DNA from: Candidatus Poribacteria bacterium
GTDB taxonomy: Bacteria > Poribacteria > WGA-4E > PCPOR2b
Length of the DNA: 64,000 nt
Reading direction: 5' to 3'
Assembly: GCA_022826645.1 (NCBI GenBank)
Contig: JAJDUM010000097.1
Span: 62,001-126,000 of the forward strand
Position 1 is the stretch's first letter; every line of letters starts with the position of its first letter. Shown here one piece after another: positions 1 to 64,000 of the stretch. The position numbers were made by a program, and so were the translations under genes. The notes under the pieces were generated by a model. The model was not told the origin of the DNA. It saw nothing but the letters and a program-made list of their open reading frames with translations, and ran no database searches.

Positions 1-1
1 T

Positions 2-169
2 GAGCCGCTACTTTCAATTATTGTCGTCGTTGACGAGCCGGCGGACGCTCCGCTCAGCAGCCAGGTTACCGCACCAATGTTCCAAAAAATTGCGACTGAA
101 GCAATGCGCTATTTGAGTCAACAAGATCTCTTTGCCCGGAAATCAACCGCAAGTTATGTGAAAAAGTAA
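2..169 (+). CDS. ftsI: Penicillin-binding protein (FtsI-like), C-terminal end, partial
   Basis: An open frame runs in from the window edge and gives 55 residues before TAA at 167. It contains IIVVVDEP followed by VTAPMFQKIATEAMRYL. This matches the end of the transpeptidase domain of class B penicillin-binding proteins, where a (V/I)VVDEP strand is followed by a 'VAAPVFKEIA'-like helix. The family cross-links septal peptidoglycan from the outer face of the inner membrane. Its place upstream of murE is the usual ftsI position in a division/cell-wall cluster. Only the tail is visible, so another class B PBP is possible. Confidence 0.6.
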   Translation, partial: EPLLSIIVVVDEPADAPLSSQVTAPMFQKIATEAMRYLSQQDLFARKSTASYVKK

Positions 170-210
170 TCGGCATTTCAGTGATTAGCACATCTTCAGA
201 AGATAAGCGG

Positions 211-1041
211 ATGAAAAATGTAGATGTAAAGTGCCTGCTTTGCATTACAATATTCACATTGGTCGTTGTCAATCCAGCTGAAAGTGACGTTCGGGTTACC
301 CCAGATGTGGTGGGTTTAGCCGTTGGGGGAGAGTTAGTTATTGTGGGGAAGTTGTTAGCAGCAGAGGAGAAAGCGGACGCGCAGATCCAAGTACAGTATA
401 CAGATGTCGTTGTAGAGGTTGTCCAAGTTATTCGGAACCTAACAGAACAGGGGATAAAGGTTGGTTCTACTATCAATTTTCGCCTCCCTGGCGCACCAAT
501 CGGTTACGGCAGATTTGAGGCAGAGTTTAGTAAAGAGGAGGTAGGCGATTTGCTTCTTTTGTCGCTAAAACGACCTCATCCCCGAAAGACGGCGGGTCGC
601 AGAAAAGGGTTTGACACCATTTTTGATGTTTTTGGGGGAAACTACGGGAAACATACGATTAGAATAAAAGGTGATGTCCCAATGATGTATCTGTCTGGAC
701 TGAAACGTAGGATCGTAAACCCACAATTCCAACGATCACGCAATAGGCGGTTACACATAGACCGTTATCAAGAGCTGGAGATCGGATTGCCCCTCGATTG
801 GGTCTTGGAAGTGATGAATATGGCAATTATCGTGGATTCTAGGAATCCGGTGCAAAACCCGAAAGCTCCCGGAGATATACCCGCAGAAATCAGGTTTCAG
901 TATGCACGGCTTAGAAGTTTAGAAAAGCTGGTTCGTAAATTAGCGTGGGATGGTAGGTCAGAAGCGACCGTTGTCAAAACTGCTCGTCAAGAGCTTACTA
1001 GGATTAAAAAGGAATTAAACTTAGAAGAAGGAGAGGACTAA
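211..1041 (+). CDS. Hypothetical secreted protein
   Basis: I do not recognise the family. The ATG at 211 is preferred over the GTG at 181 because it starts a signal-peptide-like stretch: charged MKNVDVK, then a hydrophobic run CLLCITIFTLVVV ending near A-E-S-D. The Cys residues in that stretch do not form a clear lipobox. The mature part (about 250 residues) is mixed beta-strand early (VRVTPDVVGLAVGGELVIVG) and becomes basic and helical at the C terminus, ending in a Lys/Glu-rich tail. It lies between the ftsI tail and murE on the same strand, with 93 bp before murE, so co-transcription is plausible. A role in the envelope is inference from signal peptide and location only. Confidence 0.6.
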   Translation: MKNVDVKCLLCITIFTLVVVNPAESDVRVTPDVVGLAVGGELVIVGKLLAAEEKADAQIQVQYTDVVVEVVQVIRNLTEQGIKVGSTINFRLPGAPIGYGRFEAEFSKEEVGDLLLLSLKRPHPRKTAGRRKGFDTIFDVFGGNYGKHTIRIKGDVPMMYLSGLKRRIVNPQFQRSRNRRLHIDRYQELEIGLPLDWVLEVMNMAIIVDSRNPVQNPKAPGDIPAEIRFQYARLRSLEKLVRKLAWDGRSEATVVKTARQELTRIKKELNLEEGED

Positions 1042-1134
1042 GACAAAATCACAGTTTTTCTTTTGCATGGTGATTATGTCTCTTCTGGTTTCACTCGTTA
1101 TAAGACTTTTTGAAGGTTGGAGGTGGAATAGATT

Positions 1135-2589
1135 GTGAACCTGCACCGGTTGCTCCAAGGCGTAGACATCCGCTCATCAACTGGAGGACTCGATAAAGAT
1201 ATTACTGGCGTTGCGAGCGATAGTCGAGCCGTGGAGCCGGGATACGCCTTTGTCTGCTATGAAGGGGTCAACGTTGATGGGCACACCTTTATTCCCCAAG
1301 CCCTCCAAAACGGCGCAACGACGATTATTGGGGAGAAGCCGCAACCGGTGCCGGCCGGCGTTACCTATATCCAAACGTCCAACGGCCGCATCGCATTCTC
1401 GCTCATCGCGGCGAACTGGTACGGGAATCCGGCGGATCGGCTGAAGCTGATCGGTATCACCGGCACGAACGGCAAGACCTCAACGGCGCATTTGGCACAT
1501 TCGATCTTCGAAGCTGCTGGCCTGAAGTCGGGGTTCATGGGCACGGTTGGAACCAGTTACGCAGATGTCTTTGTAGAGCCAACGATTACGACACTTGAGC
1601 CTTTGACACTTCACGACCTGTTCCGAGACATCGCCGATGCGGGTGTAGAGTATGTTATCATGGAAACCTCGTCTCAAGGACTCGCGCAACACCGATTGGC
1701 TGGACTCACCTTTGAAACGGCGGTTTTCACCAACCTGACACAGGACCATCTCGATTACCATGAGACGATGGAGGAGTACCTGAACGCCAAGATGATGCTG
1801 TTTCAGCAGCTCGATCCTGACAGCGGTCTGGCAGTTCTTAATGCAGACGATCCCGCCTCCGACGCGATCCGTGATAAAATTACCCCCCCAAACCTTACAT
1901 TTGGCGTTGTGCAACCGGCGGATTTATCTGTCAGCGACGTCGAATCCACGCTCAAACGGCTCTCATTCGTCGCCGACACCCCGAAGGGAAAGATCTCAGC
2001 GAACCTGCGTCTGTTGGGGGATTACAACCTGTATAACGCGCTCGCTGCGATCGGAATAGGGTTACACCATCACTGCTCGATCGAAACGATCCAGACGGGA
2101 TTGGCCTCCACAGTTGTGCCGGGACGATTTGAATTGGTTGACCGGGGACAGCCTTTCGCCGTTGTTGTGGACTATGCGCATACCCCCGACGGTTTGGAAA
2201 ACCTGTTGACCGCGGCGCGAAAGATTACGCAGGGCAATTTAATCTCAGTTTTTGGCTGCGGCGGGGACCGAGACCGTGGCAAACGTCCGAAGATGGGGAA
2301 TATCTCTGCGACCATTGCCGATCACAGTGTGATTACCTCCGATAACCCACGTACCGAAGAACCAGACGCGATCCTCGCTGACATTGTGGAAGGCTTGCCT
2401 AATAACACAAGTTACGATCTGATTCAGGACCGTCGAACTGCCATCGGTCATGCGATTGAGTTGGCAAAGGCAGGCGATCTTGTCACCATCGCGGGCAAGG
2501 GACATGAGCCGTATCAGGAAATCAACGGCGTCCGATACGGTTTTGATGACCGGGAAGTCGCAGCGGAATTTCTTGGGCAGTTGAAGTAG
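1135..2589 (+). CDS. murE: UDP-N-acetylmuramoyl-tripeptide synthetase MurE
   Basis: Cytoplasmic Mur ligase that adds the third residue of the peptidoglycan stem peptide to UDP-MurNAc-L-Ala-D-Glu, using ATP. All three Mur ligase domains are present in 484 residues, the usual length. The N-terminal domain binds the UDP-sugar, the ATP loop GTNGKTST begins at residue 110, and the C-terminal domain carries DNPR at 403-406. DNPR is the known signature for meso-diaminopimelate rather than lysine. The GTG start at 1135 follows a good ribosome site, GGAGGTGG. Part of the 3' end is found again as a degraded copy near 3095-3190. Confidence 0.95.
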   Translation: MNLHRLLQGVDIRSSTGGLDKDITGVASDSRAVEPGYAFVCYEGVNVDGHTFIPQALQNGATTIIGEKPQPVPAGVTYIQTSNGRIAFSLIAANWYGNPADRLKLIGITGTNGKTSTAHLAHSIFEAAGLKSGFMGTVGTSYADVFVEPTITTLEPLTLHDLFRDIADAGVEYVIMETSSQGLAQHRLAGLTFETAVFTNLTQDHLDYHETMEEYLNAKMMLFQQLDPDSGLAVLNADDPASDAIRDKITPPNLTFGVVQPADLSVSDVESTLKRLSFVADTPKGKISANLRLLGDYNLYNALAAIGIGLHHHCSIETIQTGLASTVVPGRFELVDRGQPFAVVVDYAHTPDGLENLLTAARKITQGNLISVFGCGGDRDRGKRPKMGNISATIADHSVITSDNPRTEEPDAILADIVEGLPNNTSYDLIQDRRTAIGHAIELAKAGDLVTIAGKGHEPYQEINGVRYGFDDREVAAEFLGQLK

Positions 2590-2639
2590 CACTATAGCAA
2601 TAATTTGCCTCAACCACAGTGCCGGGAGGTGAGTTTAAC

Positions 2640-2852
2640 ATGGAATCAGGCTTCGTTGTTTTCACATTATTACTCTCAATAGTTGTTTATATTTTCCTTT
2701 TTTGGATTATTATGCGAGCTATTCGCGCACTTGAAAAGATCGCAGACAATCTCTGGGCAATTTCAAGGACGAATACACGATCTGTTGAAGCGATCGAAAA
2801 GGTCGCAGATAGGATTGGGAGAATCGCAGACAACGAGAATGCCAGAGAGTAG
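2640..2852 (+). CDS. Small single-pass membrane protein, copy 1
   Basis: The 70-residue product starts at the ATG at 2640, just after the strong ribosome site GGGAGGTGAG. An N-terminal hydrophobic helix (FVVFTLLLSIVVYIFLFWII) is followed by MRAIRALEKIADNL, a basic amphipathic stretch, and the end DNENARE. Two more genes downstream encode the same plan: helix, R-A-(I/V)-R-A-(I/L)-E-(K/R)-I-A, then DN-x-N-x-RE. This copy is longer because the amphipathic unit is doubled (ALEKIADNL, then AIEKVADRI). I know no named family. It could be a regulator of a neighbouring cell-wall enzyme or a membrane toxin; nothing in the sequence decides this. Confidence 0.7.
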   Translation: MESGFVVFTLLLSIVVYIFLFWIIMRAIRALEKIADNLWAISRTNTRSVEAIEKVADRIGRIADNENARE

Positions 2853-2908
2853 CGGGACAAGCTAATCTGTGTAATCGTCAACTATGGTGTCAGGAGGTGA
2901 CAAATAAT

Positions 2909-3058
2909 ATGGACTTCATTGGTGCTTTCTTCCCACTCTTATTGATAGCACCCGTTTATATTTATTCTTTCTGGCTTCTTTTGCGAGCGGTTCGCGCGAT
3001 AGAAAGAATCGCAGCCAAAATCGAGAAAATCGTGGACAACCAAAACACCAGAGAATAG
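2909..3058 (+). CDS. Small single-pass membrane protein, copy 2
   Basis: A 49-residue open frame with ATG at 2909 preceded by CAGGAGGTGA. The product is a hydrophobic helix (FFPLLLIAPVYIYSFWLLL), then RAVRAIERIAAKIEKI and the end DNQNTRE. It is clearly a paralogue of the genes at 2640 and 3237: same order, same charged motif, same tail. The shared ribosome site and reading frame argue that it is translated despite its length. Function unknown. Confidence 0.65.
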   Translation: MDFIGAFFPLLLIAPVYIYSFWLLLRAVRAIERIAAKIEKIVDNQNTRE

Positions 3059-3094
3059 AAACAAATTGACCTGTTCAATTGCATCGTTGACAAG

Positions 3095-3190
3095 AGGGCA
3101 TGAGCCATCTCAAGAATTCAATAGCGTCCGATCTGATTTCGATGGTTGGTAAGTTGGAGCGGAATTTCTTGAGCAGTTGAAGTGGCACCC
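3095..3190 (+). pseudogene. Degraded duplicate of the murE 3' end
   Basis: About 95 bases here align with the last part of murE and its stop region (about 2498-2592). Shared blocks include CATGAGCC, GCGTCCGAT, GCGGAATTTCTTG, GCAGTTGAAGT and GCAC. The homology continues through the spacer into GGAGGTGAGTTT just before the small gene at 3237, mirroring the spacer before copy 1. The stop codon position has become TGG and there is no start. This is a relic of a tandem duplication that carried the murE tail together with the first small membrane-protein gene. Confidence 0.8.
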
Positions 3191-3236
3191 GTGAAATAAG
3201 TTTGTTCAGTTACCGCATCAGGAGGTGAGTTTTAAC

Positions 3237-3374
3237 GTGGAAATGTTTTTTGCTGTAATCGGATTAACAATGTATATTTTTCTCTTTTCGCTTCTGTGGC
3301 GTACTGTTCGCGCAATTGAAAAGATCGCAGCCAAAATCGAGCAAATTCCAGACAACGAGAATGCCAGAGAGTGA
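3237..3374 (+). CDS. Small single-pass membrane protein, copy 3
   Basis: A 45-residue frame from GTG at 3237, behind CAGGAGGTGAG. It encodes a hydrophobic helix (MFFAVIGLTMYIFLFSLLW), then RTVRAIEKIAAKIEQI and the end DNENARE. The last seven residues are identical to copy 1 and the middle is close to copy 2. The upstream murE relic shows this gene arose by duplication of the murE tail plus copy 1. It lies 85 bp before murF on the same strand. Function unknown. Confidence 0.65.
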   Translation: MEMFFAVIGLTMYIFLFSLLWRTVRAIEKIAAKIEQIPDNENARE

Positions 3375-3459
3375 GGTTAAACAGATCTTTTCAACCCTTC
3401 CATGCTAGAGTGTTTTTCCATCACTGCCCATCCCAGCAGGTTGGGTACAGAAGATAATT

Positions 3460-4848
3460 GTGTACAACTCGCCCATTATTATGCACCTCACAATCGCTGA
3501 AATCCTACAGGCAACGCAAGGCAAGCTCATCCAAGGCAATCCCAACACAGTAATAACACACGTCTCGACAGACTCACGGACCCTTAAAAAGGACGACCTT
3601 TTTGTCGCACTCGTTGGAGAGAAATTCGACGGACATAACTTCTTGGAGGGTGTGTGTCAACAAGGCGCGATTGGGGCGGTTGTCTCGAAGCCAGGAACCG
3701 ATGTTTCCCAACTAACATCACCAATCGTTATCCAAGTAAGTGATACGTTGGTTGCCTTGGGAGATATAGCCAACTGTCACCGACGCAAGTTCGATCTGCC
3801 AATCGTCGCCATCACAGGCAGCAACGGCAAAACCACGACAAAGGACATAACAAGCTCTGTGTTGGCGCAACGGTTTTCCGTCTTCAAATCCGAGAAAAGC
3901 TACAATAACCAGATCGGTATTCCCACGCGATTGATGCAGCTCAGTGAAAGGGAGGAGGTTGCTGTGTTGGAGATTGGCACCAGTTGGCCCGGAGAGATCG
4001 AGCGACTTTCACAGATAACGGCACCGACCCTCGGTGTGATTACCAATATAGGACCCGCACACCTGGAGTTGCTCGGTTCAATCGAAGGGGTCGCCGAAGA
4101 GAAAGGGGCACTGTTAACGCATGTCGAACATGCCATCCTCAACGCGGACGATCCGATGACACCGACGCTTGCTGCTCGTGCGTGTGGTCAAATCACCACA
4201 TTTGGTTGGCAGAATGAGGCGTATGTGTCTGCGGACGACATTGAAATCGACAATATCGGAAAGCCCACGTTCACGCTGAAGATTGGCGGAGACGAAATTG
4301 ACCGAGTGCATCTGCCCTGTCTAGGCAAACACAACATCCACAACGCACTTGCTGCTGCCGGGGTTGGGCTCTGGATAGGCTTGACGCCAACAGAGATCTG
4401 TACTGGATTAGAGCGCTTTCAGCCGGCGGATATGCGGATGCAGCCGATTGTGCACAACGATCTACGTATCATCAACGACGCCTATAACTCAAACCCGGAG
4501 TCCCTCAAGTCCGCTCTGATATTTCTTAGTGATATCGGAACAACTGGCAAGCGAATTGCAATCTTGGGTGATATGCTTGAACTTGGCGAACACTCTCACG
4601 CGCTCCACCTTAAAACGGGCCAAGCTATTCCAACCAATATCAACCTATTGATTACTGTTGGACCCCATAGCTCCGCAATTGCTGATGGGGCAGAGGGCAT
4701 CGTTGAATCCGTCATCTCCTGTGATACACCAAAGCAAGCAGCACAACAGCTAATCAAATACGCTCAACCCGGTGATGCGGTGCTTATCAAGGGGTCACGC
4801 GGGATAAAATTGGAGCAGGTCTTGGAAGAACTGATGGCTGACACCTGA
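3460..4848 (+). CDS. murF: UDP-N-acetylmuramoyl-tripeptide-D-alanyl-D-alanine ligase MurF
   Basis: Cytoplasmic ATP-dependent ligase that attaches the D-Ala-D-Ala dipeptide and completes the UDP-MurNAc-pentapeptide. It shows the MurF N-terminal motif DSRTLKKDDLFVAL, the ATP loop GSNGKTTTK near residue 120, VLEIGTSWPGEI, TNIGPAHLELLGS, and the C-terminal NDAYNSNPES and GDMLELG motifs. Length 462 is normal. The GTG at 3460 is one possible start. The ATG at 3481 (MHLTIAEILQATQG) fits the usual MurF N terminus better; neither has a strong ribosome site. It follows the small-protein array and precedes mraY. Confidence 0.93.
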   Translation: MYNSPIIMHLTIAEILQATQGKLIQGNPNTVITHVSTDSRTLKKDDLFVALVGEKFDGHNFLEGVCQQGAIGAVVSKPGTDVSQLTSPIVIQVSDTLVALGDIANCHRRKFDLPIVAITGSNGKTTTKDITSSVLAQRFSVFKSEKSYNNQIGIPTRLMQLSEREEVAVLEIGTSWPGEIERLSQITAPTLGVITNIGPAHLELLGSIEGVAEEKGALLTHVEHAILNADDPMTPTLAARACGQITTFGWQNEAYVSADDIEIDNIGKPTFTLKIGGDEIDRVHLPCLGKHNIHNALAAAGVGLWIGLTPTEICTGLERFQPADMRMQPIVHNDLRIINDAYNSNPESLKSALIFLSDIGTTGKRIAILGDMLELGEHSHALHLKTGQAIPTNINLLITVGPHSSAIADGAEGIVESVISCDTPKQAAQQLIKYAQPGDAVLIKGSRGIKLEQVLEELMADT

Positions 4849-4971
4849 GATCAGGTGCTTAACACTTTGGGAAATCGAGCTTGAACTTGCCGGCTAAGCG
4901 TTCCCTACCTCTCGTCACTTCCAATTTCTATAAATCGTTATGAATTCAAAGGGTAAACCTTAATACCAGAT

Positions 4972-6075
4972 ATGCTCTACTATCTATTTTTTGAACAGTT
5001 AACCGATTTTTTTTCGCCGCTGAATGTCTTTCGTTACATCAGCTTTCGGTCCATCTACGCAACGGTAACCGCACTACTTATTGCCTTAATTTTGGGTCCC
5101 TTCGTTATTCGCCAACTGAGACGATTAAAGATTGGACAGCATGTCCGGGATGATGGTCCCGAAACGCACTTCAGCAAGGAAGGTACGCCGACGATGGGTG
5201 GCGTACTTATTATTTCATCCGTACTGATTTCAATTTTGCTCTGGGCACGGCTCGATCAGCCCTATATTCTTATCCTCACTTTTAGTCTTGTGTGGTTTGG
5301 TGGACTCGGTTTTCTGGACGATTACCGAAAAATTACTAAGCAGCAATCGCTGGGGTTGAAGGGTTGGCACAAGATCTTCTTGCAAGCGGTCGGCGCACTC
5401 GCGATCGCCTATTTTCTCTACCAATGGGGTCCCATTCCCAAAGATGGTTTGACTGAAAAAACATCGATTATTATTCCTTTTTTCAAGCAGCTTCGCCCAG
5501 ACCTCGGTATATTTTTTATTCCATTTGCAGCGTTCGTCATTGTCGGTGCGTCCAACGCAGTGAATCTTACGGACGGACTTGACGGTTTAGCAATTGGCTG
5601 CACGTTGTTTGTCGCAGCGACATTTGGTGTGCTTGGCTACCTAACAAGCCACCAACAGTTAGCAAATTACCTCGATATTGCTCACCTTCCAGCCAGCGGC
5701 GAGGCTGCGACTATCTTCTGTGCCGCGTTGATCGGCGCTGGTGTAGGCTTTTTGTGGTATAATTGTCATCCGGCACAGGTCTTCATGGGAGATACAGGAT
5801 CGTTAGCCCTCGGTGCGGCACTCGGAACCATTTCCATTTTAATCAAAGAGGAGATTTTGCTTGTGATTGTCGGCGGGATCTTTGTTGCGGAAGCGCTCTC
5901 CGTCATCATCCAAGTTGCCTCCTATAAAACGCGGAAAAAACGGGTGTTCAGAATGTCACCACTACATCACCATTTTGAGCAACTCGGCTGGCCTGAGCCG
6001 AAGGTAGTCCTCCGTTTCTGGATTATTGGGTTGATTCTGATGCTCGTTGCACTGAGTACCCTCAAACTAAGATAG
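4972..6075 (+). CDS. mraY: Phospho-N-acetylmuramoyl-pentapeptide-transferase MraY
   Basis: Integral membrane enzyme that transfers phospho-MurNAc-pentapeptide to undecaprenyl phosphate, making lipid I. The catalytic motifs are all present: LDDYRK with Asp116-Asp117, NAVNLTDGLDGLA at 196-208, FMGDTGSLALG from 271, and the HHHFE motif with His332-334. About ten hydrophobic segments and 367 residues match the family. It is 123 bp after murF. In most bacteria murD, ftsW and murG follow; here an SDR gene follows instead. Confidence 0.96.
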   Translation: MLYYLFFEQLTDFFSPLNVFRYISFRSIYATVTALLIALILGPFVIRQLRRLKIGQHVRDDGPETHFSKEGTPTMGGVLIISSVLISILLWARLDQPYILILTFSLVWFGGLGFLDDYRKITKQQSLGLKGWHKIFLQAVGALAIAYFLYQWGPIPKDGLTEKTSIIIPFFKQLRPDLGIFFIPFAAFVIVGASNAVNLTDGLDGLAIGCTLFVAATFGVLGYLTSHQQLANYLDIAHLPASGEAATIFCAALIGAGVGFLWYNCHPAQVFMGDTGSLALGAALGTISILIKEEILLVIVGGIFVAEALSVIIQVASYKTRKKRVFRMSPLHHHFEQLGWPEPKVVLRFWIIGLILMLVALSTLKLR

Positions 6076-6101
6076 GGGAAAAAAGAGATAAGGGGAAAAT
6101 C

Positions 6102-6848
6102 ATGCGATTACAGAATAAAGTTGCCCTCGTCACCGGTGGGGCGACCGGCATCGGTGCTGCAACAGCCGTAATGTATGCGCGAGAAGGAGCAAAAGTTGTC
6201 ATAGCCGATCTGAATGAGACGGATGGGAAGGCAACCGCTCAGTCTATTGAAGCGGAGGGCGGTACCGCCCAGTTTGTACGAACCGACGTGTCTCAAGAGG
6301 CGGACGTTGCTGCACTGATGGAAGAGGTGAAACAGCGCTTTGGTCAGCTTGATGTGCTGGTAACCTGTGCCGGGATCCTGCTGGGCGCAGCGATCCGTAT
6401 CGATCAGTTTGACGCGGACGATTGGGATGCAGTCATCAAGGTCAACTTGAGGGGGACGTTCCTGTGCACTAAACATGCTGTTCCGTTGATGGAAGAGAGC
6501 GGTGGTGGGGTGATTGTGCTGATTGCATCGGGGGCTGGGGTCACAGGTCCCAGTGCATCGGTCGCCTACGGTGCCAGCAAAGGTGGTGTGCGAGGTTTGG
6601 GATTTACCTTGAAAAATCAGGTCGAACCGTTAGGTATCCGTGTGCATGTCGTTTGTCCGGGTAACCTCAATACGCCCCTAAAGCTCAGGGCGATCGCTGA
6701 AATCGCAGAAAGGGGCGGGGAGTCTCCTGAAGCGGCTGTTGCTGATGCACAATCCACCCTATTCAAGCCAGAAGAGGTTGCCAAGGTGCTGACAGATCTT
6801 GCCTCTGATGCGGGAGCGAATGCCGACGAACTCGTATTTACAAAGTAG
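6102..6848 (+). CDS. SDR family NAD(P)-dependent oxidoreductase
   Basis: Classical short-chain dehydrogenase/reductase of 248 residues. The Rossmann glycine motif TGGATGIG starts at residue 11, Asp36 after the second strand (VVIADL) suggests NAD(H) preference, and an NAG-equivalent CAG lies in LVTCAGIL. The catalytic residues are Ser in VLIASGAG and Tyr156-x3-Lys160 (YGASK). The substrate cannot be told from sequence. It begins 26 bp after mraY, so it may be read through from the cell-wall genes, although its function is probably unrelated. Confidence 0.9.
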   Translation: MRLQNKVALVTGGATGIGAATAVMYAREGAKVVIADLNETDGKATAQSIEAEGGTAQFVRTDVSQEADVAALMEEVKQRFGQLDVLVTCAGILLGAAIRIDQFDADDWDAVIKVNLRGTFLCTKHAVPLMEESGGGVIVLIASGAGVTGPSASVAYGASKGGVRGLGFTLKNQVEPLGIRVHVVCPGNLNTPLKLRAIAEIAERGGESPEAAVADAQSTLFKPEEVAKVLTDLASDAGANADELVFTK

Positions 6849-6908
6849 TCTAAGCTGTCGGCTGTGTTCTATTCACTTGTTGCAAAATTCTACTATGGGA
6901 AATAAATC

Positions 6909-6938
6909 TTTACATTTTTGATGATTTTAGTATATAAT
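6909..6938 (+). promoter_or_regulatory. Sigma-70-type promoter for dcd
   Basis: TTTACA at 6909-6914 and a perfect TATAAT at 6933-6938 are separated by 18 bp, in an AT-rich stretch about 60 bp before the dcd start at 6996. It is the best -10 box in this part of the window and suggests dcd has its own transcript. Confidence 0.6.
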
Positions 6939-6995
6939 GAATAATGTACTGCTGCGGGAAAGATCAGATTGAGCAGCAATGAAAAGGGAAGGCGG

Positions 6996-7571
6996 ATGGT
7001 TTTATCAGATCGGGATATTGTTCGTTACCAGGAGATGGGGAAAATCAAAATTACTCCTGCCCCAGATCTTACCAAGCAGCTCGGTTCCTGTTCCATTGAT
7101 TTCCGGCTAGGGAATACCTTCCGGTTATTTGAGCACAGTAAGTATCCCTATATTGATCTTCGTGAGGATATTGATCCCAATGAACTGATGCACAAAATGG
7201 AAGTGCCCGACGGTGAAGCGTTTACCATGCAGCCGGGTGAATTTGTCCTCGCTGCGACCCTCGAAACGCTTGAACTTTCCGATGATGTGATGGCGCGTCT
7301 TGAAGGTCGTAGTAGCCTTGGCAGACTTGGTATCATCGTCCACAGCACAGCGGGGCTTTTCGATCCGGGCTGGGTTGGGACGGCTACATTGGAACTGGGT
7401 AATCTTGGTCGTATGCCCGTTAAACTCTATCCCGGAATGCGAATTTGTGCATTTACGTTTGAAGAGTTATCCTCTCCTGCAGAAGTGCCCTATCGGCGAA
7501 AGCCGGGGAACAAGTATGCGGGGCAAGTTGAACCAGAAGCCAGTCGTTTTGTGAAAGATCTCAATCAGTAA
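6996..7571 (+). CDS. dcd: dCTP deaminase
   Basis: Trimeric cytoplasmic enzyme of the dUTPase fold that deaminates dCTP, supplying dUMP/dUTP for thymidylate synthesis. Motifs: SCSIDFRLGN near the N terminus, GRSSLGRLGIIVHSTAG, DPGWVGTATLELGN with the catalytic Glu, PGMRICAFTF and KYAGQ. The HSTAG and PGM arrangement resembles the bifunctional (dUMP-forming) enzymes, but this is not certain. The ATG at 6996 is chosen over the upstream TTG at 6969 because GGGAAGG lies just ahead of it and MVLSDRDI is a typical N terminus. Product 191 residues, normal length. Confidence 0.92.
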   Translation: MVLSDRDIVRYQEMGKIKITPAPDLTKQLGSCSIDFRLGNTFRLFEHSKYPYIDLREDIDPNELMHKMEVPDGEAFTMQPGEFVLAATLETLELSDDVMARLEGRSSLGRLGIIVHSTAGLFDPGWVGTATLELGNLGRMPVKLYPGMRICAFTFEELSSPAEVPYRRKPGNKYAGQVEPEASRFVKDLNQ

Positions 7572-8017
7572 TCAGTTCCATTGCTAAAAACTTTGGCAGT
7601 TGTATGCCCAATAATTCAGCATCTGTGAATGAAGGGGTTTGTACTATATTGCTACTTTTTGACTCAAACAGCACCCCCCATACAGTTAGAAAATCAGGAG
7701 TAAACTACCCATCAGAGCCAAATCTCTACTGCATATCAGCAAAAGACCGAGTGGAGAAAATTGGGGGCTAATTTTTCATTTCAAGAGCAATATAACTATT
7801 GGCATATCGTTTGCTCATATTTCTGAAGTGATCCGTTTTCAAATTCCATTGTTGCCAGTAACATGTTGAGTAGGGTGTATGAAAAATGGTAAAAGTCTCC
7901 CTTGGAGAGAGGTTTTTCGGAAATCCTCTTAGTGGGACTGCTGGGCAGTGCTGACCCTGCTTAAGTTTGATCGTCATTTTCCTATCTCAATATTTTAAAT
8001 CCTTAAGGAGAGTTTAG
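7572..8017 (+). other. 446 bp gap before glnA, no gene seen
   Basis: I see no convincing coding region. A 69-codon frame on the minus strand (7768-7977) has no recognisable product. A short inverted repeat, ACTGC-TGG-GCAGT, sits near 7938-7950, about 70 bp before glnA. The ribosome site AAGGAGAG precedes the glnA ATG. I looked for a sigma-54 (GG-N10-GC) site, expected for some glnA promoters, and found none with correct spacing. Confidence 0.4.
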
Positions 8018-9460
8018 ATGACACCAAGTGAAGTTGTTGCGTTTGCAAAAGAGAAAGAGGTCAAGATCGTTGACTTTAAATTCACAGATCTGCCTGGCAT
8101 GTGGCACCACTTTTCGATTCCATCGACAGAGTTCGAGGAAGATCTGTTTGAAGATGGACTCGGTTTTGACGGCTCAAGTATCCGTGGGTTCCAAGCGATT
8201 AATGAAAGCGACATGCTTCTTTTCCCTGACCCGGATACCGCCATTGTAGATCCGGTTTGCAAGATTCCGACACTTAGTCTTATCTGCAACATTAAGGATC
8301 CGATTACTCTGGAAAGCTATAGCCGAGACGTGCGATACATCGCTCAAAAAGCGGAAGCGTATCTGAAGACCACCGGAATAGCCGACACCAGCTATTGGGG
8401 ACCTGAAGCTGAATTTTTCGTGTTCAACGATGTTCGCTATTACCAAAATCAGCATTCGGCGTTTTATTCAGTTGATTCCGTTGAAGGAAGCTGGAATACT
8501 GGTAAAGGGACTTGGAATCCAAATACAGGCGACTATGATGGACCGAACCTTGGATACAAACCGCGTTACAAGGAAGGGTATTTCCCCGTTCCGCCATCGG
8601 ACACCCTGCAAGATATTCGATCTGAAATGATTCTCAAGATGATCGATTGCGGAGTTGATGTAGAGGTTCACCACCATGAGGTTGGTACCGGTGGTCAGGG
8701 CGAGATCGATCTCCGGTTTGATACCATGACCACCATAGGCGATAAGCTGGCGCTGTACAAGTACATCATCAAGAATACAGCCCGCGCCCACAACATGACG
8801 GCCACGTTTATGCCGAAACCGCTCTTTGAGGACAACGGTTCAGGTATGCACTGCCATCAGAGTTTATGGAAAGATGGGAAGAATATCTTCTATGATCCGC
8901 AGGGATATGCTGGGTTAAGTGAAGCTGCCCTATACTACGCTGGTGGTCTCCTTAAGCACTTGCCATCGTTGTGTGCTATTATTGCACCGACAACCAATTC
9001 TTACAAGCGGTTGGTGCCGGGGTATGAGGCACCGGTGAATCTTGCGTACTCGCAGAGAAACCGAAGTGCGTGTGTCCGCATTCCTACCTATTCCCAAAGC
9101 GAAAGAGCAAAACGACTGGAATTGCGTACACCAGATCCTTCCTGTAACGCATATCTTGCCTTTAGCGCAATGTTGATGGCGGGTCTTGACGGTATTCGGA
9201 ATCAGATTCACCCCGGTGAGCCGTTTGATAAAGATCTGTACGATCTGGAGCCGGAGGAACTGGCAGAAATCGAATCAACGCCAGGATCCTTAGCTGAGGC
9301 ACTTGATGCCTTAGAGGACGACCATGACTACCTGCTCGAAGGCGATGTAATCACGCAAGATGTGGTTGATACATGGATAGAGTATAAACGTGAAAACGAG
9401 GTCGATGCAGTCAACCTACGTCCGCATCCACACGAATTCCATCTCTACTATGATATTTAA
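8018..9460 (+). CDS. glnA: Type I glutamine synthetase
   Basis: Dodecameric cytoplasmic enzyme that makes glutamine from glutamate, ammonia and ATP. Recognisable motifs: [21 protein letters not shown] (metal-binding Glu), [50 protein letters not shown] and the [13 protein letters not shown] segment. Length 480 is typical of GSI-beta. Tyr408 lies in DLYDLEPEE, which matches the adenylylation site, so regulation by GlnE-type adenylylation is possible. The ATG is supported by AAGGAGAG. A PII gene lies 148 bp downstream, a common arrangement. Confidence 0.97.
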
Positions 9461-9495
9461 TCAGTTAGATTTTTTTCCAGTAGATAACGATAAGG

Positions 9496-9549
9496 GTAAA
9501 GCGTAAAGCGTAAACTGTTAAGCAGGTTTCCTACGTTCTTACGCTTTAC
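9496..9549 (+). repeat. Inverted repeat between glnA and glnB
   Basis: GTAAAGCGTAA at 9496-9506 pairs perfectly with TTACGCTTTAC at 9539-9549. The left arm is itself partly doubled (AAAGCGTAAAGCGTAA). No T-run follows, so this is not a typical intrinsic terminator. It could weaken read-through between the two genes or be a short dispersed repeat. Confidence 0.6.
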
Positions 9550-9605
9550 TATATTCACAGGGTTGAAGGGTTGTGACCATCAGAGTTTGAACAAAGGAGA
9601 GATAA

Positions 9606-9947
<342 letters not shown>

Positions 9948-9970
9948 CCCCAAACCCCAATTCATGCGAA

Positions 9971-10030
9971 AGCACAATTGTAGGGGATAGTTCCTTGATT
10001 AGAGAGGGAGTTGTCCCCTATATTTGTGCT
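9971..10030 (+). repeat. Long imperfect hairpin after glnB
   Basis: AGCACAATTGTAGGGGA at 9971-9987 pairs imperfectly with TCCCCTATATTTGTGCT ending at 10030. The 60 bp structure starts 24 bp after the glnB stop. It lacks a terminal T-run, so it may be a palindromic repeat that also helps end the glnAB transcript. Confidence 0.5.
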
Positions 10031-10169
10031 CATTGTATCAATTCATCGTCTGCCCATCAATCTCGATTTCCTTTTCGAAGTTGCAAAGCCCCGCCTTTCC
10101 CACCTCCGCAGAACCTAACCATTGAAAATCCGTCGAATTGTCCTTAAAGTTAAATGCGCTCAACCTTTT

Positions 10170-10245
10170 GCTCCAGAGGAGCGTTATGTATATAGAAGCG
10201 CAATGCGACATACAGCCGCACCCAAAGAAGTGCTGTATGTATAGC
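10170..10245 (-). repeat. Two-hairpin dispersed repeat, divergent copy
   Basis: Read on the minus strand, this holds CTATACATACAGCAC..., a weak stem, then TATACATAAC and GCTCCTCTGGAGC (10170-10182). It is the same two-part layout as the copies at 24571, 25218, 25521, 27613 and 28944: a (C)TATANACAT box followed by a short GC stem, twice. The second stem here (GCAC..GTGC with possible G-U pairs) is the most divergent. It lies 110 bp before the ABC ATPase gene. Confidence 0.5.
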
Positions 10246-10263
10246 AAATACCCCAATTTTCGC

Positions 10264-10293
10264 TTGACGCTTTCTCACTTGAGATGCTATTAT
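10264..10293 (+). promoter_or_regulatory. Promoter for the Gld-type ABC operon
   Basis: TTGACG at 10264-10269 and TATTAT at 10288-10293 are 18 bp apart, about 60 bp upstream of the ABC ATPase ATG at 10355. It is the first plausible promoter for the group 10355-15577. Confidence 0.5.
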
Positions 10294-10354
10294 TTGTGCT
10301 TGTTTTGCCATTGTCAATCCTAGAAATTCAGATGGATAGAGGTGATCGTTAAGC

Positions 10355-11311
10355 ATGATTGAAGTGATAAATTTGACGAAACGGTATGGACCAACCGTTG
10401 CAGTAGATAATGTCTCCTTCGATGCGAAATCGGGAGAGGTCTTAGGATTCTTAGGTCCAAACGGAGCGGGCAAAACCACAACGATGCGTATCTTGACCTG
10501 CTACCTCTCAGCGGATGAGGGAACTGCGAAAGTCGATGGATATGACGTTTTTGAGGATTCCGTCGAAGTCCGTAAGCGGATTGGCTATCTGCCCGAAAGC
10601 GCGCCCCTCTATACAGATATGGGCGTTATCGACTATCTTAAATTTATCGCCCAAGTCCGGGACATTCCAAAGAGTCAACGCTCTCAGCGTATTAAAGATG
10701 TGGTCGATATCTGTGGACTTGAGAAGATGGTCCAAAAGGATGTCGGGGAACTCTCCAAAGGCTACCGCCAACGCCTCGGTTTGGCGCAAAGTCTAATTCA
10801 TGACCCGCCGATCCTTGTACTTGATGAGCCCACCTCCGGGCTTGACCCCAACCAGATTATCGAAATTCGGAATCTTATCCGGGAGATCGGCAAGGAGAAG
10901 ATGGTCATCTTCAGTACCCATATCCTGTCTGAAGTCTCCGCGACCTGTAGCCGGATTCTGATTATCAATGATGGAGAAATTGTTGCAAACGGCACGCCGG
11001 ACGAGTTGGCGGGGCGAGCACGAGGCGAAGAGGTTGTCCATATATCCATCCGAGGTTCACGCGAAGAGATCGAAGCAAAACTTGAAGAGTTAAGCCTCGT
11101 CTCAGACTTCAAACGGGTGAAATCCGATGATGACGCGTGTGCCTATCAGATTGTATCCCAAAAAGGACAGAACACCGCAGAGGAACTCTTCCATTTTGTG
11201 GTACAGAATCACTGGAGTTTGACAGAGTTGCGTCAAGAAGCGATTAGCCTTGAAGATGTCTTCCTGAAACTGACCGGCAACGAATCTGCAACCCAACCGA
11301 CCGACGTGTAA
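10355..11311 (+). CDS. ABC transporter ATP-binding protein (GldA/CcmA type)
   Basis: Cytoplasmic ATPase subunit of 318 residues. Walker A GPNGAGKT is at 34-41, the signature LSKGYRQRLGL starts at 133, Walker B LVLDEP with Asp157-Glu158, and the switch histidine is in FSTHILSEV. The C-terminal ~90 residues form the extra domain seen in drug- and gliding-type ATPases. Together with the permease (12164), GldG-like protein (12885) and DUF4340 protein (14567) it makes the four-part set known from GldAFG-like systems. The substrate is unknown; gliding itself cannot be inferred. Confidence 0.9.
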   Translation: MIEVINLTKRYGPTVAVDNVSFDAKSGEVLGFLGPNGAGKTTTMRILTCYLSADEGTAKVDGYDVFEDSVEVRKRIGYLPESAPLYTDMGVIDYLKFIAQVRDIPKSQRSQRIKDVVDICGLEKMVQKDVGELSKGYRQRLGLAQSLIHDPPILVLDEPTSGLDPNQIIEIRNLIREIGKEKMVIFSTHILSEVSATCSRILIINDGEIVANGTPDELAGRARGEEVVHISIRGSREEIEAKLEELSLVSDFKRVKSDDDACAYQIVSQKGQNTAEELFHFVVQNHWSLTELRQEAISLEDVFLKLTGNESATQPTDV

Positions 11312-11377
11312 AGCCAATCCGCTCCTGTCTCACCTTTAATACAATGCACAATTCCCCGATTTAGGAGGACGTTAATA

Positions 11378-12040
11378 GTGAGGATCGTGAAAGCCGATTT
11401 TGTAGGGGCGGCGTATCCACCCGGTACGGAAGTATCCTTTCCAACCCAGACGGGTGATACGCTGCACGGCACCGTTCAAAGATTGATGTCTCGGCGTGCA
11501 CAGGTGGCAACGAAGCAGGGAACGCTGTGGAACGTTCCGTACGGCGCTTTGACGGTGACGGATTCTATGGAAGTGTCCGCGATGTCGCTCATTGAGGTTG
11601 AAGCGATAGGGGAGCGATTAATTCAAACACACGAAGCCGAGAGTGGACTCAAAACGGGTTGGCAATTTGCGTTTGATCTCGCACCGGAGCGCGCGGGATC
11701 ATGCAGGTACGAGAGGAAACAGATCACGCTCTCTGTTACGTACTGCCTAAAAGCGTCTAAGGGAGAAATTGTTGATACGATCCTACATGAGATTGCACAT
11801 GCGATTGTCGGACCGAAGCACGGACACGATGCAACATGGAAGGCGGCAGCGCAGCGGATTGGATGCACCGCCGAACGGTGCCACCACGTCCAGCATACAC
11901 CTCCGCGTTGGCATGGAGGGTGTGGGTGTGGTCAGGAATGGAAGCGACAACGGTTGACACGACGTGCCAAAACATCGAGATGTTCGAAGTGCAAGAAACA
12001 TATTGAATGGAAGCGAGTGGGAATGGACTACCAAACATAA
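11378..12040 (+). CDS. SprT-like zinc metalloprotease domain protein
   Basis: A 220-residue protein with the SprT-type active site ILHEIAHAIVGPKHGHD: His137, Glu138 and His141 form HExxH, and a further His/Asp follows. The C terminus has a zinc ribbon (CGCG...CSKCKK), as in SprT/Spartan proteins. An N-terminal ~60 residues with a beta-rich look (GTEVSFPTQTGDTLHGTV) is extra. The GTG start follows TAGGAGG. The gene sits 66 bp after the ABC ATPase and 123 bp before the permease, so it splits a normally continuous set. Whether it serves the transporter or is a passenger is unknown. Confidence 0.85.
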   Translation: MRIVKADFVGAAYPPGTEVSFPTQTGDTLHGTVQRLMSRRAQVATKQGTLWNVPYGALTVTDSMEVSAMSLIEVEAIGERLIQTHEAESGLKTGWQFAFDLAPERAGSCRYERKQITLSVTYCLKASKGEIVDTILHEIAHAIVGPKHGHDATWKAAAQRIGCTAERCHHVQHTPPRWHGGCGCGQEWKRQRLTRRAKTSRCSKCKKHIEWKRVGMDYQT

Positions 12041-12163
12041 TCTACGCGCCAGAAAATTTGTCCTTCGGTCGTCTCGGTCATCCAAAGTGAAGCAAGGATT
12101 GAAAATCTTGCGATCGAGTTAAACTGTGGCGATTTTCAAGGAGGTAACACCAGAAAGAAGAAA

Positions 12164-12880
12164 ATGAACAACATCGCAGCAATTTTCAAGAAAGAGTTTA
12201 GAAGTTACTTTAATTCGCCTATCGCTTATATCTTTATCACATTTTTCCTCGCACTTTCCGCTTGGTTTTTCTTTCGGGGTTTTTTCCTCGTGGGGCAAGC
12301 TGTGATGAGGGGTTTCTTCACTTGGGTGCCGTGGATATTCCTTCTGTTTATACCGGCGGTCACTATGAAACTCTGGGCGGAAGAAAAGAAGATAGGCACG
12401 GTTGAAATCCTGATGACCCTTCCCATCAAGGATTATGAGGTGGTCATCGGAAAATACCTCGCCAGTTTTTGCCTGCTTGGGGTAACTATTCTGCTCTCCC
12501 TTTCCATACCCATCACCGTCGCCTACCTTGGGGAGCCAGATGGAGGTACCATCCTCGGAGGCTATATCGGTCTTTGTCTGATGGGCGGGGCTTATCTCGC
12601 CATTGGGATGTTCGCATCCACCATCACGGAAAACCAGATTGTCGCCTTTATCTTGGGCATTGTGATGTGTTTTGGACTACTAATCATCGGTGAAGATATC
12701 GTGCTTTTCAATGCGCCGAACTGGATTGTCCCGATTTTCAGTTATCTCGGTCTGGGTGCGCATTTCTCCAGCATTCTGAGGGGCGTCATTGACTCGCGGG
12801 ATCTCATCTATTACTTTTCCGTTATCGGATTTTTCCTTTATTTGAGCGTTCTGATGATTACAGTTCAGAAATGGAGATAG
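12164..12880 (+). CDS. ABC transporter permease (GldF-like)
   Basis: Integral membrane protein of 238 residues with about six helices. The N terminus AIFKKEFRSYFNSPIAYIFI is the classic start of ABC-2 permeases of the GldF/NosY type, and WAEEKKIGTVEILMTLPIKDYEVVIGKY is the conserved coupling region after helix 2. AAGGAGG precedes the ATG. It should pair with the ATPase at 10355. Its stop is 4 bp before the next start, so translation of the two is probably coupled. Confidence 0.9.
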   Translation: MNNIAAIFKKEFRSYFNSPIAYIFITFFLALSAWFFFRGFFLVGQAVMRGFFTWVPWIFLLFIPAVTMKLWAEEKKIGTVEILMTLPIKDYEVVIGKYLASFCLLGVTILLSLSIPITVAYLGEPDGGTILGGYIGLCLMGGAYLAIGMFASTITENQIVAFILGIVMCFGLLIIGEDIVLFNAPNWIVPIFSYLGLGAHFSSILRGVIDSRDLIYYFSVIGFFLYLSVLMITVQKWR

Positions 12881-12884
12881 AGCC

Positions 12885-14534
12885 ATGGCTGCAAAAACAC
12901 TGAAATATAGCGGCAACACACTCGCGTTTATTCTTGTCGTATTTGGCATTGTTGCATTAATAAATTTCCTGTCAAGTCGTCGTTTTATTCGCGCAGACCT
13001 CACAGCGGACAAGCGATATACAATCTCACAATCAACCAAAAATGTCCTCGATCGGTTGGACGATATTGTGACAATTGATGTCTATTTCTCACGGCAGCCG
13101 CCGCGTGTCGCCCAGATCCGTCAATCTGTCCGGGATATGCTTGATGAATATCGCGCCTTTTCCAAAAATTTGGAGATTAACTTTATTGACCCTGCGACAG
13201 GTGACGAGGCGCTAAAGCAGAAACTTCGCTTTATGGGAATTCCTGAAGTCCAAGTGAACGTCATTGAGAAGGACAAAGCGGAACTTGCGAACGTCTACAT
13301 GGGTATCGCCATCCTCTATGAGGATAAAAAGGAGGTCTTGCCTGTCGTCCAAACGACTAGCAATCTTGAATACGATCTGACCTCTGCTATTCTTAAAGTA
13401 ACAAGCACAGAGGTTAAAACAGTCGGCTTCCTCTCCGGTCACGATGAGATAGATGTATCTGATCAGGCGTTTGCTCCGCTGCGCCAGGAGTTGAGTCGGC
13501 AGTACGAAGTGAAAAACGTACCGATTGATGGAGGCAAAGCGATTGACGCCGATGTCGCAACGCTAATTATTGCGGGACCGAAAAAAGAGTTGACGGAGCG
13601 CGAAAAATACGAGATCGATCAGTTCATCATGCGGGGTGGGCGGGCACTTTTTCTAATCGATCCGATCCTTATCCAATACGAGGGTCTGAATGTAAGTCCT
13701 CTGAAAACAGGATTGAACGATCTCTTGGAACACTACGGTGTCAAACTCAACGATAACCTCGTGCTTGATGTCTCTATGGGTCAGTTGACCTATTCACAAG
13801 GTTTCATGACGGTATCAACAAGCTATGCCTACTTTATCAAGGTGATGAAGCAGTACCAATACCGTACAGGGGAGACTTCAGACGGATTATCGCAAGACAG
13901 TATTATTACTAACCAGCTGGAGAGCCTGATGTTCCCTTGGGCGGGGTCAATCGAACTACCGCCTCAAGGAGATGCCTCCATCGAAACAATCGCGCTTGCT
14001 AAGACCAGCAGAGGCGGATGGACGGCTCAGAGCCCCTATAACATCAACCCGACGAACCGCCAATTCCAACCGCCAGCTTCTGTGCAGCAGGTTCACACCG
14101 TTGCGGCATCGCTCTCAGGGGTGTTCAAGAGCTTTTATGCGGGTAAGGCTATCCCACCCGCTGAAGCTGCCGGATCCGAAGAAGGGATGGCAGCCAAACC
14201 TACTGAGGAGGAGCGAACGACAAAGACCGAGAGTGAAGCGACCCAGATTGTCGTGGTTGGGAACTCCCAATTTTTGCAGCAGGGACGTCCCGACGGTCAG
14301 CTCTTTTTCTTGAATACGGTGGACTGGCTCACCCTTGGTGAAGAACTGATCAACATAAGATCTCATGGTGCTACAGAGCGGCCATTGAAAGAGATTTCTG
14401 AAAGTGAGAAATTCTTCCTCAAATTCATAAGTATTGCCGGTGTGCCAATCCTCGTCGTAGCCTTTGGATTGGTTCGATTTATCTTGAGGAGGAGGGCAAA
14501 ACGGATGGTTGAAGCGTACGGATCTGCCTCGTAA
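12885..14534 (+). CDS. GldG-like ABC system substrate protein
   Basis: A 549-residue membrane-anchored protein of the GldG family (ABC-type uncharacterised transport system). It has an N-terminal helix (LAFILVVFGIVALINFL), a DLTADKRYTISQSTKNVL segment typical of the family, a large soluble part facing the periplasm, and a C-terminal helix (FISIAGVPILVVAFGLV) followed by RRRAKR. Residues about 425-450 form a low-complexity Glu/Thr-rich linker. It starts 4 bp after the permease. In GldAFG systems this protein works with the ATPase and permease; its molecular role is not settled. Confidence 0.87.
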   Translation: MAAKTLKYSGNTLAFILVVFGIVALINFLSSRRFIRADLTADKRYTISQSTKNVLDRLDDIVTIDVYFSRQPPRVAQIRQSVRDMLDEYRAFSKNLEINFIDPATGDEALKQKLRFMGIPEVQVNVIEKDKAELANVYMGIAILYEDKKEVLPVVQTTSNLEYDLTSAILKVTSTEVKTVGFLSGHDEIDVSDQAFAPLRQELSRQYEVKNVPIDGGKAIDADVATLIIAGPKKELTEREKYEIDQFIMRGGRALFLIDPILIQYEGLNVSPLKTGLNDLLEHYGVKLNDNLVLDVSMGQLTYSQGFMTVSTSYAYFIKVMKQYQYRTGETSDGLSQDSIITNQLESLMFPWAGSIELPPQGDASIETIALAKTSRGGWTAQSPYNINPTNRQFQPPASVQQVHTVAASLSGVFKSFYAGKAIPPAEAAGSEEGMAAKPTEEERTTKTESEATQIVVVGNSQFLQQGRPDGQLFFLNTVDWLTLGEELINIRSHGATERPLKEISESEKFFLKFISIAGVPILVVAFGLVRFILRRRAKRMVEAYGSAS

Positions 14535-14566
14535 GGTCCGGCTTCATCTTTAATTCAGGTGATATT

Positions 14567-15577
14567 ATGAAAATAAAACAACTTTTGGTCTTAATTGGTG
14601 TGCTTGTCGTCTTAGGCTTGCTGGTTTTGGTTTTGGAGAATCCGTTTGGCAAAAGCGAGCAGCAGAAGAAGGTTGAGAGCGCGGAGCTTCTGTTTCCATT
14701 TTTCGATAAGGAGGTTGTGGTGAAAATCGAGGTCATTGCCGCACTTGGGCTGACAACCACGGCGCTTGTTAAACAGAACGATCAGTGGCTTGTGGAATCG
14801 ATGGATAACTATCCTGCCGATCAGAAGGCTGTTGGGGAATTGCTCGACAAGGTTGCCGAAATGAAGACGCTTCAACGTGTCTCCTCGAACCCGAAGAAAC
14901 AGGCGGTCTTTCAGGTTGATAGTTCCGGCACCGAAGCTAAACTCATCGATGCGAGTGGCAACCTCCTCGTACATCTCTTCGCTGGAAAAACGACGCCAGA
15001 AATTTTCAATAGCTACGTCCGTGCCGCAGACTCGGACGATGTCTATATCGTCTCGGGTCACCTGAAATCGACTTTCGATAAAGGTTATCGCTCGTGGCGG
15101 GATCGGTCGATCTTTGCGTTTCTTAAAGAGGATGTGACCCACCTGTCCATTAGATCGGAGGAGGAGGAGATCGAGCTTCAGGTTGACGCTGCGGGAGAAT
15201 GGCAGATGCTCAAACCACTTGTTTCTGCTGCCAATAGAACGGAGGTTGAGGAGATCACGGACCTGATGAGTTCGTTGGAGACCGACGATTTTCCAGAGTC
15301 TAAGAACCTCTCGGAGTATGGGCTTGACGTGCCGATGGCGTCCATCACTGCCACGCTCAGAGATGGGGCAGCACAAACGCTCCTGATCGGGGCGGAGGAG
15401 ACCGGGGCACATTACGTGAAACGGGAGGACAAAGCCCAGATCTTTGAACTGAACAAGACGCGTGTGGACAAACTCATCAAAAAGTCCATGGATCTGGAGG
15501 GGGAAACCCCTGCCCCAGAATCTGACGGCGAAAGCGGTTCCGAGATACAAATACAGGGCGTGGGAGAAGGTGAGTAA
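14567..15577 (+). CDS. DUF4340 domain-containing protein
   Basis: A 336-residue protein with one N-terminal membrane helix (LLVLIGVLVVLGLLVLVL) and a periplasmic part with two repeated beta-rich halves, each with a WLVES- or WQMLKPL-type strand. This is the usual form of DUF4340 proteins, which are encoded after GldG-like genes. The tail is acidic and Glu/Gly-rich. It begins 32 bp after the GldG-like gene and ends the operon; the next gene is convergent. Function unknown, probably part of the same envelope complex. Confidence 0.8.
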   Translation: MKIKQLLVLIGVLVVLGLLVLVLENPFGKSEQQKKVESAELLFPFFDKEVVVKIEVIAALGLTTTALVKQNDQWLVESMDNYPADQKAVGELLDKVAEMKTLQRVSSNPKKQAVFQVDSSGTEAKLIDASGNLLVHLFAGKTTPEIFNSYVRAADSDDVYIVSGHLKSTFDKGYRSWRDRSIFAFLKEDVTHLSIRSEEEEIELQVDAAGEWQMLKPLVSAANRTEVEEITDLMSSLETDDFPESKNLSEYGLDVPMASITATLRDGAAQTLLIGAEETGAHYVKREDKAQIFELNKTRVDKLIKKSMDLEGETPAPESDGESGSEIQIQGVGEGE

Positions 15578-15583
15578 CTTCCG

Positions 15584-16822
15584 CTACGACAGTATGAGGA
15601 CCTCTTCTTGAGCGGGGAGGGTTGTCACAATGACGCCTTCGGGTGTGAGATCTTTTATAAAAACGTTAATCTCGCTCCTAACGCCGAAACTGGGCAGGTA
15701 GATTCCCGGTTCAATCGAGAAGGAGATACCGGGGATCAAAGCACGCTCATCTCTCGTTTCCAGATTGTCGATATTGACGCTGTTGCCGTGTATCTCCGTG
15801 CCGAGGCTGTGCCCGGTCCGGTGAATGAAAAACTCGCCATATCCCCTCTGCGTTATGTAACTTCGCACTAAATCATCGACAGCATAGCCGTAGACCGCTT
15901 CGTCCGCTGCAAAACTCTCACGAATAAACCCAATAGCGAGATCCCGTGCATCCCGAACAATCTCGAATACGTCGAGATAACGTTGGGGCGGGTTATTACC
16001 TGCGTAGGCAACCCATGTCGTGTCCGCATAGACAGCGTCCGGCGCCTTCTGCTTTGCCCATAGGTCGATCAGGATGCAATCCTCCAGTTGGATAGGTTGA
16101 TGTTGATCCGCTGTCGGATAATAGTGCGGATCACTGGCTTTGGCGTTGACCGCCACAATCGGAGGGTGTCCCGGTATCAAGTCCTCGGCGTCAAGGCGGT
16201 CCATGATGAAACGTTGTACATCGTACTCCGTGACCGGCACTTGATCGCGCAGCTGCACCCCCAACCACTCAAACGCTTCGTCTTTGATCTCCAAGATTAA
16301 ACGTGCTGATTCCTGATGTCCAACAAACTGATCCGCGGTCCAACGCGCTTCGGACAGTTGCACCAGATCTGCTGAAGATACCACTTCAACCCCCAAGGAA
16401 CGAATAAACTCAACTGTGCCGGCGTCCACCCTCGAAACGTAAGGAATAGCGGCAAAGGGAGAATACTCCATTGCAACCCGATGACTACCTTCGAGGATGG
16501 CTTCCATCTCACGGTGTAGTTCACCCCAATCGGTGTAGGTCCTGACTTCGCCGGGGACATTGGCAAAGTGAGAAACCTCAATGCGGTGTGCCAGCCATAT
16601 CGGGAGACCCTCCGATGGAACGTAACAGAACCAACGTCGGGTGATACCGGGATCATTGATGCCGGCGACGCTTCGTGCGATTGGGTTTGAGCCCCGGAAA
16701 TCGCACAGCAACCAACCGTCAAGTTGCTTGGAATCTCGATCTTTGCGTCGAGAATGCTTTGAATTCCGAGGGGATTTGCCGCGCTTCTCAGTGAGGAAAT
16801 GTTGAATTTCATTAATATTCAT
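15584..16822 (-). CDS. M24 family metallopeptidase (Xaa-Pro peptidase-like)
   Basis: Cytoplasmic pita-bread metallopeptidase of 412 residues. The expected metal ligands are visible in order: Asp in ILIDLWAK, Asp in VYADTTW, His in FIHRTGHSLG, Glu in SIEPGIY and Glu in RSEINVF. The N-terminal creatinase-like domain is present. Residues about 15-32 are an unusual basic insertion (KSPRNSKHSRRKDRDSK) compared with relatives. The start overlaps the stop of the upstream Gfo/Idh/MocA gene by one base, so the two are an operon. Family members cleave N-terminal residues before proline; the real substrate is unknown. Confidence 0.88.
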   Translation of the reverse strand: MNINEIQHFLTEKRGKSPRNSKHSRRKDRDSKQLDGWLLCDFRGSNPIARSVAGINDPGITRRWFCYVPSEGLPIWLAHRIEVSHFANVPGEVRTYTDWGELHREMEAILEGSHRVAMEYSPFAAIPYVSRVDAGTVEFIRSLGVEVVSSADLVQLSEARWTADQFVGHQESARLILEIKDEAFEWLGVQLRDQVPVTEYDVQRFIMDRLDAEDLIPGHPPIVAVNAKASDPHYYPTADQHQPIQLEDCILIDLWAKQKAPDAVYADTTWVAYAGNNPPQRYLDVFEIVRDARDLAIGFIRESFAADEAVYGYAVDDLVRSYITQRGYGEFFIHRTGHSLGTEIHGNSVNIDNLETRDERALIPGISFSIEPGIYLPSFGVRSEINVFIKDLTPEGVIVTTLPAQEEVLILS

Positions 16823-17970
16823 TAATCCCTCCTCTGTTGTCGCATCTGTTCCATATACTGTTCCCTGCCTAAAATATTTTTCTTATAATGCCACCGCGAC
16901 TGCTGGGGCTGCATTACAAGGCTTCGATCCTCAATAGGAAACTTGACAGGGGTGTGCCCCCGTCGATGAGATTCCCTCAAGCCGATGGCTATCTCTAACG
17001 CATGGCGCAGATCATCCCCGGTCGTTACCTTGAGCGGGACACCCGTTTCCAGTGAATCGACAATCGATTGGACAATGACTTTCATCGGTATCCCCGGATC
17101 GCGCCATCCCTCATCATCGTAACCCCGTTCCGTCGCGTCGTATTCCTCAAACACCCCTTCGACTTCCCTAAGTTGGGCGGGACCCCGTTCCGTGTTATCG
17201 TTCTTCAATAGATGTAGTCCCAAGCCGGTGTTGTTCCAGTTATATATCACTCCCTGAGAACCGATTATCTCAATCCCTTTCCACCCGATATCTTTGTAGT
17301 TGCTGAAACACTCAACCCCGTTGGTGAAACGGATATAGCCGCCGATATTCCCGAATCCGGTCGTGGCGTCGTCGTACGGATGTTCGTGGTCGCTGAAGGG
17401 ATCGCCGTCCACCCAACCGATAACCCAATCGACGGGCGCCTTGCCTGCAAACTTTCGGACTAAGTTAAGTCCATGACACCCACCCTGATTGTTGACGCTG
17501 TACAGGTTAATCCGCTGGACTTCGCCTATCTCGCCCGCTGCAACCAGTTCATAGGCTTTCTGGTAGTCCGGATGGCTTGAGATGACAACCCCTGCGGCTA
17601 AGTAGACCCCATGCGATTCGCACGCTCCCACCATGCGGTCGGCATCTGCGAGGCTTGCGGTGAGCGGCTTTTCGCAGAAAATCGCTTTGACACCCGCTTC
17701 CGCTGAAGCGACAACGGCATCGGCGTTCGGTCGGACCGGCAAGACCGGCATCGCAATATCGATCTGTTCGTTCTGGAACATCTCGTCGAAACTGTTGTAT
17801 CCCGGAACATTGAAACGCTTACAACCTAATTCCAGATTTTCGGGATCGGTGTCGGCGATGGCGACAACTCCGCACAACGGATGCATGTCGAAGGCACGGG
17901 CGCGACCGGTTCCTGCTCTCCCGCAGCCGATTACGCCAACACGATATTTGGGATTTTTGACATCACTCAT
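16822..17970 (-). CDS. Gfo/Idh/MocA family oxidoreductase
   Basis: NAD(P)-dependent sugar or cyclitol dehydrogenase family, 382 residues. The Rossmann motif VGVIGCGRAGTGRARAF is at the N terminus, Asp in IADTDPENL follows the second strand, and the catalytic EKP motif (CEKPLTAS) is near residue 97. The C-terminal alpha/beta domain is complete. It overlaps the M24 peptidase gene by one base and follows an EamA transporter gene on the same strand, suggesting small-molecule uptake and metabolism. The substrate cannot be predicted. Confidence 0.9.
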   Translation of the reverse strand: MSDVKNPKYRVGVIGCGRAGTGRARAFDMHPLCGVVAIADTDPENLELGCKRFNVPGYNSFDEMFQNEQIDIAMPVLPVRPNADAVVASAEAGVKAIFCEKPLTASLADADRMVGACESHGVYLAAGVVISSHPDYQKAYELVAAGEIGEVQRINLYSVNNQGGCHGLNLVRKFAGKAPVDWVIGWVDGDPFSDHEHPYDDATTGFGNIGGYIRFTNGVECFSNYKDIGWKGIEIIGSQGVIYNWNNTGLGLHLLKNDNTERGPAQLREVEGVFEEYDATERGYDDEGWRDPGIPMKVIVQSIVDSLETGVPLKVTTGDDLRHALEIAIGLRESHRRGHTPVKFPIEDRSLVMQPQQSRWHYKKNILGREQYMEQMRQQRRD

Positions 17971-18001
17971 AATTGCTTATGTCTCCATGGCGAACACCGT
18001 T

Positions 18002-19051
18002 CTAAACGCCTGTAAATGCCTTGGGTTTGTCTTCCGATTTGACGGACCGCATCCGTTTTTCTTCTCTATGTGGGAATTTTAGGTCCCCGGCAAGCCCAAT
18101 TCCAATCCCGCAGAGTATAACCGCGCCGCCAATGATTTGAGCGGTCATCGGGATTTCACCGAGTATCAGGTATGCGAAGATAATCCCGGCGATCGGTGAA
18201 AATGCGGATGCCAACGAGATATCCGCTGGCGTTACCCGCTTGATGCCTGAAAACCAGCAGAGTTGACCGCAGACGACGATGATGCTTCCATACAATGCCA
18301 TCCAACCCCAGAGGACGGGACTGAAAAGATCCATGAAGTGTTGGGGCCCCATCAGGAGGAATGTAACGACAAAGAAGATAATTGAGCCAACGATGTTGCG
18401 GAAGACGCTAAAGACACCCAACGGAATTGTCCGAAGTTGCTTGCGTCCTAGTTCTGCTCCGAATACCAAAAGAAATGTCCCGGCGGTCGCATGGATTTCA
18501 CCAAGTCCAATACCGCCGCGCATTTGTCCTTGCTGCATCATTTCACCGGGTTGCCCCGTCTGCAGCCAGAGGGTTGTTGCGACGCCGATTAAAGCCAGAA
18601 CCGCTCCAGTGACCGCGCTCCAACTCGATTTCTCACGGTAGAGCAGCCACGCGAGGAACAGACCCAACGGAATCTCAATCGTTTCAATTAACACGATGTT
18701 TGTGACCGAGGTTTGTTCAACGGCGCGGAACATCAACGCCGGTGCCAACGCGCCCGATGTCCCTGCCAATGCAAGTTGCACAAACCACTGTTTTGGGCGC
18801 AATTCCTTTAGTTTGGACGGCTGCCACTCTCTATGGAAGATGATTAACAGGGAAATACCGGCGACGACATTTCCGACGAACAGCACGTTACAGAACGCTA
18901 TCGGATTCCGTCCATCAATCAGTGCGCCCTCACCGATCATCACCAACTTGGCGATCACCGCCGAGGCGGCACCAAATATCAGAATCGCGAGCCACAGGTA
19001 GATTTTGCCTTTTCGGGATTCGGTGGGATCGATTTGGGGTTTTTGTGTCAT
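18002..19051 (-). CDS. EamA/DMT family transporter
   Basis: Inner-membrane metabolite transporter of 349 residues with two EamA repeats and about ten helices. The first is LWLAILIFGAASAVIAKLV, and the second repeat ends ...AGIIFAYLILGEIPMTAQIIGGAVILCG (residue run split here only by the helix boundary). LGEIP and LLYREK are family landmarks. The ATG at 19051 (MTQKPQIDPTESRKGK) is preferred to a start 15 codons upstream because the added residues are not membrane-compatible. It is 31 bp upstream of the Gfo/Idh/MocA gene. Substrate unknown. Confidence 0.85.
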   Translation of the reverse strand: MTQKPQIDPTESRKGKIYLWLAILIFGAASAVIAKLVMIGEGALIDGRNPIAFCNVLFVGNVVAGISLLIIFHREWQPSKLKELRPKQWFVQLALAGTSGALAPALMFRAVEQTSVTNIVLIETIEIPLGLFLAWLLYREKSSWSAVTGAVLALIGVATTLWLQTGQPGEMMQQGQMRGGIGLGEIHATAGTFLLVFGAELGRKQLRTIPLGVFSVFRNIVGSIIFFVVTFLLMGPQHFMDLFSPVLWGWMALYGSIIVVCGQLCWFSGIKRVTPADISLASAFSPIAGIIFAYLILGEIPMTAQIIGGAVILCGIGIGLAGDLKFPHREEKRMRSVKSEDKPKAFTGV

Positions 19052-19498
19052 CGGATTTATTATAACGCAAGTTGCTAGTGATGTGAAATGTCGCAAAGCG
19101 GAAGCATGAAAACGAAATCGAGTTCCTCATTGCTCGCAGTGGATTGACAAATCCACTGCACACGCGCAAAGATGGCTCCGTTCCGAGAGTCCGAGACTTG
19201 GATATGCCTATCCAAGCCGAACCGGTTTAGCAACTAGCAACTCAGATTATTATAACCGAAATTGCCAATTTGGTAAAGAAAGAATAAAAATAGGGAACAA
19301 CTCTCGGACTCTCAGTCGTAGACCGGAGGATCGTTGTTCTCTACAACTTTACAATATTTGACAATATTTGACACTTTTAAAAAAATCGTGCGTGTTCCCG
19401 GCTTTGTAATTGTTTTCTGCTGGAATATTGCAAATGTCTGAACCGGAAGCCGATCCAACCGTTTCTCTGCCCTTTGATTCTCCTCCCCATTTCAACGA
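19052..19498. other. 447 bp gap with several palindromes, no gene
   Basis: No coding region. It holds a stem GCAGTGGATT/AATCCACTGC (19136-19160, repeated exactly near 28796-28819) and a perfect stem CTTGGATA-TGCC-TATCCAAG near 19198-19217. Flanking that stem, an inverted pair has one arm CCGAGAGTCCGAGA near 19173 and the other CTCGGACTCTC near 19303. A direct repeat ACAATATTTGACAATATTTGAC lies near 19351. These look like repeat sequences rather than a gene. Confidence 0.5.
19131..19161. repeat. Palindromic repeat, copy 1
   Basis: A 31 bp sequence with a 10 bp perfect stem (GCAGTGGATT and AATCCACTGC) around a short loop. The whole 31 bp recurs without change at 28790-28820, about 9.7 kb away on the other side of the type I R-M locus. 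Confidence 0.75.
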
Positions 19499-22400
19499 CT
19501 ATGCGGCAGCCCCATAAATGCTGTTGCCAGCGCCGTAATAGGAATCGTAGATGTGTTGATACACCGTCTCGCATGTCTGATCGTATATCTCCTGCGTGTA
19601 ACATTCCGGCAGTTCATCAAGCACCGTTTGAACAGTAACCATGACCGCCGCGCGTGATTGCTGCCGTCTGCGCCAATCCAAAACCAGCTTCTCTTCTCTA
19701 AGCGTCGTGAGTAACCTTCTGCATATACCTTTCACTGCGTTCCGCTGCGATTCGGTCAAGTCGATGGGAGGACGAGTCACGAGGTCAAACACCGCGAGTT
19801 CTTCTTCAGTGAGTTGCTCGGCAATAGTGCGTTGCTCCTCTTCGTTGAGCTCTTCCGTCAATGCGATTAGTTGTTCAAACAATACATCAACATCTATCGC
19901 GGCGTCATTGTACTCGGCGATCATCTGCTCGAATTTCTCCTGATAATCCATTCGGGATTTATTGAGCCGAATCATCTCCGATAGCTTCCGATTGATTGAT
20001 CCTCTCAGCTTTTCCGCTTCAATCTGTTTGCGTCCCGTCCTGAACCTTTCCCGGAGCTGGTCGAAGTCAATTCGACTCAGATCGACAATCGAATGTGTTT
20101 CATAATCCTCGGCTGCCTCTATGATATAACCGGTCGGCACGATTGACCTATCCAGCAGGTCTTCGATTGCATCCGTCACCGCGGAGGTGTTGGGCGGTGG
20201 GGTCAAGTTTTTGATCTTTTGTGCGATGATGTTGATGAGGCTACAAATTCTGTTGAAATGGTTCGCCGCGGCGTCGGGGAGGATCGCTTTATACAGGTTG
20301 TAGATGTCGCTTGCACGTTGTAGGTAGTCCCCTTTGGTTTCATCGTTGACCAGTAGCTTATCCACCGCATCATCAATTCGCGCTATCCGTTCAAAGGTTT
20401 CTGTATCCCCCGCATCAATCCGGTCGAGATCAACGTCACGGTTCGCACAGAACACTTTAATCTCAGCAACCGTCTCTCTGAGATTCTCGACCAGTTCCGA
20501 TTTAGCTCGAATTGGATTCCTGCCTTCTGGGTCTGTGCCTTCCGCATAAATCGCTAATGCCCGCTCAAGGTTGCGGAAGATGCCGATGTAATCGACAATC
20601 AAGCCGTTGATCTTATCTCCGAAGACGCGGTTGGCTCTGGCGATGGTCTGCATCAGGGTATGGTTGCGCTGGGGCTTGTCCAGATAGATTGTCGAGCAGG
20701 AGGGCACATCAAACCCGGTCATCCACATCGCGCAGACGAAGACGATGCGGAATGGATCGTCGGGGGCTTTGAATTTGGTATCCAGATCCTCACTGACTAT
20801 ACGTCTCCGGTGCGGGAGGATGTCCACGTCCCTTGCCCCCAAATCATCAATCTCGTTTTGCGACTGGGAGACCACCACCGCCATGTCGGTTTGTTCCATG
20901 TACTCAATCGTTGCCTGAAGTTTTTCTGCTTCCTCCTCCACGACGGTGTTTTCCAATTCCGCCTCTAACTCCTCACGGTAACGTTTCCAATGTTCCCGCA
21001 CCTTATCATACATCTTGACAGCGGTGGCTTTGTCTATCGAGATGACCATCGCCTTGCCGCGATATCCACGTCCCATGAAGTGCGAGACAATATCTGCGGC
21101 AACAGCTTCTAACCGTTCATCCCGCGTGATCAGGTGGTATTGTCTGGCGAACTCTTGCTCAATTCGGTTTTCCTGCGTTTCATCAAGTTCCGCTGCCTCC
21201 AGAATCCCCTCAAAGTCCTCGTTCAGATGTTCGTTGTCCAACTGCACGGTGGGGACGCGGTTCTCGTAATAGAGCGGCACGGTCGCGCCGTCTGCGATCG
21301 ATTGCTTAAAATCGTAAATCGAGACATACTCCCCGAACACCCCCTTGGTCCGCTCCTCGCCGGCGATTAACGGCGTCCCGGTGAAGGCGATGAACGCAGC
21401 ATTGGGGAGCGCCGTCCGCATGTTCAACGCCAACGTGTCGTACTGGCTGCGGTGCGATTCATCGGTGATGACGATGATGTTTGACCGATCCGAGAGGACG
21501 GGATGTTCCTCATCATTGTTTGTCTGGAACTTCTGGATGAGGGTGAAGATGTAACGATGATCTTCGCTTAGGAGTTGGCGGAGGTGCTGGATGTCTTTCG
21601 CATGGACATCCGGTTGGGTGATCACGCCCCTGCTGTCTGCGAAGTTTTTGTGAATCTGGTCGTCCAACTCTTTGCGATCTGTTACGATAACGAACCGCCA
21701 ACCCCCCGGCATCTTTCTCAGTATCTTCTGGGCGAAGAAAATCATCGAGATACTCTTTCCTGAGCCTTGCGTATGCCAGAAGACGCCGAGCTTCCCGAAA
21801 TTCGATGCGCTGTCTTGGAGGGCTTCGACCGCGCTGTTGACGCCGAGATACTGATGGTTCTTGGCGATCAGCTTAATTAGCCCACCTTGAGCTTCCATAA
21901 ACAGCGTGAAGTTCTCAATGATGTCTAACAGTCGGCGATGGTCACAGATGCCCCGCAAGATTGTCTGTATCGAGACCTCGCCCGGTTCAGCTTCGTCCTC
22001 GATCCGTTTCCACTCGGTGAAATGTTCCCAGTTGGCTGTGAGGCTACCACATCTGCTCTCGGAGCCGTTGGAGAGGATAATTAGGGCATTATACCAGAAC
22101 AGGTGGGGGATCGTGTCCAGGTAGTCCCTGAGATTGTCGTGATAGGCGGCGTGGAGGTTCTCATCAATCCGTTTGAACTCCATCAGCACCAGCGGTAAGC
22201 CGTTGATAAAACCGATTGCGTCCGGTCGTCGGGTATACATCTCGCCGGTGATCCAGAACTGTGATGCCAAGAAGAAATCATTGTTCTCTGGATTCTCCCA
22301 ATCAATCACCTTCAGGTCTAGGACCGTTTCGCCTTCGTCGTCGGGGTCGGTGATTGTAACCTTTACACCATCTTTCAGTAGGGTGTAGACTTCACAGTTG

Positions 22401-22666
22401 GCTTCGGCGGGGGTCATCACCGCACGGGAACGGGTGAGTTCGTCAATTGCCGCGTCAATCGCTTCGGTGGAGACATCGGGATTGAGACGCTCCAGGGTGG
22501 GGCGTAACCGCGCTGTCAAAACAACTTCGCCCCTGTTCGCCCTTCCGAGCGGACTGCTACCCCCCTCAAATTCATCGTAACAGTCAAGCGTCTCCCACCC
22601 CATTTCTGCGAGGAGGGCGATTGCAGGTTGTTCGACGAGCTGGTCTTCGCTGTATGGATTCTGCAT
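19499..22666 (-). CDS. hsdR: Type I restriction endonuclease, R subunit
   Basis: Motor and nuclease subunit of a type I restriction enzyme; with HsdM and HsdS it translocates and cuts unmodified DNA. In 1055 residues the N terminus has the PD-(D/E)xK nuclease (PDAIGFINGLPLVLMEFK), then helicase motif I HTQGSGKS near residue 300, motif II TDESHRSQ, motif III AFTGTPL and motif VI QTIARANR, then a helical C-terminal domain. Length and start (MQNPYSEDQLVEQPAI) are typical and no key residue is missing. A MITE-like repeat lies directly upstream (22687-22847). Confidence 0.96.
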   Translation of the reverse strand: MQNPYSEDQLVEQPAIALLAEMGWETLDCYDEFEGGSSPLGRANRGEVVLTARLRPTLERLNPDVSTEAIDAAIDELTRSRAVMTPAEANCEVYTLLKDGVKVTITDPDDEGETVLDLKVIDWENPENNDFFLASQFWITGEMYTRRPDAIGFINGLPLVLMEFKRIDENLHAAYHDNLRDYLDTIPHLFWYNALIILSNGSESRCGSLTANWEHFTEWKRIEDEAEPGEVSIQTILRGICDHRRLLDIIENFTLFMEAQGGLIKLIAKNHQYLGVNSAVEALQDSASNFGKLGVFWHTQGSGKSISMIFFAQKILRKMPGGWRFVIVTDRKELDDQIHKNFADSRGVITQPDVHAKDIQHLRQLLSEDHRYIFTLIQKFQTNNDEEHPVLSDRSNIIVITDESHRSQYDTLALNMRTALPNAAFIAFTGTPLIAGEERTKGVFGEYVSIYDFKQSIADGATVPLYYENRVPTVQLDNEHLNEDFEGILEAAELDETQENRIEQEFARQYHLITRDERLEAVAADIVSHFMGRGYRGKAMVISIDKATAVKMYDKVREHWKRYREELEAELENTVVEEEAEKLQATIEYMEQTDMAVVVSQSQNEIDDLGARDVDILPHRRRIVSEDLDTKFKAPDDPFRIVFVCAMWMTGFDVPSCSTIYLDKPQRNHTLMQTIARANRVFGDKINGLIVDYIGIFRNLERALAIYAEGTDPEGRNPIRAKSELVENLRETVAEIKVFCANRDVDLDRIDAGDTETFERIARIDDAVDKLLVNDETKGDYLQRASDIYNLYKAILPDAAANHFNRICSLINIIAQKIKNLTPPPNTSAVTDAIEDLLDRSIVPTGYIIEAAEDYETHSIVDLSRIDFDQLRERFRTGRKQIEAEKLRGSINRKLSEMIRLNKSRMDYQEKFEQMIAEYNDAAIDVDVLFEQLIALTEELNEEEQRTIAEQLTEEELAVFDLVTRPPIDLTESQRNAVKGICRRLLTTLREEKLVLDWRRRQQSRAAVMVTVQTVLDELPECYTQEIYDQTCETVYQHIYDSYYGAGNSIYGAAA

Positions 22667-22686
22667 GATTTACTGGTTCTCAACTT

Positions 22687-22847
22687 GGCTCAGGTCAAAA
22701 GAAAGTGCAGAGGCACAGAGAAAAGGGGATGGAAGGATAGAAGGCTGGAAGAATGGGGAAAAAGTCCCTTCCAATCTTCCAGCCTTCCGATATCACGTTT
22801 CACGCTTCACGTTTGGGTTTCCATTGCACAATTTCTTAACATGAGCC
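22687..22847. repeat. MITE-like element upstream of hsdR
   Basis: Terminal inverted repeats bound this 161 bp piece: GGCTCAGGTCAAAAGAAAGTGCA on the left, and on the right a sequence whose complement reads GGCTCATGTTAAGAAATTGTGCA. The inside has its own palindrome, GGAAGG..GGCTGGAAG pairing with CTTCCAGCCTTCC, and a run of CACGTTTCACGCTTCACGTTT. The ends match those of the element at 34341-34471 but the insides differ. No clear target duplication is seen. Confidence 0.55.
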
Positions 22848-22870
22848 TAAAATGCTTGTATCGAAAACGG

Positions 22871-23128
22871 CTATTGGCTGCATTCGCGGTCCTCGTGGAT
22901 GAGGTCATCAACAAAATCTTCGCGTTCCGTTTCAGTCATCTTATCCCAATCCAACCCGCGATCCGCACATAACTGCCGCAGTTGTATTTCAGCACGGTCT
23001 ATACGTGCCTCTCGATTGGCTGCTGCCTGCTCTGCAATTGCGAGTAGTAGTGCACGTCTTTCTGCCGCTGGCATCTGTTGGACAAAACCAACGACCTGAT
23101 CAGTTGTTAATTCAACGGTTAAATTCAT
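22871..23128 (-). CDS. Small protein in the type I R-M operon
   Basis: An 85-residue protein beginning MNLTVELTTDQVVGFVQQMP, with AAAGGAGAGG directly before the ATG. A longer frame runs upstream but covers the hsdS 3' end in the wrong frame, so this start is chosen. It is helical, with an Ala/Arg-rich middle (AERRALLLAIAEQAAANREARI) and an acidic end (EREDFVDDLIHEDRECSQ). It lies between hsdS and hsdR, 31 bp after hsdS. The size and charge pattern resemble antitoxin-like small proteins, but no toxin partner is next to it. Function unknown. Confidence 0.7.
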   Translation of the reverse strand: MNLTVELTTDQVVGFVQQMPAAERRALLLAIAEQAAANREARIDRAEIQLRQLCADRGLDWDKMTETEREDFVDDLIHEDRECSQ

Positions 23129-23159
23129 TTTAATCCTCTCCTTTGATCTTCTTTTGAGT

Positions 23160-24341
23160 TTACTCCTTGCCATAAATGTCAATATCAAGGTCAGATACAT
23201 CAATCTCTCCGGAGATGAGTTTCGGGAGTAGAAGGTCGCGGGTTTGGCGGAGATTTTGATTCTTTTGTCTAAGTGCTTCAATTTGCTCAAATATAGGAGT
23301 TGTAAACTCGGAAAATCGTTCTCTAGTCTCTGGATCGCCAATTGCAACTTCCTTGTTGGTAAGTTCCGTCCAATGTCGTTTGTATTCTCTAGTCTCAACA
23401 AGATTAGAGACTCCAAAAAAGAGGTAGCTGATTGGCATTTCGTCTTTCCCAATGAAGGGGACAACATTCGGACCAAGTGAAAAAGGAGTAATCATCAATT
23501 GCATTTTGCAGGTGTGATCTCCAAAAATAATAATTGGATCTGTTGGAGAAGCATCGTGATCAGGTTCGTTATCATGAAACCCCAAAAAGTCATCACGAGA
23601 CTGATCTACTACAATAACCTTACCCGCAGACTCCACATCAGTCTGCCGATATGTTTGTCCCGCCTTTAGACGCTTAACTATTTCTTTAACTTTTTTTGCC
23701 TCCCACCCCTGCGGTATCAAGCCCAACTCCGACTCCACCATCTCCACCCCCTCATGTCCCGGAAAGCGGAATTCGACAAACCATTGTCGGTAGATTGCTT
23801 GTGCCATCTCCTCAAGGATTTTGATGCGGTGGGTGTTGTTTTCAATCAGGTCGTCGTAGGCACTGAGGATTGCGGCGATTTTGTGTTGGGTAGGGAGAGG
23901 AGGAAGTGGAATTTCAACCTGCCGTAATTCACTTTGTTTTATGCCCGCAACAGTTGTGCCCGTTGCTCTCATTTGGAGTCCTGCTTGCACAAATGACGAT
24001 TTGAGTGCTTGGAAATAGTATTGCTGATTGATAACCTGCGGATTTCCTCTTAACAAGATTACCCGTTGAGCGAGGGCAATTTTTTCAGTAGTCCGCAGTT
24101 GTGCAACTTCCCCAAGGGGAGCTTCAGTTGTTATAAGAATGTCCCACCGTCTAGGCATTCCACGCCGCATCCAAGTTTCATAGGTTCCCTCCGAGATATA
24201 CTCAAGATTGTTATTTTGGACAAACCCATCTTTAATGATTTTTGCTGTGATTAGCTTTACCCCACAGCTTGTTTTGGGAGGCGTTTTTCCGCGATAGTCA
24301 ATTAGTATCTCAGTAACTTCTTCAATGGTTTTTGTAAGCAT
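23160..24341 (-). CDS. hsdS: Type I restriction enzyme, specificity subunit
   Basis: DNA-recognition subunit of 393 residues. It shows the two target-recognition domains and two conserved helices: TRD1 (about 1-155) ends with IPLPPLPTQHKIAAILSAYDDLIENN, and TRD2 starts at SELGLIPQGWE (about 207) and ends with LRQKNQNLRQTRDLLLPKLISGEIDV. Both halves are intact, so a bipartite target is expected; the target sequence cannot be read from this. Just upstream of its ATG, a fragment like an hsdM C terminus ends in TAA (24343-24390). Confidence 0.93.
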   Translation of the reverse strand: MLTKTIEEVTEILIDYRGKTPPKTSCGVKLITAKIIKDGFVQNNNLEYISEGTYETWMRRGMPRRWDILITTEAPLGEVAQLRTTEKIALAQRVILLRGNPQVINQQYYFQALKSSFVQAGLQMRATGTTVAGIKQSELRQVEIPLPPLPTQHKIAAILSAYDDLIENNTHRIKILEEMAQAIYRQWFVEFRFPGHEGVEMVESELGLIPQGWEAKKVKEIVKRLKAGQTYRQTDVESAGKVIVVDQSRDDFLGFHDNEPDHDASPTDPIIIFGDHTCKMQLMITPFSLGPNVVPFIGKDEMPISYLFFGVSNLVETREYKRHWTELTNKEVAIGDPETRERFSEFTTPIFEQIEALRQKNQNLRQTRDLLLPKLISGEIDVSDLDIDIYGKE

Positions 24342-24342
24342 A

Positions 24343-24390
24343 TTACACCACTTCCTCCAAAATCATTGCTACTTCCGGATTGACCCTATT
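24343..24390 (-). pseudogene. Ghost of an hsdM 3' end next to hsdS
   Basis: Read on the minus strand, about 13-16 codons ending in TAA give ...NPEVAMILEEVV, only 1 bp before the hsdS ATG. The intact HsdM ends [12 protein letters not shown], and the DNA of the last ten codons is about 77% identical. The codons upstream of the fragment run into a stop inside repeat sequence. It appears that hsdM once ended right at hsdS and was later displaced by about 1.4 kb. Confidence 0.6.
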
Positions 24391-24395
24391 CATCG

Positions 24396-24735
24396 CCATC
24401 TATTATCCTGAAAATCCTTCCATCTTGAGAATCCTGATTCAGACAATTAACGGGATTGATACTATCTATTGCAATTCGTTATCCTGAAAATCCTTCCATC
24501 CTGAGAATCCTGATTCAGACAATAATCCGTGCAATCTGTGTCATCTGCTTAATCTGCGATTCAGACACAGGGCACATGTCGCCCCACTGGGGCTTTGGTG
24601 TTTGGTGGCTCCGGTGTTCTATAAACATATCGCCCCGCTGGGGCTAAATGAACCAACGCATCAGGTACGCTATCCTGAAAATCCTTTAATCCTGCCTGTC
24701 CCGATTTATCGGGGAAAATCCTGATTCAGATAATG
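24396..24735. repeat. Composite repeat array A (hsdS to ripA-like gene)
   Basis: This gap has no gene. It holds TATCCTGAAAATCCTT...GAGAATCCTGATTCAGACAA twice (near 24402 and 24480), a truncated third copy near 24670 interrupted by CCCGATTTATCGGGG, and the two-hairpin unit at 24571-24645. From about 24456 to 24690 it matches 25405-25783 at roughly nine bases in ten, apart from insertions in the latter. Frames in it have no start signal or family. Confidence 0.75.
24571..24645 (+). repeat. Two-hairpin dispersed repeat
   Basis: CACATGTC then GCCCCACTGGGGC (24581-24593), a 30-odd bp spacer, then CTATAAACATATC and GCCCCGCTGGGGC (24632-24644). Both stems are perfect five-base pairs around a three-base loop. 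Confidence 0.75.
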
Positions 24736-24740
24736 GACTT

Positions 24741-25187
24741 TCACCGCAGCAATAGGTAAATTCCGATAAGCAACACCGCCGCAAAGAGAGAGAAAAAGAT
24801 GATAGGAACAAAGGTCTCAACGACAGTTAGTTTCCAATATTTGTTCGGGTTCTCTCCTTCTTCGAGTAGTTCCCATTCCCGCTTGAAAAAAGGGTAGGCG
24901 AGTTTCTCCTCTAACTCATGTAGGGGTTTAAATTTACCTGAGTTTAACTGGCGGTAGGAACGGATGTGGATATACCAAGCGACTGCGAGTGATGTGCCCA
25001 ATAGCCCAAAGCCTATCATCAGACCACCAAGCGGCACCCCATTTCGGAGTTGTAATAGTGAGAGCACAGATAATCCTGACATGAGTAAAATATAAAAACG
25101 GTTTGTTGTGCCTCGTTGCCTGCTGACGCTGTCGGCGAGGCTTGCGTGGAGCTTGTAGATTTCTATTAGTTCTTGTTTTTCGTCCAT
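24741..25187 (-). CDS. RipA-like small membrane protein in the R-M locus
   Basis: A 148-residue membrane protein between hsdM and hsdS. The N-terminal helix is polar (ELIEIYKLHASLADSVSRQRG); then come two adjacent hydrophobic segments (FYILLMSGLSVLSLLQL and LGGLMIGFGLLGTSLAVAWYI), the block SYRQLNSGKFKPLHELEEKL, a segment with EWELLEEGENPNKYWKLT, and a C-terminal helix (IIFFSLFAAVLLIGIYLLL). The SYRQLNSGKF block and overall plan resemble the RipA family of octameric membrane proteins, as I remember it. AGGGAGG precedes the ATG. Related genes do occur in defence neighbourhoods, but a role with this R-M system is inference. Confidence 0.65.
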   Translation of the reverse strand: MDEKQELIEIYKLHASLADSVSRQRGTTNRFYILLMSGLSVLSLLQLRNGVPLGGLMIGFGLLGTSLAVAWYIHIRSYRQLNSGKFKPLHELEEKLAYPFFKREWELLEEGENPNKYWKLTVVETFVPIIFFSLFAAVLLIGIYLLLR

Positions 25188-25217
25188 GTTCGTGAAACCT
25201 CCCTAATGACATCTCTG

Positions 25218-25293
25218 CTATACACATTGCGCTCCTCTGGAGCGCGGGGATTGGATGCATCGGCATCCTATAGATATATCGCTCCGCTGGAGC
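25218..25293 (+). repeat. Two-hairpin dispersed repeat, GCTCC-stem copy
   Basis: CTATACACATTGC then GCTCCTCTGGAGC (25231-25243), a spacer, then CTATAGATATATC and GCTCCGCTGGAGC (25281-25293). Compared with the GCCCC/GGGGC copies, both arms of each stem have changed together to GCTCC/GGAGC. It ends 31 bp upstream of the RipA-like start, in the gene's 5' region. Confidence 0.75.
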
Positions 25294-25347
25294 GAAACAC
25301 CCCTAACGACCCACCGATGGATTGTCAACGACTAGCAGCTTGGATTA

Positions 25348-25383
25348 TTATACTCTATCCTTCAAAATCCCTGCAACATCCTG
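25348..25383 (-). pseudogene. Possible second hsdM-tail fragment
   Basis: On the minus strand the last codons read Q-D-V-A-G-I-L-K-D-R-V-stop, resembling the HsdM end V-T-M-I-L-E-D-T-V-stop and the fragment before hsdS (V-A-M-I-L-E-E-V-V). It sits at the hsdS-distal side of the RipA-like gene, at the edge of repeat array B. The match is short, so it could be chance. Confidence 0.35.
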
Positions 25384-25520
25384 TCTGAATCTGGATTTAC
25401 GGGATTGATGCTACCCACCGCCATTTATTATCCTGAAAATCCTTTCATCTTGAGAATCCTGATTCAGACAATAATCCGTGCAATCTGTGTCATCTGCTTA
25501 ATCGGCAATTCAGACATAGG

Positions 25521-25620
25521 GCACATGTCGGCCCGCTGGGGCTTTGGTGTTTGGTGGCTCCGGTGTTCTATAAACATATCGCCCCGCCCCGATAAATCGG
25601 GATTCAAAGCAACTGGGGCT
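25521..25620 (+). repeat. Two-hairpin repeat with palindrome inserted in loop
   Basis: The first hairpin is near 25530-25542. The second is GCCCCG at 25581-25586, an insert at 25587-25612 (CCCCGATAAATCGGG, then ATTCAAAGCAA), and CTGGGGC from 25613. Removing the insert restores the standard GCCCCGCTGGGGC. Confidence 0.75.
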
Positions 25621-25694
25621 AAAAGATTTGATCGTCTTGTTTTTTATCCGCGTAATCGTTTAATCCGTGTTAATCCGTGATTCAGACAATATTC

Positions 25695-25740
25695 ACATGT
25701 CGCTCCGCCCCGATAAATCGGGATTCAAAGCAACTGGGGC
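25695..25740 (+). repeat. Half two-hairpin unit with the same loop insert
   Basis: CACATGTC, GCTCCG (25702-25707), a 26 bp insert (25708-25733) identical to the one at 25587-25612, then CTGGGGC. The insert sits at exactly the same loop position. Confidence 0.75.
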
Positions 25741-25793
25741 TGAATGAACCAACGCATCAGGTACGCTATCCTGAAAATCCTGATTTAGACAAT

Positions 25794-27362
25794 TTACACC
25801 GTATCTTCCAAAATCATCGTAACATTCTCAGAAATCCGTTCTTCCAACTGATGCGCTTCGGCGTTCAGGACCTCCAGTTCCTCGTTGAGTTCACCCAATC
25901 GTTCCGAGAAATCAAACGTATCCCCCTCCCGCTCTGCGACGCCGACATACCGCCCCGGATTGAGGCTCCACCCTTGCGCCTCAATCTCCGCAATCGTCGC
26001 CACTTTGCAGAGGCCCGGCACGTCAACGTATACACCATCGGGGAACGGTTCTTCCATCAGTTCCGCGCTGTCGTGCTGGTTTTCCGGAGTTTCACCCCGA
26101 TACAGTCTCGCAATGTTAGACAGGAATTCAATCTGCTGCGGGGTAAACTCCCGATGCGCCCTATCGACCTGCTCGTAGATATGGCGGGCATCAATGAATA
26201 ATACCTGATCCGCCCGCTCGCTCTCCCCTTTGGACTTGTCGAAGAACCAAAGCGTGCAGGGCAGCGTAACGGTATAGAAGAAATTGGACGAGATACTCAC
26301 CATCACATCGACGGCGCGGGACTCGATAATCTGTCTACGGATCTCCAATTCAGAGGCGCGGGCATCGGCGGCGGAGTTCGCCATGACAAAACCAGCCCGA
26401 CCGGAGGCGTTAAGTGCGCTGTAAAACAACTGAATCCAAAGATAGTTGGCGTTATCCACGCGGGGCATCCCAAACGGGAAACGTGGATCATCCCGAAGCC
26501 GTTCCCTGTCCACCCGATCCACATTGAAAGGCGGATTCGCCATCACAAAGTCAAACGTATCCAAACACCGATGCGGGTCTTCGTAGTAGCTATTCGCCTG
26601 CCGGATATCGCCTTCCATTCCGTGCACGGCGAGGTTCATCTTGCAGAGCCGGATCGTTTCTGAAACGCGCTCTGTTCCATAAATACTGATCTGATCGGTC
26701 GCGTTCTGCTGGTGGTTATGGACGAACTCGGCACTCTGGACGAACATACCGCCGGAACCGCACGCTGGGTCCAAGATACGTCCCTGGAATGGTTGAATTA
26801 TTTCGACAATCAATTTTACGAGGGAGGTGGGTGTGAAGAACTCGCCGCCGCGCTGCCCTTCCGCCATGGCAAAGTTACCGAGGAAATACTCGTAAATCTT
26901 ACCAAACGCATCGCCTTCGATATCCATCGGGATCTCCGACATAGTGCGGAGTAGCTCGAAGAGGACACTCCTTTCGAGGCGGTTGTAGGTCTTGGGTAGG
27001 ACACCATCAAGTCCGCTATTTGCTTCCTCAATTGCCCGCATCGCATCGTTGATCGCTCGTGCGATATCCTTGTCCTCCGATAGGTTCAACAGATACTGGA
27101 AACGTGCTTCCTCTGGCAGGAAAAATACCCCACGAGCGTGATATGCTGCTGTCTGATCTATGATTCTGAAGCGCTTGTTATTCGCAGATGCCGTTTCGCG
27201 GATTTCCTGATCCACCTCCGTGAATTTGTGGTCTGCGTACCGTAAGAATATGAGTCCCAGTACAGGGGTTGAATACTCGGACGCCCGGAGCCGTGAGTTC
27301 GCTCTCAATTCATCTGCCATCGTCCATAGACGGCTTTCGATACCGTTCTGATTCGTATTCAA
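25794..27362 (-). CDS. hsdM: Type I restriction enzyme, methylase subunit
   Basis: N6-adenine DNA methyltransferase subunit of 522 residues. It shows the N-terminal helical domain ([30 protein letters not shown]), [18 protein letters not shown], the S-adenosylmethionine motif [11 protein letters not shown] near residue 198 and the catalytic NPPF near 274 ([12 protein letters not shown]). The start is TTG at 27362 with TGGAGATGA upstream; the next ATG (codon 15) would remove part of the usual N terminus. It is the first gene of the minus-strand locus hsdM, RipA-like, hsdS, small gene, hsdR. It ends at the edge of repeat array B. Confidence 0.95.
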
Positions 27363-27549
27363 ATTATCATCTCCAAACGCTCTTTTTTGGTTGAAATGGT
27401 ATTAGGTTGATTTTAACCCAATAGGACGCCAACCTTCGCGAAGTTTCCGAAGTTCCCCTAACCCCCCTAGCCCCCCTTGTCAGGGGGGAAATTCTTGTCA
27501 GGGGAGTTGGGGGATTTAGGGGGTTGGCTGCACATTGAGAGTGTCTAAG

Positions 27550-27854
27550 TAATTGAGGGGTGTGCATAAATCGCTTTCGTATGGGAGAGTGCAATCTGCG
27601 ATTCAGACAAATGGCACATGTCGCCCCGCTGGGGCTTTGGGGTATGGGCGCACAGAGATCGGGGCAAGGATGCCCCTCCCACAGCTATAAACATGTCGCC
27701 CCGCCCCGATAAGATCGGGATTCAGAGCAACTGGAGCTAAATGCACCCGGTCCCTTTCTAAAATAGTCCCGTTTCGCGTTCCGGTTTCTATCCTGAAAAT
27801 CCTTAAATCCTGAGAATCCTGATTCAGACAATAATGATGCACACCCCTCAACTA
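27550..27854. repeat. 305 bp element with terminal inverted repeats
   Basis: AATTGAGGGGTGTGCAT at the left end is matched by ATGCACACCCCTCAACTA at the right end (17 of 18 bases when complemented). Inside are a two-hairpin unit (27613-27738, with its loop insert at 27704-27730) and one TATCCTGAAAATCCTT...GATTCAGACAA repeat (27789-27832). No reading frame encodes a transposase, so it would be a non-autonomous element. Confidence 0.6.
27613..27738 (+). repeat. Two-hairpin repeat, third copy with loop insert
   Basis: GCCCCGCTGGGGC at 27623-27635, a 50-odd bp spacer, CTATAAACATGTC, GCCCCG (27698-27703), an insert of 27 bp (27704-27730, CCCCGATAAGATCGGG then ATTCAGAGCAA), then CTGGAGC. It is the same insert as at 25587 and 25708 with two differences. 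Confidence 0.75.
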
Positions 27855-27917
27855 ATTCTAAAATCTACCATAGTTCAAATCGTATTAGGTTGACTTTAAC
27901 CCAATAGGATCCCAACC

Positions 27918-28745
27918 TTAGAAAAACGGATTATGTGCCTTTTCTTCACCGACCGTTGTGGCGGGCCCGTGTCCCGGAAAGAGTTTTGTATCGTCAGGCA
28001 GCGAAAGCAGGTAATTCTTGACACCGGAAAGCAGATCGGTATACGAAACGTTCGCACCGCCGACCGATCCCGCAAATAGCGCGTCCCCGACAATTACTGT
28101 GGAACGGGTGTGGAAACTGCAACCGCCGGGTGTGTGGCCCGGTGTGTCGAGCGTTTTCACGGAGAGGTTACCGACCGCAACCGCATCCCCGTGGTTGAGG
28201 AGTCGGAGTTGCCGGGTGCTACGCGGCTGTGGCTCTTGGGCGTGGATATATGTCGGGCAGCCCGTCGCCCGTTCGATATCCATCAGACCGTTCGCATGAT
28301 CGCCGTGCGCGTGCGTCAGCAGGATCAGGGTAGGCTCGACGCCGGTCTCTGCTACCTTTTGCAGCACATCGTCTGGATGCGCTGCGGTGTCGATAATCGC
28401 AGCCTTATTGGTCGCTTTGCAGACCAATAGATACGCATGGACGGGCCAGCCACCGACATCCGCTGTGATAGTAGCAACCTCCAAAGCATCGTCGTATCCC
28501 GATGGGACAGGTTCCGGTCCCCAGCGTTCCATCGCAATGTCCGCCAACCGTGCACCGTTGAGATTGAGGCACGCCGCGATACTATGGACCTGTTCCTCTG
28601 TCGGTTTCAGCGTGTAGTCCTCCATCTGAGACACCTGCGCCTCCGTGAGTCCTGCACCGGCAGCAACTTCACCCACGCTCAGGTCGTTCCCACGCCTCGC
28701 CTTGCCAATAATGTCTCCAAATTCGTCTTCAAGTGTATAAGCCAT
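27918..28745 (-). CDS. HTH-XRE and metallo-beta-lactamase fusion protein
   Basis: A 275-residue protein with two parts. Residues 1-70 look like an XRE-type helix-turn-helix (LSVGEVAAGAGLTEAQVSQMEDYTLKPTEEQV). From about 85 there is a metallo-beta-lactamase fold of the glyoxalase II kind: THAHGDH near 141-147, DTPGHTPGG, GDALFAG and FPGHGPATTVGEEKAHNPF. All expected metal ligands are there. The MBL part probably hydrolyses a small thioester or persulfide-type substrate; the HTH could give it DNA-binding autoregulation, or may just be a domain with that shape. The stop codon lies inside a direct repeat. Confidence 0.85.
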   Translation of the reverse strand: MAYTLEDEFGDIIGKARRGNDLSVGEVAAGAGLTEAQVSQMEDYTLKPTEEQVHSIAACLNLNGARLADIAMERWGPEPVPSGYDDALEVATITADVGGWPVHAYLLVCKATNKAAIIDTAAHPDDVLQKVAETGVEPTLILLTHAHGDHANGLMDIERATGCPTYIHAQEPQPRSTRQLRLLNHGDAVAVGNLSVKTLDTPGHTPGGCSFHTRSTVIVGDALFAGSVGGANVSYTDLLSGVKNYLLSLPDDTKLFPGHGPATTVGEEKAHNPFF

Positions 28746-28789
28746 TGTTGATTATCTCCTTTGTCGGGAAATTAAATTGAGTCAACCGC

Positions 28790-28820
28790 TGCTCGCAGTG
28801 GATTGACAAATCCACTGCAC
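28790..28820. repeat. Palindromic repeat, copy 2
   Basis: Identical over 31 bp to 19131-19161, with the same 10 bp stem. Together the two copies bracket the type I R-M and MBL region. Confidence 0.75.
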
Positions 28821-28943
28821 GATTGAGATTTTATAGAATTTTTGTAAAAAGTGTTAGATTCTGTTAGATTTTGTTAAGTTTTGACAGCACGCAGGTTGGC
28901 TGAACCGGAACCGCGAACCCCAACACTTCAATGTACCCCCATA

Positions 28944-29015
28944 GCCCCAGAGGGGCGGCATGTTTATAGAAGAACGGTATCCCCTAATAACCCAAGCCCC
29001 AGCGGGGTGACATGT
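28944..29015 (-). repeat. Two-hairpin dispersed repeat, reverse orientation
   Basis: On the minus strand: CACATGTCA, a stem ACCCCGCTGGGGC (28996-29008, one end pair G-U-like), a spacer, CTATAAACATGCC, and GCCCCTCTGGGGC (28944-28956). Same order as the plus-strand copies. Confidence 0.75.
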
Positions 29016-29160
29016 GAAAAATGACTGAACACCCCCAATTTTTGTAAAAGTGTTAGATTCTGTTAGGTTCTGTTAGTGTGTTACAAATCGAACTAACCCT
29101 AACGCAAAACATCAATTCAAGTTAATTTTCTGTTAGGTAACAACTTGACTATAAAACTAC

Positions 29161-32010
29161 TCACTCATTTCGGTTTTCGCTCAACCCAGAGGTGTGCTCA
29201 TGGATACGTTGACGCTCGATATTCGCATACGGGTCAGCGCGACGGGTGATCCCGGTGATAGCGTCAACCGATTCATCCGCCTTGAACCGCGTATACAGCT
29301 TCCGTGCCTTCGCTGCCATCACCTCATTCTTGAGCGCACGATAGCACAGCATCATATTGTAGTGGGCGTCCAGATCCTCTGGATCAACCGCCAACGTCTT
29401 CTGAAACTCTGCCAACGCCGCTTCATACTTCCGCTGCAGGTAGAGCAGCCTTCCAATCTCGTTCAAAACCCGCCGATCTCGCGGAAATTGAAGGGCAGCG
29501 GTCCGCAGGTGTCCGAGCGCGGCATCATATTTGCCGTACGCCTTCTGGACCAATGCGTAGAAGTAGTGCACCTTCGCTCGATGCGGGTTGCCGGGGGGCA
29601 GTGCTTTCTGAAGCACCATCGCTTTGTCAAGCATCGCCTCCGCCCCTCTCATGTCGCCCTCCTGAACGCGACACCGTGCGACGTTGACCCACCCGTCCAT
29701 ATAGTCAGGTTCAATCTCCGTAACTCTCTGGAACACCGCTTCCGCACCTTTAAGATCCCCTTGAAGGAGCAGCCCAATCCCGTAGTCATTCCAACGCTCC
29801 CGTGCGTTCGGTTTCAGATTCGCGGCTGAACCCCCGGTTACTGGCTCGCTTGATCCATCCTGATCCGTCACCCGCAGCGTTGTCCTATCCTCCGCCATGA
29901 CGACAATTGGGAGATTGGGAATTGCTTTGATCTGCCCGGCGACATCCGATGTGTCCCCTGTGAAGACCCAACGTCCATTGTCATAGCCTTTATCCACCTG
30001 AAAATCGGTATCCTCCGGATCGCGCACCCCCGCATAAGCCCACTGTGTATGCCACCAGTTAAATTTGCGGTAGTTCAGCTTTGCGTGTAACTGAATCTCA
30101 TCCCCACAATCCGGTGGGATAAGGAGCCGATAGTGAACGGTATCCGCAGCGCCGGGGGGGATGGTGTTCGTATAGAGGACAGTCCGCGCCGCCCACGCGT
30201 TACGCTTGTTGATGAGGTTTCCGTGTTCGTCTAACATATACGCCCGATAAAAGTGTGCGCCCGGATCGACAGGTCCGTTTCCATCTTCCGCTTCAATCCC
30301 TCCACTCCAGAAAATTACTTTCCCGTTCTTGTCCGTCGCCTTCAACTCCAACCAGAGATCGAAGGCATCAATGGTACCAGCGGGGAATCGGTGCCCCACG
30401 TTCCTTGTGCGAACCACAAGGTCAACCCGAACCTCCTCGCCGCGCCGAACTGTCCCGTTAGACCCATCAATCGGTGCGACAAGTTTCGTTATGTCCGTTA
30501 CCGTGCCCGCTGCGTGCCCCTGACTTCCGCTATCCATCATGCTGAAGGTACGCAGTTGCGGTCCGGTGGCGGGCGCGTTAAACCCGCTTCCCCCGTGGGA
30601 CTGGGGTTGGATTGGTGTCGCAGGACTTAGCGCGAAGATATCGACGCTCACCTGATTGTCCTGAAGAAAATCGACCGTCGCCTTGAGTTGGTCGTCGTGC
30701 TTGTTCACGAAAGGGAGCGCCGTATTCGCTGCAGGAAAACGGTGGCTGTGCACCTTCCCAGCGATATTCGCTGCGTCTTTCGACGGAACCAACGGCATGT
30801 GGCAGTCGACGCACTTCTTCGGTTCTTCGGGGTAGTAGAAAGACAACGCACCCTGATGCGAGACACCGCTCATCTGCCACTGATCGTAGTCGTCAAAACC
30901 GCGAAACCATCGGAAATTGTTGACCGGTTCATCAAGATGCACCTTGTGACAGGTGGAACAGAACTCTGCGGTGTTCTGACGGTGGAACGGTTTGAGGAAA
31001 CTCTTTTTATGCGGTTCTGGATCCAGTCGAATCAGGTAGTTGTGAAGTTTGCGGATTGCGGCGTTTTCGCTGGCAGCCATTTCATGCAGCGGCGGGTATT
31101 TGATGACATATCCGCTATTGCCCATCGTATCCTTGACCTTCTCCATCGAGTGACACGCCGTACATGCGAGTCCCGCTTGGGCGGCTGGGGTGTGCATATT
31201 CTCCCGGATCGGTCGATCCATCACGCCGTTCAGCAGGATTGCGGGATCGTGACACCCACCGCACCATTTGGACGGTTGGATCCCATTCACATCCTGCATA
31301 TACATGACCGATTTGCGATACCATTGATTGTTGAATGAGGCGAAGTGATGCGCCGATTCGTTCCACTGCCTGTAGATGTCCGGGTGGCAGCCGCTTTCAG
31401 CACAGGTTTCGGAGGTCAGAAAGAAGTCGGTGGGGATCAGATCGCCGGTATAGGTCTCGACGGAGGCGGGAAAGAACGGCCCATCGGTGCCGCCGCCCTC
31501 CTCATACATACTGGTCGGCGGAGAGAGCGGGTTTTTCACCAGATAGTCTGGGTTGGGTCGATAGTGTTGGATCAATCTTGCCCCAACGGGAAACAGGAGG
31601 CTAATGAGGAGAACAATCCCGGTAATCTGTACCGCTCTGTGCGAAAATTCCGATCGTCTGGCCAAGATCAACAGATGTCCGACAAATAGGATCGCCCCGA
31701 CCGTTACCGCCACGATATGGAGGATGAGCAGCCAGCGGTTGGGCGTCGTGGCACCGACAAACATCAGGTACACGCCCGAAACCGCTCCGATTCCCAGAGA
31801 AATCACCCCACCTTTGCCGATAATCGACATGCCCGCGAAACGCTTGCACACATAGACGATAAACGGGACAATCAACGCAACGCCGAGAACGATGTGGATC
31901 AGGACGTTCCCGATGTAAAATAGGGTCGGTTCCCCGAAGCTAATCAGGTACGCGCTGTTAATCAGCAGAACGAGGAAACCGAGAAGGAGGAGTTTTGTCC
32001 GGAGTCGCAT
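29161..32010 (-). CDS. Membrane multiheme cytochrome c with TPR repeats
   Basis: A 949-residue protein with three parts. Residues 1-160 hold about five membrane helices with histidines that could bind b-type heme (NVLIHIVLG, ILHIVAVTVGAILFVGHL). Residues about 200-410 carry c-type heme motifs: one CX4CH (CAESGCH) and four CXXCH (CGGCH, CTACH, CSTCH, CVDCH). From about 730 come TPR helices (YGIGLLLQGDLKGAEAVFQRV and repeats). This suggests electron transfer at the membrane with protein binding at the C terminus. The electron partner is unknown; no other cytochrome genes are adjacent. It is divergent from the small-gene cluster. Confidence 0.85.
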   Translation of the reverse strand: MRLRTKLLLLGFLVLLINSAYLISFGEPTLFYIGNVLIHIVLGVALIVPFIVYVCKRFAGMSIIGKGGVISLGIGAVSGVYLMFVGATTPNRWLLILHIVAVTVGAILFVGHLLILARRSEFSHRAVQITGIVLLISLLFPVGARLIQHYRPNPDYLVKNPLSPPTSMYEEGGGTDGPFFPASVETYTGDLIPTDFFLTSETCAESGCHPDIYRQWNESAHHFASFNNQWYRKSVMYMQDVNGIQPSKWCGGCHDPAILLNGVMDRPIRENMHTPAAQAGLACTACHSMEKVKDTMGNSGYVIKYPPLHEMAASENAAIRKLHNYLIRLDPEPHKKSFLKPFHRQNTAEFCSTCHKVHLDEPVNNFRWFRGFDDYDQWQMSGVSHQGALSFYYPEEPKKCVDCHMPLVPSKDAANIAGKVHSHRFPAANTALPFVNKHDDQLKATVDFLQDNQVSVDIFALSPATPIQPQSHGGSGFNAPATGPQLRTFSMMDSGSQGHAAGTVTDITKLVAPIDGSNGTVRRGEEVRVDLVVRTRNVGHRFPAGTIDAFDLWLELKATDKNGKVIFWSGGIEAEDGNGPVDPGAHFYRAYMLDEHGNLINKRNAWAARTVLYTNTIPPGAADTVHYRLLIPPDCGDEIQLHAKLNYRKFNWWHTQWAYAGVRDPEDTDFQVDKGYDNGRWVFTGDTSDVAGQIKAIPNLPIVVMAEDRTTLRVTDQDGSSEPVTGGSAANLKPNARERWNDYGIGLLLQGDLKGAEAVFQRVTEIEPDYMDGWVNVARCRVQEGDMRGAEAMLDKAMVLQKALPPGNPHRAKVHYFYALVQKAYGKYDAALGHLRTAALQFPRDRRVLNEIGRLLYLQRKYEAALAEFQKTLAVDPEDLDAHYNMMLCYRALKNEVMAAKARKLYTRFKADESVDAITGITRRADPYANIERQRIHEHTSGLSENRNE

Positions 32011-32043
32011 GGCTGGGGCTGTCTCCTGACCACAGTTTTGGGT

Positions 32044-32073
32044 TTGACAAGGGTTTGGAAGGGGTTGTATAAT
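32044..32073 (+). promoter_or_regulatory. Consensus promoter for the small-gene cluster
   Basis: TTGACA at 32044-32049 and TATAAT at 32068-32073, both perfect consensus, with an 18 bp spacer. It lies 34 bp outside the cytochrome gene and about 60 bp before the DUF4926 start. It is the strongest sigma-70-type promoter in the window. Confidence 0.75.
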
Positions 32074-32134
32074 GGTTCCTAATTCTATCAGGTTTTTCCG
32101 GCTGTTTCAACTTGAAAGTTTTCAAGCAAAGATT

Positions 32135-32368
32135 ATGAACATTAAATTATTCGATGGTGTTGCCCTCACAAGCGATTTGCCTGAATACAATCTCAGGCGT
32201 GGACAAGTCGGCACAGTGGTTGAAATTCTTGCAGACGGTAAAGCGTTTGAAGTGGAATTCAGTGACCGTGATGGACGGACTTATCAGTCAGTTGGTTTGC
32301 GTCCTGATCAGATCATGGTGCTTCATTATGAACCGATAAAAACCGAGCCAATATCGGCCGTGGAATAG
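32135..32368 (+). CDS. DUF4926 domain-containing protein
   Basis: A 77-residue protein beginning MNIKLFDGVALTSDLPEYNL, then RRGQVGTVVEIL, EVEFSDRDGRTYQSVGL and a final L-H-Y. This pattern matches the DUF4926 family, small beta-barrel-like proteins often encoded with toxin-antitoxin-type partners. The ATG at 32135 is preferred to the upstream ATG at 32072, whose extra 21 residues lie over the promoter's likely 5' leader. First gene in the cluster behind the consensus promoter. Function unknown. Confidence 0.7.
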   Translation: MNIKLFDGVALTSDLPEYNLRRGQVGTVVEILADGKAFEVEFSDRDGRTYQSVGLRPDQIMVLHYEPIKTEPISAVE

Positions 32369-32423
32369 AACGAGGAAGAAACGGAAGCCTGAATCGTCTT
32401 CGTAAGATAGTAATGTTGCGACT

Positions 32424-32696
32424 ATGGAATTTGAGTGGGATGAAAACAAAGCAAAAACTAATTTGTCGAAGCACAGGGTTTCGTTTGACGAGGCGAAAAC
32501 TGTTTTCGATGATCTGTTCTATGTTGACTTCTATGATCCTGACTACTCTGGTGATGAAGACCGATATATCATTATTGGTGAGTCGCAACAACGTAGTTTA
32601 TTGATTGTGTCATATACAGAACGCGAGGATAAGATTCGTTTAATCAGTGCAAGAGAAGTAACCAAAAGGGAAAGAGAATATTATGAAGAAGGTTGA
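32424..32696 (+). CDS. brnT: BrnT family toxin
   Basis: A 90-residue RelE-fold ribonuclease toxin of a type II toxin-antitoxin pair. The start MEFEWDENKAKTNLSKHRVSFDEAKTVF (residue run shown only as a landmark, shortened) and the motif DPDYSGDEDRYIIIGES are typical. Near the end, YTEREDKIRLISAREVTKRE is the family's conserved strand with Arg residues. Its last 14 bp overlap the next gene, the usual arrangement for brnT and its antitoxin. It acts by cleaving RNA and is neutralised by its partner. Confidence 0.88.
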   Translation: MEFEWDENKAKTNLSKHRVSFDEAKTVFDDLFYVDFYDPDYSGDEDRYIIIGESQQRSLLIVSYTEREDKIRLISAREVTKREREYYEEG

Positions 32697-32922
32697 TACC
32701 GAAATGAACGACGAACTTCGTCCAGAGTACGATTTGAAGAGCTTACGGGTGAGAAAGGTTGGTCCCAAACGGAAGAGTTTCAGGGAACAATCTATCCAGT
32801 TAGAGCCGGATGTCGCTGCTATATTTCCGGATTCTGAATCGGTAAATGAGGCGCTGCGATTTTTAATCCGAATTACTAGAGAACATAAACCTACATTCAC
32901 AGGAGCGGACAGTAACGACTAA
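32683..32922 (+). CDS. BrnA-like antitoxin
   Basis: A 79-residue partner of the BrnT toxin, overlapping its 3' end by 14 bp. Start MKKVDTEMNDELRPEYDLKSL, then a basic stretch (RVRKVGPKRKSFREQ) and IFPDSESVNEALRFLI, a helix pattern seen in this antitoxin group. BrnA-type antitoxins bind the toxin and the operon's own promoter as ribbon-helix-helix proteins. The coding order toxin then antitoxin fits the family. Confidence 0.78.
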   Translation: MKKVDTEMNDELRPEYDLKSLRVRKVGPKRKSFREQSIQLEPDVAAIFPDSESVNEALRFLIRITREHKPTFTGADSND

Positions 32923-32998
32923 CAAAAATAGTTATAACCCTTGTTGTAGTCGCAACGGGAGCTAGCGTTAGGTTGATGGCGTGAAGGGGCAATGAACT

Positions 32999-33490
32999 GT
33001 GTCTGATACATCTATGTGGCGAATCCGACAGGCTTTGCCGAGCGAAGTCAAGCATTTGAGTGAACTCGCATTCCGCTCCAAGTCATACTGGGGTTACTCG
33101 GAGCGATTTATGCAAGCATGTTTTAAGGAGTTGACTCTTGATCAACGCTACATTGAGAGCAATCCGACTTTTGTGATTGAAGTTGAGGGAAACGCCATTG
33201 GATTCTATTCGTTGGAGCATGTTGCTGCTTCCGAGGCAGAGCTCGGTTACCTGTTCGTCGAACCCACATTTATCGGAAAAGGCTATGGACGAAAGCTAAT
33301 GGCACACGCCCAACAAAAGGCACGGCACCTCGGATACAACGAGATGATTATTCAAGGAGATCTAAACGCTGAACAGTTCTATCGTGCAACGGGTGGTTCA
33401 GTGGTCGGCACAAGAAAGTCCGCAAGTATTCCTGATCGCGAACTCCCTGTATTCCGCGTCGATCTGAAAGAATCAGAAGAAGAAAACTAA
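32999..33490 (+). CDS. GNAT family N-acetyltransferase
   Basis: A 163-residue GNAT-fold enzyme. It has the acetyl-CoA motif ELGYLFVEPTFIGKGYGRKLM, with the loop GKGYGRKL, and a strand before it (NAIGFYSLEHV). The GTG at 32999 is the likely start, with GAAGGGG upstream; the ATG at 33014 (MWRIRQALP) is an alternative. GNAT enzymes acetylate small molecules, proteins or, as toxins, aminoacyl-tRNAs. It has no DUF1778 partner next to it, so a toxin role is not supported here. Confidence 0.82.
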   Translation: MSDTSMWRIRQALPSEVKHLSELAFRSKSYWGYSERFMQACFKELTLDQRYIESNPTFVIEVEGNAIGFYSLEHVAASEAELGYLFVEPTFIGKGYGRKLMAHAQQKARHLGYNEMIIQGDLNAEQFYRATGGSVVGTRKSASIPDRELPVFRVDLKESEEEN

Positions 33491-33575
33491 CAAACCGTTG
33501 CCATCTGCTTAATGTCGATTTATTGAGGTGACAACGGGCTCTGTTAGTTTTAACAACGGTTTTAAGGAATAACCT

Positions 33576-33794
33576 ATGAAAAAGGCAACAATTCATCAAC
33601 AAGATCCGGATTTACTTGATGAATATGATTTTAGCAAAGGGGTGCGGGGCAAATACGCCCAGAAATACCGGGAAGGCACAAATATTATTAGGCTTGATGA
33701 TGATGTTGCCAAAATATTCCCTGATGCTAAATCAGTGAACGCTGCCTTGAGAGCATTAGGAAAAATCATTGACCAGTATCAACAAAAGGCATAG
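33576..33794 (+). CDS. Antitoxin-like protein without adjacent toxin
   Basis: A 72-residue protein related to the partner at 32683: LLDEYDFSKGVRGKYAQKY, then NIIRLDDDVAKIFPDAKSVNAALRALG. The FPDxxSVNxALRxL motif is shared. Antitoxins of this group usually lie next to a brnT or HigB-like toxin. No toxin gene lies within 500 bp on either side, so it may be an orphan or act with the BrnT encoded 900 bp upstream. Six bp separate it from the DUF433 gene. Confidence 0.7.
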   Translation: MKKATIHQQDPDLLDEYDFSKGVRGKYAQKYREGTNIIRLDDDVAKIFPDAKSVNAALRALGKIIDQYQQKA

Positions 33795-33800
33795 CAAGTT

Positions 33801-34037
33801 ATGGATACAAAACTTATACAATCTCATCCATCAATTATGATGGGTAAGCCCGTCGTTGCGGGGACTCGCATCACGGTTGAACTGATTTTGGAAAAACTTG
33901 CTGCAGGCGAAACTGTTGAGCAACTCCTCGAAGCACATCCGCGCTTGACTAAGGAAGGGATTCAAGCAGTGCTTCGATTTGCTACAGAAGCGTTGCGTAC
34001 CGATGTCATTTATCCAATTGCCGAGCAAGCGGTATGA
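33801..34037 (+). CDS. DUF433 domain-containing protein
   Basis: A 78-residue DUF433 protein: IQSHPSIMMGKPVVAGTRITVELILEKLAAGETVEQLLEAHPRLT (landmarks only) is the diagnostic start, with KPVVAGTRI and a winged-helix-like HTH. DUF433 proteins act as antitoxins to PIN-like DUF5615 toxins, normally encoded immediately downstream with an overlap. Here the frame just after (ATGA overlap at 34034) leads only to a short Ser/Thr-rich peptide and then the YgiT zinc-finger gene, so the toxin is missing. Confidence 0.85.
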   Translation: MDTKLIQSHPSIMMGKPVVAGTRITVELILEKLAAGETVEQLLEAHPRLTKEGIQAVLRFATEALRTDVIYPIAEQAV

Positions 34038-34078
34038 AGTCGCTGTCTATGTCGAATAAAACGACAGGGAGTGAAGCT

Positions 34079-34306
34079 ATGGTGTGTGATATTTGTGGAA
34101 AGTCGGGTGCGCGTCAACGTTATATTTCGCGGAGTTACGGGGAAGGAGAATCTCTGCTTGTCATCGAAGGTGTGCCCGTGATAAGCTGCCCTCATTGTGG
34201 TGAGAGCTATTTGACAGCGCATACACTACATGAAATTGAGCGTATTAAACGTCAGCGAGGAGGGATTGCGACTAAACGCCCCGTAGCGGTCGCTGCTTTT
34301 GCATAA
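34079..34306 (+). CDS. YgiT-type zinc-finger protein
   Basis: A 75-residue protein with two CxxC pairs: CDICGKSGA near the start and CPHCGESYLT near residue 36. This is the YgiT/MqsA-type zinc-finger domain of antitoxins, here with no C-terminal HTH. AGGGAG before the ATG at 34079 favours this start, but the frame is open back to an ATG at 34034 overlapping DUF433. The usual partners are MqsR-type or DUF4258 toxins; none is present. The C terminus is basic (RQRGGIATKRP). Confidence 0.75.
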   Translation: MVCDICGKSGARQRYISRSYGEGESLLVIEGVPVISCPHCGESYLTAHTLHEIERIKRQRGGIATKRPVAVAAFA

Positions 34307-34340
34307 CCCGGCGGATTTGGTTAAGAGAGAATTCAAACTT

Positions 34341-34471
34341 GGATCATGTAAAAAGAAAGTGCAAAATGCGAAGCGAAATCGTAGGGGCGGGGTTTCCCCG
34401 CCCGTAGACGGGTTGGGGAACCCAACCCCTACAAAAGCTCGGTTTTTGTTGCATACTTTCTTAACATGAGC
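34341..34471. repeat. MITE-like element with target duplication
   Basis: Left end GATCATGTAAAAAGAAAGTGC and right end GCATACTTTCTTAACATGAGC form imperfect terminal inverted repeats. The inside has two nested palindromes of GTAGGGGCGGGG..CCCCGCCC and GGGTTGGGG..CCCAACCCC types. The 9 bp TTCAAACTT flanks it on both sides (34332-34340 and 34472-34480), as expected for a target-site duplication. No reading frame of length. The ends match the element at 22687-22847. Confidence 0.7.
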
Positions 34472-34519
34472 TTCAAACTTAATGAGCTTCAAACTTAAGT
34501 TTCGGTTTCTTGATTAACC

Positions 34520-34762
34520 ATAAAGAAAAAAGAAAACCAGTTTCCGCAATTTGGTCTATGTCTTAACAGTGAAGGATACCCTGCTTCTCTGGAGATAGGG
34601 AAATTGTATCGTGTGATCCCTGATGATGACGCCACGGCGCACGGCTATATTCGCGTTATAGATGAAAGCGGAGAAGATTATGCCTATACAGCAAGTCGCT
34701 TTCACCTGATGCAACTGCCTACCGCTGTCGAAGAGGCGTTGTTGTCTGCTTCACAGGCGTAG
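34520..34762 (+). pseudogene. Small conserved gene lacking a usual start codon
   Basis: An open frame runs from a stop at 34511 to TAG at 34760. The translation contains FGLCLNSEGYPASLEIGKLY, RVIPDDDATAHGYIRVI, DESGEDYAYTASRF and LPTAVEEALL. I recall small proteins of this plan in cyanobacteria and other phyla (a fold like EGYPASLE...GEDYLY...). Here there is no ATG, GTG or TTG between the upstream stop and the conserved part; ATA at 34520 or a CTG would be the only options. Either start use is unusual or the true start was lost when the nearby element inserted. Confidence 0.55.
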
Positions 34763-34858
34763 TTATTGTTCAGCGGTTTTATCAGTAACGAATCCAGAAT
34801 GGGTGAGGGTGCTTATTCAAGCACCAGTCCCGCATATCAAATAACAAGGAGATACACT

Positions 34859-35731
34859 ATGCACTTGACAGAGGCTCAGATTTCTTCGTTCCACGAGGAC
34901 GGTTACTTACGGTTGGAAAATGTGCTGGGTACAGACGACCTGCAGCCAGTCATTGACGAGTACTCCGATATTATTGACAAGCGCGCACAGAAGCTGTATG
35001 CCGAGGGAAAGGTGAGTTCGCTCCATGAGGACGAACCGTTCACGCGGCGGCTATTGCTTCTCGCGAAGGAAGTCCCTGAAGTCGCTGGCAATCTGGATAT
35101 TATGCAGGAACGCGGCGAGGCAACCTTCAACTTCCTGAAAAACCCGAAGATTCTGGATGTAGCAGAATCGCTTTGCGGTTCGGAGATTGTGTGCAATCCC
35201 ATCCAGCATATTCGGGCCGTTTTGCCACACCGTGCGACCGGCGGGTCTCCGACCCACTTCCATCAGGATATCGGCGTGTGTTGGCCCGACACTGATTCCT
35301 ACTTTATGCTGACTGTCTGGGTGCCTGTCGTGGACGCGACGTTGGAGAACGGTTGTTTGGCAGTGCTGCCCGGCAGCCATAAGTATGGTCTCCGGCAACA
35401 TGCGTATACACCCGGATTGAACGTACCTGAGGAAGAACGTCCGCCGATTAAGTCTAAGCCGCTGCCCGTACCCGCAGGTGGGCTGATCCTATTCCACAAC
35501 TACACGTTGCATCACGCGCTCCCCAACGAGTCGGACGAGGTCCGTTGGAGCTTTGACCTGCGCTATCACGATGCCTATATGCCATCGGGCCGTCCCTTCT
35601 ATCCGACGTTCCTCATGCGCAGCAAGTTCCGTCCAGATGCGTTGCAGACCGATTATAAAACATGGTGTGACCGGTGGGAATTCGCACTGATGGCAGGGAA
35701 AGATGCCGTGCGTTATCGTTGGAAACGGTAA
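34859..35731 (+). CDS. Phytanoyl-CoA dioxygenase family protein
   Basis: Fe(II)/2-oxoglutarate-dependent oxygenase of 290 residues. The ATG at 34859 (MHLTEAQISSFHEDGYLRLENVL) follows AACAAGGAGA; a longer frame to 34766 lacks a site. Metal ligands: His-x-Asp in THFHQDIG, then His in LHHALPNES; a 2-oxoglutarate-binding Arg follows in VRWSFDLRYH. The overall layout (DGYLRLENVL at the start, GPLTALPGSHKYG-like LAVLPGSHKYG) is typical of PhyH. Substrate unknown. Glutamate dehydrogenase follows 49 bp later. Confidence 0.87.
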   Translation: MHLTEAQISSFHEDGYLRLENVLGTDDLQPVIDEYSDIIDKRAQKLYAEGKVSSLHEDEPFTRRLLLLAKEVPEVAGNLDIMQERGEATFNFLKNPKILDVAESLCGSEIVCNPIQHIRAVLPHRATGGSPTHFHQDIGVCWPDTDSYFMLTVWVPVVDATLENGCLAVLPGSHKYGLRQHAYTPGLNVPEEERPPIKSKPLPVPAGGLILFHNYTLHHALPNESDEVRWSFDLRYHDAYMPSGRPFYPTFLMRSKFRPDALQTDYKTWCDRWEFALMAGKDAVRYRWKR

Positions 35732-35780
35732 ATTTCCGCTTTACTACATTCCTTAGATTCTTGTAAGGAGAGCAGTATAA

Positions 35781-37196
35781 ATGGCGCCAGAGGGCTCGTT
35801 TTTTGAACAGGTGAACCTCAATTTTGACAGAGCCGCTCAGTTTACCGACTATCCGCCCGGTCTACTTGAGCAGGTCAAAATCTGCAACAGCGTCTGTCAC
35901 ATGACATTCCCACTCAAAAGGGATGATGGAGAGATAGAAGTCATCCATGCGTGGCGAGCGGAACATAGTCATCACAAACAGCCGACAAAAGGTGGAATCC
36001 GCTACAGTACGTTGGTCAATGAGGACGAGGTGATTGCGCTCGCCGCCCTGATGACATACAAATGTACCATCGTTGATGTGCCGTTCGGCGGGGCGAAAGG
36101 GGGCGTTCAGATCGATACCAAGAACTACTCCACCGCGGAATTGGAGCGCATCACCCGCCGCTATACGTATGAACTAATTCAGAAGAATTTCATCGGTCCC
36201 GGCATAGACGTTCCCGCCCCTGATTACGGTACCGGGGAACGTGAGATGGCATGGATCGCTGACACCTATAAATCATTCACCCCGGACAAGTTGGAGGGGT
36301 TGGCATGTGTGACGGGGAAGCCGATGGAGCTGGGCGGCATTCACGGGCGGACTGCGGCGACGGGTAGGGGCGTATATTTCGGCATCCGGGAGGCATGCGG
36401 TTTCTCGGAGGATATGGAAGCGCTCGGGTTAACGCCCGGCTTGGAGGGTAAATCGGTTGTCATTCAAGGGTTTGGCAACGTCGGATATCACAGTGCCAAA
36501 TTCTTGGAAGAAGGTGGGGCGGTGATTGTTGGATTGGCGGATACGACCGGTGCCATCTATAATCCGAAAGGGTTAGGTGTTGAGGAGGTCTACCAGCACC
36601 GATACGAAAAAGATTCCCTCCTCGACTTTCCCGGGGCGATTAATCTACCAACCTTAGCCGACATCCTTGAACAGGAATGTGACCTCCTCGTTCCAGCAGC
36701 CCTCGAAAATCAGATTACCGGCGAGAACGCCTCTCGAATCAAAGCCAAGATTGTTGCGGAGGCTGCAAACGGTCCTACAACCCCCGAAGCAGATGAGATC
36801 CTCAAGGCGAAAGGGGTGTGGGTCATTCCCGACGTGTACCTGAACGCAGGAGGCGTTACCATCTCCTATTTTGAATGGCTCAAGAACCTTTCGCATGTAC
36901 GGTTCGGCCAACTGGAAAGACGTTTTGAGGAAAATAGGGACAGGAACCTGTTGAAGGCAATGGAGGACGTGTCGGGTCAACGGTTTTCAAAAACAGAGCG
37001 GGATCGGTTGGCGCATGGTGCGACGGAAGAGGATCTGGTGGATGCGGCACTTGAGGAAACAATGGTGACTGCATACGATGAAATTAGAAGGGAATCAGAG
37101 GCACTTGGAGAAGCGGCGGACTTAAGAACGGCGGCGATGGTCCTCGCTATTCATAAGGTTGCTGGGTCTTATATACAATTAGGAATCTTTCCGTAG
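35781..37196 (+). CDS. Glutamate dehydrogenase family protein
   Basis: Oxidative deaminase of the Glu/Leu/Phe/Val dehydrogenase family, 471 residues. The dehydrogenase domain has KGGIRYST, LAALMTYKCTIVDVPFGGAKGG (with the family's substrate-binding Lys) and DVPAPDYGTG; the NAD domain has VVIQGFGNVGYHSAKFL and VAEAANGPTTPEAD. These fit glutamate dehydrogenase best. A C-terminal extension (about 395-471, including LLKAMEDVSGQRFSKTERDR) is longer than in the common 420-residue enzymes. AAGGAGA precedes the ATG. With glnA and glnB upstream it fits nitrogen metabolism, but it is unlinked. Confidence 0.9.
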   Translation: MAPEGSFFEQVNLNFDRAAQFTDYPPGLLEQVKICNSVCHMTFPLKRDDGEIEVIHAWRAEHSHHKQPTKGGIRYSTLVNEDEVIALAALMTYKCTIVDVPFGGAKGGVQIDTKNYSTAELERITRRYTYELIQKNFIGPGIDVPAPDYGTGEREMAWIADTYKSFTPDKLEGLACVTGKPMELGGIHGRTAATGRGVYFGIREACGFSEDMEALGLTPGLEGKSVVIQGFGNVGYHSAKFLEEGGAVIVGLADTTGAIYNPKGLGVEEVYQHRYEKDSLLDFPGAINLPTLADILEQECDLLVPAALENQITGENASRIKAKIVAEAANGPTTPEADEILKAKGVWVIPDVYLNAGGVTISYFEWLKNLSHVRFGQLERRFEENRDRNLLKAMEDVSGQRFSKTERDRLAHGATEEDLVDAALEETMVTAYDEIRRESEALGEAADLRTAAMVLAIHKVAGSYIQLGIFP

Positions 37197-37243
37197 TGTA
37201 TGTAGCTGTGGAAAGGGGATTCGACACCGCTTTCACTGAAATT

Positions 37244-38086
37244 TTATATTACACTCCGCTCAGGCACAAAGCCCAACTCTTCCTCTATTCGGTTGATCTC
37301 GTACACCGGATCTCTTTCATGTCCGGGACGTGTGTAGTGGGAGAGATCTATCCGATCAGCATCCGCGCCATACCACCCACGGATAATTTCGGGGACGGTG
37401 TCCTCAACACAGGCTTGTGTCCCCACCGCGTTTAGGATGCGAGCCCCCGGCTTATGCGCGGCTTCTGCGGCAAGCGTCAGACAGCGAACCGTATCGCTGA
37501 GGTACATGTACGAAATCGTTCCCATCGACCACTGTCCCACGGGTCCTGCCTTTCTGGGTGTCAACTCACGGTCGTCGGGCGCGATGCTTGCTAAGCGGAT
37601 ATTGATAAAGTCCAGATCCTCGTTCTGACGTGCGAGATAGCGCGAGGTCTCCTCCATCATATACTTCGAGAAACCGTATCCCACCCGATCCAGACACGGG
37701 TGTTCGTCGGGCATCGGCAGCTGTAACGGTCTGAATAGGGGAGACTGCATTCCGACCGCCGCAATCGAACTGGCGAGCACAAACTTCTTGCAGCCACCAT
37801 CCACAAAGTATCGGACCAGTTGGTAGCTTCCCATAACATTGACCCGGAGCAGTTCCTCCTCGGTCCCACCACCCGTTACCGCCGCAAGGTGAACCACGAC
37901 ATCAACCCTGTTCGGGTCTATTTTCCGCAGGTCGTCGGGCGACGTAAAATCCCCTTGAATCGCTGTCACGCCCGCTACCTCTGTTTTCTGCCTAGAGATA
38001 CAGAAAACTTCGTGATCCTTCGCGGTTGATTCAGCGAGTGCCTGTCCGATAAATCCGCTGGTACCGGTGATTAGAATTCCACTCAT
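37244..38086 (-). CDS. NAD-dependent epimerase/dehydratase
   Basis: Extended short-chain dehydrogenase of 280 residues. The Rossmann motif ILITGTSGFIGQ is at the N terminus, and the catalytic Tyr-x3-Lys is in YGFSKYMMEE; a Ser is in VLASSIAAV. NLAAVTGGG-like HLAAVTGG is the family strand. These enzymes modify nucleotide sugars or related sugars. It overlaps no gene; a zinc-free MDR dehydrogenase follows 42 bp upstream on the same strand (38129), and the two may act on related compounds. Substrate unknown. Confidence 0.87.
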   Translation of the reverse strand: MSGILITGTSGFIGQALAESTAKDHEVFCISRQKTEVAGVTAIQGDFTSPDDLRKIDPNRVDVVVHLAAVTGGGTEEELLRVNVMGSYQLVRYFVDGGCKKFVLASSIAAVGMQSPLFRPLQLPMPDEHPCLDRVGYGFSKYMMEETSRYLARQNEDLDFINIRLASIAPDDRELTPRKAGPVGQWSMGTISYMYLSDTVRCLTLAAEAAHKPGARILNAVGTQACVEDTVPEIIRGWYGADADRIDLSHYTRPGHERDPVYEINRIEEELGFVPERSVI

Positions 38087-38128
38087 TCTATGTTTTCTCC
38101 TTCCGAACGCATCCGTGCGGGGGGTTAA

Positions 38129-39145
38129 TCATTCTTCCGACCATTGTATCACCGCGCCGACCACATCCTTGGCATTGTCTTTATTGATAGCATCGTACAG
38201 GGCTGGCGAATCCTCTGCGTCGACACGGTGTGTAATCGTATGGTGCCACGGCAGGACACCCGTCGCCATATTCTTGAGCACAGCGCGTCGGCAAGGGGCG
38301 AAGCCGTCGTCACACGGGTAGAACATCGTCAACCGTTTGCCGTGGGGCGGTGCAAATTGATAGGAGAGCGGGTCTGTGCCGTAATGTCCTTGAAGTATAA
38401 ACTTGCCGTGTCGCCTACACAATTCAATCGCTGGATCGACACACGCGGGGATACCGGTGGATTCAAAGACCACATCGGCACCTTCAGGCGCAATCTTTTG
38501 TAGCGCTTCCACCACGTTCTGGGTGGAACCGTTGATTAGGTGATCCGCCCCAAGTTTTTGCGCGACCTCCAACCTGTTTTGTGCGAGATCAATGGCAACG
38601 ACGACGCAGCCCCGATGGCTACAGGCCGCCATGACCCCCAATCCGACCAATCCTGCGCCGTAGACTGCGACAATGTCCCCCATCCGCGGGTTCGCCATGT
38701 CAACGCCGTTCAAGCCGACCGCTGGCATCACAAACAGGCTCGCAGCGTCAGCGGGAACCTCGTCGGGCAGCAGTTCCAAGCCGTGCGTTGTCCCCGGATT
38801 AACAAGGGCAGCGGAGCAGTGGACACCGGATGCGGCTGAAACCTCCTGTCCACTGGATAACTGCATCCCTTCCCGGTTGTCGCGGTAATAGACCTTATCG
38901 CCGGATTTGAACGTATCGACCTTATCGCCGGCGTACTCAACGACACCGACCCCTTGATAGCCAGTGCATAGTGGATACTCGCCCCAAGTCGGTATTTTGT
39001 TGCGGATCAGGGCAAACTCGGTCCCAATACTAACCCCGCTGTACAGCGATCGTATCAGGAGGTGTTCCGGTCCGGGATCGGGCAGAGTAACATCAGCATA
39101 ACTAAAGTTCTGATTTTCGTCGCAGACAAGTGCTTTGGCTTGCAT
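38129..39145 (-). CDS. Medium-chain dehydrogenase/reductase
   Basis: MDR-fold oxidoreductase of 338 residues starting at the ATG at 39145 (MQAKALVCDENQNF) after GAGGTC; the longer frame begins in a repeat. A GroES-like domain is followed by the NAD domain VAVYGAGLVGLGVMAAC. The catalytic-zinc Cys and structural four-Cys loop of alcohol dehydrogenases are not seen in the first domain (LYSGVSIGTEFALIR, then GYQGVGVVEY). The enzyme may therefore be zinc-free. The pattern resembles the bacteriochlorophyllide-dehydrogenase-like group, but the neighbours (epimerase) suggest a sugar substrate. Confidence 0.85.
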   Translation of the reverse strand: MQAKALVCDENQNFSYADVTLPDPGPEHLLIRSLYSGVSIGTEFALIRNKIPTWGEYPLCTGYQGVGVVEYAGDKVDTFKSGDKVYYRDNREGMQLSSGQEVSAASGVHCSAALVNPGTTHGLELLPDEVPADAASLFVMPAVGLNGVDMANPRMGDIVAVYGAGLVGLGVMAACSHRGCVVVAIDLAQNRLEVAQKLGADHLINGSTQNVVEALQKIAPEGADVVFESTGIPACVDPAIELCRRHGKFILQGHYGTDPLSYQFAPPHGKRLTMFYPCDDGFAPCRRAVLKNMATGVLPWHHTITHRVDAEDSPALYDAINKDNAKDVVGAVIQWSEE

Positions 39146-39159
39146 TTTCAAGACCTCGT

Positions 39160-39300
39160 GTAAGTATTTTGGGCAGGGACAAGACCCCGATAGATCCCCG
39201 ATAAGTCCCCGATACATCGGGACAGGCGGGGCAGACGGGATTAAGAAACCTGCCCCTACATTTGTTGATTCTCGTAGGGGCAACCCCCCGATGAATAGGG
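39160..39300. repeat. Short repeat cluster with CCCCGATA units
   Basis: Between the MDR gene and the 1163-residue gene are three near-tandem pieces of CCCCGATA(R), including CCCCGATACATCGGG which pairs with itself, followed by GTAGGGGCA and CCCCTAC palindrome halves near 39258-39285. The CCCGAT..ATCGGG core resembles the loop inserts at 25587, 25708 and 27704. Confidence 0.55.
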
Positions 39301-39348
39301 ATTTCGCTGCGCTCAACTTGTGGTTGACCTCTTATAGGCCGATTTTCC

Positions 39349-42300
39349 TCAAAAGCGCGGCAACTTATGCGTCACGCGCCGCGTGTTGTATTCGAGTTGA
39401 TAGCGAAGATGCTTTGGGGTTTCTGGGTAGTTTTCCGCGTCGGGATACGGGTAGGTGGACATGCCGTGAAATGGCAGTGGTCCCACCGTCTGCGAAGTCA
39501 GCGTATTGATATCGCCATCCTTGTCCCATCCATCGCTGTAGAGGATAAAATCCCGCGTCCAACCCACTTCCAATGGCGGCAATCTCTTCGCGTCAAACTC
39601 GACTGTCATCTCGTCCCCTGCATTCAGGATGACATACATATCGTCGATCTCCTCCAGTAAGGGGGTTACTTCCCCGTACCGTGTGTAATGTCCCGCCAGA
39701 TCTCGCCACTGTCCTGCCGTTTCAACCGCATTGTAATCGAACAGATGTGGTCCGTGTGGTGTTGGGCGATACATCTTGGAAAAACCGCGATAGTGGAGGT
39801 CTGCGTGATTCGGAGACAACCTTGTGACACGCATCGGCACATCATCTCCGCCAATAGCGAAAAACGCCGCATCCCAGTAAATCTGCATATCGGTTGCAAT
39901 CTTGACCTGCCGATCGTCCGAAAGGAATTTGCCCGTCAGATCGATGCAGATGGTTTTATTCTTTCCCGCCGGTATGCCGATGGGGTTGATGACCGTCTGC
40001 CACTTTCCGCCCTCATCGCGAACCTGTAGGTAAGGAAAAGCGGGGTTAATTGATGGATTCTGTGAGAGTGAAAGGTTGATGCTGGTATCTGTTGGGAAAA
40101 TCCAGCCGGTAAGGAACAGGGTAAGCCCTTGGTCATCAGGCACATCTCCCAAATCGAGCACGATGAAGTGAGGATCAACGACACCTTGAAACCGTCCCGG
40201 TTGATGTTCAACCGCGTAGCGATAATCGACCGCTTTGAGTGGGTCGGAGACATCGTATCCATGGTGATCGAGCGCCGCACGCGGGTAATGAACCTCTTTC
40301 GCCGTGTAGATCTTAAACTCTGGAAACGGCGGGGGTGTATATCTCTCATCGGTGAAGATTTCTGTGCCGGCGGGGTGGTCTACGACCAGCAGCTTGACCA
40401 GATCAAAATAAGCGGTTTCCCACAACTCCTCTGTAACCTGAATCGAATAGCTATCCCCTCTCGGCTTCATCAGTTCGCCGGGAATCTTGACGTAATCCGC
40501 GGTTTCGGCAGCCGCGAGGAAACCCATCGGCGTGACCATTCCCAACGGGCTGCGCCACAAGAGATCCGTCACAAACTGATAACCGCTACCGTCATAGACG
40601 TAGAGGAATGGACACGATCCCTTCAACACCTGCTTTTCGAGGATGCGCTGATTCGATTTGGGTGTGATGACATTTTGCGGGACCCCGTTTGTCCAGACAA
40701 CCCGTAGCACGTCCCCCTGCTGCTCTTTCCCCAAACCGAAATGCGTTAGCGGGTCAGCGACATATTTCATTTGATACAGTTCGCCTGCCTTGAGTTCTAC
40801 CTTTGCGCCGATGCCGTCGATATTGTTCTTATTGTTGCCAGCGTCGATGCCTTCCAGTTTCACAGCCAGCCAACTATTTTGGTCCCCGCCCTCGTTGCGC
40901 AGTACCACAACTCCGCCATTCGCGTCAATTAGGAAGAGGTCGAGGTCGCCATCGTTGTCGTAATCGCCAACTGCCCCATCACCGCCGCTCTGAATTGTCT
41001 CCGGCAAGAGATGTGAGGTATCGGTGAAACGTCCCGTCCCATCGTTCCGAAACAGGGAAACGCCACGACCATTGGCTTCTTGCGGTTCACCAATAAGCCA
41101 CAGGTCCAACCAACCGTCGTTGTCATAATCGAGAAAATGAGCGCCTGAACCGCGCTCCCCCTTAGCAGTGTCCGAACGTGCGTCGTGGACAAAAGTGCCA
41201 TCACCGCGGTTTCTATAAAGCTGATGGGGCGTTTCACCGTCGGTAGCCAGAAACAGGTCAGTATCACCATCGTTATCGTAATCACCGACCGCGACCGCTA
41301 TAAATGCGTGGTTTTGGGGCAGTCCTATCTCGTCGGTCAACGCCTGCATCTTTCCCTGACGTAGGTTTGTGAACAGCGTACAGCCCATCGGATCGTTTAC
41401 GGTAAACAGATCTATATCGCCGTCATCGTCGAAATCAGCGAGTGCCGCACCTCGTGCACCGGGCTGATCCAATGGGATAAAGGTCTGATCGCTGACATCG
41501 CTGAAAACACTGTTCGCATTGTTGCGATACATCTCCACCCGGTCGCCGGTTGTGAACAGATCCAGATCTCCGTCATGATCATAGTCAACAAATAGGGGTG
41601 CTCCTCCGCGTTGCCCCTTTGAATCCTGATCCGGTTGGGGGGCGACGAAATCAGTCATCTTGGTGAAATTGCCCGCTCCATCATTGCGCAGGAGGGTAAG
41701 CCCCCCGTCTCTAGACAGGCATAGATCCGGATCGCCATCCTTATCAATATCCGCGAAGGCAGCAGCATCTGCACGGTTCCCGGTTGTTGGGACGGGAACA
41801 AATGTCCCACCTTCATTCCGAAAAAGAGTGGGAACAGCGTCTAAAGCAGCGTGCGCCGTGTAGAAGTCGAGATCGCCATCGTTATCGTAGTCTGTCAGCA
41901 GGATTGTGGAGCGTTTGCCGTTCAGGTTCCCAAGTCCAACCTCCTGAGTCGCATCTACAAAGTTGACTCCGATTGCCGGGGTCTGCTTTGCCTGCACCCG
42001 TGCTCTGAACCCAGAGCTGAATTCCTCAATCGGATGTCCCAAGATGTTCGTTACCAGTTCGCCGATCCCCTGTTGATAGCGGGGACTTCGCTTCTGAACG
42101 TTCTCGAAAATCTGAATATATCGGGCTGCCCCTTTAATGTCGTTTTGGTCTATCAAGAGCAGTCCCTGTTTCAGATACTTCAGAAATTCTTCATCGGCGT
42201 CCCATAATAGTGCGTTTAACTCCATGCAGATCCGTTTCGCTTCCTCCACCTGTTCTCGCCGCAGCAGTGTGTTCGCCAATTTGAGCAGTACTACCACATT

Positions 42301-42840
42301 CGCCGGGGTGCGCTCACGCAACGCTTGCAGGTGAAAAATTGACGCGTCCATCGCCTCCGGGTCATTCCGCTGACTTAGATAGTGACGTGCCAACTTATAT
42401 CGCGCTTCAAGATCGTCCGGCGCAAGTTTCACCGCCTCCTTGATCGCTGCAACCGCTTCCGCCGTTCTGCTCTGCGACTGATAGATCTCCGCCAAAATGA
42501 AATACAGCTGGCTGTCCATCGGTTCAACTTCAAGCCCGCGTTTGACCCACGCTTCCGCTTCCTCGCGATGCTTGAGCCGTAAGTGTGCAACGGCGAGATT
42601 CCCGTAACCGATTGACTCAGCTGGCACGAGATCTATCAACCCCTGAAACTGCTCAATCGCTTGATCTGGTTGAGATTCTTCGAGATATGCCAATCCAAGA
42701 TTTTGATGGCGGATCGCAGCCGAGATGATCTCGTCGGCAGACGGCTGGGAGTAAACAACTGAAGTGTAGGTAAAAAGTAAAACAGGAAGCGTGAAACGGG
42801 ATAAGAGGAGTTTCATACGTTTAGGAATATGGAAGTTCAT
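39349..42840 (-). CDS. Large secreted TPR, FG-GAP and ASPIC domain protein
   Basis: A 1163-residue protein with a signal peptide (LLLSRFTLPVLLFTYTSVVYS). Residues about 35-230 are TPR helices. About 290-660 are FG-GAP/VCBS beta-propeller repeats, each with a calcium-like DYDNDGDLDLF or DFDDDGDIDLF loop. About 690-750 matches the ASPIC/UnbV domain (GAKVELKAG, LTHFGLGK), as in CRTAC1 proteins. The last ~400 residues are an unnamed beta-rich domain (YIPLDLGDVP, WDAAFFAIGGDD). Probably extracellular and calcium-binding. A similar ASPIC protein without TPRs lies at 57081. Function unknown. Confidence 0.85.
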   Translation of the reverse strand: MNFHIPKRMKLLLSRFTLPVLLFTYTSVVYSQPSADEIISAAIRHQNLGLAYLEESQPDQAIEQFQGLIDLVPAESIGYGNLAVAHLRLKHREEAEAWVKRGLEVEPMDSQLYFILAEIYQSQSRTAEAVAAIKEAVKLAPDDLEARYKLARHYLSQRNDPEAMDASIFHLQALRERTPANVVVLLKLANTLLRREQVEEAKRICMELNALLWDADEEFLKYLKQGLLLIDQNDIKGAARYIQIFENVQKRSPRYQQGIGELVTNILGHPIEEFSSGFRARVQAKQTPAIGVNFVDATQEVGLGNLNGKRSTILLTDYDNDGDLDFYTAHAALDAVPTLFRNEGGTFVPVPTTGNRADAAAFADIDKDGDPDLCLSRDGGLTLLRNDGAGNFTKMTDFVAPQPDQDSKGQRGGAPLFVDYDHDGDLDLFTTGDRVEMYRNNANSVFSDVSDQTFIPLDQPGARGAALADFDDDGDIDLFTVNDPMGCTLFTNLRQGKMQALTDEIGLPQNHAFIAVAVGDYDNDGDTDLFLATDGETPHQLYRNRGDGTFVHDARSDTAKGERGSGAHFLDYDNDGWLDLWLIGEPQEANGRGVSLFRNDGTGRFTDTSHLLPETIQSGGDGAVGDYDNDGDLDLFLIDANGGVVVLRNEGGDQNSWLAVKLEGIDAGNNKNNIDGIGAKVELKAGELYQMKYVADPLTHFGLGKEQQGDVLRVVWTNGVPQNVITPKSNQRILEKQVLKGSCPFLYVYDGSGYQFVTDLLWRSPLGMVTPMGFLAAAETADYVKIPGELMKPRGDSYSIQVTEELWETAYFDLVKLLVVDHPAGTEIFTDERYTPPPFPEFKIYTAKEVHYPRAALDHHGYDVSDPLKAVDYRYAVEHQPGRFQGVVDPHFIVLDLGDVPDDQGLTLFLTGWIFPTDTSINLSLSQNPSINPAFPYLQVRDEGGKWQTVINPIGIPAGKNKTICIDLTGKFLSDDRQVKIATDMQIYWDAAFFAIGGDDVPMRVTRLSPNHADLHYRGFSKMYRPTPHGPHLFDYNAVETAGQWRDLAGHYTRYGEVTPLLEEIDDMYVILNAGDEMTVEFDAKRLPPLEVGWTRDFILYSDGWDKDGDINTLTSQTVGPLPFHGMSTYPYPDAENYPETPKHLRYQLEYNTRRVTHKLPRF

Positions 42841-42896
42841 ATCTCTGTGGTTTGGAGGGGACGCTGGTTTGTGTGTATAAAGCAGGACCCCAAATT

Positions 42897-43934
42897 CTAT
42901 TTGCCTTCCAATTCAGCGCGGACAATGCGTGTTCCAGCGACGAGGTTTTGTAGCTTCAAACAGGATAACCAACGTGGAAGTTGAAAGAACCCGCAATCAG
43001 GCGAAACGCTCAATCGTTCGGGAGGACAGTGTAGCAAGACTTGACGGATACGATCGGCTATCTCTTCAGCCGGTTCGTTCCAAAAACTCTTGATGTCCAC
43101 GACACCTGCCATAAAGTCAAACTGTCCCTCAAATCGGCTGTAGATGTCGTGCTCAACCATCTCACGGTTGGCGAACTCCATCGACAGGCAATCGACATTC
43201 ATCTCCAGCAATGCTGGGAACATCCAGTCGTAGCGGCGTTTGCCGCGGGGACGTGACCCCAAATTGCCGAAGCAGATGTGCAGGTTCTTTCGCACTGAGA
43301 CCCCATCCAGCGCGCGATTGAGGAGTGCTACCCAATCTTCAAGTTTGCCGGGGATGATGCCAAAACTAGGTTCGTCAAGTTGGACTTCGGTACACCCTTC
43401 CGCCTCAAGTGCCTTCAATTCTCGGTTAATAACTTCGGCAAATTCCCACGCAAGCTCGACACGATCTTTATATGGATCGCCTTCCCGAACCTGGATGTGC
43501 ATAGTCAGTGTCAGGGGACCGGGGCAACACGCCTTGATTCGTTGCCCATCGCCAGCGTTTGCCTTCAGGAACTGAAATTCCTCTACAATACCCAAACCTG
43601 TTGGGATACTCACCCGATCCACAAGATTATAGCGGGGTACACTATCGTACGCATACAATCCAGCTTGGCGGAGGACAGGTCGTTCAATCAATCCCTCCAT
43701 CCGGCCGTAGAAATTTTGCACAAAATACCAACGACGCATTTCGCCGTCCGTGATAGTGTCAATGCCAGCCTCCTTCTGATCCCAGATTGCCAGCCGGACA
43801 GCGTCGTCATAAACCTCTCGTTCGTCGGTGGGTCCATATTTGCCCTCTTTTAGTGCGTCCATCGCTGTCCAGAACCAACCCGGCATTGCGTGAGAACCGA
43901 TCACGGTAGTGGGAAGTAATTTTTCATATGGCAT
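42897..43934 (-). CDS. MetE C-terminal-like (cobalamin-independent methionine synthase core)
   Basis: A 345-residue single-domain protein of the methionine synthase/methylcobalamin-acceptor group. The zinc ligands of MetE are in place: His-x-Cys (HICFGN), Glu in SMEFANRE and Cys in SPDCGFFQL. There is no second MetE domain, as in archaeal core enzymes, and a MPYEKLLPTTVIGSH start. VQLDEPSFG and an E-rich turn are typical. It may transfer methyl groups from methyl-tetrahydrofolate or another donor to a thiol, or act as a methyl-cobamide partner. The substrate is unclear. Confidence 0.82.
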   Translation of the reverse strand: MPYEKLLPTTVIGSHAMPGWFWTAMDALKEGKYGPTDEREVYDDAVRLAIWDQKEAGIDTITDGEMRRWYFVQNFYGRMEGLIERPVLRQAGLYAYDSVPRYNLVDRVSIPTGLGIVEEFQFLKANAGDGQRIKACCPGPLTLTMHIQVREGDPYKDRVELAWEFAEVINRELKALEAEGCTEVQLDEPSFGIIPGKLEDWVALLNRALDGVSVRKNLHICFGNLGSRPRGKRRYDWMFPALLEMNVDCLSMEFANREMVEHDIYSRFEGQFDFMAGVVDIKSFWNEPAEEIADRIRQVLLHCPPERLSVSPDCGFFQLPRWLSCLKLQNLVAGTRIVRAELEGK

Positions 43935-44079
43935 GAGTTTTCCTCTATATAAACAGATAAAATTTGAAGTGTCTAAAATGCCTGTCGAGTCTCAGAATTG
44001 TTGATTCTAACTTTAGCACATTTTACCCGCTTTCGCAACACTTTAGCGTGGTCTATTGCGATTGTGGATGAATTAGCGC

Positions 44080-44108
44080 TTGACAATACCGATGAATTAA
44101 GATAAATT
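44080..44108 (+). promoter_or_regulatory. Promoter for the FAH-family gene
   Basis: TTGACA at 44080-44085 and TAAATT at 44103-44108 are 17 bp apart, about 80 bp upstream of the gene at 44188. The stretch upstream, between the divergent MetE-like gene and this promoter, is AT-rich. Confidence 0.55.
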
Positions 44109-44187
44109 GTTTGCTGCTTTATGAGGAAATTCATCCTTACAATTCAAAAACTCGCTACCATTCGCGGGAAAATAGTCGGAGGATTTT

Positions 44188-44940
44188 ATGAAATTTGTTC
44201 GATACCAATCTAATGGAAATGTAAGTTACGGGACGCTCTCGGGCGACACCATTAACGAGATAGATGGGGATCCGATCTCGGGGTATAGTGAAACGGGAAA
44301 TACCGCCGCATTGGGAGATGTCCAACTGCTTGCGCCGGTCACGCCGGGAAAAGTATTGGCAGTTGGGCTGAACTATAGAAGTCATCTCGGCGGTGCACCA
44401 GAACCGACCAATCCGGAGATCTTTATCAAGACACCTACCTGTCTAAATGATCCGGAGGGAAACATTGTGCTGCCGGATGGGGATGATGAGATTCACGCGG
44501 AAGGCGAATTGGTTGTCGTCATCAAGAACCGCACGAAGGGTGCAACTCCCGAAGAAGCCGCTGCGAATATTTTGGGCGTTACTTGTGGTAACGATGTTAG
44601 TGCACGAACATGGCAAAGCAACGATATGCAGTGGTGGCGTGCAAAAGCCTCCGATACATTCGGTCCTGTCGGTCCCGCTGTGGTGACCGGTCTCGATTAC
44701 AACGCGCTCCAATTGGAGACACGCATCAACGGCGAGGTTGTTCAGTCCCAGACCACTGCCGATCTGATTTTCCCTGTGGAGACAGTTGTCAGCTTCGTCT
44801 CGCAGGCGATGACGCTTGAGCCGGGAGATGTTATCTTCACCGGAACCCCCGGAACGACAACAGCATTAAAGGCTGGGGATGTGGTCGAGGTGGAGCTTGA
44901 GGGAATCGGCGTCCTGAGTAACACTGCTGTTGATGGGTAA
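44188..44940 (+). CDS. Fumarylacetoacetate hydrolase family protein
   Basis: FAH-fold enzyme of 250 residues, likely cleaving or decarboxylating a 2-keto sugar acid or catechol product. Metal ligands: Glu-x-Glu in IHAEGELVVVI, then Asp in VTCGNDVSAR. The motifs GLNYRSHLGG, KTPTCLNDP and FTGTPGTT are family hallmarks. It has its own promoter, and the downstream zinc-ribbon and enolase-family genes on the same strand suggest a sugar-acid pathway. Exact substrate unknown. Confidence 0.88.
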   Translation: MKFVRYQSNGNVSYGTLSGDTINEIDGDPISGYSETGNTAALGDVQLLAPVTPGKVLAVGLNYRSHLGGAPEPTNPEIFIKTPTCLNDPEGNIVLPDGDDEIHAEGELVVVIKNRTKGATPEEAAANILGVTCGNDVSARTWQSNDMQWWRAKASDTFGPVGPAVVTGLDYNALQLETRINGEVVQSQTTADLIFPVETVVSFVSQAMTLEPGDVIFTGTPGTTTALKAGDVVEVELEGIGVLSNTAVDG

Positions 44941-45065
44941 TGGAATATACCGCATAAATCTAAGCGCGCAAGGGGCAATGGAAGTAGAGAGACGAGTCAA
45001 ACAGCATGTTCCCGTAGTTCGGGCGAATCTGTCAGTCCGACGTCGGGGGTTGAGGGGTGCCCATT

Positions 45066-45602
45066 ATGAATGACCTGAACCCTACAAATGCCTGTTTTAC
45101 CTTCCGGGACGATTTCGTTCCAGTGAAGATACTGGCTGGCAACCATATTTTTGAACGGCTCGCGCCGCAGCGGACGAGTATTGTCTTTGGGGTAACAGAA
45201 CTGCCGTGGGCCGTTGCTGCTTATCGAATTGGGGGACTCATCGTGCAGCTGGAACCCAATCTTGACGGACTGGACGCAATCGCTATTGAAAAGTCAGGGA
45301 AAGCACGACTTGTCCGTGATAATACAGTTATCTACGAATTAGATTGCATCATTCCGCCGGAGATTACCGGACTACATTCCAATTTCTTCTACCGTTGCCC
45401 CGAATGCAACGGGCATGTCTATGAATGTACACATCTCCAAATCGATAAACGGGAGGAGTCTGAACCGTCGCCTGTACAGCCCATCTCCCCGGAGGTCACA
45501 ACCTGCCCTGTCTGTGATGGCAAGATCCAGCACCTCGGACAGGGGATAAGCTTTTGCCTTGACTGTGACTGGGAGCACGGCTTGGAACCGATTACCCGAT
45601 AA
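45066..45602 (+). CDS. Hypothetical protein with C-terminal zinc ribbons
   Basis: A 178-residue protein starting at ATG 45066; a GTG three codons upstream is an alternative. A beta-rich N-terminal part (FTFRDDFVPVKILAGNHIF) is followed by two Cys pairs: CPECNGHVYEC and CPVCDGKIQHLGQGISFCLDC. The CxxC spacing is that of zinc ribbons. No family comes to mind. It starts 125 bp after the FAH gene and its end lies close upstream of the enolase-family gene, so it may be part of the same transcript. Confidence 0.65.
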   Translation: MNDLNPTNACFTFRDDFVPVKILAGNHIFERLAPQRTSIVFGVTELPWAVAAYRIGGLIVQLEPNLDGLDAIAIEKSGKARLVRDNTVIYELDCIIPPEITGLHSNFFYRCPECNGHVYECTHLQIDKREESEPSPVQPISPEVTTCPVCDGKIQHLGQGISFCLDCDWEHGLEPITR

Positions 45603-45645
45603 AATGACTGACAATCAGTCTGTGAAGCGGAGGACATCAGCGGTT

Positions 45646-46737
45646 ATGAAGATCGTTCGTATCAAACTCTATATCGTCAACGTACCTGAACGAAAATGGT
45701 GGTGGTCTGACGACTTTTATGGCCAGCCGGCGCACCAAAGATCAGAGCACGGCATCGCGGAGGTCGAAACCAGCGAGGGGTTGACTGGGCTCACCCAGAT
45801 AGGGCGGGCTACGCCGATGGCAACCATGGAAGCAGCGCTGAATGAGTGGTTGGGCAAGGATGTACTGAAGGTTAATCTCGCTGAATCAACAACGGCGATG
45901 GTGGGGGCTTTTGAACAGGCGATACTTGACCTGCGTGGTCAGGCACTCGGCGTTCCGATCTGGAATTTGCTTGGCGGTAGACTCCGGGATCGGATCTATG
46001 TTACCCAATGTACCGGCTACAAGACGCCGCAACACACAGCAGAGGATGCGGAGTGGGGCTGGGAACACGGTTTTCGCGCCTACAAGATGAAGTGCATCAC
46101 CAGCAGAGAGACGACGCCAGAGGAACGTATCCGTTATGTTGCCGATCGGGTCGAAGCCATCCACAAAGTCCTGCCGGATATGGCGGTTCGGCCTGATATT
46201 CGTTGGCGACTTGAGGAGGTCTGGGTAGCGCAAGAACTTGCCCGCCGCCTACAGGGGCATCGGATGGATAGTTTAGAAAGTCCGATAACTAAACGCGCAG
46301 CAGGCGGCACCTTTTCTGAGTGGCGTCGTCTGCGGCAGACCATCCACCTGCCCGTAGGAGACCATGTCTATAACGCCGAAGATATGATTCAGCGATTTCA
46401 GACGGAGGCGCTTGATTATGCGATTGTTGGTGGATCGACCGCTTTTGAAGCGGTTAGTCAGTCACGCCTTGCCCATGAATTGGGTATGGGCGGTTGGTCA
46501 CAAACGGTGGCGTACGGACCGGGAGCGGCGATGGGGTTGCATGTGGCTGCCTGTATGCCCCACCTGACGCAGCCCTATGATATGGTTGGACCCATGGCTT
46601 GGGAGAACACCTTGGTCAATGAGGATTTTCCCTTTGAAGATGGATGTTTTCTGGTGCCGGATCGACCTGGATTGGGATATACCTTAAATCACGATGCCGT
46701 TAAAGAATATCTGGTAACGGACTGCGCTTTTGAATGA
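45646..46737 (+). CDS. Mandelate racemase/muconate lactonizing family enzyme
   Basis: Enolase-superfamily enzyme of 363 residues with the ATG at 45646 after GGAGG; a longer frame reaches back over the zinc-ribbon gene. The catalytic Lys-x-Lys is AYKMKCIT near residue 145. The metal ligands fit Asp in RPDIRWRLE, Glu in SLESPI and Asp in VGDHV, and a base in DYAIVGGS is positioned as in racemase/dehydratases. Enzymes of this type act on sugar acids or muconates. With the FAH gene it suggests sugar-acid breakdown. Substrate not determined. Confidence 0.88.
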   Translation: MKIVRIKLYIVNVPERKWWWSDDFYGQPAHQRSEHGIAEVETSEGLTGLTQIGRATPMATMEAALNEWLGKDVLKVNLAESTTAMVGAFEQAILDLRGQALGVPIWNLLGGRLRDRIYVTQCTGYKTPQHTAEDAEWGWEHGFRAYKMKCITSRETTPEERIRYVADRVEAIHKVLPDMAVRPDIRWRLEEVWVAQELARRLQGHRMDSLESPITKRAAGGTFSEWRRLRQTIHLPVGDHVYNAEDMIQRFQTEALDYAIVGGSTAFEAVSQSRLAHELGMGGWSQTVAYGPGAAMGLHVAACMPHLTQPYDMVGPMAWENTLVNEDFPFEDGCFLVPDRPGLGYTLNHDAVKEYLVTDCAFE

Positions 46738-46778
46738 ACTGTTTGACCCATTTGCACCCGAAGACACGATTACTCTAA

Positions 46779-49700
46779 GTGGAAGACAACGAAAGCATAT
46801 CAATGAAATCCGATGAAAAAAATGAAGGCGAAACCGCTCCGTATTTACAACAACCCTCCCTCTCTCCGAACGGGGATAAAATTGCTTTCTGTTATGCGGG
46901 GGATGTCTGGATTGTACCCGCCGACGGCGGACAGGCAAGTCGCGTAACGTCTCACGCAAGCAACGATTCGCACCCAATTTTCTCTCCCGACGGAACGCAA
47001 TTGGCGTTTGCATCTCAGCGCACGGGTGGTGGAAACATCTACACCCTCTCCCTCCAATCGAATCAACCACCGAAACGCTTAACCTATCACGACGAATCGG
47101 TGCCACCTGCCTGCTGGTCTCCGGATGGGCAGTGGCTCTACTTCACCTCCGACTATGATGGGCTTCGAGGCGCGAGCTATAAGATCCACGTTGATGGGAG
47201 CACACCGATCCAAATTGCTGGGGATCCACGGGAAACGCACTACAATTTGGCGATCTCGCCCGATGGGAAGACGTTGGCTTTTAACAATAACGGCTCCCAG
47301 TGGTGGCGGCATGGACAGCATCCCTCCGGGCATTCCGATATCTGGATAGTTAGTGAAGCCGTCGGGGCAGACGACCACCGTCGATTGACACAATATCTCG
47401 GCAGAAATTTGAGGCCGATGTGGAACGCCGATGGGACCGGGCTGTACTATCTGAGTGACCGTGACGGTGAGGAAAACATCTGGTATATGACGGTGGAAGG
47501 TGATACGGAGACTGAGCAGTCCACTCACTTTTTCGACGGGCGGGTGCTTCGGCCATCCATCTCTGCGGATGGAAAGTGGATTGTGTTTGAACGCAATTTT
47601 CAGATTTGGCTCTTGAGCCTTGAAACCGGAGCGTCTGAGCCGGTGGAGATTATCCTTCAAACCGACGAAAAGTCAAACCCGACTCGGCATCATAGCTACG
47701 CCGCCGGTATCAACGAGTTTGAGCTCGCCCCTGACGGCAAAAAGGTTGCCTTTATCGTTCACGGCGAGGTCTTCGCAGACTTGGCGGATAAAGGGGATAA
47801 AGTCAAAAAGGGAGGGGATTCGTTCAAGGTTACGGACACCCCTTTCCGCGAGAGCCAATTGCAGTGGAACCCTGAAAGCGACCGCGTCGTGTACATCTCG
47901 GATCGGACAAGCCACAACGAGATCTTTCAATATCACTTCAAAGAGCGGATAGAGACACAACTGACGGATTCACCGGAACAGAAATACGCGCCGAAATTCT
48001 CACCCGATGGAAAATGGCTTGCCTATATTCAGGTCCCTTTCAATCCCGGCACAACGGGGGGCGATGGCGAAATTTGGCTGATGGATGCGGAAACAACGGA
48101 GAAGCGGGCTTTCATCACCGATCAGGCTTTTATAGGTGTGCCGCAGCCAACGGAGTTTGAGTGGTCGCCGGATAGCAAGTGGCTAGCCTTCATCGCAACG
48201 GATACCAACTTCTTCAGCAACCTCTATGTCCAACATATCGAAGCGGATACCCCTAAGCAACTGACCTTTTTGAGCAACATTAGCACGGGTGACATCCTCT
48301 GGTCTCCTAACGGAAAATTTATCATCTTTAATACAGGGCAATACCGCGGCGAGGCACAAATCGCACGGGTAGACCTAAAGCCGATTCAGCCAATCTTCAA
48401 GGAAGAAGATTTTGATCGGCTGTTTCAGGTCGTAGAGTCTCGCAACGGGCAGAAAAAGCAGGACGAATCACCGTCATCTGAAGGGGAATCCAGCGAAACG
48501 GAGGGAGCCGATTCGGAGAACGAAAACGCGGATGAATCAGAAAACGAGGGGGACGGTGAGGGTAAAAAAGCAAAGGATAAGAAGCCTGAAAAGAAGATTG
48601 AGCCGGTTGAGATTGAGTTTGAAGGGATTAAACATCGACTTCGTTTCCTCACTGACTTTAAGCTTAACGCTCTCGCTGAAAGCATTCGCCCCAACAGCAA
48701 AACCCTCATCTTCCGTGCCGCTATGACGGGCCAACAGAATCTGTGGAGCTTGGCTCTTGAGGAGGATAAGCGTGGCGAACTTCCTAAGCAATTGACAGGG
48801 ACTGCCAACGGAAAAGGTAACGTACATTTCATACCGAACGGCAACAGGTTTTATTATACCGATGGAGGACGTATCCATTCTGTGGGGATGGGCGAAGACG
48901 GCGCGAAAGAGGGGGATGCGAAAGGGTTAGATACGAGAGCAGAGATTGAGGTTAACTTTCATCTTGAAAAGATGCAAGCTTTCGACGAGGCGTGGCGGTT
49001 GATTCGGGATGGATTTTACGATCCACAGTTCCACGGTTGTGATTGGGAACAGATGCATGAGACGTTTCGTCCGATGGTAGAAGGAGTGCAGACGCAGGCA
49101 GACTTTCGTGAACTATTGAATCTCATGGTTGGCGAATTGAATGCGTCCCATCTTGGAGCCATGGGATCGACTGAAAACGCACCGGATAGCTTTCTCGGCG
49201 TGGATTTTGATCGAGCGGCGCTGGAAAGGGATGGACACTTCAAGATTTCCGAAATTGTTCCTGAATCGCCCTTAACACTTCCAGAAGCACCCGCACAGAT
49301 TGGGGAGTATCTGGTCGAGATTGATGGAATCGGTCTAAACGGGCAGGTCAACCTAACCGAACAACTGCAGCGGAAACAGGGGAAGCGGGTGGCTGTGAAA
49401 CTCAATGATAAACCCGAACTTGAAGGGGCACGGGAACTGACTGTCCAACCCATTGATAGCGGTCAGCACCGACACCTCCGTTACAAGGACTGGGTCCGTT
49501 GGAATGAGGCGTACGTCCACGAAAAAAGCGATCGGCGGCTTGGATATGTCCATATCCGGGAGATGTCTTACGAAGCCTATCTCCAGTTCATCGCCGATCT
49601 CGATACTGGAACCCACGACAGAGAGGGGGTGGTGCTCGATGTCCGATTTAACCCCGGCGGACATATCGCGCCTTTTATCCTTGATGTTTTGCACCGCAGA

Positions 49701-50105
49701 GCCTACACCCAATCGAATTATCGTGGCCTAATGAGTACAACAGACACCAACCTCGCAGGCAATCGCATCTTAGAGCAGCCCGTTATCCTTATCACCAATG
49801 AACACTCCGGGAGCAATGCGGAGATGTTTAGCGAGGGGTTCCGGAAGTTGGGACTTGGTAAGGTGGTCGGTATGCCCACAGCCGGGGCGGTTATCTGGAC
49901 CTGGGGTTGGGCGTTGCTTGATGGCACAATCTTCCGTTTGCCCCGGCTAAGGGTCTCAACCTTGGAGGGTGAGAACACGGAAGGCACCGCCCGCCCGGTT
50001 GACGTTCAAGTTGACCGCCCACTCGGCGAGGCCGCACAAGGGATAGACAGTCAGCTTGATGTCGCTGTTGAGCAGTTGGTGATGCAGATCGATGGACAGG
50101 GATAG
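46779..50105 (+). CDS. Tricorn protease homologue
   Basis: A 1108-residue S41-family protease of the Tricorn type, probably cytoplasmic as there is no signal peptide. The N-terminal half is two beta-propellers of PD40 repeats (QQPSLSPNGDKIAFCY, HPIFSPDGTQLAFAS), ending with an unusual acidic, Lys/Glu/Ser-rich insert (about residues 565-610). Then a C1 domain, a PDZ-like part and the S41 core: Ser790-His791 in NASHLGAMG, the nucleophile Ser1012 in HSGSNAEMF and Glu1068 in ENTEGT. The residue after the nucleophile is Asn, where the archaeal enzyme has Asp. Possibly an end-stage peptide degrader. Confidence 0.9.
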   Translation: MEDNESISMKSDEKNEGETAPYLQQPSLSPNGDKIAFCYAGDVWIVPADGGQASRVTSHASNDSHPIFSPDGTQLAFASQRTGGGNIYTLSLQSNQPPKRLTYHDESVPPACWSPDGQWLYFTSDYDGLRGASYKIHVDGSTPIQIAGDPRETHYNLAISPDGKTLAFNNNGSQWWRHGQHPSGHSDIWIVSEAVGADDHRRLTQYLGRNLRPMWNADGTGLYYLSDRDGEENIWYMTVEGDTETEQSTHFFDGRVLRPSISADGKWIVFERNFQIWLLSLETGASEPVEIILQTDEKSNPTRHHSYAAGINEFELAPDGKKVAFIVHGEVFADLADKGDKVKKGGDSFKVTDTPFRESQLQWNPESDRVVYISDRTSHNEIFQYHFKERIETQLTDSPEQKYAPKFSPDGKWLAYIQVPFNPGTTGGDGEIWLMDAETTEKRAFITDQAFIGVPQPTEFEWSPDSKWLAFIATDTNFFSNLYVQHIEADTPKQLTFLSNISTGDILWSPNGKFIIFNTGQYRGEAQIARVDLKPIQPIFKEEDFDRLFQVVESRNGQKKQDESPSSEGESSETEGADSENENADESENEGDGEGKKAKDKKPEKKIEPVEIEFEGIKHRLRFLTDFKLNALAESIRPNSKTLIFRAAMTGQQNLWSLALEEDKRGELPKQLTGTANGKGNVHFIPNGNRFYYTDGGRIHSVGMGEDGAKEGDAKGLDTRAEIEVNFHLEKMQAFDEAWRLIRDGFYDPQFHGCDWEQMHETFRPMVEGVQTQADFRELLNLMVGELNASHLGAMGSTENAPDSFLGVDFDRAALERDGHFKISEIVPESPLTLPEAPAQIGEYLVEIDGIGLNGQVNLTEQLQRKQGKRVAVKLNDKPELEGARELTVQPIDSGQHRHLRYKDWVRWNEAYVHEKSDRRLGYVHIREMSYEAYLQFIADLDTGTHDREGVVLDVRFNPGGHIAPFILDVLHRRAYTQSNYRGLMSTTDTNLAGNRILEQPVILITNEHSGSNAEMFSEGFRKLGLGKVVGMPTAGAVIWTWGWALLDGTIFRLPRLRVSTLEGENTEGTARPVDVQVDRPLGEAAQGIDSQLDVAVEQLVMQIDGQG

Positions 50106-50143
50106 GCGGACGCGACCTCCTACCCAGCGTTGACAGCCTTCTC

Positions 50144-50917
50144 CTATCCCAGTGTCTGCCAGAACAGTCGCATTGCAAACCCCACTACCGCAACAATAAG
50201 AACAACCCGAATCCACTTATCCCCTTTATCGACCGCCCAATGACTGCCGATCCAAGCGCCCGTGGCATTCCCGACAGCAAGGGTCAATCCGAGAGGCCAA
50301 TCAACGTATCTAATGAAAGCAATTAGGGCAATGATGGTGTAAAAGAATATCACAAACACCTTGATTGCATTGGTGCGAACCAGATCGAATCCGTTTGTCA
50401 GCGTTAGAGATGCAATGATGATAAATCCCACTCCCGCCTGAATAAAGCCACCGTAAGCGCCCACGAAAAAGAAGACAATCATTCCGATAATTTTACGGAA
50501 TACGCTAAGGTTCGCAGTTTCCCTTTCCCATCTCTTGGTTGGATTGAAAAGGGTCACAATTAGCACCGCAATCATGATGCCAGCGAGAACGCGGTTGAAG
50601 ATAACGTCATCCGTTTCAACAGCAATTTGTGCACCGAACCATGCCCCGACAATCGCGGGCAGGGTAAGGAGCACACTATAACCAAAGTCAGAAACGCCTT
50701 TGCGACGGAACCCCAAAATTGCGCTGGCATTCTGCACGAACACCGCGACTCTGTTGGTACCGTTTGCTGCTGTCGCCGGGGGTAAACCGAGGAAAATGAG
50801 GACAGGAAGAGTGAGTAGTGAACCGCCGCCAGCAACGGTGTTGAGGAAGCCGGCGAAGACACCGGTAACGAGAATTAACGGGATTTCCCAAAGATTTTCC
50901 ATGTGTTGTTTTTGCAA
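50144..50917 (-). CDS. TauE/SafE family sulfite exporter
   Basis: Integral membrane protein of 257 residues, about seven to eight helices. Landmarks: LVTGVFAGFLNTVAGGGSLLTLP at the start and NFFVGAYGGFIQAGVGFIII-like FFFVGAYGGFIQAGVG, the two family repeat motifs. It is a putative exporter of sulfite, taurine-derived or organosulfonate anions in the inner membrane. A start at MENLWEIPLI (5 codons in) is also possible. It is convergent with the Tricorn homologue. Confidence 0.85.
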   Translation of the reverse strand: MQKQHMENLWEIPLILVTGVFAGFLNTVAGGGSLLTLPVLIFLGLPPATAANGTNRVAVFVQNASAILGFRRKGVSDFGYSVLLTLPAIVGAWFGAQIAVETDDVIFNRVLAGIMIAVLIVTLFNPTKRWERETANLSVFRKIIGMIVFFFVGAYGGFIQAGVGFIIIASLTLTNGFDLVRTNAIKVFVIFFYTIIALIAFIRYVDWPLGLTLAVGNATGAWIGSHWAVDKGDKWIRVVLIVAVVGFAMRLFWQTLG

Positions 50918-51042
50918 CTCCTCGTCGGTTGGGTTGAAAGACCACAGGTACGATAATCACGATTATATCAGTTTTCGCATACTTAATCCAGCAAAAACTA
51001 AGAACTTACGACAGGACCTGTCCAAGTCGGGACGGAACGGAG

Positions 51043-51072
51043 TTGACGTATCAAGAGATCGTGTGCTAAATT
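51043..51072 (+). promoter_or_regulatory. Promoter for the VOC gene
   Basis: TTGACG at 51043-51048 and TAAATT at 51067-51072 are 18 bp apart, about 110 bp before the ATG at 51184. A small perfect palindrome GACAGG-A-CCTGTC lies at about 51010, just upstream. Confidence 0.5.
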
Positions 51073-51183
51073 AAGAATAGTTAATCTGAATGTGCGTATT
51101 TGGGGTGATGACTGAATTTAGGACGCACTTACTCAGCGACCCCCTTTGCTAATTCGTTGTTTTTGGAACGGGAGGAGAGAAAT

Positions 51184-51654
51184 ATGTTAGCCGTTAAAGA
51201 ACTGGGCCATGTCGGAATCTACTGCACCGACCTGCAACGGTCCAAAGATTTTTACACCCGTATTCTCGGACTCACAATTACTGACGAGGACCCCGACGGT
51301 AATATCACCTTCCTCAGTGCACAACCGGACGAGGAGCACCATGAGGTCGCGCTTTGCCCGGGCAGGGACGTGCCAGCGGGGGCAAAGGTTATTCAACAGG
51401 TCTCCTTTATTGTGGAAGATTTGCCAACCCTGAAGCAGTTTTATCATCGGCTGAAGGAGGAGGGTGTACGCTTTCGCAGTGTTGTCAGTCACGGTATCGC
51501 CCTCGCCATCTACTGCTATGATCCCGATGACAATGTTGTTGAAATCTATGCGAAAACGCCGTACAAAGTGGCGCAACCGCTATCTGAACCGGTAGATCTC
51601 GAATTGTCAGATGAGGAATTGCTCGCTATTGCTGAAGGGGGCGCACCGTCGTAG
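51184..51654 (+). CDS. VOC family (glyoxalase/bleomycin-resistance-like) protein
   Basis: A 156-residue protein with two beta-alpha-beta-beta-beta modules of the vicinal oxygen chelate fold: ELGHVGIYCTDLQRSKDFYTRILGL, then VSFIVEDLPTLKQFYHRL and YDPDDNVVEIYAKT. His8, in LGHVGI, and Glu in VVEIYA are at the metal-ligand positions of this family. It could be a dioxygenase or glyoxalase. GGGAGGAGAG is upstream of the ATG at 51184. It begins 25 bp before the next gene on the same strand. Substrate unknown. Confidence 0.85.
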   Translation: MLAVKELGHVGIYCTDLQRSKDFYTRILGLTITDEDPDGNITFLSAQPDEEHHEVALCPGRDVPAGAKVIQQVSFIVEDLPTLKQFYHRLKEEGVRFRSVVSHGIALAIYCYDPDDNVVEIYAKTPYKVAQPLSEPVDLELSDEELLAIAEGGAPS

Positions 51655-51678
51655 TATCGCTATGAAAAGGAGAGGATC

Positions 51679-52278
51679 ATGAACACAGGATATTCATCAA
51701 CTATCGCGAGTATTGTCCAGAAACTGGAAACCCGCGAGCCGTTACCGCCGCTCGCCCCAAGCGAAGAATGGGACAGCCAACTCACCAATCGGATTAGCGA
51801 TATCTCACTGGAGACGCTCTTTGATGGACAGTCCATCGGGGACTCAACGATGGGGGACGCTGTGCAGAGCGGTCTGTTGATCTGGAATGATGCCCTTGAG
51901 GCATCGCACACAATCTCGCAGAGCATCGAAAGTGGAACGGGCAGCTACTGGCACGGTATTATGCACCGCCGTGAGCCTGACTATAGCAACGCGAAGTACT
52001 GGTTTCGGCGCGTCGGCGGTCATTCCATCTTTCCCGCACTCCGTGAATGCGCGTTAAGGCTGCTCCAGGCGGGTTCGGCCGAATCGGATTCGCTCGCAGA
52101 TTATACCGAAGCGATTGAGGGAGCAGAAGAGTGGGATGCCTTTCGGTTCGTTGACTGGTGTGAAGCCGCAGATAGGGATAGGTCAACGCCGGAAGCTGTG
52201 AAAGCGTTTCTACAAGCTGTACAAGTTGAGGAGATTAAACTGTTGCTGCATTACTCCTATCAGGGGGCACTCACCTAA
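51679..52278 (+). CDS. Conserved hypothetical protein
   Basis: A 199-residue protein with a helical look, no signal peptide and no membrane segment. A striking central block reads GTGSYWHGIMHRREPDYSNA, then KYWFRRVGGHSIFPAL, with an HR-x-EPD-x-SNAKYW core. From memory this block appears in unnamed proteins of poribacteria and planctomycetes. AAAGGAG precedes the ATG. It follows the VOC gene by 24 bp, so co-transcription is likely. Function unknown. Confidence 0.75.
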   Translation: MNTGYSSTIASIVQKLETREPLPPLAPSEEWDSQLTNRISDISLETLFDGQSIGDSTMGDAVQSGLLIWNDALEASHTISQSIESGTGSYWHGIMHRREPDYSNAKYWFRRVGGHSIFPALRECALRLLQAGSAESDSLADYTEAIEGAEEWDAFRFVDWCEAADRDRSTPEAVKAFLQAVQVEEIKLLLHYSYQGALT

Positions 52279-52378
52279 TAACCTTTGGTGTTAGTTGGTG
52301 AGGATACAGAAGCGTTCATCCGTTCATTAATGAACCAATCAACCGGTGAACAAATGAACCAACACAGGAGGTATCACC

Positions 52379-53389
52379 ATGCGCTCTCACAATGACTTCC
52401 GCCGCTATCTGTCACGCATCGTGCTCGGTTGTATACTCATAACGGTTTGCATCGCTTTCGTCGGTGCGGCTTCAATCAAAACCAGTTACAAGTATCAAGA
52501 GATTAAGCGGCTCCATAAAACGACCAGTCAAAAAAGCGACCCGGCAGGACTCAAAATGCTGATTCAGAAATCACGCGCGTTTATTGCAGAACATCCGGAA
52601 TACAAACGAATTGACCAGGTCTACTATATCTTTGGGCACGCACTGACCAAGGTGGAACAGCCCGAGGAAGCAGTTAAGGCGTATCAACAGCTTGTAGAGA
52701 ATTATCCGAAAGCCACCTATTTCGCACCCGCTCTGCTGGAGATGGGATTAGCCTATGATCGGCTCGGTCAGCACGACAAAGCGGACGCAGCGTATCATCA
52801 ATTGGTTGAACACCCAAAGTACGGCTCGCGCTTGTCTACGAAGACCGCGAAGCGGTTACTGGAACTTGCAAAGGAGGACCGTACCGGCGAACGCCCCACA
52901 AGTGCCCCACATAGGGGTCGCCCAGATGCACTAATTGGTAAAAAAGCAATTGACTTCAACGTAAAAGATCTCGACGGTAACGACCTATCGCTTCAGAAAT
53001 ATCGAGGAAATGTGATTTTGCTCGACTTCTGGGCGGTTTGGTGTGGACCATGCGTCGCTGAAATGCCTAACGTGAAGGGGGTTTACGAGAAATATAAGGA
53101 CGCAAATTTCCAAGTCATCGGCATTAACCTCGATCAGCGTCGGGAGATACTGGTAGGTTACCTACAAAGAGAAGATATTGCGTGGCCCCAGTTTTTTGAT
53201 GGAAATGGCTGGGAGAATCGGGTGGCGAAGATGTATGGTATTAGCGCTATTCCACAAATGTACCTCATTGATGGCGAAGGCGTCATTCGCAAATCAGATG
53301 TACGGGGGCGCACCCTCGAACCGGCGGTTGCTGAACTAGTCCAAGAAAACAACGCGAAATTGAAGGGCGGCAAGGCGGCTGGGAAATAG
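52379..53389 (+). CDS. TPR and thioredoxin (TlpA-like) domain protein
   Basis: A 336-residue exported protein. A signal-like helix (IVLGCILITVCIAFVGAAS) is followed by TPR helices (about 60-170: AVKAYQQLVENYPKATYF and repeats), then a TlpA/ResA-type thioredoxin domain with FWAVWCGPCVAEMPN and AIPQMYLIDGEGVI (cis-Pro side). The active-site WCGPC is intact. It probably reduces or oxidises envelope disulfides; the TPR part may bind a partner. AGGAGG precedes the ATG. A short inverted repeat of GTTCATT/AATGAAC lies just upstream. Confidence 0.87.
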   Translation: MRSHNDFRRYLSRIVLGCILITVCIAFVGAASIKTSYKYQEIKRLHKTTSQKSDPAGLKMLIQKSRAFIAEHPEYKRIDQVYYIFGHALTKVEQPEEAVKAYQQLVENYPKATYFAPALLEMGLAYDRLGQHDKADAAYHQLVEHPKYGSRLSTKTAKRLLELAKEDRTGERPTSAPHRGRPDALIGKKAIDFNVKDLDGNDLSLQKYRGNVILLDFWAVWCGPCVAEMPNVKGVYEKYKDANFQVIGINLDQRREILVGYLQREDIAWPQFFDGNGWENRVAKMYGISAIPQMYLIDGEGVIRKSDVRGRTLEPAVAELVQENNAKLKGGKAAGK

Positions 53390-53853
53390 TGTCTAAGAGA
53401 TCTGTAGCTGCTAAGTGAATCAACATCCTCAACAATTTATGCGAATCCGAGACTTTTACTCATATTCATCGCCCGTCGGAGATATAATACCCAAGTTGTT
53501 ATCTAACCTACACCTATTGACAATCCATTCAATATAATTGAAGTTGACTCACCCATTCCAAGTATCGTCGTGGCATTTTTGCCACGACGATGTAGCATAA
53601 TTGCGACATTCTCTCTGTGTGCACGACCTTTCCGTTTGAATTCATAGCACATGTAAAAACAGATGCAAAGTCCCCCGGAGAGCGGGTCTGTCCGAATATT
53701 CGGTTTTCTGCACAATATGCTTTGCATAATTCCAGATAACTGTGGCATCTAAATTGCTCGTAGCCGATGAACCAAGTAAATTTGGTTCAGATCCTATCTA
53801 GCTCCGTTGAAATATCAACAGAACTTAATGAAAGGAGATGCCAACAGAATCTA
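53390..53853. other. 464 bp gap, no gene; strong hairpin
   Basis: A perfect 12 bp stem ATCGTCGTGGCA / TGCCACGACGAT with a TTTT loop lies at 53564-53591, in the middle of the gap. A weaker stem GAACCAA/TTGGTTC is near 53768. An 81-codon minus-strand frame (53503-53748) covers the hairpin and encodes nothing recognisable. The region ends in AAAGGAGATG just before the pseudogene. Confidence 0.45.
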
Positions 53854-54121
53854 ATGAAAGCTATGCAGTTTTTCATACTCACATTTATCTTTGTGATACT
53901 CCTGTTTTTACCAAACACCTTTGCCCAAGATTACACGCGATGGAGCTTACCCGAAGGTGCCAAAGCCCGCCTTGGTAAAGGCAGCGTATTGGGATGGTCG
54001 CAATGAGAGTGGTGAATTGGTGGCAAGCGGAGTTTATTTCTATCAACTCCGGGTGTTTTCATCCCGACCTATCGGGGCAGGAGATTATTCAGCCACGAGA
54101 CGAATGGTGATCGTCAAGTAG
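53854..54121 (+). pseudogene. Internally deleted FlgD-sorted surface protein remnant
   Basis: A 50-codon frame from ATG 53854 gives a good signal peptide (FFILTFIFVILLFLPNTFA), then QDYTRWSLPEGAKARLGKG, the usual mature start of poribacterial WD40-type surface proteins, before stopping at 54006. Beginning about 53980 in a different frame is AAYWDGRNESGELVASGVYF followed by the terminal TRRMVIVK at 54121. So the head and tail of one gene are fused out of frame with the middle missing. The tail is about 85% identical in protein to the end of the gene at 54279. Confidence 0.75.
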
Positions 54122-54278
54122 GCTTTTTTCTGGATTCGATAGGGTGGGGTCCCCGTGTTTCACCCTTTCTTTCAAAAAAATGGAGCTTTCAATAACTTTT
54201 GTGTAACACTCAAAACAAATGCCCGTAAGTCTATGGCAATCCATAGATGCAATAACTTTCAAAAAGGAGAAACAACTC

Positions 54279-57014
54279 ATGAAAATGGTATTCTGTTTTG
54301 CAATCATGCTACTTATTTTTCTGATGCTTGTATCTTTGTCCAACAGTTTTGCCTTAGACACGCCACCCGAGAATATGGTACGGGTCATTTACTTTCTCCC
54401 CAATGACCGTCAACCCCAGCCAGACATAGATGCGAAGTTGGATACGTTAATAAAAAACGTACAACAATCTTACGCTGAAGTGATGGAAAAGCAAGGGTTC
54501 GGTAGAAAAACCTTTAGGCTTGAGACAGATGACACCGGAAAGGTTGTGGTGCATCATATAGAGGGGCAGTTCTCTGATGTGCATTATCATACGGATATTG
54601 TTTTAAAAGTCCATAAAGAAATCGACAAACATTTTGATCTGTCAACAAACATCTACCTCGTCGCGCTAGATATAAGCAACGAATCGGTACTATGCGGACT
54701 GGCATCCAACGATTTGGCAATCATAAATGCTTTCAGCGGGTGTTTCGGCGTTGCGTTTGCCGCTCATGAACTCGGACACAGCTTTGGATTGGCACACGAT
54801 CGCCGCAGAGATGCTAAACGCACCTCGACTACATATCACGCTGATTTGATGGTTACTTCTGATTGTGCTGCCGAATGGTTGGATGTCCATCCGTATTTCA
54901 ACACAAGCCAAAACATCGCCAACCACAATACGGAGATTCAGCAGCTTGAAACTGGACTTGTATCGTCGACCGAATCTATACGTTTCCGCTTTCAGATAAG
55001 TGATCCAGATGGACTTCATCAAGTACAGGTAAGGTTTAGTTATTGGGAATTAGGAGCTTGTGAACGATTGAGTGGTCAGAGCGAGGTGTATGAATTCAAC
55101 TTTATTCCTGCATTATATGGAATCCATGAAAATTTCGGGCTTCATGTTATTGATGTACATGGTAATTTGACAGTACGGCACTTCCCGATAGATGATTCCC
55201 TTCTGCTGCCTCTACTCAACCAATCGGTGTCAATACCGGATGCAAATTTATCAAGCGCGATTCGGGAGACTCTCAACCTGAAGCAAGGCGACAGTCTCAC
55301 ACGGTTGAATCTGCTAAAACTTACTCATCTGAATGCTCATAACCGTCAGATAACAGACCTCACCGGATTGGAACATGCAACGCAATTGCAAAACTTAAAT
55401 CTTTCAGGGAATCAGGTAATCGATATAACCGCAATAGCAAATTTGACGCGCCTACACGTCTTGCAGCTTTCATGGAATCAGATAAGCGATATAACCGCAA
55501 TCACCAATTTGAAGAACCTACAGTACTTATATCTTTCGGGGAATCAGATAAGCGACATTACCCCAATCATAAACTTGAAGAATCTAGAGCAGTTAAATCT
55601 TTCATGGAATCAGATAAAAGATATAACCGTAATCGCAAACTTGCAGAACCTATATTACTTATATCTTTCATGGAATCAGATAAGTGACGTAAGCCCAATT
55701 GCGACCTCAAACCACTTGATACATTTAGATATTAGCAATAATACGATATCCGACTTTTCGCCTTTAGATGGGTTAACCGCGGGTATCAACTTGGTGGGCA
55801 ACCCAGGGGTCCCTTCAGGCGGTCCGAAAATAGAGGGACCATGGTTATGGGTGATCGTTCCGACAGCAGGGAGGTCCGGTCGAGGTGCTGCTGCTTCTGG
55901 TATAGATTTTCTGGCACAAGCAAGTAGTGGTGGAATAACGGAGTTAAAGGTTTCAACAGACGGGGCAAAGGAGGGAGCCTCTGTCGGAGGCAGCCTGTGG
56001 ACAACCGGCAAAATTCCCGCAGTGAGCGATAACATCAACACAATGGTGAACGCGACCGGTCTAGGAACAGGCAATATAGACCACCATGTTGCCTATGGTT
56101 TGATTGCCTTGAATGCGTCGCGTGAACAAGACACAATGATGTTTGCCGGGAGCGATGATGCTGTCAAGGTTTGGCTCAATGGACAGTTGGTTCACAACAA
56201 TCCTGTGAACCGAGGGGCTAGCGGTTATCAGGATTTTTTTCCTGTTACATTGGAGCCGGGAACAAACATTTTATTAGTCGCTGTTTATGAGGGAACGGGT
56301 GGTTGGAGCGGTTTTTTTGGATTTGCACCTGACGCGGAATATACGGTACTCGCCCCTGGGGCCAGCGAGATCCACCCTAAACCTGCCGATGTGAATAGCG
56401 ATGGTGTGGTAAACATTCTGGATTTGGTGTCGGTTGCATCAAGTTTCGGACAGACAGGGAAAATTCGTGCAGATGTCAACGGTGATAGCGTAGTCAACAT
56501 CCTAGATTTGGTGCTCGTTGCCAATACTTTTGCAAACATACCCGCCGCGCCTACCTTAAAATCCCAGACTTTTGCGAGACTCACCGCCACCGAGGTTGAA
56601 GATTGGCTCACCCAAGCGCAACAGATGGCACTGACAGATCCTGTTTATCTGCGCGGCGTTGCTGTGTTGGAACATCTCCTTGCTGCGTTGAGTCCTAAAG
56701 AGACTGTACTGCTCGCTAATTACCCAAACCCGTTCAACCCGGAGACATGGATACCGTATCACCTCGCCGACGCTGCCAGTGTGACGATCACGATTTATGA
56801 CATCAAAGGTATGATGGTGCGCCAATTGGACCTAGGCCATCAGCCTGCGGGGTATTACACGGATCGGTCAAACGCAGCCTACTGGGACGGCCTCAACGCA
56901 AGTGGGGAAACAGTGGCAAGTGGTGTCTATTTCTATCAACTCCGGGTGTCTTCATCCCAATCTATCGGGGCGGGGAACTATTCAGCCACGAGACGGATGG
57001 TAATCGTCAAGTAG
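54279..57014 (+). CDS. Secreted zinc protease with LRRs, dockerin-like and FlgD-like domains
   Basis: A 911-residue mosaic protein, start at ATG 54279 after AAAAAGGAGA. A signal peptide (FAIMLLIFLMLVSLSNSFA) precedes a metzincin-like domain with HELGHSFGLAHD (His163, Glu164, His167). About residues 325-510 are leucine-rich repeats of 22 residues (LNLSGNQVIDITAIANL). About 535-690 is a PA14-like carbohydrate-binding part with SDDAVKVWLNGQLV. About 704-765 has two dockerin-like EF-hand loops, DVNSDGVVNILDL and DVNGDSVVNILDL. The end is an Ig-like sorting domain, NYPNPFNPETWIPY to TRRMVIVK. A surface enzyme that binds and digests host or matrix material is plausible. Confidence 0.82.
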   Translation: MKMVFCFAIMLLIFLMLVSLSNSFALDTPPENMVRVIYFLPNDRQPQPDIDAKLDTLIKNVQQSYAEVMEKQGFGRKTFRLETDDTGKVVVHHIEGQFSDVHYHTDIVLKVHKEIDKHFDLSTNIYLVALDISNESVLCGLASNDLAIINAFSGCFGVAFAAHELGHSFGLAHDRRRDAKRTSTTYHADLMVTSDCAAEWLDVHPYFNTSQNIANHNTEIQQLETGLVSSTESIRFRFQISDPDGLHQVQVRFSYWELGACERLSGQSEVYEFNFIPALYGIHENFGLHVIDVHGNLTVRHFPIDDSLLLPLLNQSVSIPDANLSSAIRETLNLKQGDSLTRLNLLKLTHLNAHNRQITDLTGLEHATQLQNLNLSGNQVIDITAIANLTRLHVLQLSWNQISDITAITNLKNLQYLYLSGNQISDITPIINLKNLEQLNLSWNQIKDITVIANLQNLYYLYLSWNQISDVSPIATSNHLIHLDISNNTISDFSPLDGLTAGINLVGNPGVPSGGPKIEGPWLWVIVPTAGRSGRGAAASGIDFLAQASSGGITELKVSTDGAKEGASVGGSLWTTGKIPAVSDNINTMVNATGLGTGNIDHHVAYGLIALNASREQDTMMFAGSDDAVKVWLNGQLVHNNPVNRGASGYQDFFPVTLEPGTNILLVAVYEGTGGWSGFFGFAPDAEYTVLAPGASEIHPKPADVNSDGVVNILDLVSVASSFGQTGKIRADVNGDSVVNILDLVLVANTFANIPAAPTLKSQTFARLTATEVEDWLTQAQQMALTDPVYLRGVAVLEHLLAALSPKETVLLANYPNPFNPETWIPYHLADAASVTITIYDIKGMMVRQLDLGHQPAGYYTDRSNAAYWDGLNASGETVASGVYFYQLRVSSSQSIGAGNYSATRRMVIVK
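55401..55730 (+). repeat. 66 bp tandem repeats inside the LRR region
   Basis: Five units start at 55401, 55467, 55533, 55599 and 55665, each beginning CTTTC(A/G)(T/G)GGAATCAG. Each is exactly 66 bp, i.e. one 22-residue leucine-rich repeat. The high DNA similarity between units shows recent copying. Confidence 0.8.
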
Positions 57015-57061
57015 GAGGGTATTGTTCGGGACGTATTGAGTCTAATTCTTAGACGTTATAC

Positions 57062-57081
57062 GGGCGGGGTGAACCCGCCCC
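57062..57081. repeat. Short palindrome of the GGGCGGG-type
   Basis: CGGGCGGGGTGAACCCGCCC forms a GC-rich hairpin between the convergent genes 54279-57014 and 57081-58745. It resembles the inner palindrome of the element at 34341. It may help end transcription from both sides. Confidence 0.5.
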
Positions 57082-58745
57082 TACCGGCTTGACTCTACGG
57101 TTCCCTCGACCAACGTGAGGATTTGATTTGGTTCTATCCCTTCAATGCGTTCCTGTAGACCGCTGGGCCATCGGATCTCCACCCGATCAACTCGGCTATA
57201 TTTCCCCAATCCAAAGTGTAACCGCATATCGTTCTGCGATAGATAGCTTGACCCACCCCGAACTTCCCGAATCTGTGTTAAGTTTCCAGCAGTTATCTTG
57301 ACCCGTGCTCCGATTGCGTCCCGGTTGCTGTGCGTACCGATGAGTTTGAGGGTCAACCACCTATTTTCTCCGCCCCTATTCTCCAACAGGTCTGGAGAGC
57401 CCTTTAGGTTCGTCACAAGCAGGTCGAGATCGCCGTCGTTGTCGTAGTCAGCGTACGCGAAACCGCGGCTGACCTTCTCCAAACGCATACCGAATCCTGA
57501 ATCAACGCCTACCTCGTTGAAGGTGCCATCTCGGTTGTTGCGAAAGAGTAGATTCGGTTGTTTATAAAACCCGGTTGGGTTGAACGCCTGAACGTTCTCG
57601 TCCAGATGCCCGTTAGCGATGCACAGATCCTGGTAACCGTCGTTGTCGTAGTCGCAGAGCCCCACGCCCCACGCCAAGTAAGATAAACTCATCGTCCCGA
57701 TTTGTGACGCATAGCTCACATCCGAGAATAGCCCATTTCCTTCGTTGTGGTAGAGGGTGTTTGTCTGGTCCTGAAAGTTGGTAACGACGAGGTCTAAGTT
57801 GCCATCGTTATCGTAATCCCCGAAGTCAGCGCCCATGCCGTTCTCCGCGTCCCCATCTTCGCCGAATCCGACACCTGCGGTCAAACTGACATCGGCAAAA
57901 GTGCCATCACCGTTGTTACGGTAGAGGAAGTTTCGGTCGGCGTCGTTGGCGATATAAATATCCATGTCGCCGTCATCATCATAATCACCCCAAGCGAGGG
58001 CAAGTCCGCGTCCTGTCGCCTCAGAAAAACCTGCGGCCTCCGTCACGTCGGTAAATGTCCCGTCGCCGTTGTTACGATAGAGGATATCCAATTCCCCTTC
58101 GTAGAGGCGTGGGTCACAGTAGACACGCACCCCTTTGTTCATGCAGATCTGATCGGATTCGACGTCATACTTCACATAGTTTGTTACATATAGATCCAAA
58201 AACCCGTCGTTGTCGTAATCGACGAAGGCACAACTCGCTCCCCAGCGCATATCTCCGGTGCCTGTCCACGTCGTGACATCGGTGAAGGTGCCATCCCCGT
58301 TATTACGGAAAAAGACGTTTGCCCCGAAGTTTGTCACGTACAGATCAGGAAATCCGTCATTGTTGTAATCTCCAACCGTACACCCCATACCGTAGCCTGT
58401 ATCGGCGACCCCGCCTTCCATCGCGACATCGGTGAACGTGCCATCGCCATTGTTGCGATAGAGCGCATTGCGCGGTGGTTCAGTTTCCTTTGCTTGTTTC
58501 TCTGTGAGAGGGGAAAGATCTGCTCCGTTGACGAGGTAGATGTCTTGGAACCCGTCGTTGTTGTAGTCCAAGAATGCTGCGCCCCCACCGAGGGGTTCGA
58601 CAAAATACTTCTGTCCGCTTGCACCGTTGTTATGTCTGAAGTGGATGCCCACTTCTTTTGTGACTGATGTAAACTGGGGTGGGGCTGCGGCGGAAGGGCT
58701 GCTGATGAGAAGCAGTGGGAAACATACGAGGAAAATAGACTTCAT
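57081..58745 (-). CDS. CRTAC1-like FG-GAP/ASPIC secreted protein
   Basis: A 554-residue protein starting at the ATG at 58745 (MKSIFLVCFPLLLISSPSAAAPPQF), a clear signal peptide. The longer frame upstream is not signal-like. Repeated FG-GAP/VCBS units with DYNNDGFQDIYLV, DYDDDGDMDIYIA and similar calcium-like loops form a beta-propeller. The C terminus is the ASPIC/UnbV domain (GARVKITAG, MRLHFGLGK, VEIRWPSG). It is a shorter relative of the 1163-residue protein at 39349. Probably extracellular, calcium-binding and adhesive; function unknown. Confidence 0.88.
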   Translation of the reverse strand: MKSIFLVCFPLLLISSPSAAAPPQFTSVTKEVGIHFRHNNGASGQKYFVEPLGGGAAFLDYNNDGFQDIYLVNGADLSPLTEKQAKETEPPRNALYRNNGDGTFTDVAMEGGVADTGYGMGCTVGDYNNDGFPDLYVTNFGANVFFRNNGDGTFTDVTTWTGTGDMRWGASCAFVDYDNDGFLDLYVTNYVKYDVESDQICMNKGVRVYCDPRLYEGELDILYRNNGDGTFTDVTEAAGFSEATGRGLALAWGDYDDDGDMDIYIANDADRNFLYRNNGDGTFADVSLTAGVGFGEDGDAENGMGADFGDYDNDGNLDLVVTNFQDQTNTLYHNEGNGLFSDVSYASQIGTMSLSYLAWGVGLCDYDNDGYQDLCIANGHLDENVQAFNPTGFYKQPNLLFRNNRDGTFNEVGVDSGFGMRLEKVSRGFAYADYDNDGDLDLLVTNLKGSPDLLENRGGENRWLTLKLIGTHSNRDAIGARVKITAGNLTQIREVRGGSSYLSQNDMRLHFGLGKYSRVDRVEIRWPSGLQERIEGIEPNQILTLVEGTVESSR

Positions 58746-58904
58746 GCTTTTTGGAAAATTGGAGAGGTAGGCGGCGATGTGTGTAGGTGGTTGTGGAGAT
58801 AGAACTACATGACCAATAGACGTGAGGACAATTGCAGGCACACGCTGCTGTACTGTAACTTGCACAAGGGTTACGGCATACGGAGTATGCCTACTACTAT
58901 AAGA

Positions 58905-59651
58905 TTAATCTGTTTTCACATAGGTATGTGTTAATGGTTCCCAACCGAGCAATCGCTTGGCTTTTGACAGATTAATCTCTTGTTGTTCCTCATCGCCGGC
59001 GATGAATACGGCGTCAAAGCCGGTATGTTCGACGGCAAGCCCGGCGAGGTAAGCTCGCGCGAGGTCCTCCTCGTCGGTTACCCAGAGATGTCTATGATCG
59101 GACTTGGGTTGCCCGCGTTGCTCGATCCACTGCTGGCGGGTCCTGGGACCCGTGATTCGGAGGGCAATGATCGACATGCTGTGTTCACGGCAGAAGTATT
59201 CACAGATCCGCTCCCCAAACCCTTTTGTCAAACCGTACACACCGGGATTATCAAGCGGAACCTCCTCCTCAGATGGGTACCAATTCCGTGTCCGTTCATG
59301 GACAGTGAACGTACTCGTGTAAATGCCGTGTGTGATACCTTCTTCCTTTGCTGCGTGCAGCACGATATGAAGCCCCATTGCGTTGACCCGATAGTTGGCG
59401 ATAACATCGTCAAAATCCGCTGCTGATGAGGAGTCACTGGTGGGACGCTGCATGACCATGTAGATGAATGCGTCCATGCCCTTGACCGCCTGCTGAACGG
59501 CCTCCGGGTCGGTCACCGAACCTTCGATGTATTCGACGCTTGAATCTTTGGGCGGTGAAAGGTCGAGGACACGAAACTGGTGGTGTGGTTTCATGTAGGG
59601 CAGCGTCATAGTCCCGACATGCCCCGCCCCTCCGACAATTAACACTTTCAT
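58905..59651 (-). CDS. NAD-dependent epimerase/dehydratase
   Basis: Extended SDR of 248 residues with MKVLIVGGAGHVGTMTLP at the N terminus and a Tyr-x3-Lys-like GVYGLTKGFGERI near residue 137. It is similar in type to the gene at 37244, but shorter. Sugar or sugar-nucleotide substrate is likely. It lies 13 bp upstream of the PhyH gene stop on the same strand, suggesting an operon with it. Confidence 0.85.
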   Translation of the reverse strand: MKVLIVGGAGHVGTMTLPYMKPHHQFRVLDLSPPKDSSVEYIEGSVTDPEAVQQAVKGMDAFIYMVMQRPTSDSSSAADFDDVIANYRVNAMGLHIVLHAAKEEGITHGIYTSTFTVHERTRNWYPSEEEVPLDNPGVYGLTKGFGERICEYFCREHSMSIIALRITGPRTRQQWIEQRGQPKSDHRHLWVTDEEDLARAYLAGLAVEHTGFDAVFIAGDEEQQEINLSKAKRLLGWEPLTHTYVKTD

Positions 59652-59664
59652 AGCGCATTTCCTC

Positions 59665-60459
59665 CTATTCGTTCACGATCTCACTGAGCGGACGTGCATC
59701 GATGAAGAGTTTGGCACCGTGACTGACATCTGGGGTTGTATCCACCCCACATAGCCAGTTCCATGTGCGTTGGCGTCGTGCAAGATCGCGATAAGACTCA
59801 ACTTCGTTGGCGTAAAGATGTCGCTCTCGGTTGGCGTAAGGCGGTATCTCCTCCGATTCTATCAACCAATCCCGCTTCGGCAGCGAATTTCGGAAGTACG
59901 AGAATTTGATCATCCCACGACGTTTTGCGTTCAACTTGGGTCCCGCTTTGTGCCAGATGCCGTAGTGGGTTAGAACGACCGTCCCGGCGGGAACAGCCAG
60001 AGAGAGCTGCCCCAAGATATCGCCGTAATGTGCGATTGCTTCTCGATCAACCAACCGATGATGGGAACCGGGAAGCACCATTGTGGGGCCATCTTCAAGC
60101 GTGACATCTTGGGGATAATAGTAACACTGCAGATGATTGACGCCGTAACCGTATTCGGAGAGACCGTCTGAGTGCCACGTTTGCCCGGGGTGCGATTCTT
60201 CATATAGGTGATGATGGGCAGTTATGGGCATAAAGAAATTCCGTCCGAGCAGAGAGCGAGCGACACCAGCCACTTCCGGGTGCAAGAGCACTTGTTTCCG
60301 AAATCCGGGAGAACAAGCGAATTCGTTAATTCTACCGGCCGGCAAAGTTTCGCATTGACGATTGAATTCGTCAGAGACCACTCCCTCCAGCACCACGGTA
60401 CCTCTCGAAACAAAATCCATCACCTGGCTGTCGTTCATGGTAGGTTGAATATCGATCAC
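59665..60459 (-). CDS. Phytanoyl-CoA dioxygenase family protein
   Basis: Fe(II)/2-oxoglutarate oxygenase of 264 residues. The metal ligands are HxD in QTWHSDGLSEYG and His in YGIWHKAGPK; a GPTMVLPGSHHRL segment is a PhyH hallmark. The Arg expected for 2-oxoglutarate is in AKRRGMIKFSYF. It is similar in type to the gene at 34859 but shorter. It overlaps nothing and sits 12 bp downstream of the 122-residue gene's stop, on the same strand. Substrate unknown; likely a sugar or compatible solute. Confidence 0.87.
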   Translation of the reverse strand: MIDIQPTMNDSQVMDFVSRGTVVLEGVVSDEFNRQCETLPAGRINEFACSPGFRKQVLLHPEVAGVARSLLGRNFFMPITAHHHLYEESHPGQTWHSDGLSEYGYGVNHLQCYYYPQDVTLEDGPTMVLPGSHHRLVDREAIAHYGDILGQLSLAVPAGTVVLTHYGIWHKAGPKLNAKRRGMIKFSYFRNSLPKRDWLIESEEIPPYANRERHLYANEVESYRDLARRQRTWNWLCGVDTTPDVSHGAKLFIDARPLSEIVNE

Positions 60460-60471
60460 TGTTTCCTCCTG

Positions 60472-60840
60472 TCATAGATCTGAAGTCGATTTTTCCAAGA
60501 TGAATTCGTAGCCCAGATAAGTGTTATCGACATCCGAAAACTGGTACAGTTCTGCTCTCGGAAATTGAACGATCCGCCATCCATCGTTGACCGCTTCGAT
60601 AACCGAATCGTATGGTACGTCTTGTGAGGGCAGCGTGGGTTCATACGGCACAGTCGGATCATACAGTGCCCAACTGGCAATCGCCGAACGCATGTTTGTC
60701 GATTTTGAATAAAGATACAGCACCAACTGTCTTGGCTCCGTCAAAAGTGTCTCTAACGCTTGAAGGTCGGCTTCTGTGAGGTCTCCTGTTTGAAGTTTTT
60801 GGCGACTCTCATCCAGCCACCCTTTGACTGCATGTTCCAT
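60472..60840 (-). CDS. Hypothetical protein, 122 residues
   Basis: ATG at 60840 (MEHAVKGWLDES) is chosen; the frame continues 12 codons upstream into the neighbouring gene. The protein starts helical (GWLDESRQKLQTGDL), then has PRQLVLYLYSKSTNM and a C-terminal beta stretch with YLGYEFILEK. I do not recognise a family. It lies between the PhyH gene and the zinc alcohol dehydrogenase, 26 bp from the latter, in what looks like one operon. Function unknown. Confidence 0.65.
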   Translation of the reverse strand: MEHAVKGWLDESRQKLQTGDLTEADLQALETLLTEPRQLVLYLYSKSTNMRSAIASWALYDPTVPYEPTLPSQDVPYDSVIEAVNDGWRIVQFPRAELYQFSDVDNTYLGYEFILEKSTSDL

Positions 60841-60866
60841 TGTATTTATCCTGCCTCTTAAAATCG

Positions 60867-61868
60867 TTAATCCCAATCAAATATCACTTTGCCGCATCTC
60901 GCTTCGTCAGCGACCCGGAGTGCTTCAACACCGTCATCAACACGGAAATGGTGTGTCACCGCAGGCGCGAATGTCAATCCCGTTTGGGCACAGTATCGCA
61001 CGAAATCCTTCAGCCATCCAATGGGGAAGACAACGGATCCCATCAGGGTAATGCGACGATAAACCATGTCGCCCGGATTGATGACCTTGTCATCGCTACC
61101 AACACCGACAAGCGCGGCTTTCCCCTCACGGCGAAGCGACGGGATGATGCTGCTGCGTCCACCGGTACTGCCAGAAGTCTCGACAACGTAATCGACTCCT
61201 TCCGCCCCACTGAACGCAACCACCGCTTCAACCGGATCTTCCGTTGCCGCATTGACGGTAGCATCCGCACCGCACCGCTTGGCAACCTTGATCCGCTCCT
61301 CCATGATATCAACCCCTATAACCCGTGCCCCCATCGACTTCGCGATGCAGACGGTGCTCAACCCCACGGGACCCAGACCGTAGACGGCTATTGTCTGCGG
61401 GAAATACTGTTCCACACCCAGTCGCCTCAATGCGGCGTACGCTGTCGTTCCAACACAGGCGAAAAATGGACCGTTGATGAAGTCAATCTCATCTGGAATG
61501 ACCACACAATTCCGTTCGTTTGCAACGACATACTCGCCAAATGCACCGCTGACCACCTTATCGTCCGGGCACCAGACGAAATCTCCTAACGAGCAGTAGT
61601 AACATTGTCCACACCCTTGATGGTGATGGACGGTTACACGGTCGCCGACCTTGAGGTTGGTTACATTCGGTCCTAATTTTTCAACGACTCCTGACGATTC
61701 GTGTCCTTGGACCCAATCTCTCGGTTCAGCGGGGCGATATACGTGGAGATCGCTGCCACAGATCCCCGATACTTTCATCTTTATCTGGACTTCTCCATTC
61801 CCCGGCTCTGGAGTGGGGACCTCTTTGACAGCGCATTGCCGGTTACCTAAAAAAACAATACCTTTCAT
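60867..61868 (-). CDS. Zinc-dependent alcohol dehydrogenase
   Basis: MDR-family dehydrogenase of 333 residues with both zinc sites. Catalytic site: Cys in GICGSDLHVYR and His in VQGHESSGVV. Structural site: four Cys in CGQCYYCSLGDFVWC. The NAD domain has AVYGLGPVGLSTVCIA. These are the marks of sorbitol/threonine dehydrogenase-like enzymes. With the glycosidase, dioxygenase and epimerase around it, a polyol or sugar is the likely substrate. Confidence 0.92.
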   Translation of the reverse strand: MKGIVFLGNRQCAVKEVPTPEPGNGEVQIKMKVSGICGSDLHVYRPAEPRDWVQGHESSGVVEKLGPNVTNLKVGDRVTVHHHQGCGQCYYCSLGDFVWCPDDKVVSGAFGEYVVANERNCVVIPDEIDFINGPFFACVGTTAYAALRRLGVEQYFPQTIAVYGLGPVGLSTVCIAKSMGARVIGVDIMEERIKVAKRCGADATVNAATEDPVEAVVAFSGAEGVDYVVETSGSTGGRSSIIPSLRREGKAALVGVGSDDKVINPGDMVYRRITLMGSVVFPIGWLKDFVRYCAQTGLTFAPAVTHHFRVDDGVEALRVADEARCGKVIFDWD

Positions 61869-61929
61869 CTTTGTACCCCTTTCAAGACTATGGTGAATTG
61901 TAAAAAAATAGACACTTTCGCCACCCGGT

Positions 61930-61951
61930 AGGTGCGGTTAGAAACCGCACC
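61930..61951. repeat. Hairpin before the alcohol dehydrogenase gene
   Basis: GGTGCGGTT (61931-61939) and AACCGCACC (61943-61951) form a perfect 9 bp stem with a 3 base loop. It lies in the 105 bp spacer between the glycosidase-like and dehydrogenase genes, where it could end the upstream transcript or be a dispersed repeat. There is no T-run. Confidence 0.5.
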
Positions 61952-61973
61952 GGTTGGGAGTGTCTCCTTAATT

Positions 61974-63401
61974 CTAAGATTCACTATAAGTCGAGGTTGA
62001 ACCGAACCAGTAGGAGTAAAACCGTCCGTTTTGGAGGGCAAAGCGGAGGCGGATAGTTTGTCCCAAAAATTGAGCTATATTTCCATCAGTCCATTCAATG
62101 CGCGCAGCGGGATAATCGCCGTGAAGTCGGGCGGATGCTGCAAGCGTCTCGCCATCGGCGGAAAGCATTTCGACGCCCAACTCGCCGTTCGGTACATCGA
62201 CATTGACGAAGAGTAAGTCACCGTTTAGCGTAAAAGGCTCCGTACAAATGACCCCAACCTCTTTCCCGGCACCAAGGGAGATGAACCCGTCACGCCGCAG
62301 CACAGCCAAGCAGACTGCGCTGCTGTCGGGATGGTAGTCGTCATAACCGGGCAGGTCGCCGGAGGTGATGAAGGCATACTGCTTAGTTCCTGTGTAATAA
62401 AACCATAGTTCGTCACCTCGCACGACAGCGTTGGAGGGACCGAGCAGCCCTTGCAAATCGTAAGCACCGCCACCTAACGTTGAGGTTTCGATAAACGGCT
62501 TGCGTTCACCAACGCGTATCCAGTTTTTCAAATCACGGCTACAGGTCACCTGAATATTGTAGAAGCCGGTATAGTCGCCGTACTGCCTGACACACTCCAG
62601 GATATATGGTGACAGCCGCAGCCGGTCAAAACCGGGCCAATCGGTAGGGACCTTGCCGGTATGGTGATACATGGACGGCAACCCGATATATAACCCCTCG
62701 TAGCGAAATACTCCCATATTGTAGATTTGAACGCTGTAGTGTTCGGGTGTGTTGTATTCCGTTTGCCGGAGGTTGGGATCGGCAAGCCGAGCTGCGATAA
62801 CATCTCTGCCCATCTCCTGATCCACTTCGTCCGCGTGGAAAACGACCCCATAATCATCCCAGTGCTCAAAGTCCGTGCTGGTTGCCATGGCAACCGACCT
62901 GCCGTAGGGACCGGAACGTTTCACCGTGTGGATGAATAAACCCTCCTTTTCGTTGTAGGAGAAGTTTCCTTCATCTGAACTTGGCACGGCGGGCACATCT
63001 AATTTGGTCCAGTTTACCCCGTCCGGCGAAACTGCGAAACCCGCGTTGAGGAGCGCGGCTTTGTATCGCCTGTTCGGGTCCGGATCGTTTGGGTCACGGA
63101 CCGCCATCGGTCCCCCAATGTTCGGTTCAGGTCCCGGTGTCCAGTGAAGCCCGTCCGCGCTGGTGCGATAACTCTCATCTGTCCCAATAACCCAGAATTT
63201 ATAGACCTCTTCCTCTGGGTCCCATGCCGGTGTCGCGCGCGTTTGGATCGTCTGGGTCGGATTCGCACTCCGAACCACCGCACCTTTCTTGGTGGGTTGA
63301 TGCAGCATCCGGGTGAGGTTCTCAAGGCTTTCAATTCCAACATCGTCGAGAAATAGCTGCCGTTGACTGCATGGGACCCTGAAGTCCGTCGTATCACTCA
63401 T
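61974..63401 (-). CDS. Glycosidase-like beta-propeller protein
   Basis: A 475-residue protein, no signal peptide, with the repeated strands of a five-bladed propeller as in GH32, GH43 and GH130 families: PAWDPEEEVYKFWVIGTD, GPMAVRDPNDPDPNRRYKAA, DELWFYYTGTKQYAF. The N terminus is SQRQLFLDDVGIESLENL, and the C-terminal region resembles a jelly roll (FTLNGDLLFVNVDVPNGELG). The catalytic acids cannot be fixed by eye. It is first in a minus-strand run toward alcohol dehydrogenase, suggesting breakdown of a glycan or sugar conjugate. Confidence 0.75.
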   Translation of the reverse strand: MSDTTDFRVPCSQRQLFLDDVGIESLENLTRMLHQPTKKGAVVRSANPTQTIQTRATPAWDPEEEVYKFWVIGTDESYRTSADGLHWTPGPEPNIGGPMAVRDPNDPDPNRRYKAALLNAGFAVSPDGVNWTKLDVPAVPSSDEGNFSYNEKEGLFIHTVKRSGPYGRSVAMATSTDFEHWDDYGVVFHADEVDQEMGRDVIAARLADPNLRQTEYNTPEHYSVQIYNMGVFRYEGLYIGLPSMYHHTGKVPTDWPGFDRLRLSPYILECVRQYGDYTGFYNIQVTCSRDLKNWIRVGERKPFIETSTLGGGAYDLQGLLGPSNAVVRGDELWFYYTGTKQYAFITSGDLPGYDDYHPDSSAVCLAVLRRDGFISLGAGKEVGVICTEPFTLNGDLLFVNVDVPNGELGVEMLSADGETLAASARLHGDYPAARIEWTDGNIAQFLGQTIRLRFALQNGRFYSYWFGSTSTYSES

Positions 63402-63458
63402 CGAAGTCTTCCTTCTGTTAAGGGAATCGCGAAGGTGTATAACCCCATCTGCACATGC

Positions 63459-64000
63459 TTATGATGGCGGTTCGTTAATCGCCTGCATCAGGGCGTGAAT
63501 ATAACCGAAGCAATACCCAAAACCGACACCGCTAGGGTTTTCACCGGTGATCCCCGGCACATGGTCTGGCATCACCATATACGGGTAATCAACCTCTTTG
63601 AGGGTACGCAACGCTTTGAGCATATTCACATCACCTTCGTCTGGAAAGACCTCGACAAAATCGAGGAGACCGCCCTTGATGTTGCGGAAGTGGATGTTAA
63701 ACAACTTTTTCCGCTCGCCGAAATAGCGGATAACGTCGTAGATCTCCTCACCCGGATTCTCCAGCGATTCCGACATCGTTCCGATACAAAAGTTCAACCC
63801 ATGGTAAGGACTCTCGTGCATCTCAATGAATTTCTTGAAGCCTTCAACCGTGCCCATGACTCTGGCGACGCCCCGATATAACCGATCACCGATACTGGGA
63901 TCCTGTGGGTGGCAAGCCAGCCGTACCTTGTATTCTTCTGCTACGGGGACAACCCGCGAAAGGAAGTAGTCGATTCGCTCCCACATCTCGTCCGCGTCGG
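63459..64000 (-). CDS. uxuA: Mannonate dehydratase (UxuA-like), 3' part
   Basis: The frame is open through the right edge of the window, so the N terminus is missing. The 180-residue part has [34 protein letters not shown] and [14 protein letters not shown], which are UxuA landmarks: the His/Cys and Asp metal-site region of mannonate dehydratase, which makes 2-keto-3-deoxygluconate. The stop is at 63459. It is on the same strand as the sugar genes downstream and fits a hexuronate or related acid pathway. Confidence 0.85.

Follow-up and report, generated by a model that had tools for sequence, protein, structure and literature searches.

The element and its surroundings

The window, by which we mean the whole stretch of 64,000 nucleotides of Candidatus Poribacteria DNA that was analysed, contains at positions 34341-34472 of its plus strand a short repeat that is built like a MITE. 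The upstream neighbour is a 90-aa frame ending at 34306; it has no Pfam match and adjoins a DUF433 gene. Further on downstream, a phytanoyl-CoA dioxygenase gene is found. A BrnT-type toxin gene (PF04365) occupies 32424-32696; behind it comes a short frame (32683-32922) that has no Pfam match, and the two are perhaps a toxin-antitoxin pair.

The element comprises 132 bp. Its imperfect inverted ends (TIRs) of 24 bp, GGATCATGTAAAAAGAAAGTGCAA on the left (34341-34364, plus strand) and AGCTCATGTTAAGAAAGTATGCAA on the right (34449-34472, read on the minus strand), are identical to each other in 16 of 24 positions. Two GC-rich palindromes (34381-34403; 34411-34432), which are predicted to fold as hairpins, take up the interior at 34381-34432. 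When the single-strand DNA of the entire element is folded, a z-score of -5.2 is obtained, and none of 200 shuffled sequences was equally stable. The only open reading frame of at least 60 aa over the element is a mechanical one of 88 aa on the minus strand that overruns it on both sides; a transposase gene of its own is not contained in this short element.

Two copies of TCAAACTT, at 34333-34340 and 34473-34480, flank the element and represent its target duplication. A MITE-like element with inverted ends and a flanking duplication had already been recognised in the first-pass annotation, and this assignment is correct: the unit recurs, with its TIR pair and with duplications that are the copies' own, and an empty site exists. 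The limits had, however, been set at 34341-34471, with a 9-bp duplication, TTCAAACTT, that begins at 34332 on the left and at 34472 on the right. The element is best bounded as given above, with 8 bp duplicated.

The 9-mer TTCAAACTT occurs at 34332-34340, 34472-34480 and 34488-34496, and nowhere else in the 64-kb window, whichever strand is read. Three or more matches were also seen in 3 of 100 shuffles, and by itself the 9-mer is weak evidence for an insertion. That the element is real follows from the recurrence of the whole unit in the genome, not from the 9-mer alone. The third copy of the 9-mer falls, as had been noticed before, inside a short tandem duplicate. The latter is a perfect 16-bp duplication, ATGAGCTTCAAACTTA x2, at 34466-34497, the unit consisting of the element's last bases, the target copy and one base. 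Because the unit holds the element's own last bases and the homologous site is single-copy in two relatives, G002 and G004, we infer that the tandem arose at or after the insertion.

Copies, target duplications and an empty site

The window element belongs to a family. Its own genome (6.04 Mb in 127 contigs) yields at least 52 matches, a lower bound obtained by scoring 40 of 203 first-look candidates; 19 of them, counting the window copy, include both ends, and 7 are limited to the palindromic centre. The copies lie at unrelated sites and differ in their flanks. The end motif GGYTCATGTNAARAANNNNTGCAA is met at 196 sites of this genome if up to 2 mismatches are allowed, versus none for the reversed control. 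Copy numbers are to be read as lower bounds throughout, since in many searches the first-look candidates were scored only in part. In a relative from the same genus, G001, which is assembled as a single contig, 80 end-motif sites were counted. Copies of the element were matched at E <= 0.001 in 15 of 21 genomes, the own one included, the matches listed for the more distant genomes covering an end or a palindrome only. A collection of named genomes contained the right-end motif in exact form in 34 stretches, each of them titled Poribacteria.

The TIR pairs of the own genome (n=30) fall into length classes between 91 and 207 bp. In some copies (L020, L022, L025 and L027, all from the own genome), a further palindrome, for instance CCCGATTTATCGGG, stands between the two internal ones, and the longer classes of 156-207 bp result. 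Two further copies, L007 and L063, occupy the same insertion site in two species, G000 and G003, with 12-base flanks that are identical on both sides. To judge from this shared site, some copies either predate the split of the two species or were shared between them.

The size of the target duplication was determined from 51 TIR pairs. A copy known under several locus identifiers was merged before counting, and pairs were excluded if their mismatches exceeded 5 at one end or 7 over both ends, if their length was not within about 55-373 bp, or if a flank was shorter than 25 bp. The 51 pairs still include the insertion seen from two genomes (L007, L063) and two overlapping pairs that have one right end in common (L084). 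No duplication was counted for any of these four. Exact direct repeats in strict register measured 8 bp in 23 pairs and 9 bp in 4, the other 24 pairs having neither. With permuted right flanks, the same 51 pairs gave on average 0.50 exact repeats of 8 bp and 0.09 of 9 bp. Among the 30 pairs of the own genome, the repeat measures 8 bp in 15 and 9 bp in 4, and neither length is seen in 11.

The window copy, taken as 34341-34472 with TCAAACTT on both sides, is counted among the 8-bp pairs. The base that extends the match to nine is the element's own final one, T here and C in 42 of the 51 pairs. If this last base is allowed to join the repeat, 3 of the 51 pairs, the window copy included, can be read as 9 bp. 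Probably, the apparent 9 bp of the window copy are composed of the 8-bp duplication TCAAACTT and a terminal C-to-T change. Of course, neither the 8- nor the 9-bp reading does without a single additional event, be it a substitution at the terminus or the loss of the last base; 8 bp is the better guess, because it is the mode of the family. The duplication reported in the first-pass annotation stands, yet its size is probably 8 rather than 9 bp, the family being mainly of the 8-bp type.

A comparison with relatives, as had been recommended at the outset, revealed the empty site in G002. There, the flank downstream of the element, from 34488 on, is preserved at 92% identity, and the window's left flank is found directly left of it: GGTTGAGAGAGAATTCAAATTAAGTTTCGG in G002 corresponds to GGTTAAGAGAGAATTCAAACTT, the element and TTCAAACTTAAGTTTCGG in the window. 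The homologous site has a single TTCAAATT; one base of the target is missing, and the similarity fades about 20 bases left of it. In G004, a single TTCAAACTT is present at the homologous site, within TTCAAACTTAA, and the left neighbour differs. In G005 the upstream genes are kept and similarity to the window returns no earlier than 34780; G003 is similar from 34526 onwards. Because the site is single-copy in G002 and G004, one target copy was present before the insertion. The same two sites contradict the idea that TTCAAACTT might have been part of a pre-existing tandem array that had nothing to do with an insertion.

IS1595 elements with the same ends

A transposase had been postulated to act on the element in trans, and its ends were to be sought next to such a gene. 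They are indeed found there: in the own genome and in relatives, they bound an IS of about 985 bp that belongs to the IS1595 family. The Pfam model of the IS1595 transposase (PF12762) has matches at 13 places in 8 of 10 genomes, and in 7 genomes these are above the cut-off. Two of the 13 loci, G000:C25 (985 bp) and G002:C124 (988 bp), are bounded by a MITE-type TIR pair, with the ends GGCTCATGTTAAGATTTAGTGCAA and GGCTCATGTAAAAACAGAGTGCAT; the other 11 lack such ends. The two IS copies are 94% identical, their similarity stops at the TIRs, and their flanks are unrelated. Both transposase frames are interrupted, the pieces matching IS1595 models. At these different sites of two species (L165:1365-2349 and L160:1362-2349), the frame is broken at the same place, after seven A, which may reflect either common descent or a frameshift type of expression.

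The ends of the MITE and of the IS correspond one to one, left with left and right with right, if the MITE is written with the end that matches the transposase-5' side of the IS on the left. The left TIR of the window element shares 20 of 24 positions with the transposase-5' end of the G000:C25 IS, and the right TIR shares 18 of 24 with the 3' end of that IS. For the ends that are common in the MITE family, the agreement with the same IS amounts to 21/24 on the left and 22/24 on the right. Since the interior of the MITE does not resemble the IS, it is the ends and the size of the duplication that link the MITE to IS1595.

An uninterrupted transposase with MITE-type ends, as a source of the recent MITE copies in the genus, was not found in its six genomes. 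A search for long TIR pairs around the unpaired sites of G001 (20 stretches) and in the 34 named Poribacteria stretches disclosed no duplication-flanked autonomous element. Of the spans in G001, two were candidates but contained no transposase-like frame as judged by eye, and from the unpaired TIRs in G000 no transposase was reached. The IS1595 match in G001 is below the cut-off and has a stop; partial remnants of the IS are also present in this genome.

When 72 genomes of the order were searched with the DNA of the IS, matches were obtained in 25, some of them over an end only (23-49 bases in G003, G004 and G029); up to 6 candidates were scored per genome, and these figures are lower bounds. 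TIR-bounded elements of 984-1019 bp were present at 9 of the 30 loci returned, G000:C25 and G002:C124 included. None of these nine full-length copies, seven of which have both flanks, is surrounded by a duplication, as would fit old copies.

One of the genomes, G023, contains an uninterrupted transposase of 307 aa inside a TIR-bounded element of 984 bp. The protein scores 101.9 bits with the NCBIfam model for IS1595 (NF033547, cut-off 75) and 49.5 bits with PF12762 (cut-off 27); a putative N-terminal zinc ribbon (PF12760) reaches 23.8 bits versus a cut-off of 25.4. The ends are more diverged from those of the MITE than the ones described above, being identical in 18/24 and 19/24 positions. The element is present in several copies, which are located at contig ends. 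Among the flanks that adjoin exact ends (4 left, 7 right), two of the left ones each agree with one on the right over precisely 8 bp: AGCCAAAT for contigs C36 and C43, and GAAGATTG for C127 and C15. The same two matches were obtained if up to 4 mismatches in the ends were allowed (7 left, 9 right flanks). C36 and C43, and likewise C127 and C15, would accordingly be neighbours in the genome, and the two insertions can be considered as reconstructed.

Proposed mobilisation, alternatives and known systems

The element at 34341-34472 is very probably a MITE of a Poribacteria family whose movement in trans depends on transposases of the IS1595 family. The identity of the mover is deduced from the ends and the duplication size. 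Against this reading count the interrupted IS frames in G000 and G002, the missing uninterrupted transposase in the genus, the nine full-length IS copies that show no duplication, the 24 pairs that have no exact 8- or 9-bp repeat, and the 11 IS1595 loci that lack the TIR pair. The transposase would bind the ends of about 24 bp (approximately GGYTCATGTNAARAANNNGTGCAA) and move the DNA between them to a target, which would usually be AT-rich. Joining with a stagger of 8 bp, sometimes of 9 bp, would then create the target duplication. The window copy would thereby have been inserted into the intergenic site GAATTCAAACTTAAGTTTCGG, TCAAACTT being duplicated, and the third copy of the 9-mer would stem from a later tandem duplication of 16 bp that spans the right junction.

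Whether the family persists in the genus without a resident autonomous partner is a more delicate question. We consider this as a tentative possibility, because G001 has 80 end sites but only a sub-cut-off IS1595 match and remnants, and because the IS frames of G000 and G002 are broken. If true, the copies with intact duplications were moved by transposases that have since gone, or by a partner that is missing from the assemblies.

The first-pass annotation had favoured a transposase of the IS4/IS5, the Tn3 or a similar type, acting in trans and producing a true 9-bp duplication. Action in trans is a supported inference, yet the type of enzyme has to be revised. Inverted ends and a direct duplication are shared by IS4/IS5 and Tn3 elements with the MITE, DDE_Tnp_1 (IS4/IS5-type, PF01609) transposases exist at 18 loci in 3 of 4 genomes searched, and the literal 9-bp repeat at the window element, the 4 copies with 9 bp in register and the 3 that join them if the last base is reassigned would also comply. 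The MITE-type TIR pair, however, is present at none of the 18 DDE_Tnp_1 loci, several of which are cut by contig ends, whereas IS1595 elements carry it; an IS4/IS5 partner was rejected on these grounds. Moreover, G001 with its 80 TIR sites has no DDE_Tnp_1 match, the mode of the family is 8 bp, and Tn3 elements make 5-bp target duplications. Such a mover is largely contradicted already and appears highly improbable.

Just as little credit is given to another family with duplications of 8-9 bp, be it ISL3, IS256 or others. The duplication size would fit ISL3- or IS256-like families, and the MITE ends presumably resemble those of ISL3. Against this, the search for such families covered PF01610 (DDE_Tnp_ISL3) and PF00872 (Transposase_mut), neither of which was detected in any of 10 genomes, and both candidates were dismissed as partners. 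That the repeat is not a transposon at all but a palindromic intergenic sequence of the REP or terminator type, with flanking repeats by chance, is hardly credible: the strong internal hairpins and the 7 own-genome matches over the palindromic centre would suit it, but it is already contradicted by exact duplications far above those of permuted flanks and by the empty site, at which the flanks on both sides correspond.

The IS1595-linked MITE, as we prefer to see it, has counterparts elsewhere. Members of the IS1595 family/Merlin superfamily are characterised by a DDE_Tnp_IS1595 domain, a single transposase gene and usually 8-bp duplications (PMC8101967), and the partner IS in G023 shares these three traits. 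The window element differs from them in that it encodes no transposase and shares the ends only. An IS1595-linked MITE has also been described from a host given as 'H walsbyi', which we take to be Haloquadratum walsbyi, an archaeon. This MITE, assigned to ISHwa6 of the IS1595 family, is 165 bp long and present in 7 copies, with inverted repeats of 25 bp and direct repeats of 8 bp (PMC3852290). Compared by description, it is, like the window MITE, short, non-autonomous and tied to an IS1595-family IS; host and partner IS are different, and the Poribacteria family has several length classes.

The Poribacteria family was not found in the literature searched, which consisted of open-licence papers. 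It is new to that literature, but its kind is already known and it is ordinary mobile DNA; the understanding of MITEs is unchanged. What has been gained is that a likely partner transposase, defined ends, a duplication size and an empty site can now be assigned to a repeat family that is abundant in Ca. Poribacteria, and that a bacterial IS1595-linked MITE can be placed beside the ISHwa6-linked one of PMC3852290. This helps annotation, and it accounts for some intergenic palindromic repeats and for some of the contig breaks in G023.

The window contains further repeats. A second element, of 161 bp, lies at 22687-22847 (plus strand); its TIRs are of the type described here, but its interior is unlike that of the MITE and no exact duplication flanks it. 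Other dispersed repeats crowd the region 24377-28820, where families D2, D3, D9-D11 and D13 are represented, together with a single copy of D12; the palindrome CCCGATAAATCGGG lies within one of these repeats. Finally, a repeat with a period of 66 bases is located at 55327-55722, its copies being 64-77% identical to the reference copy.
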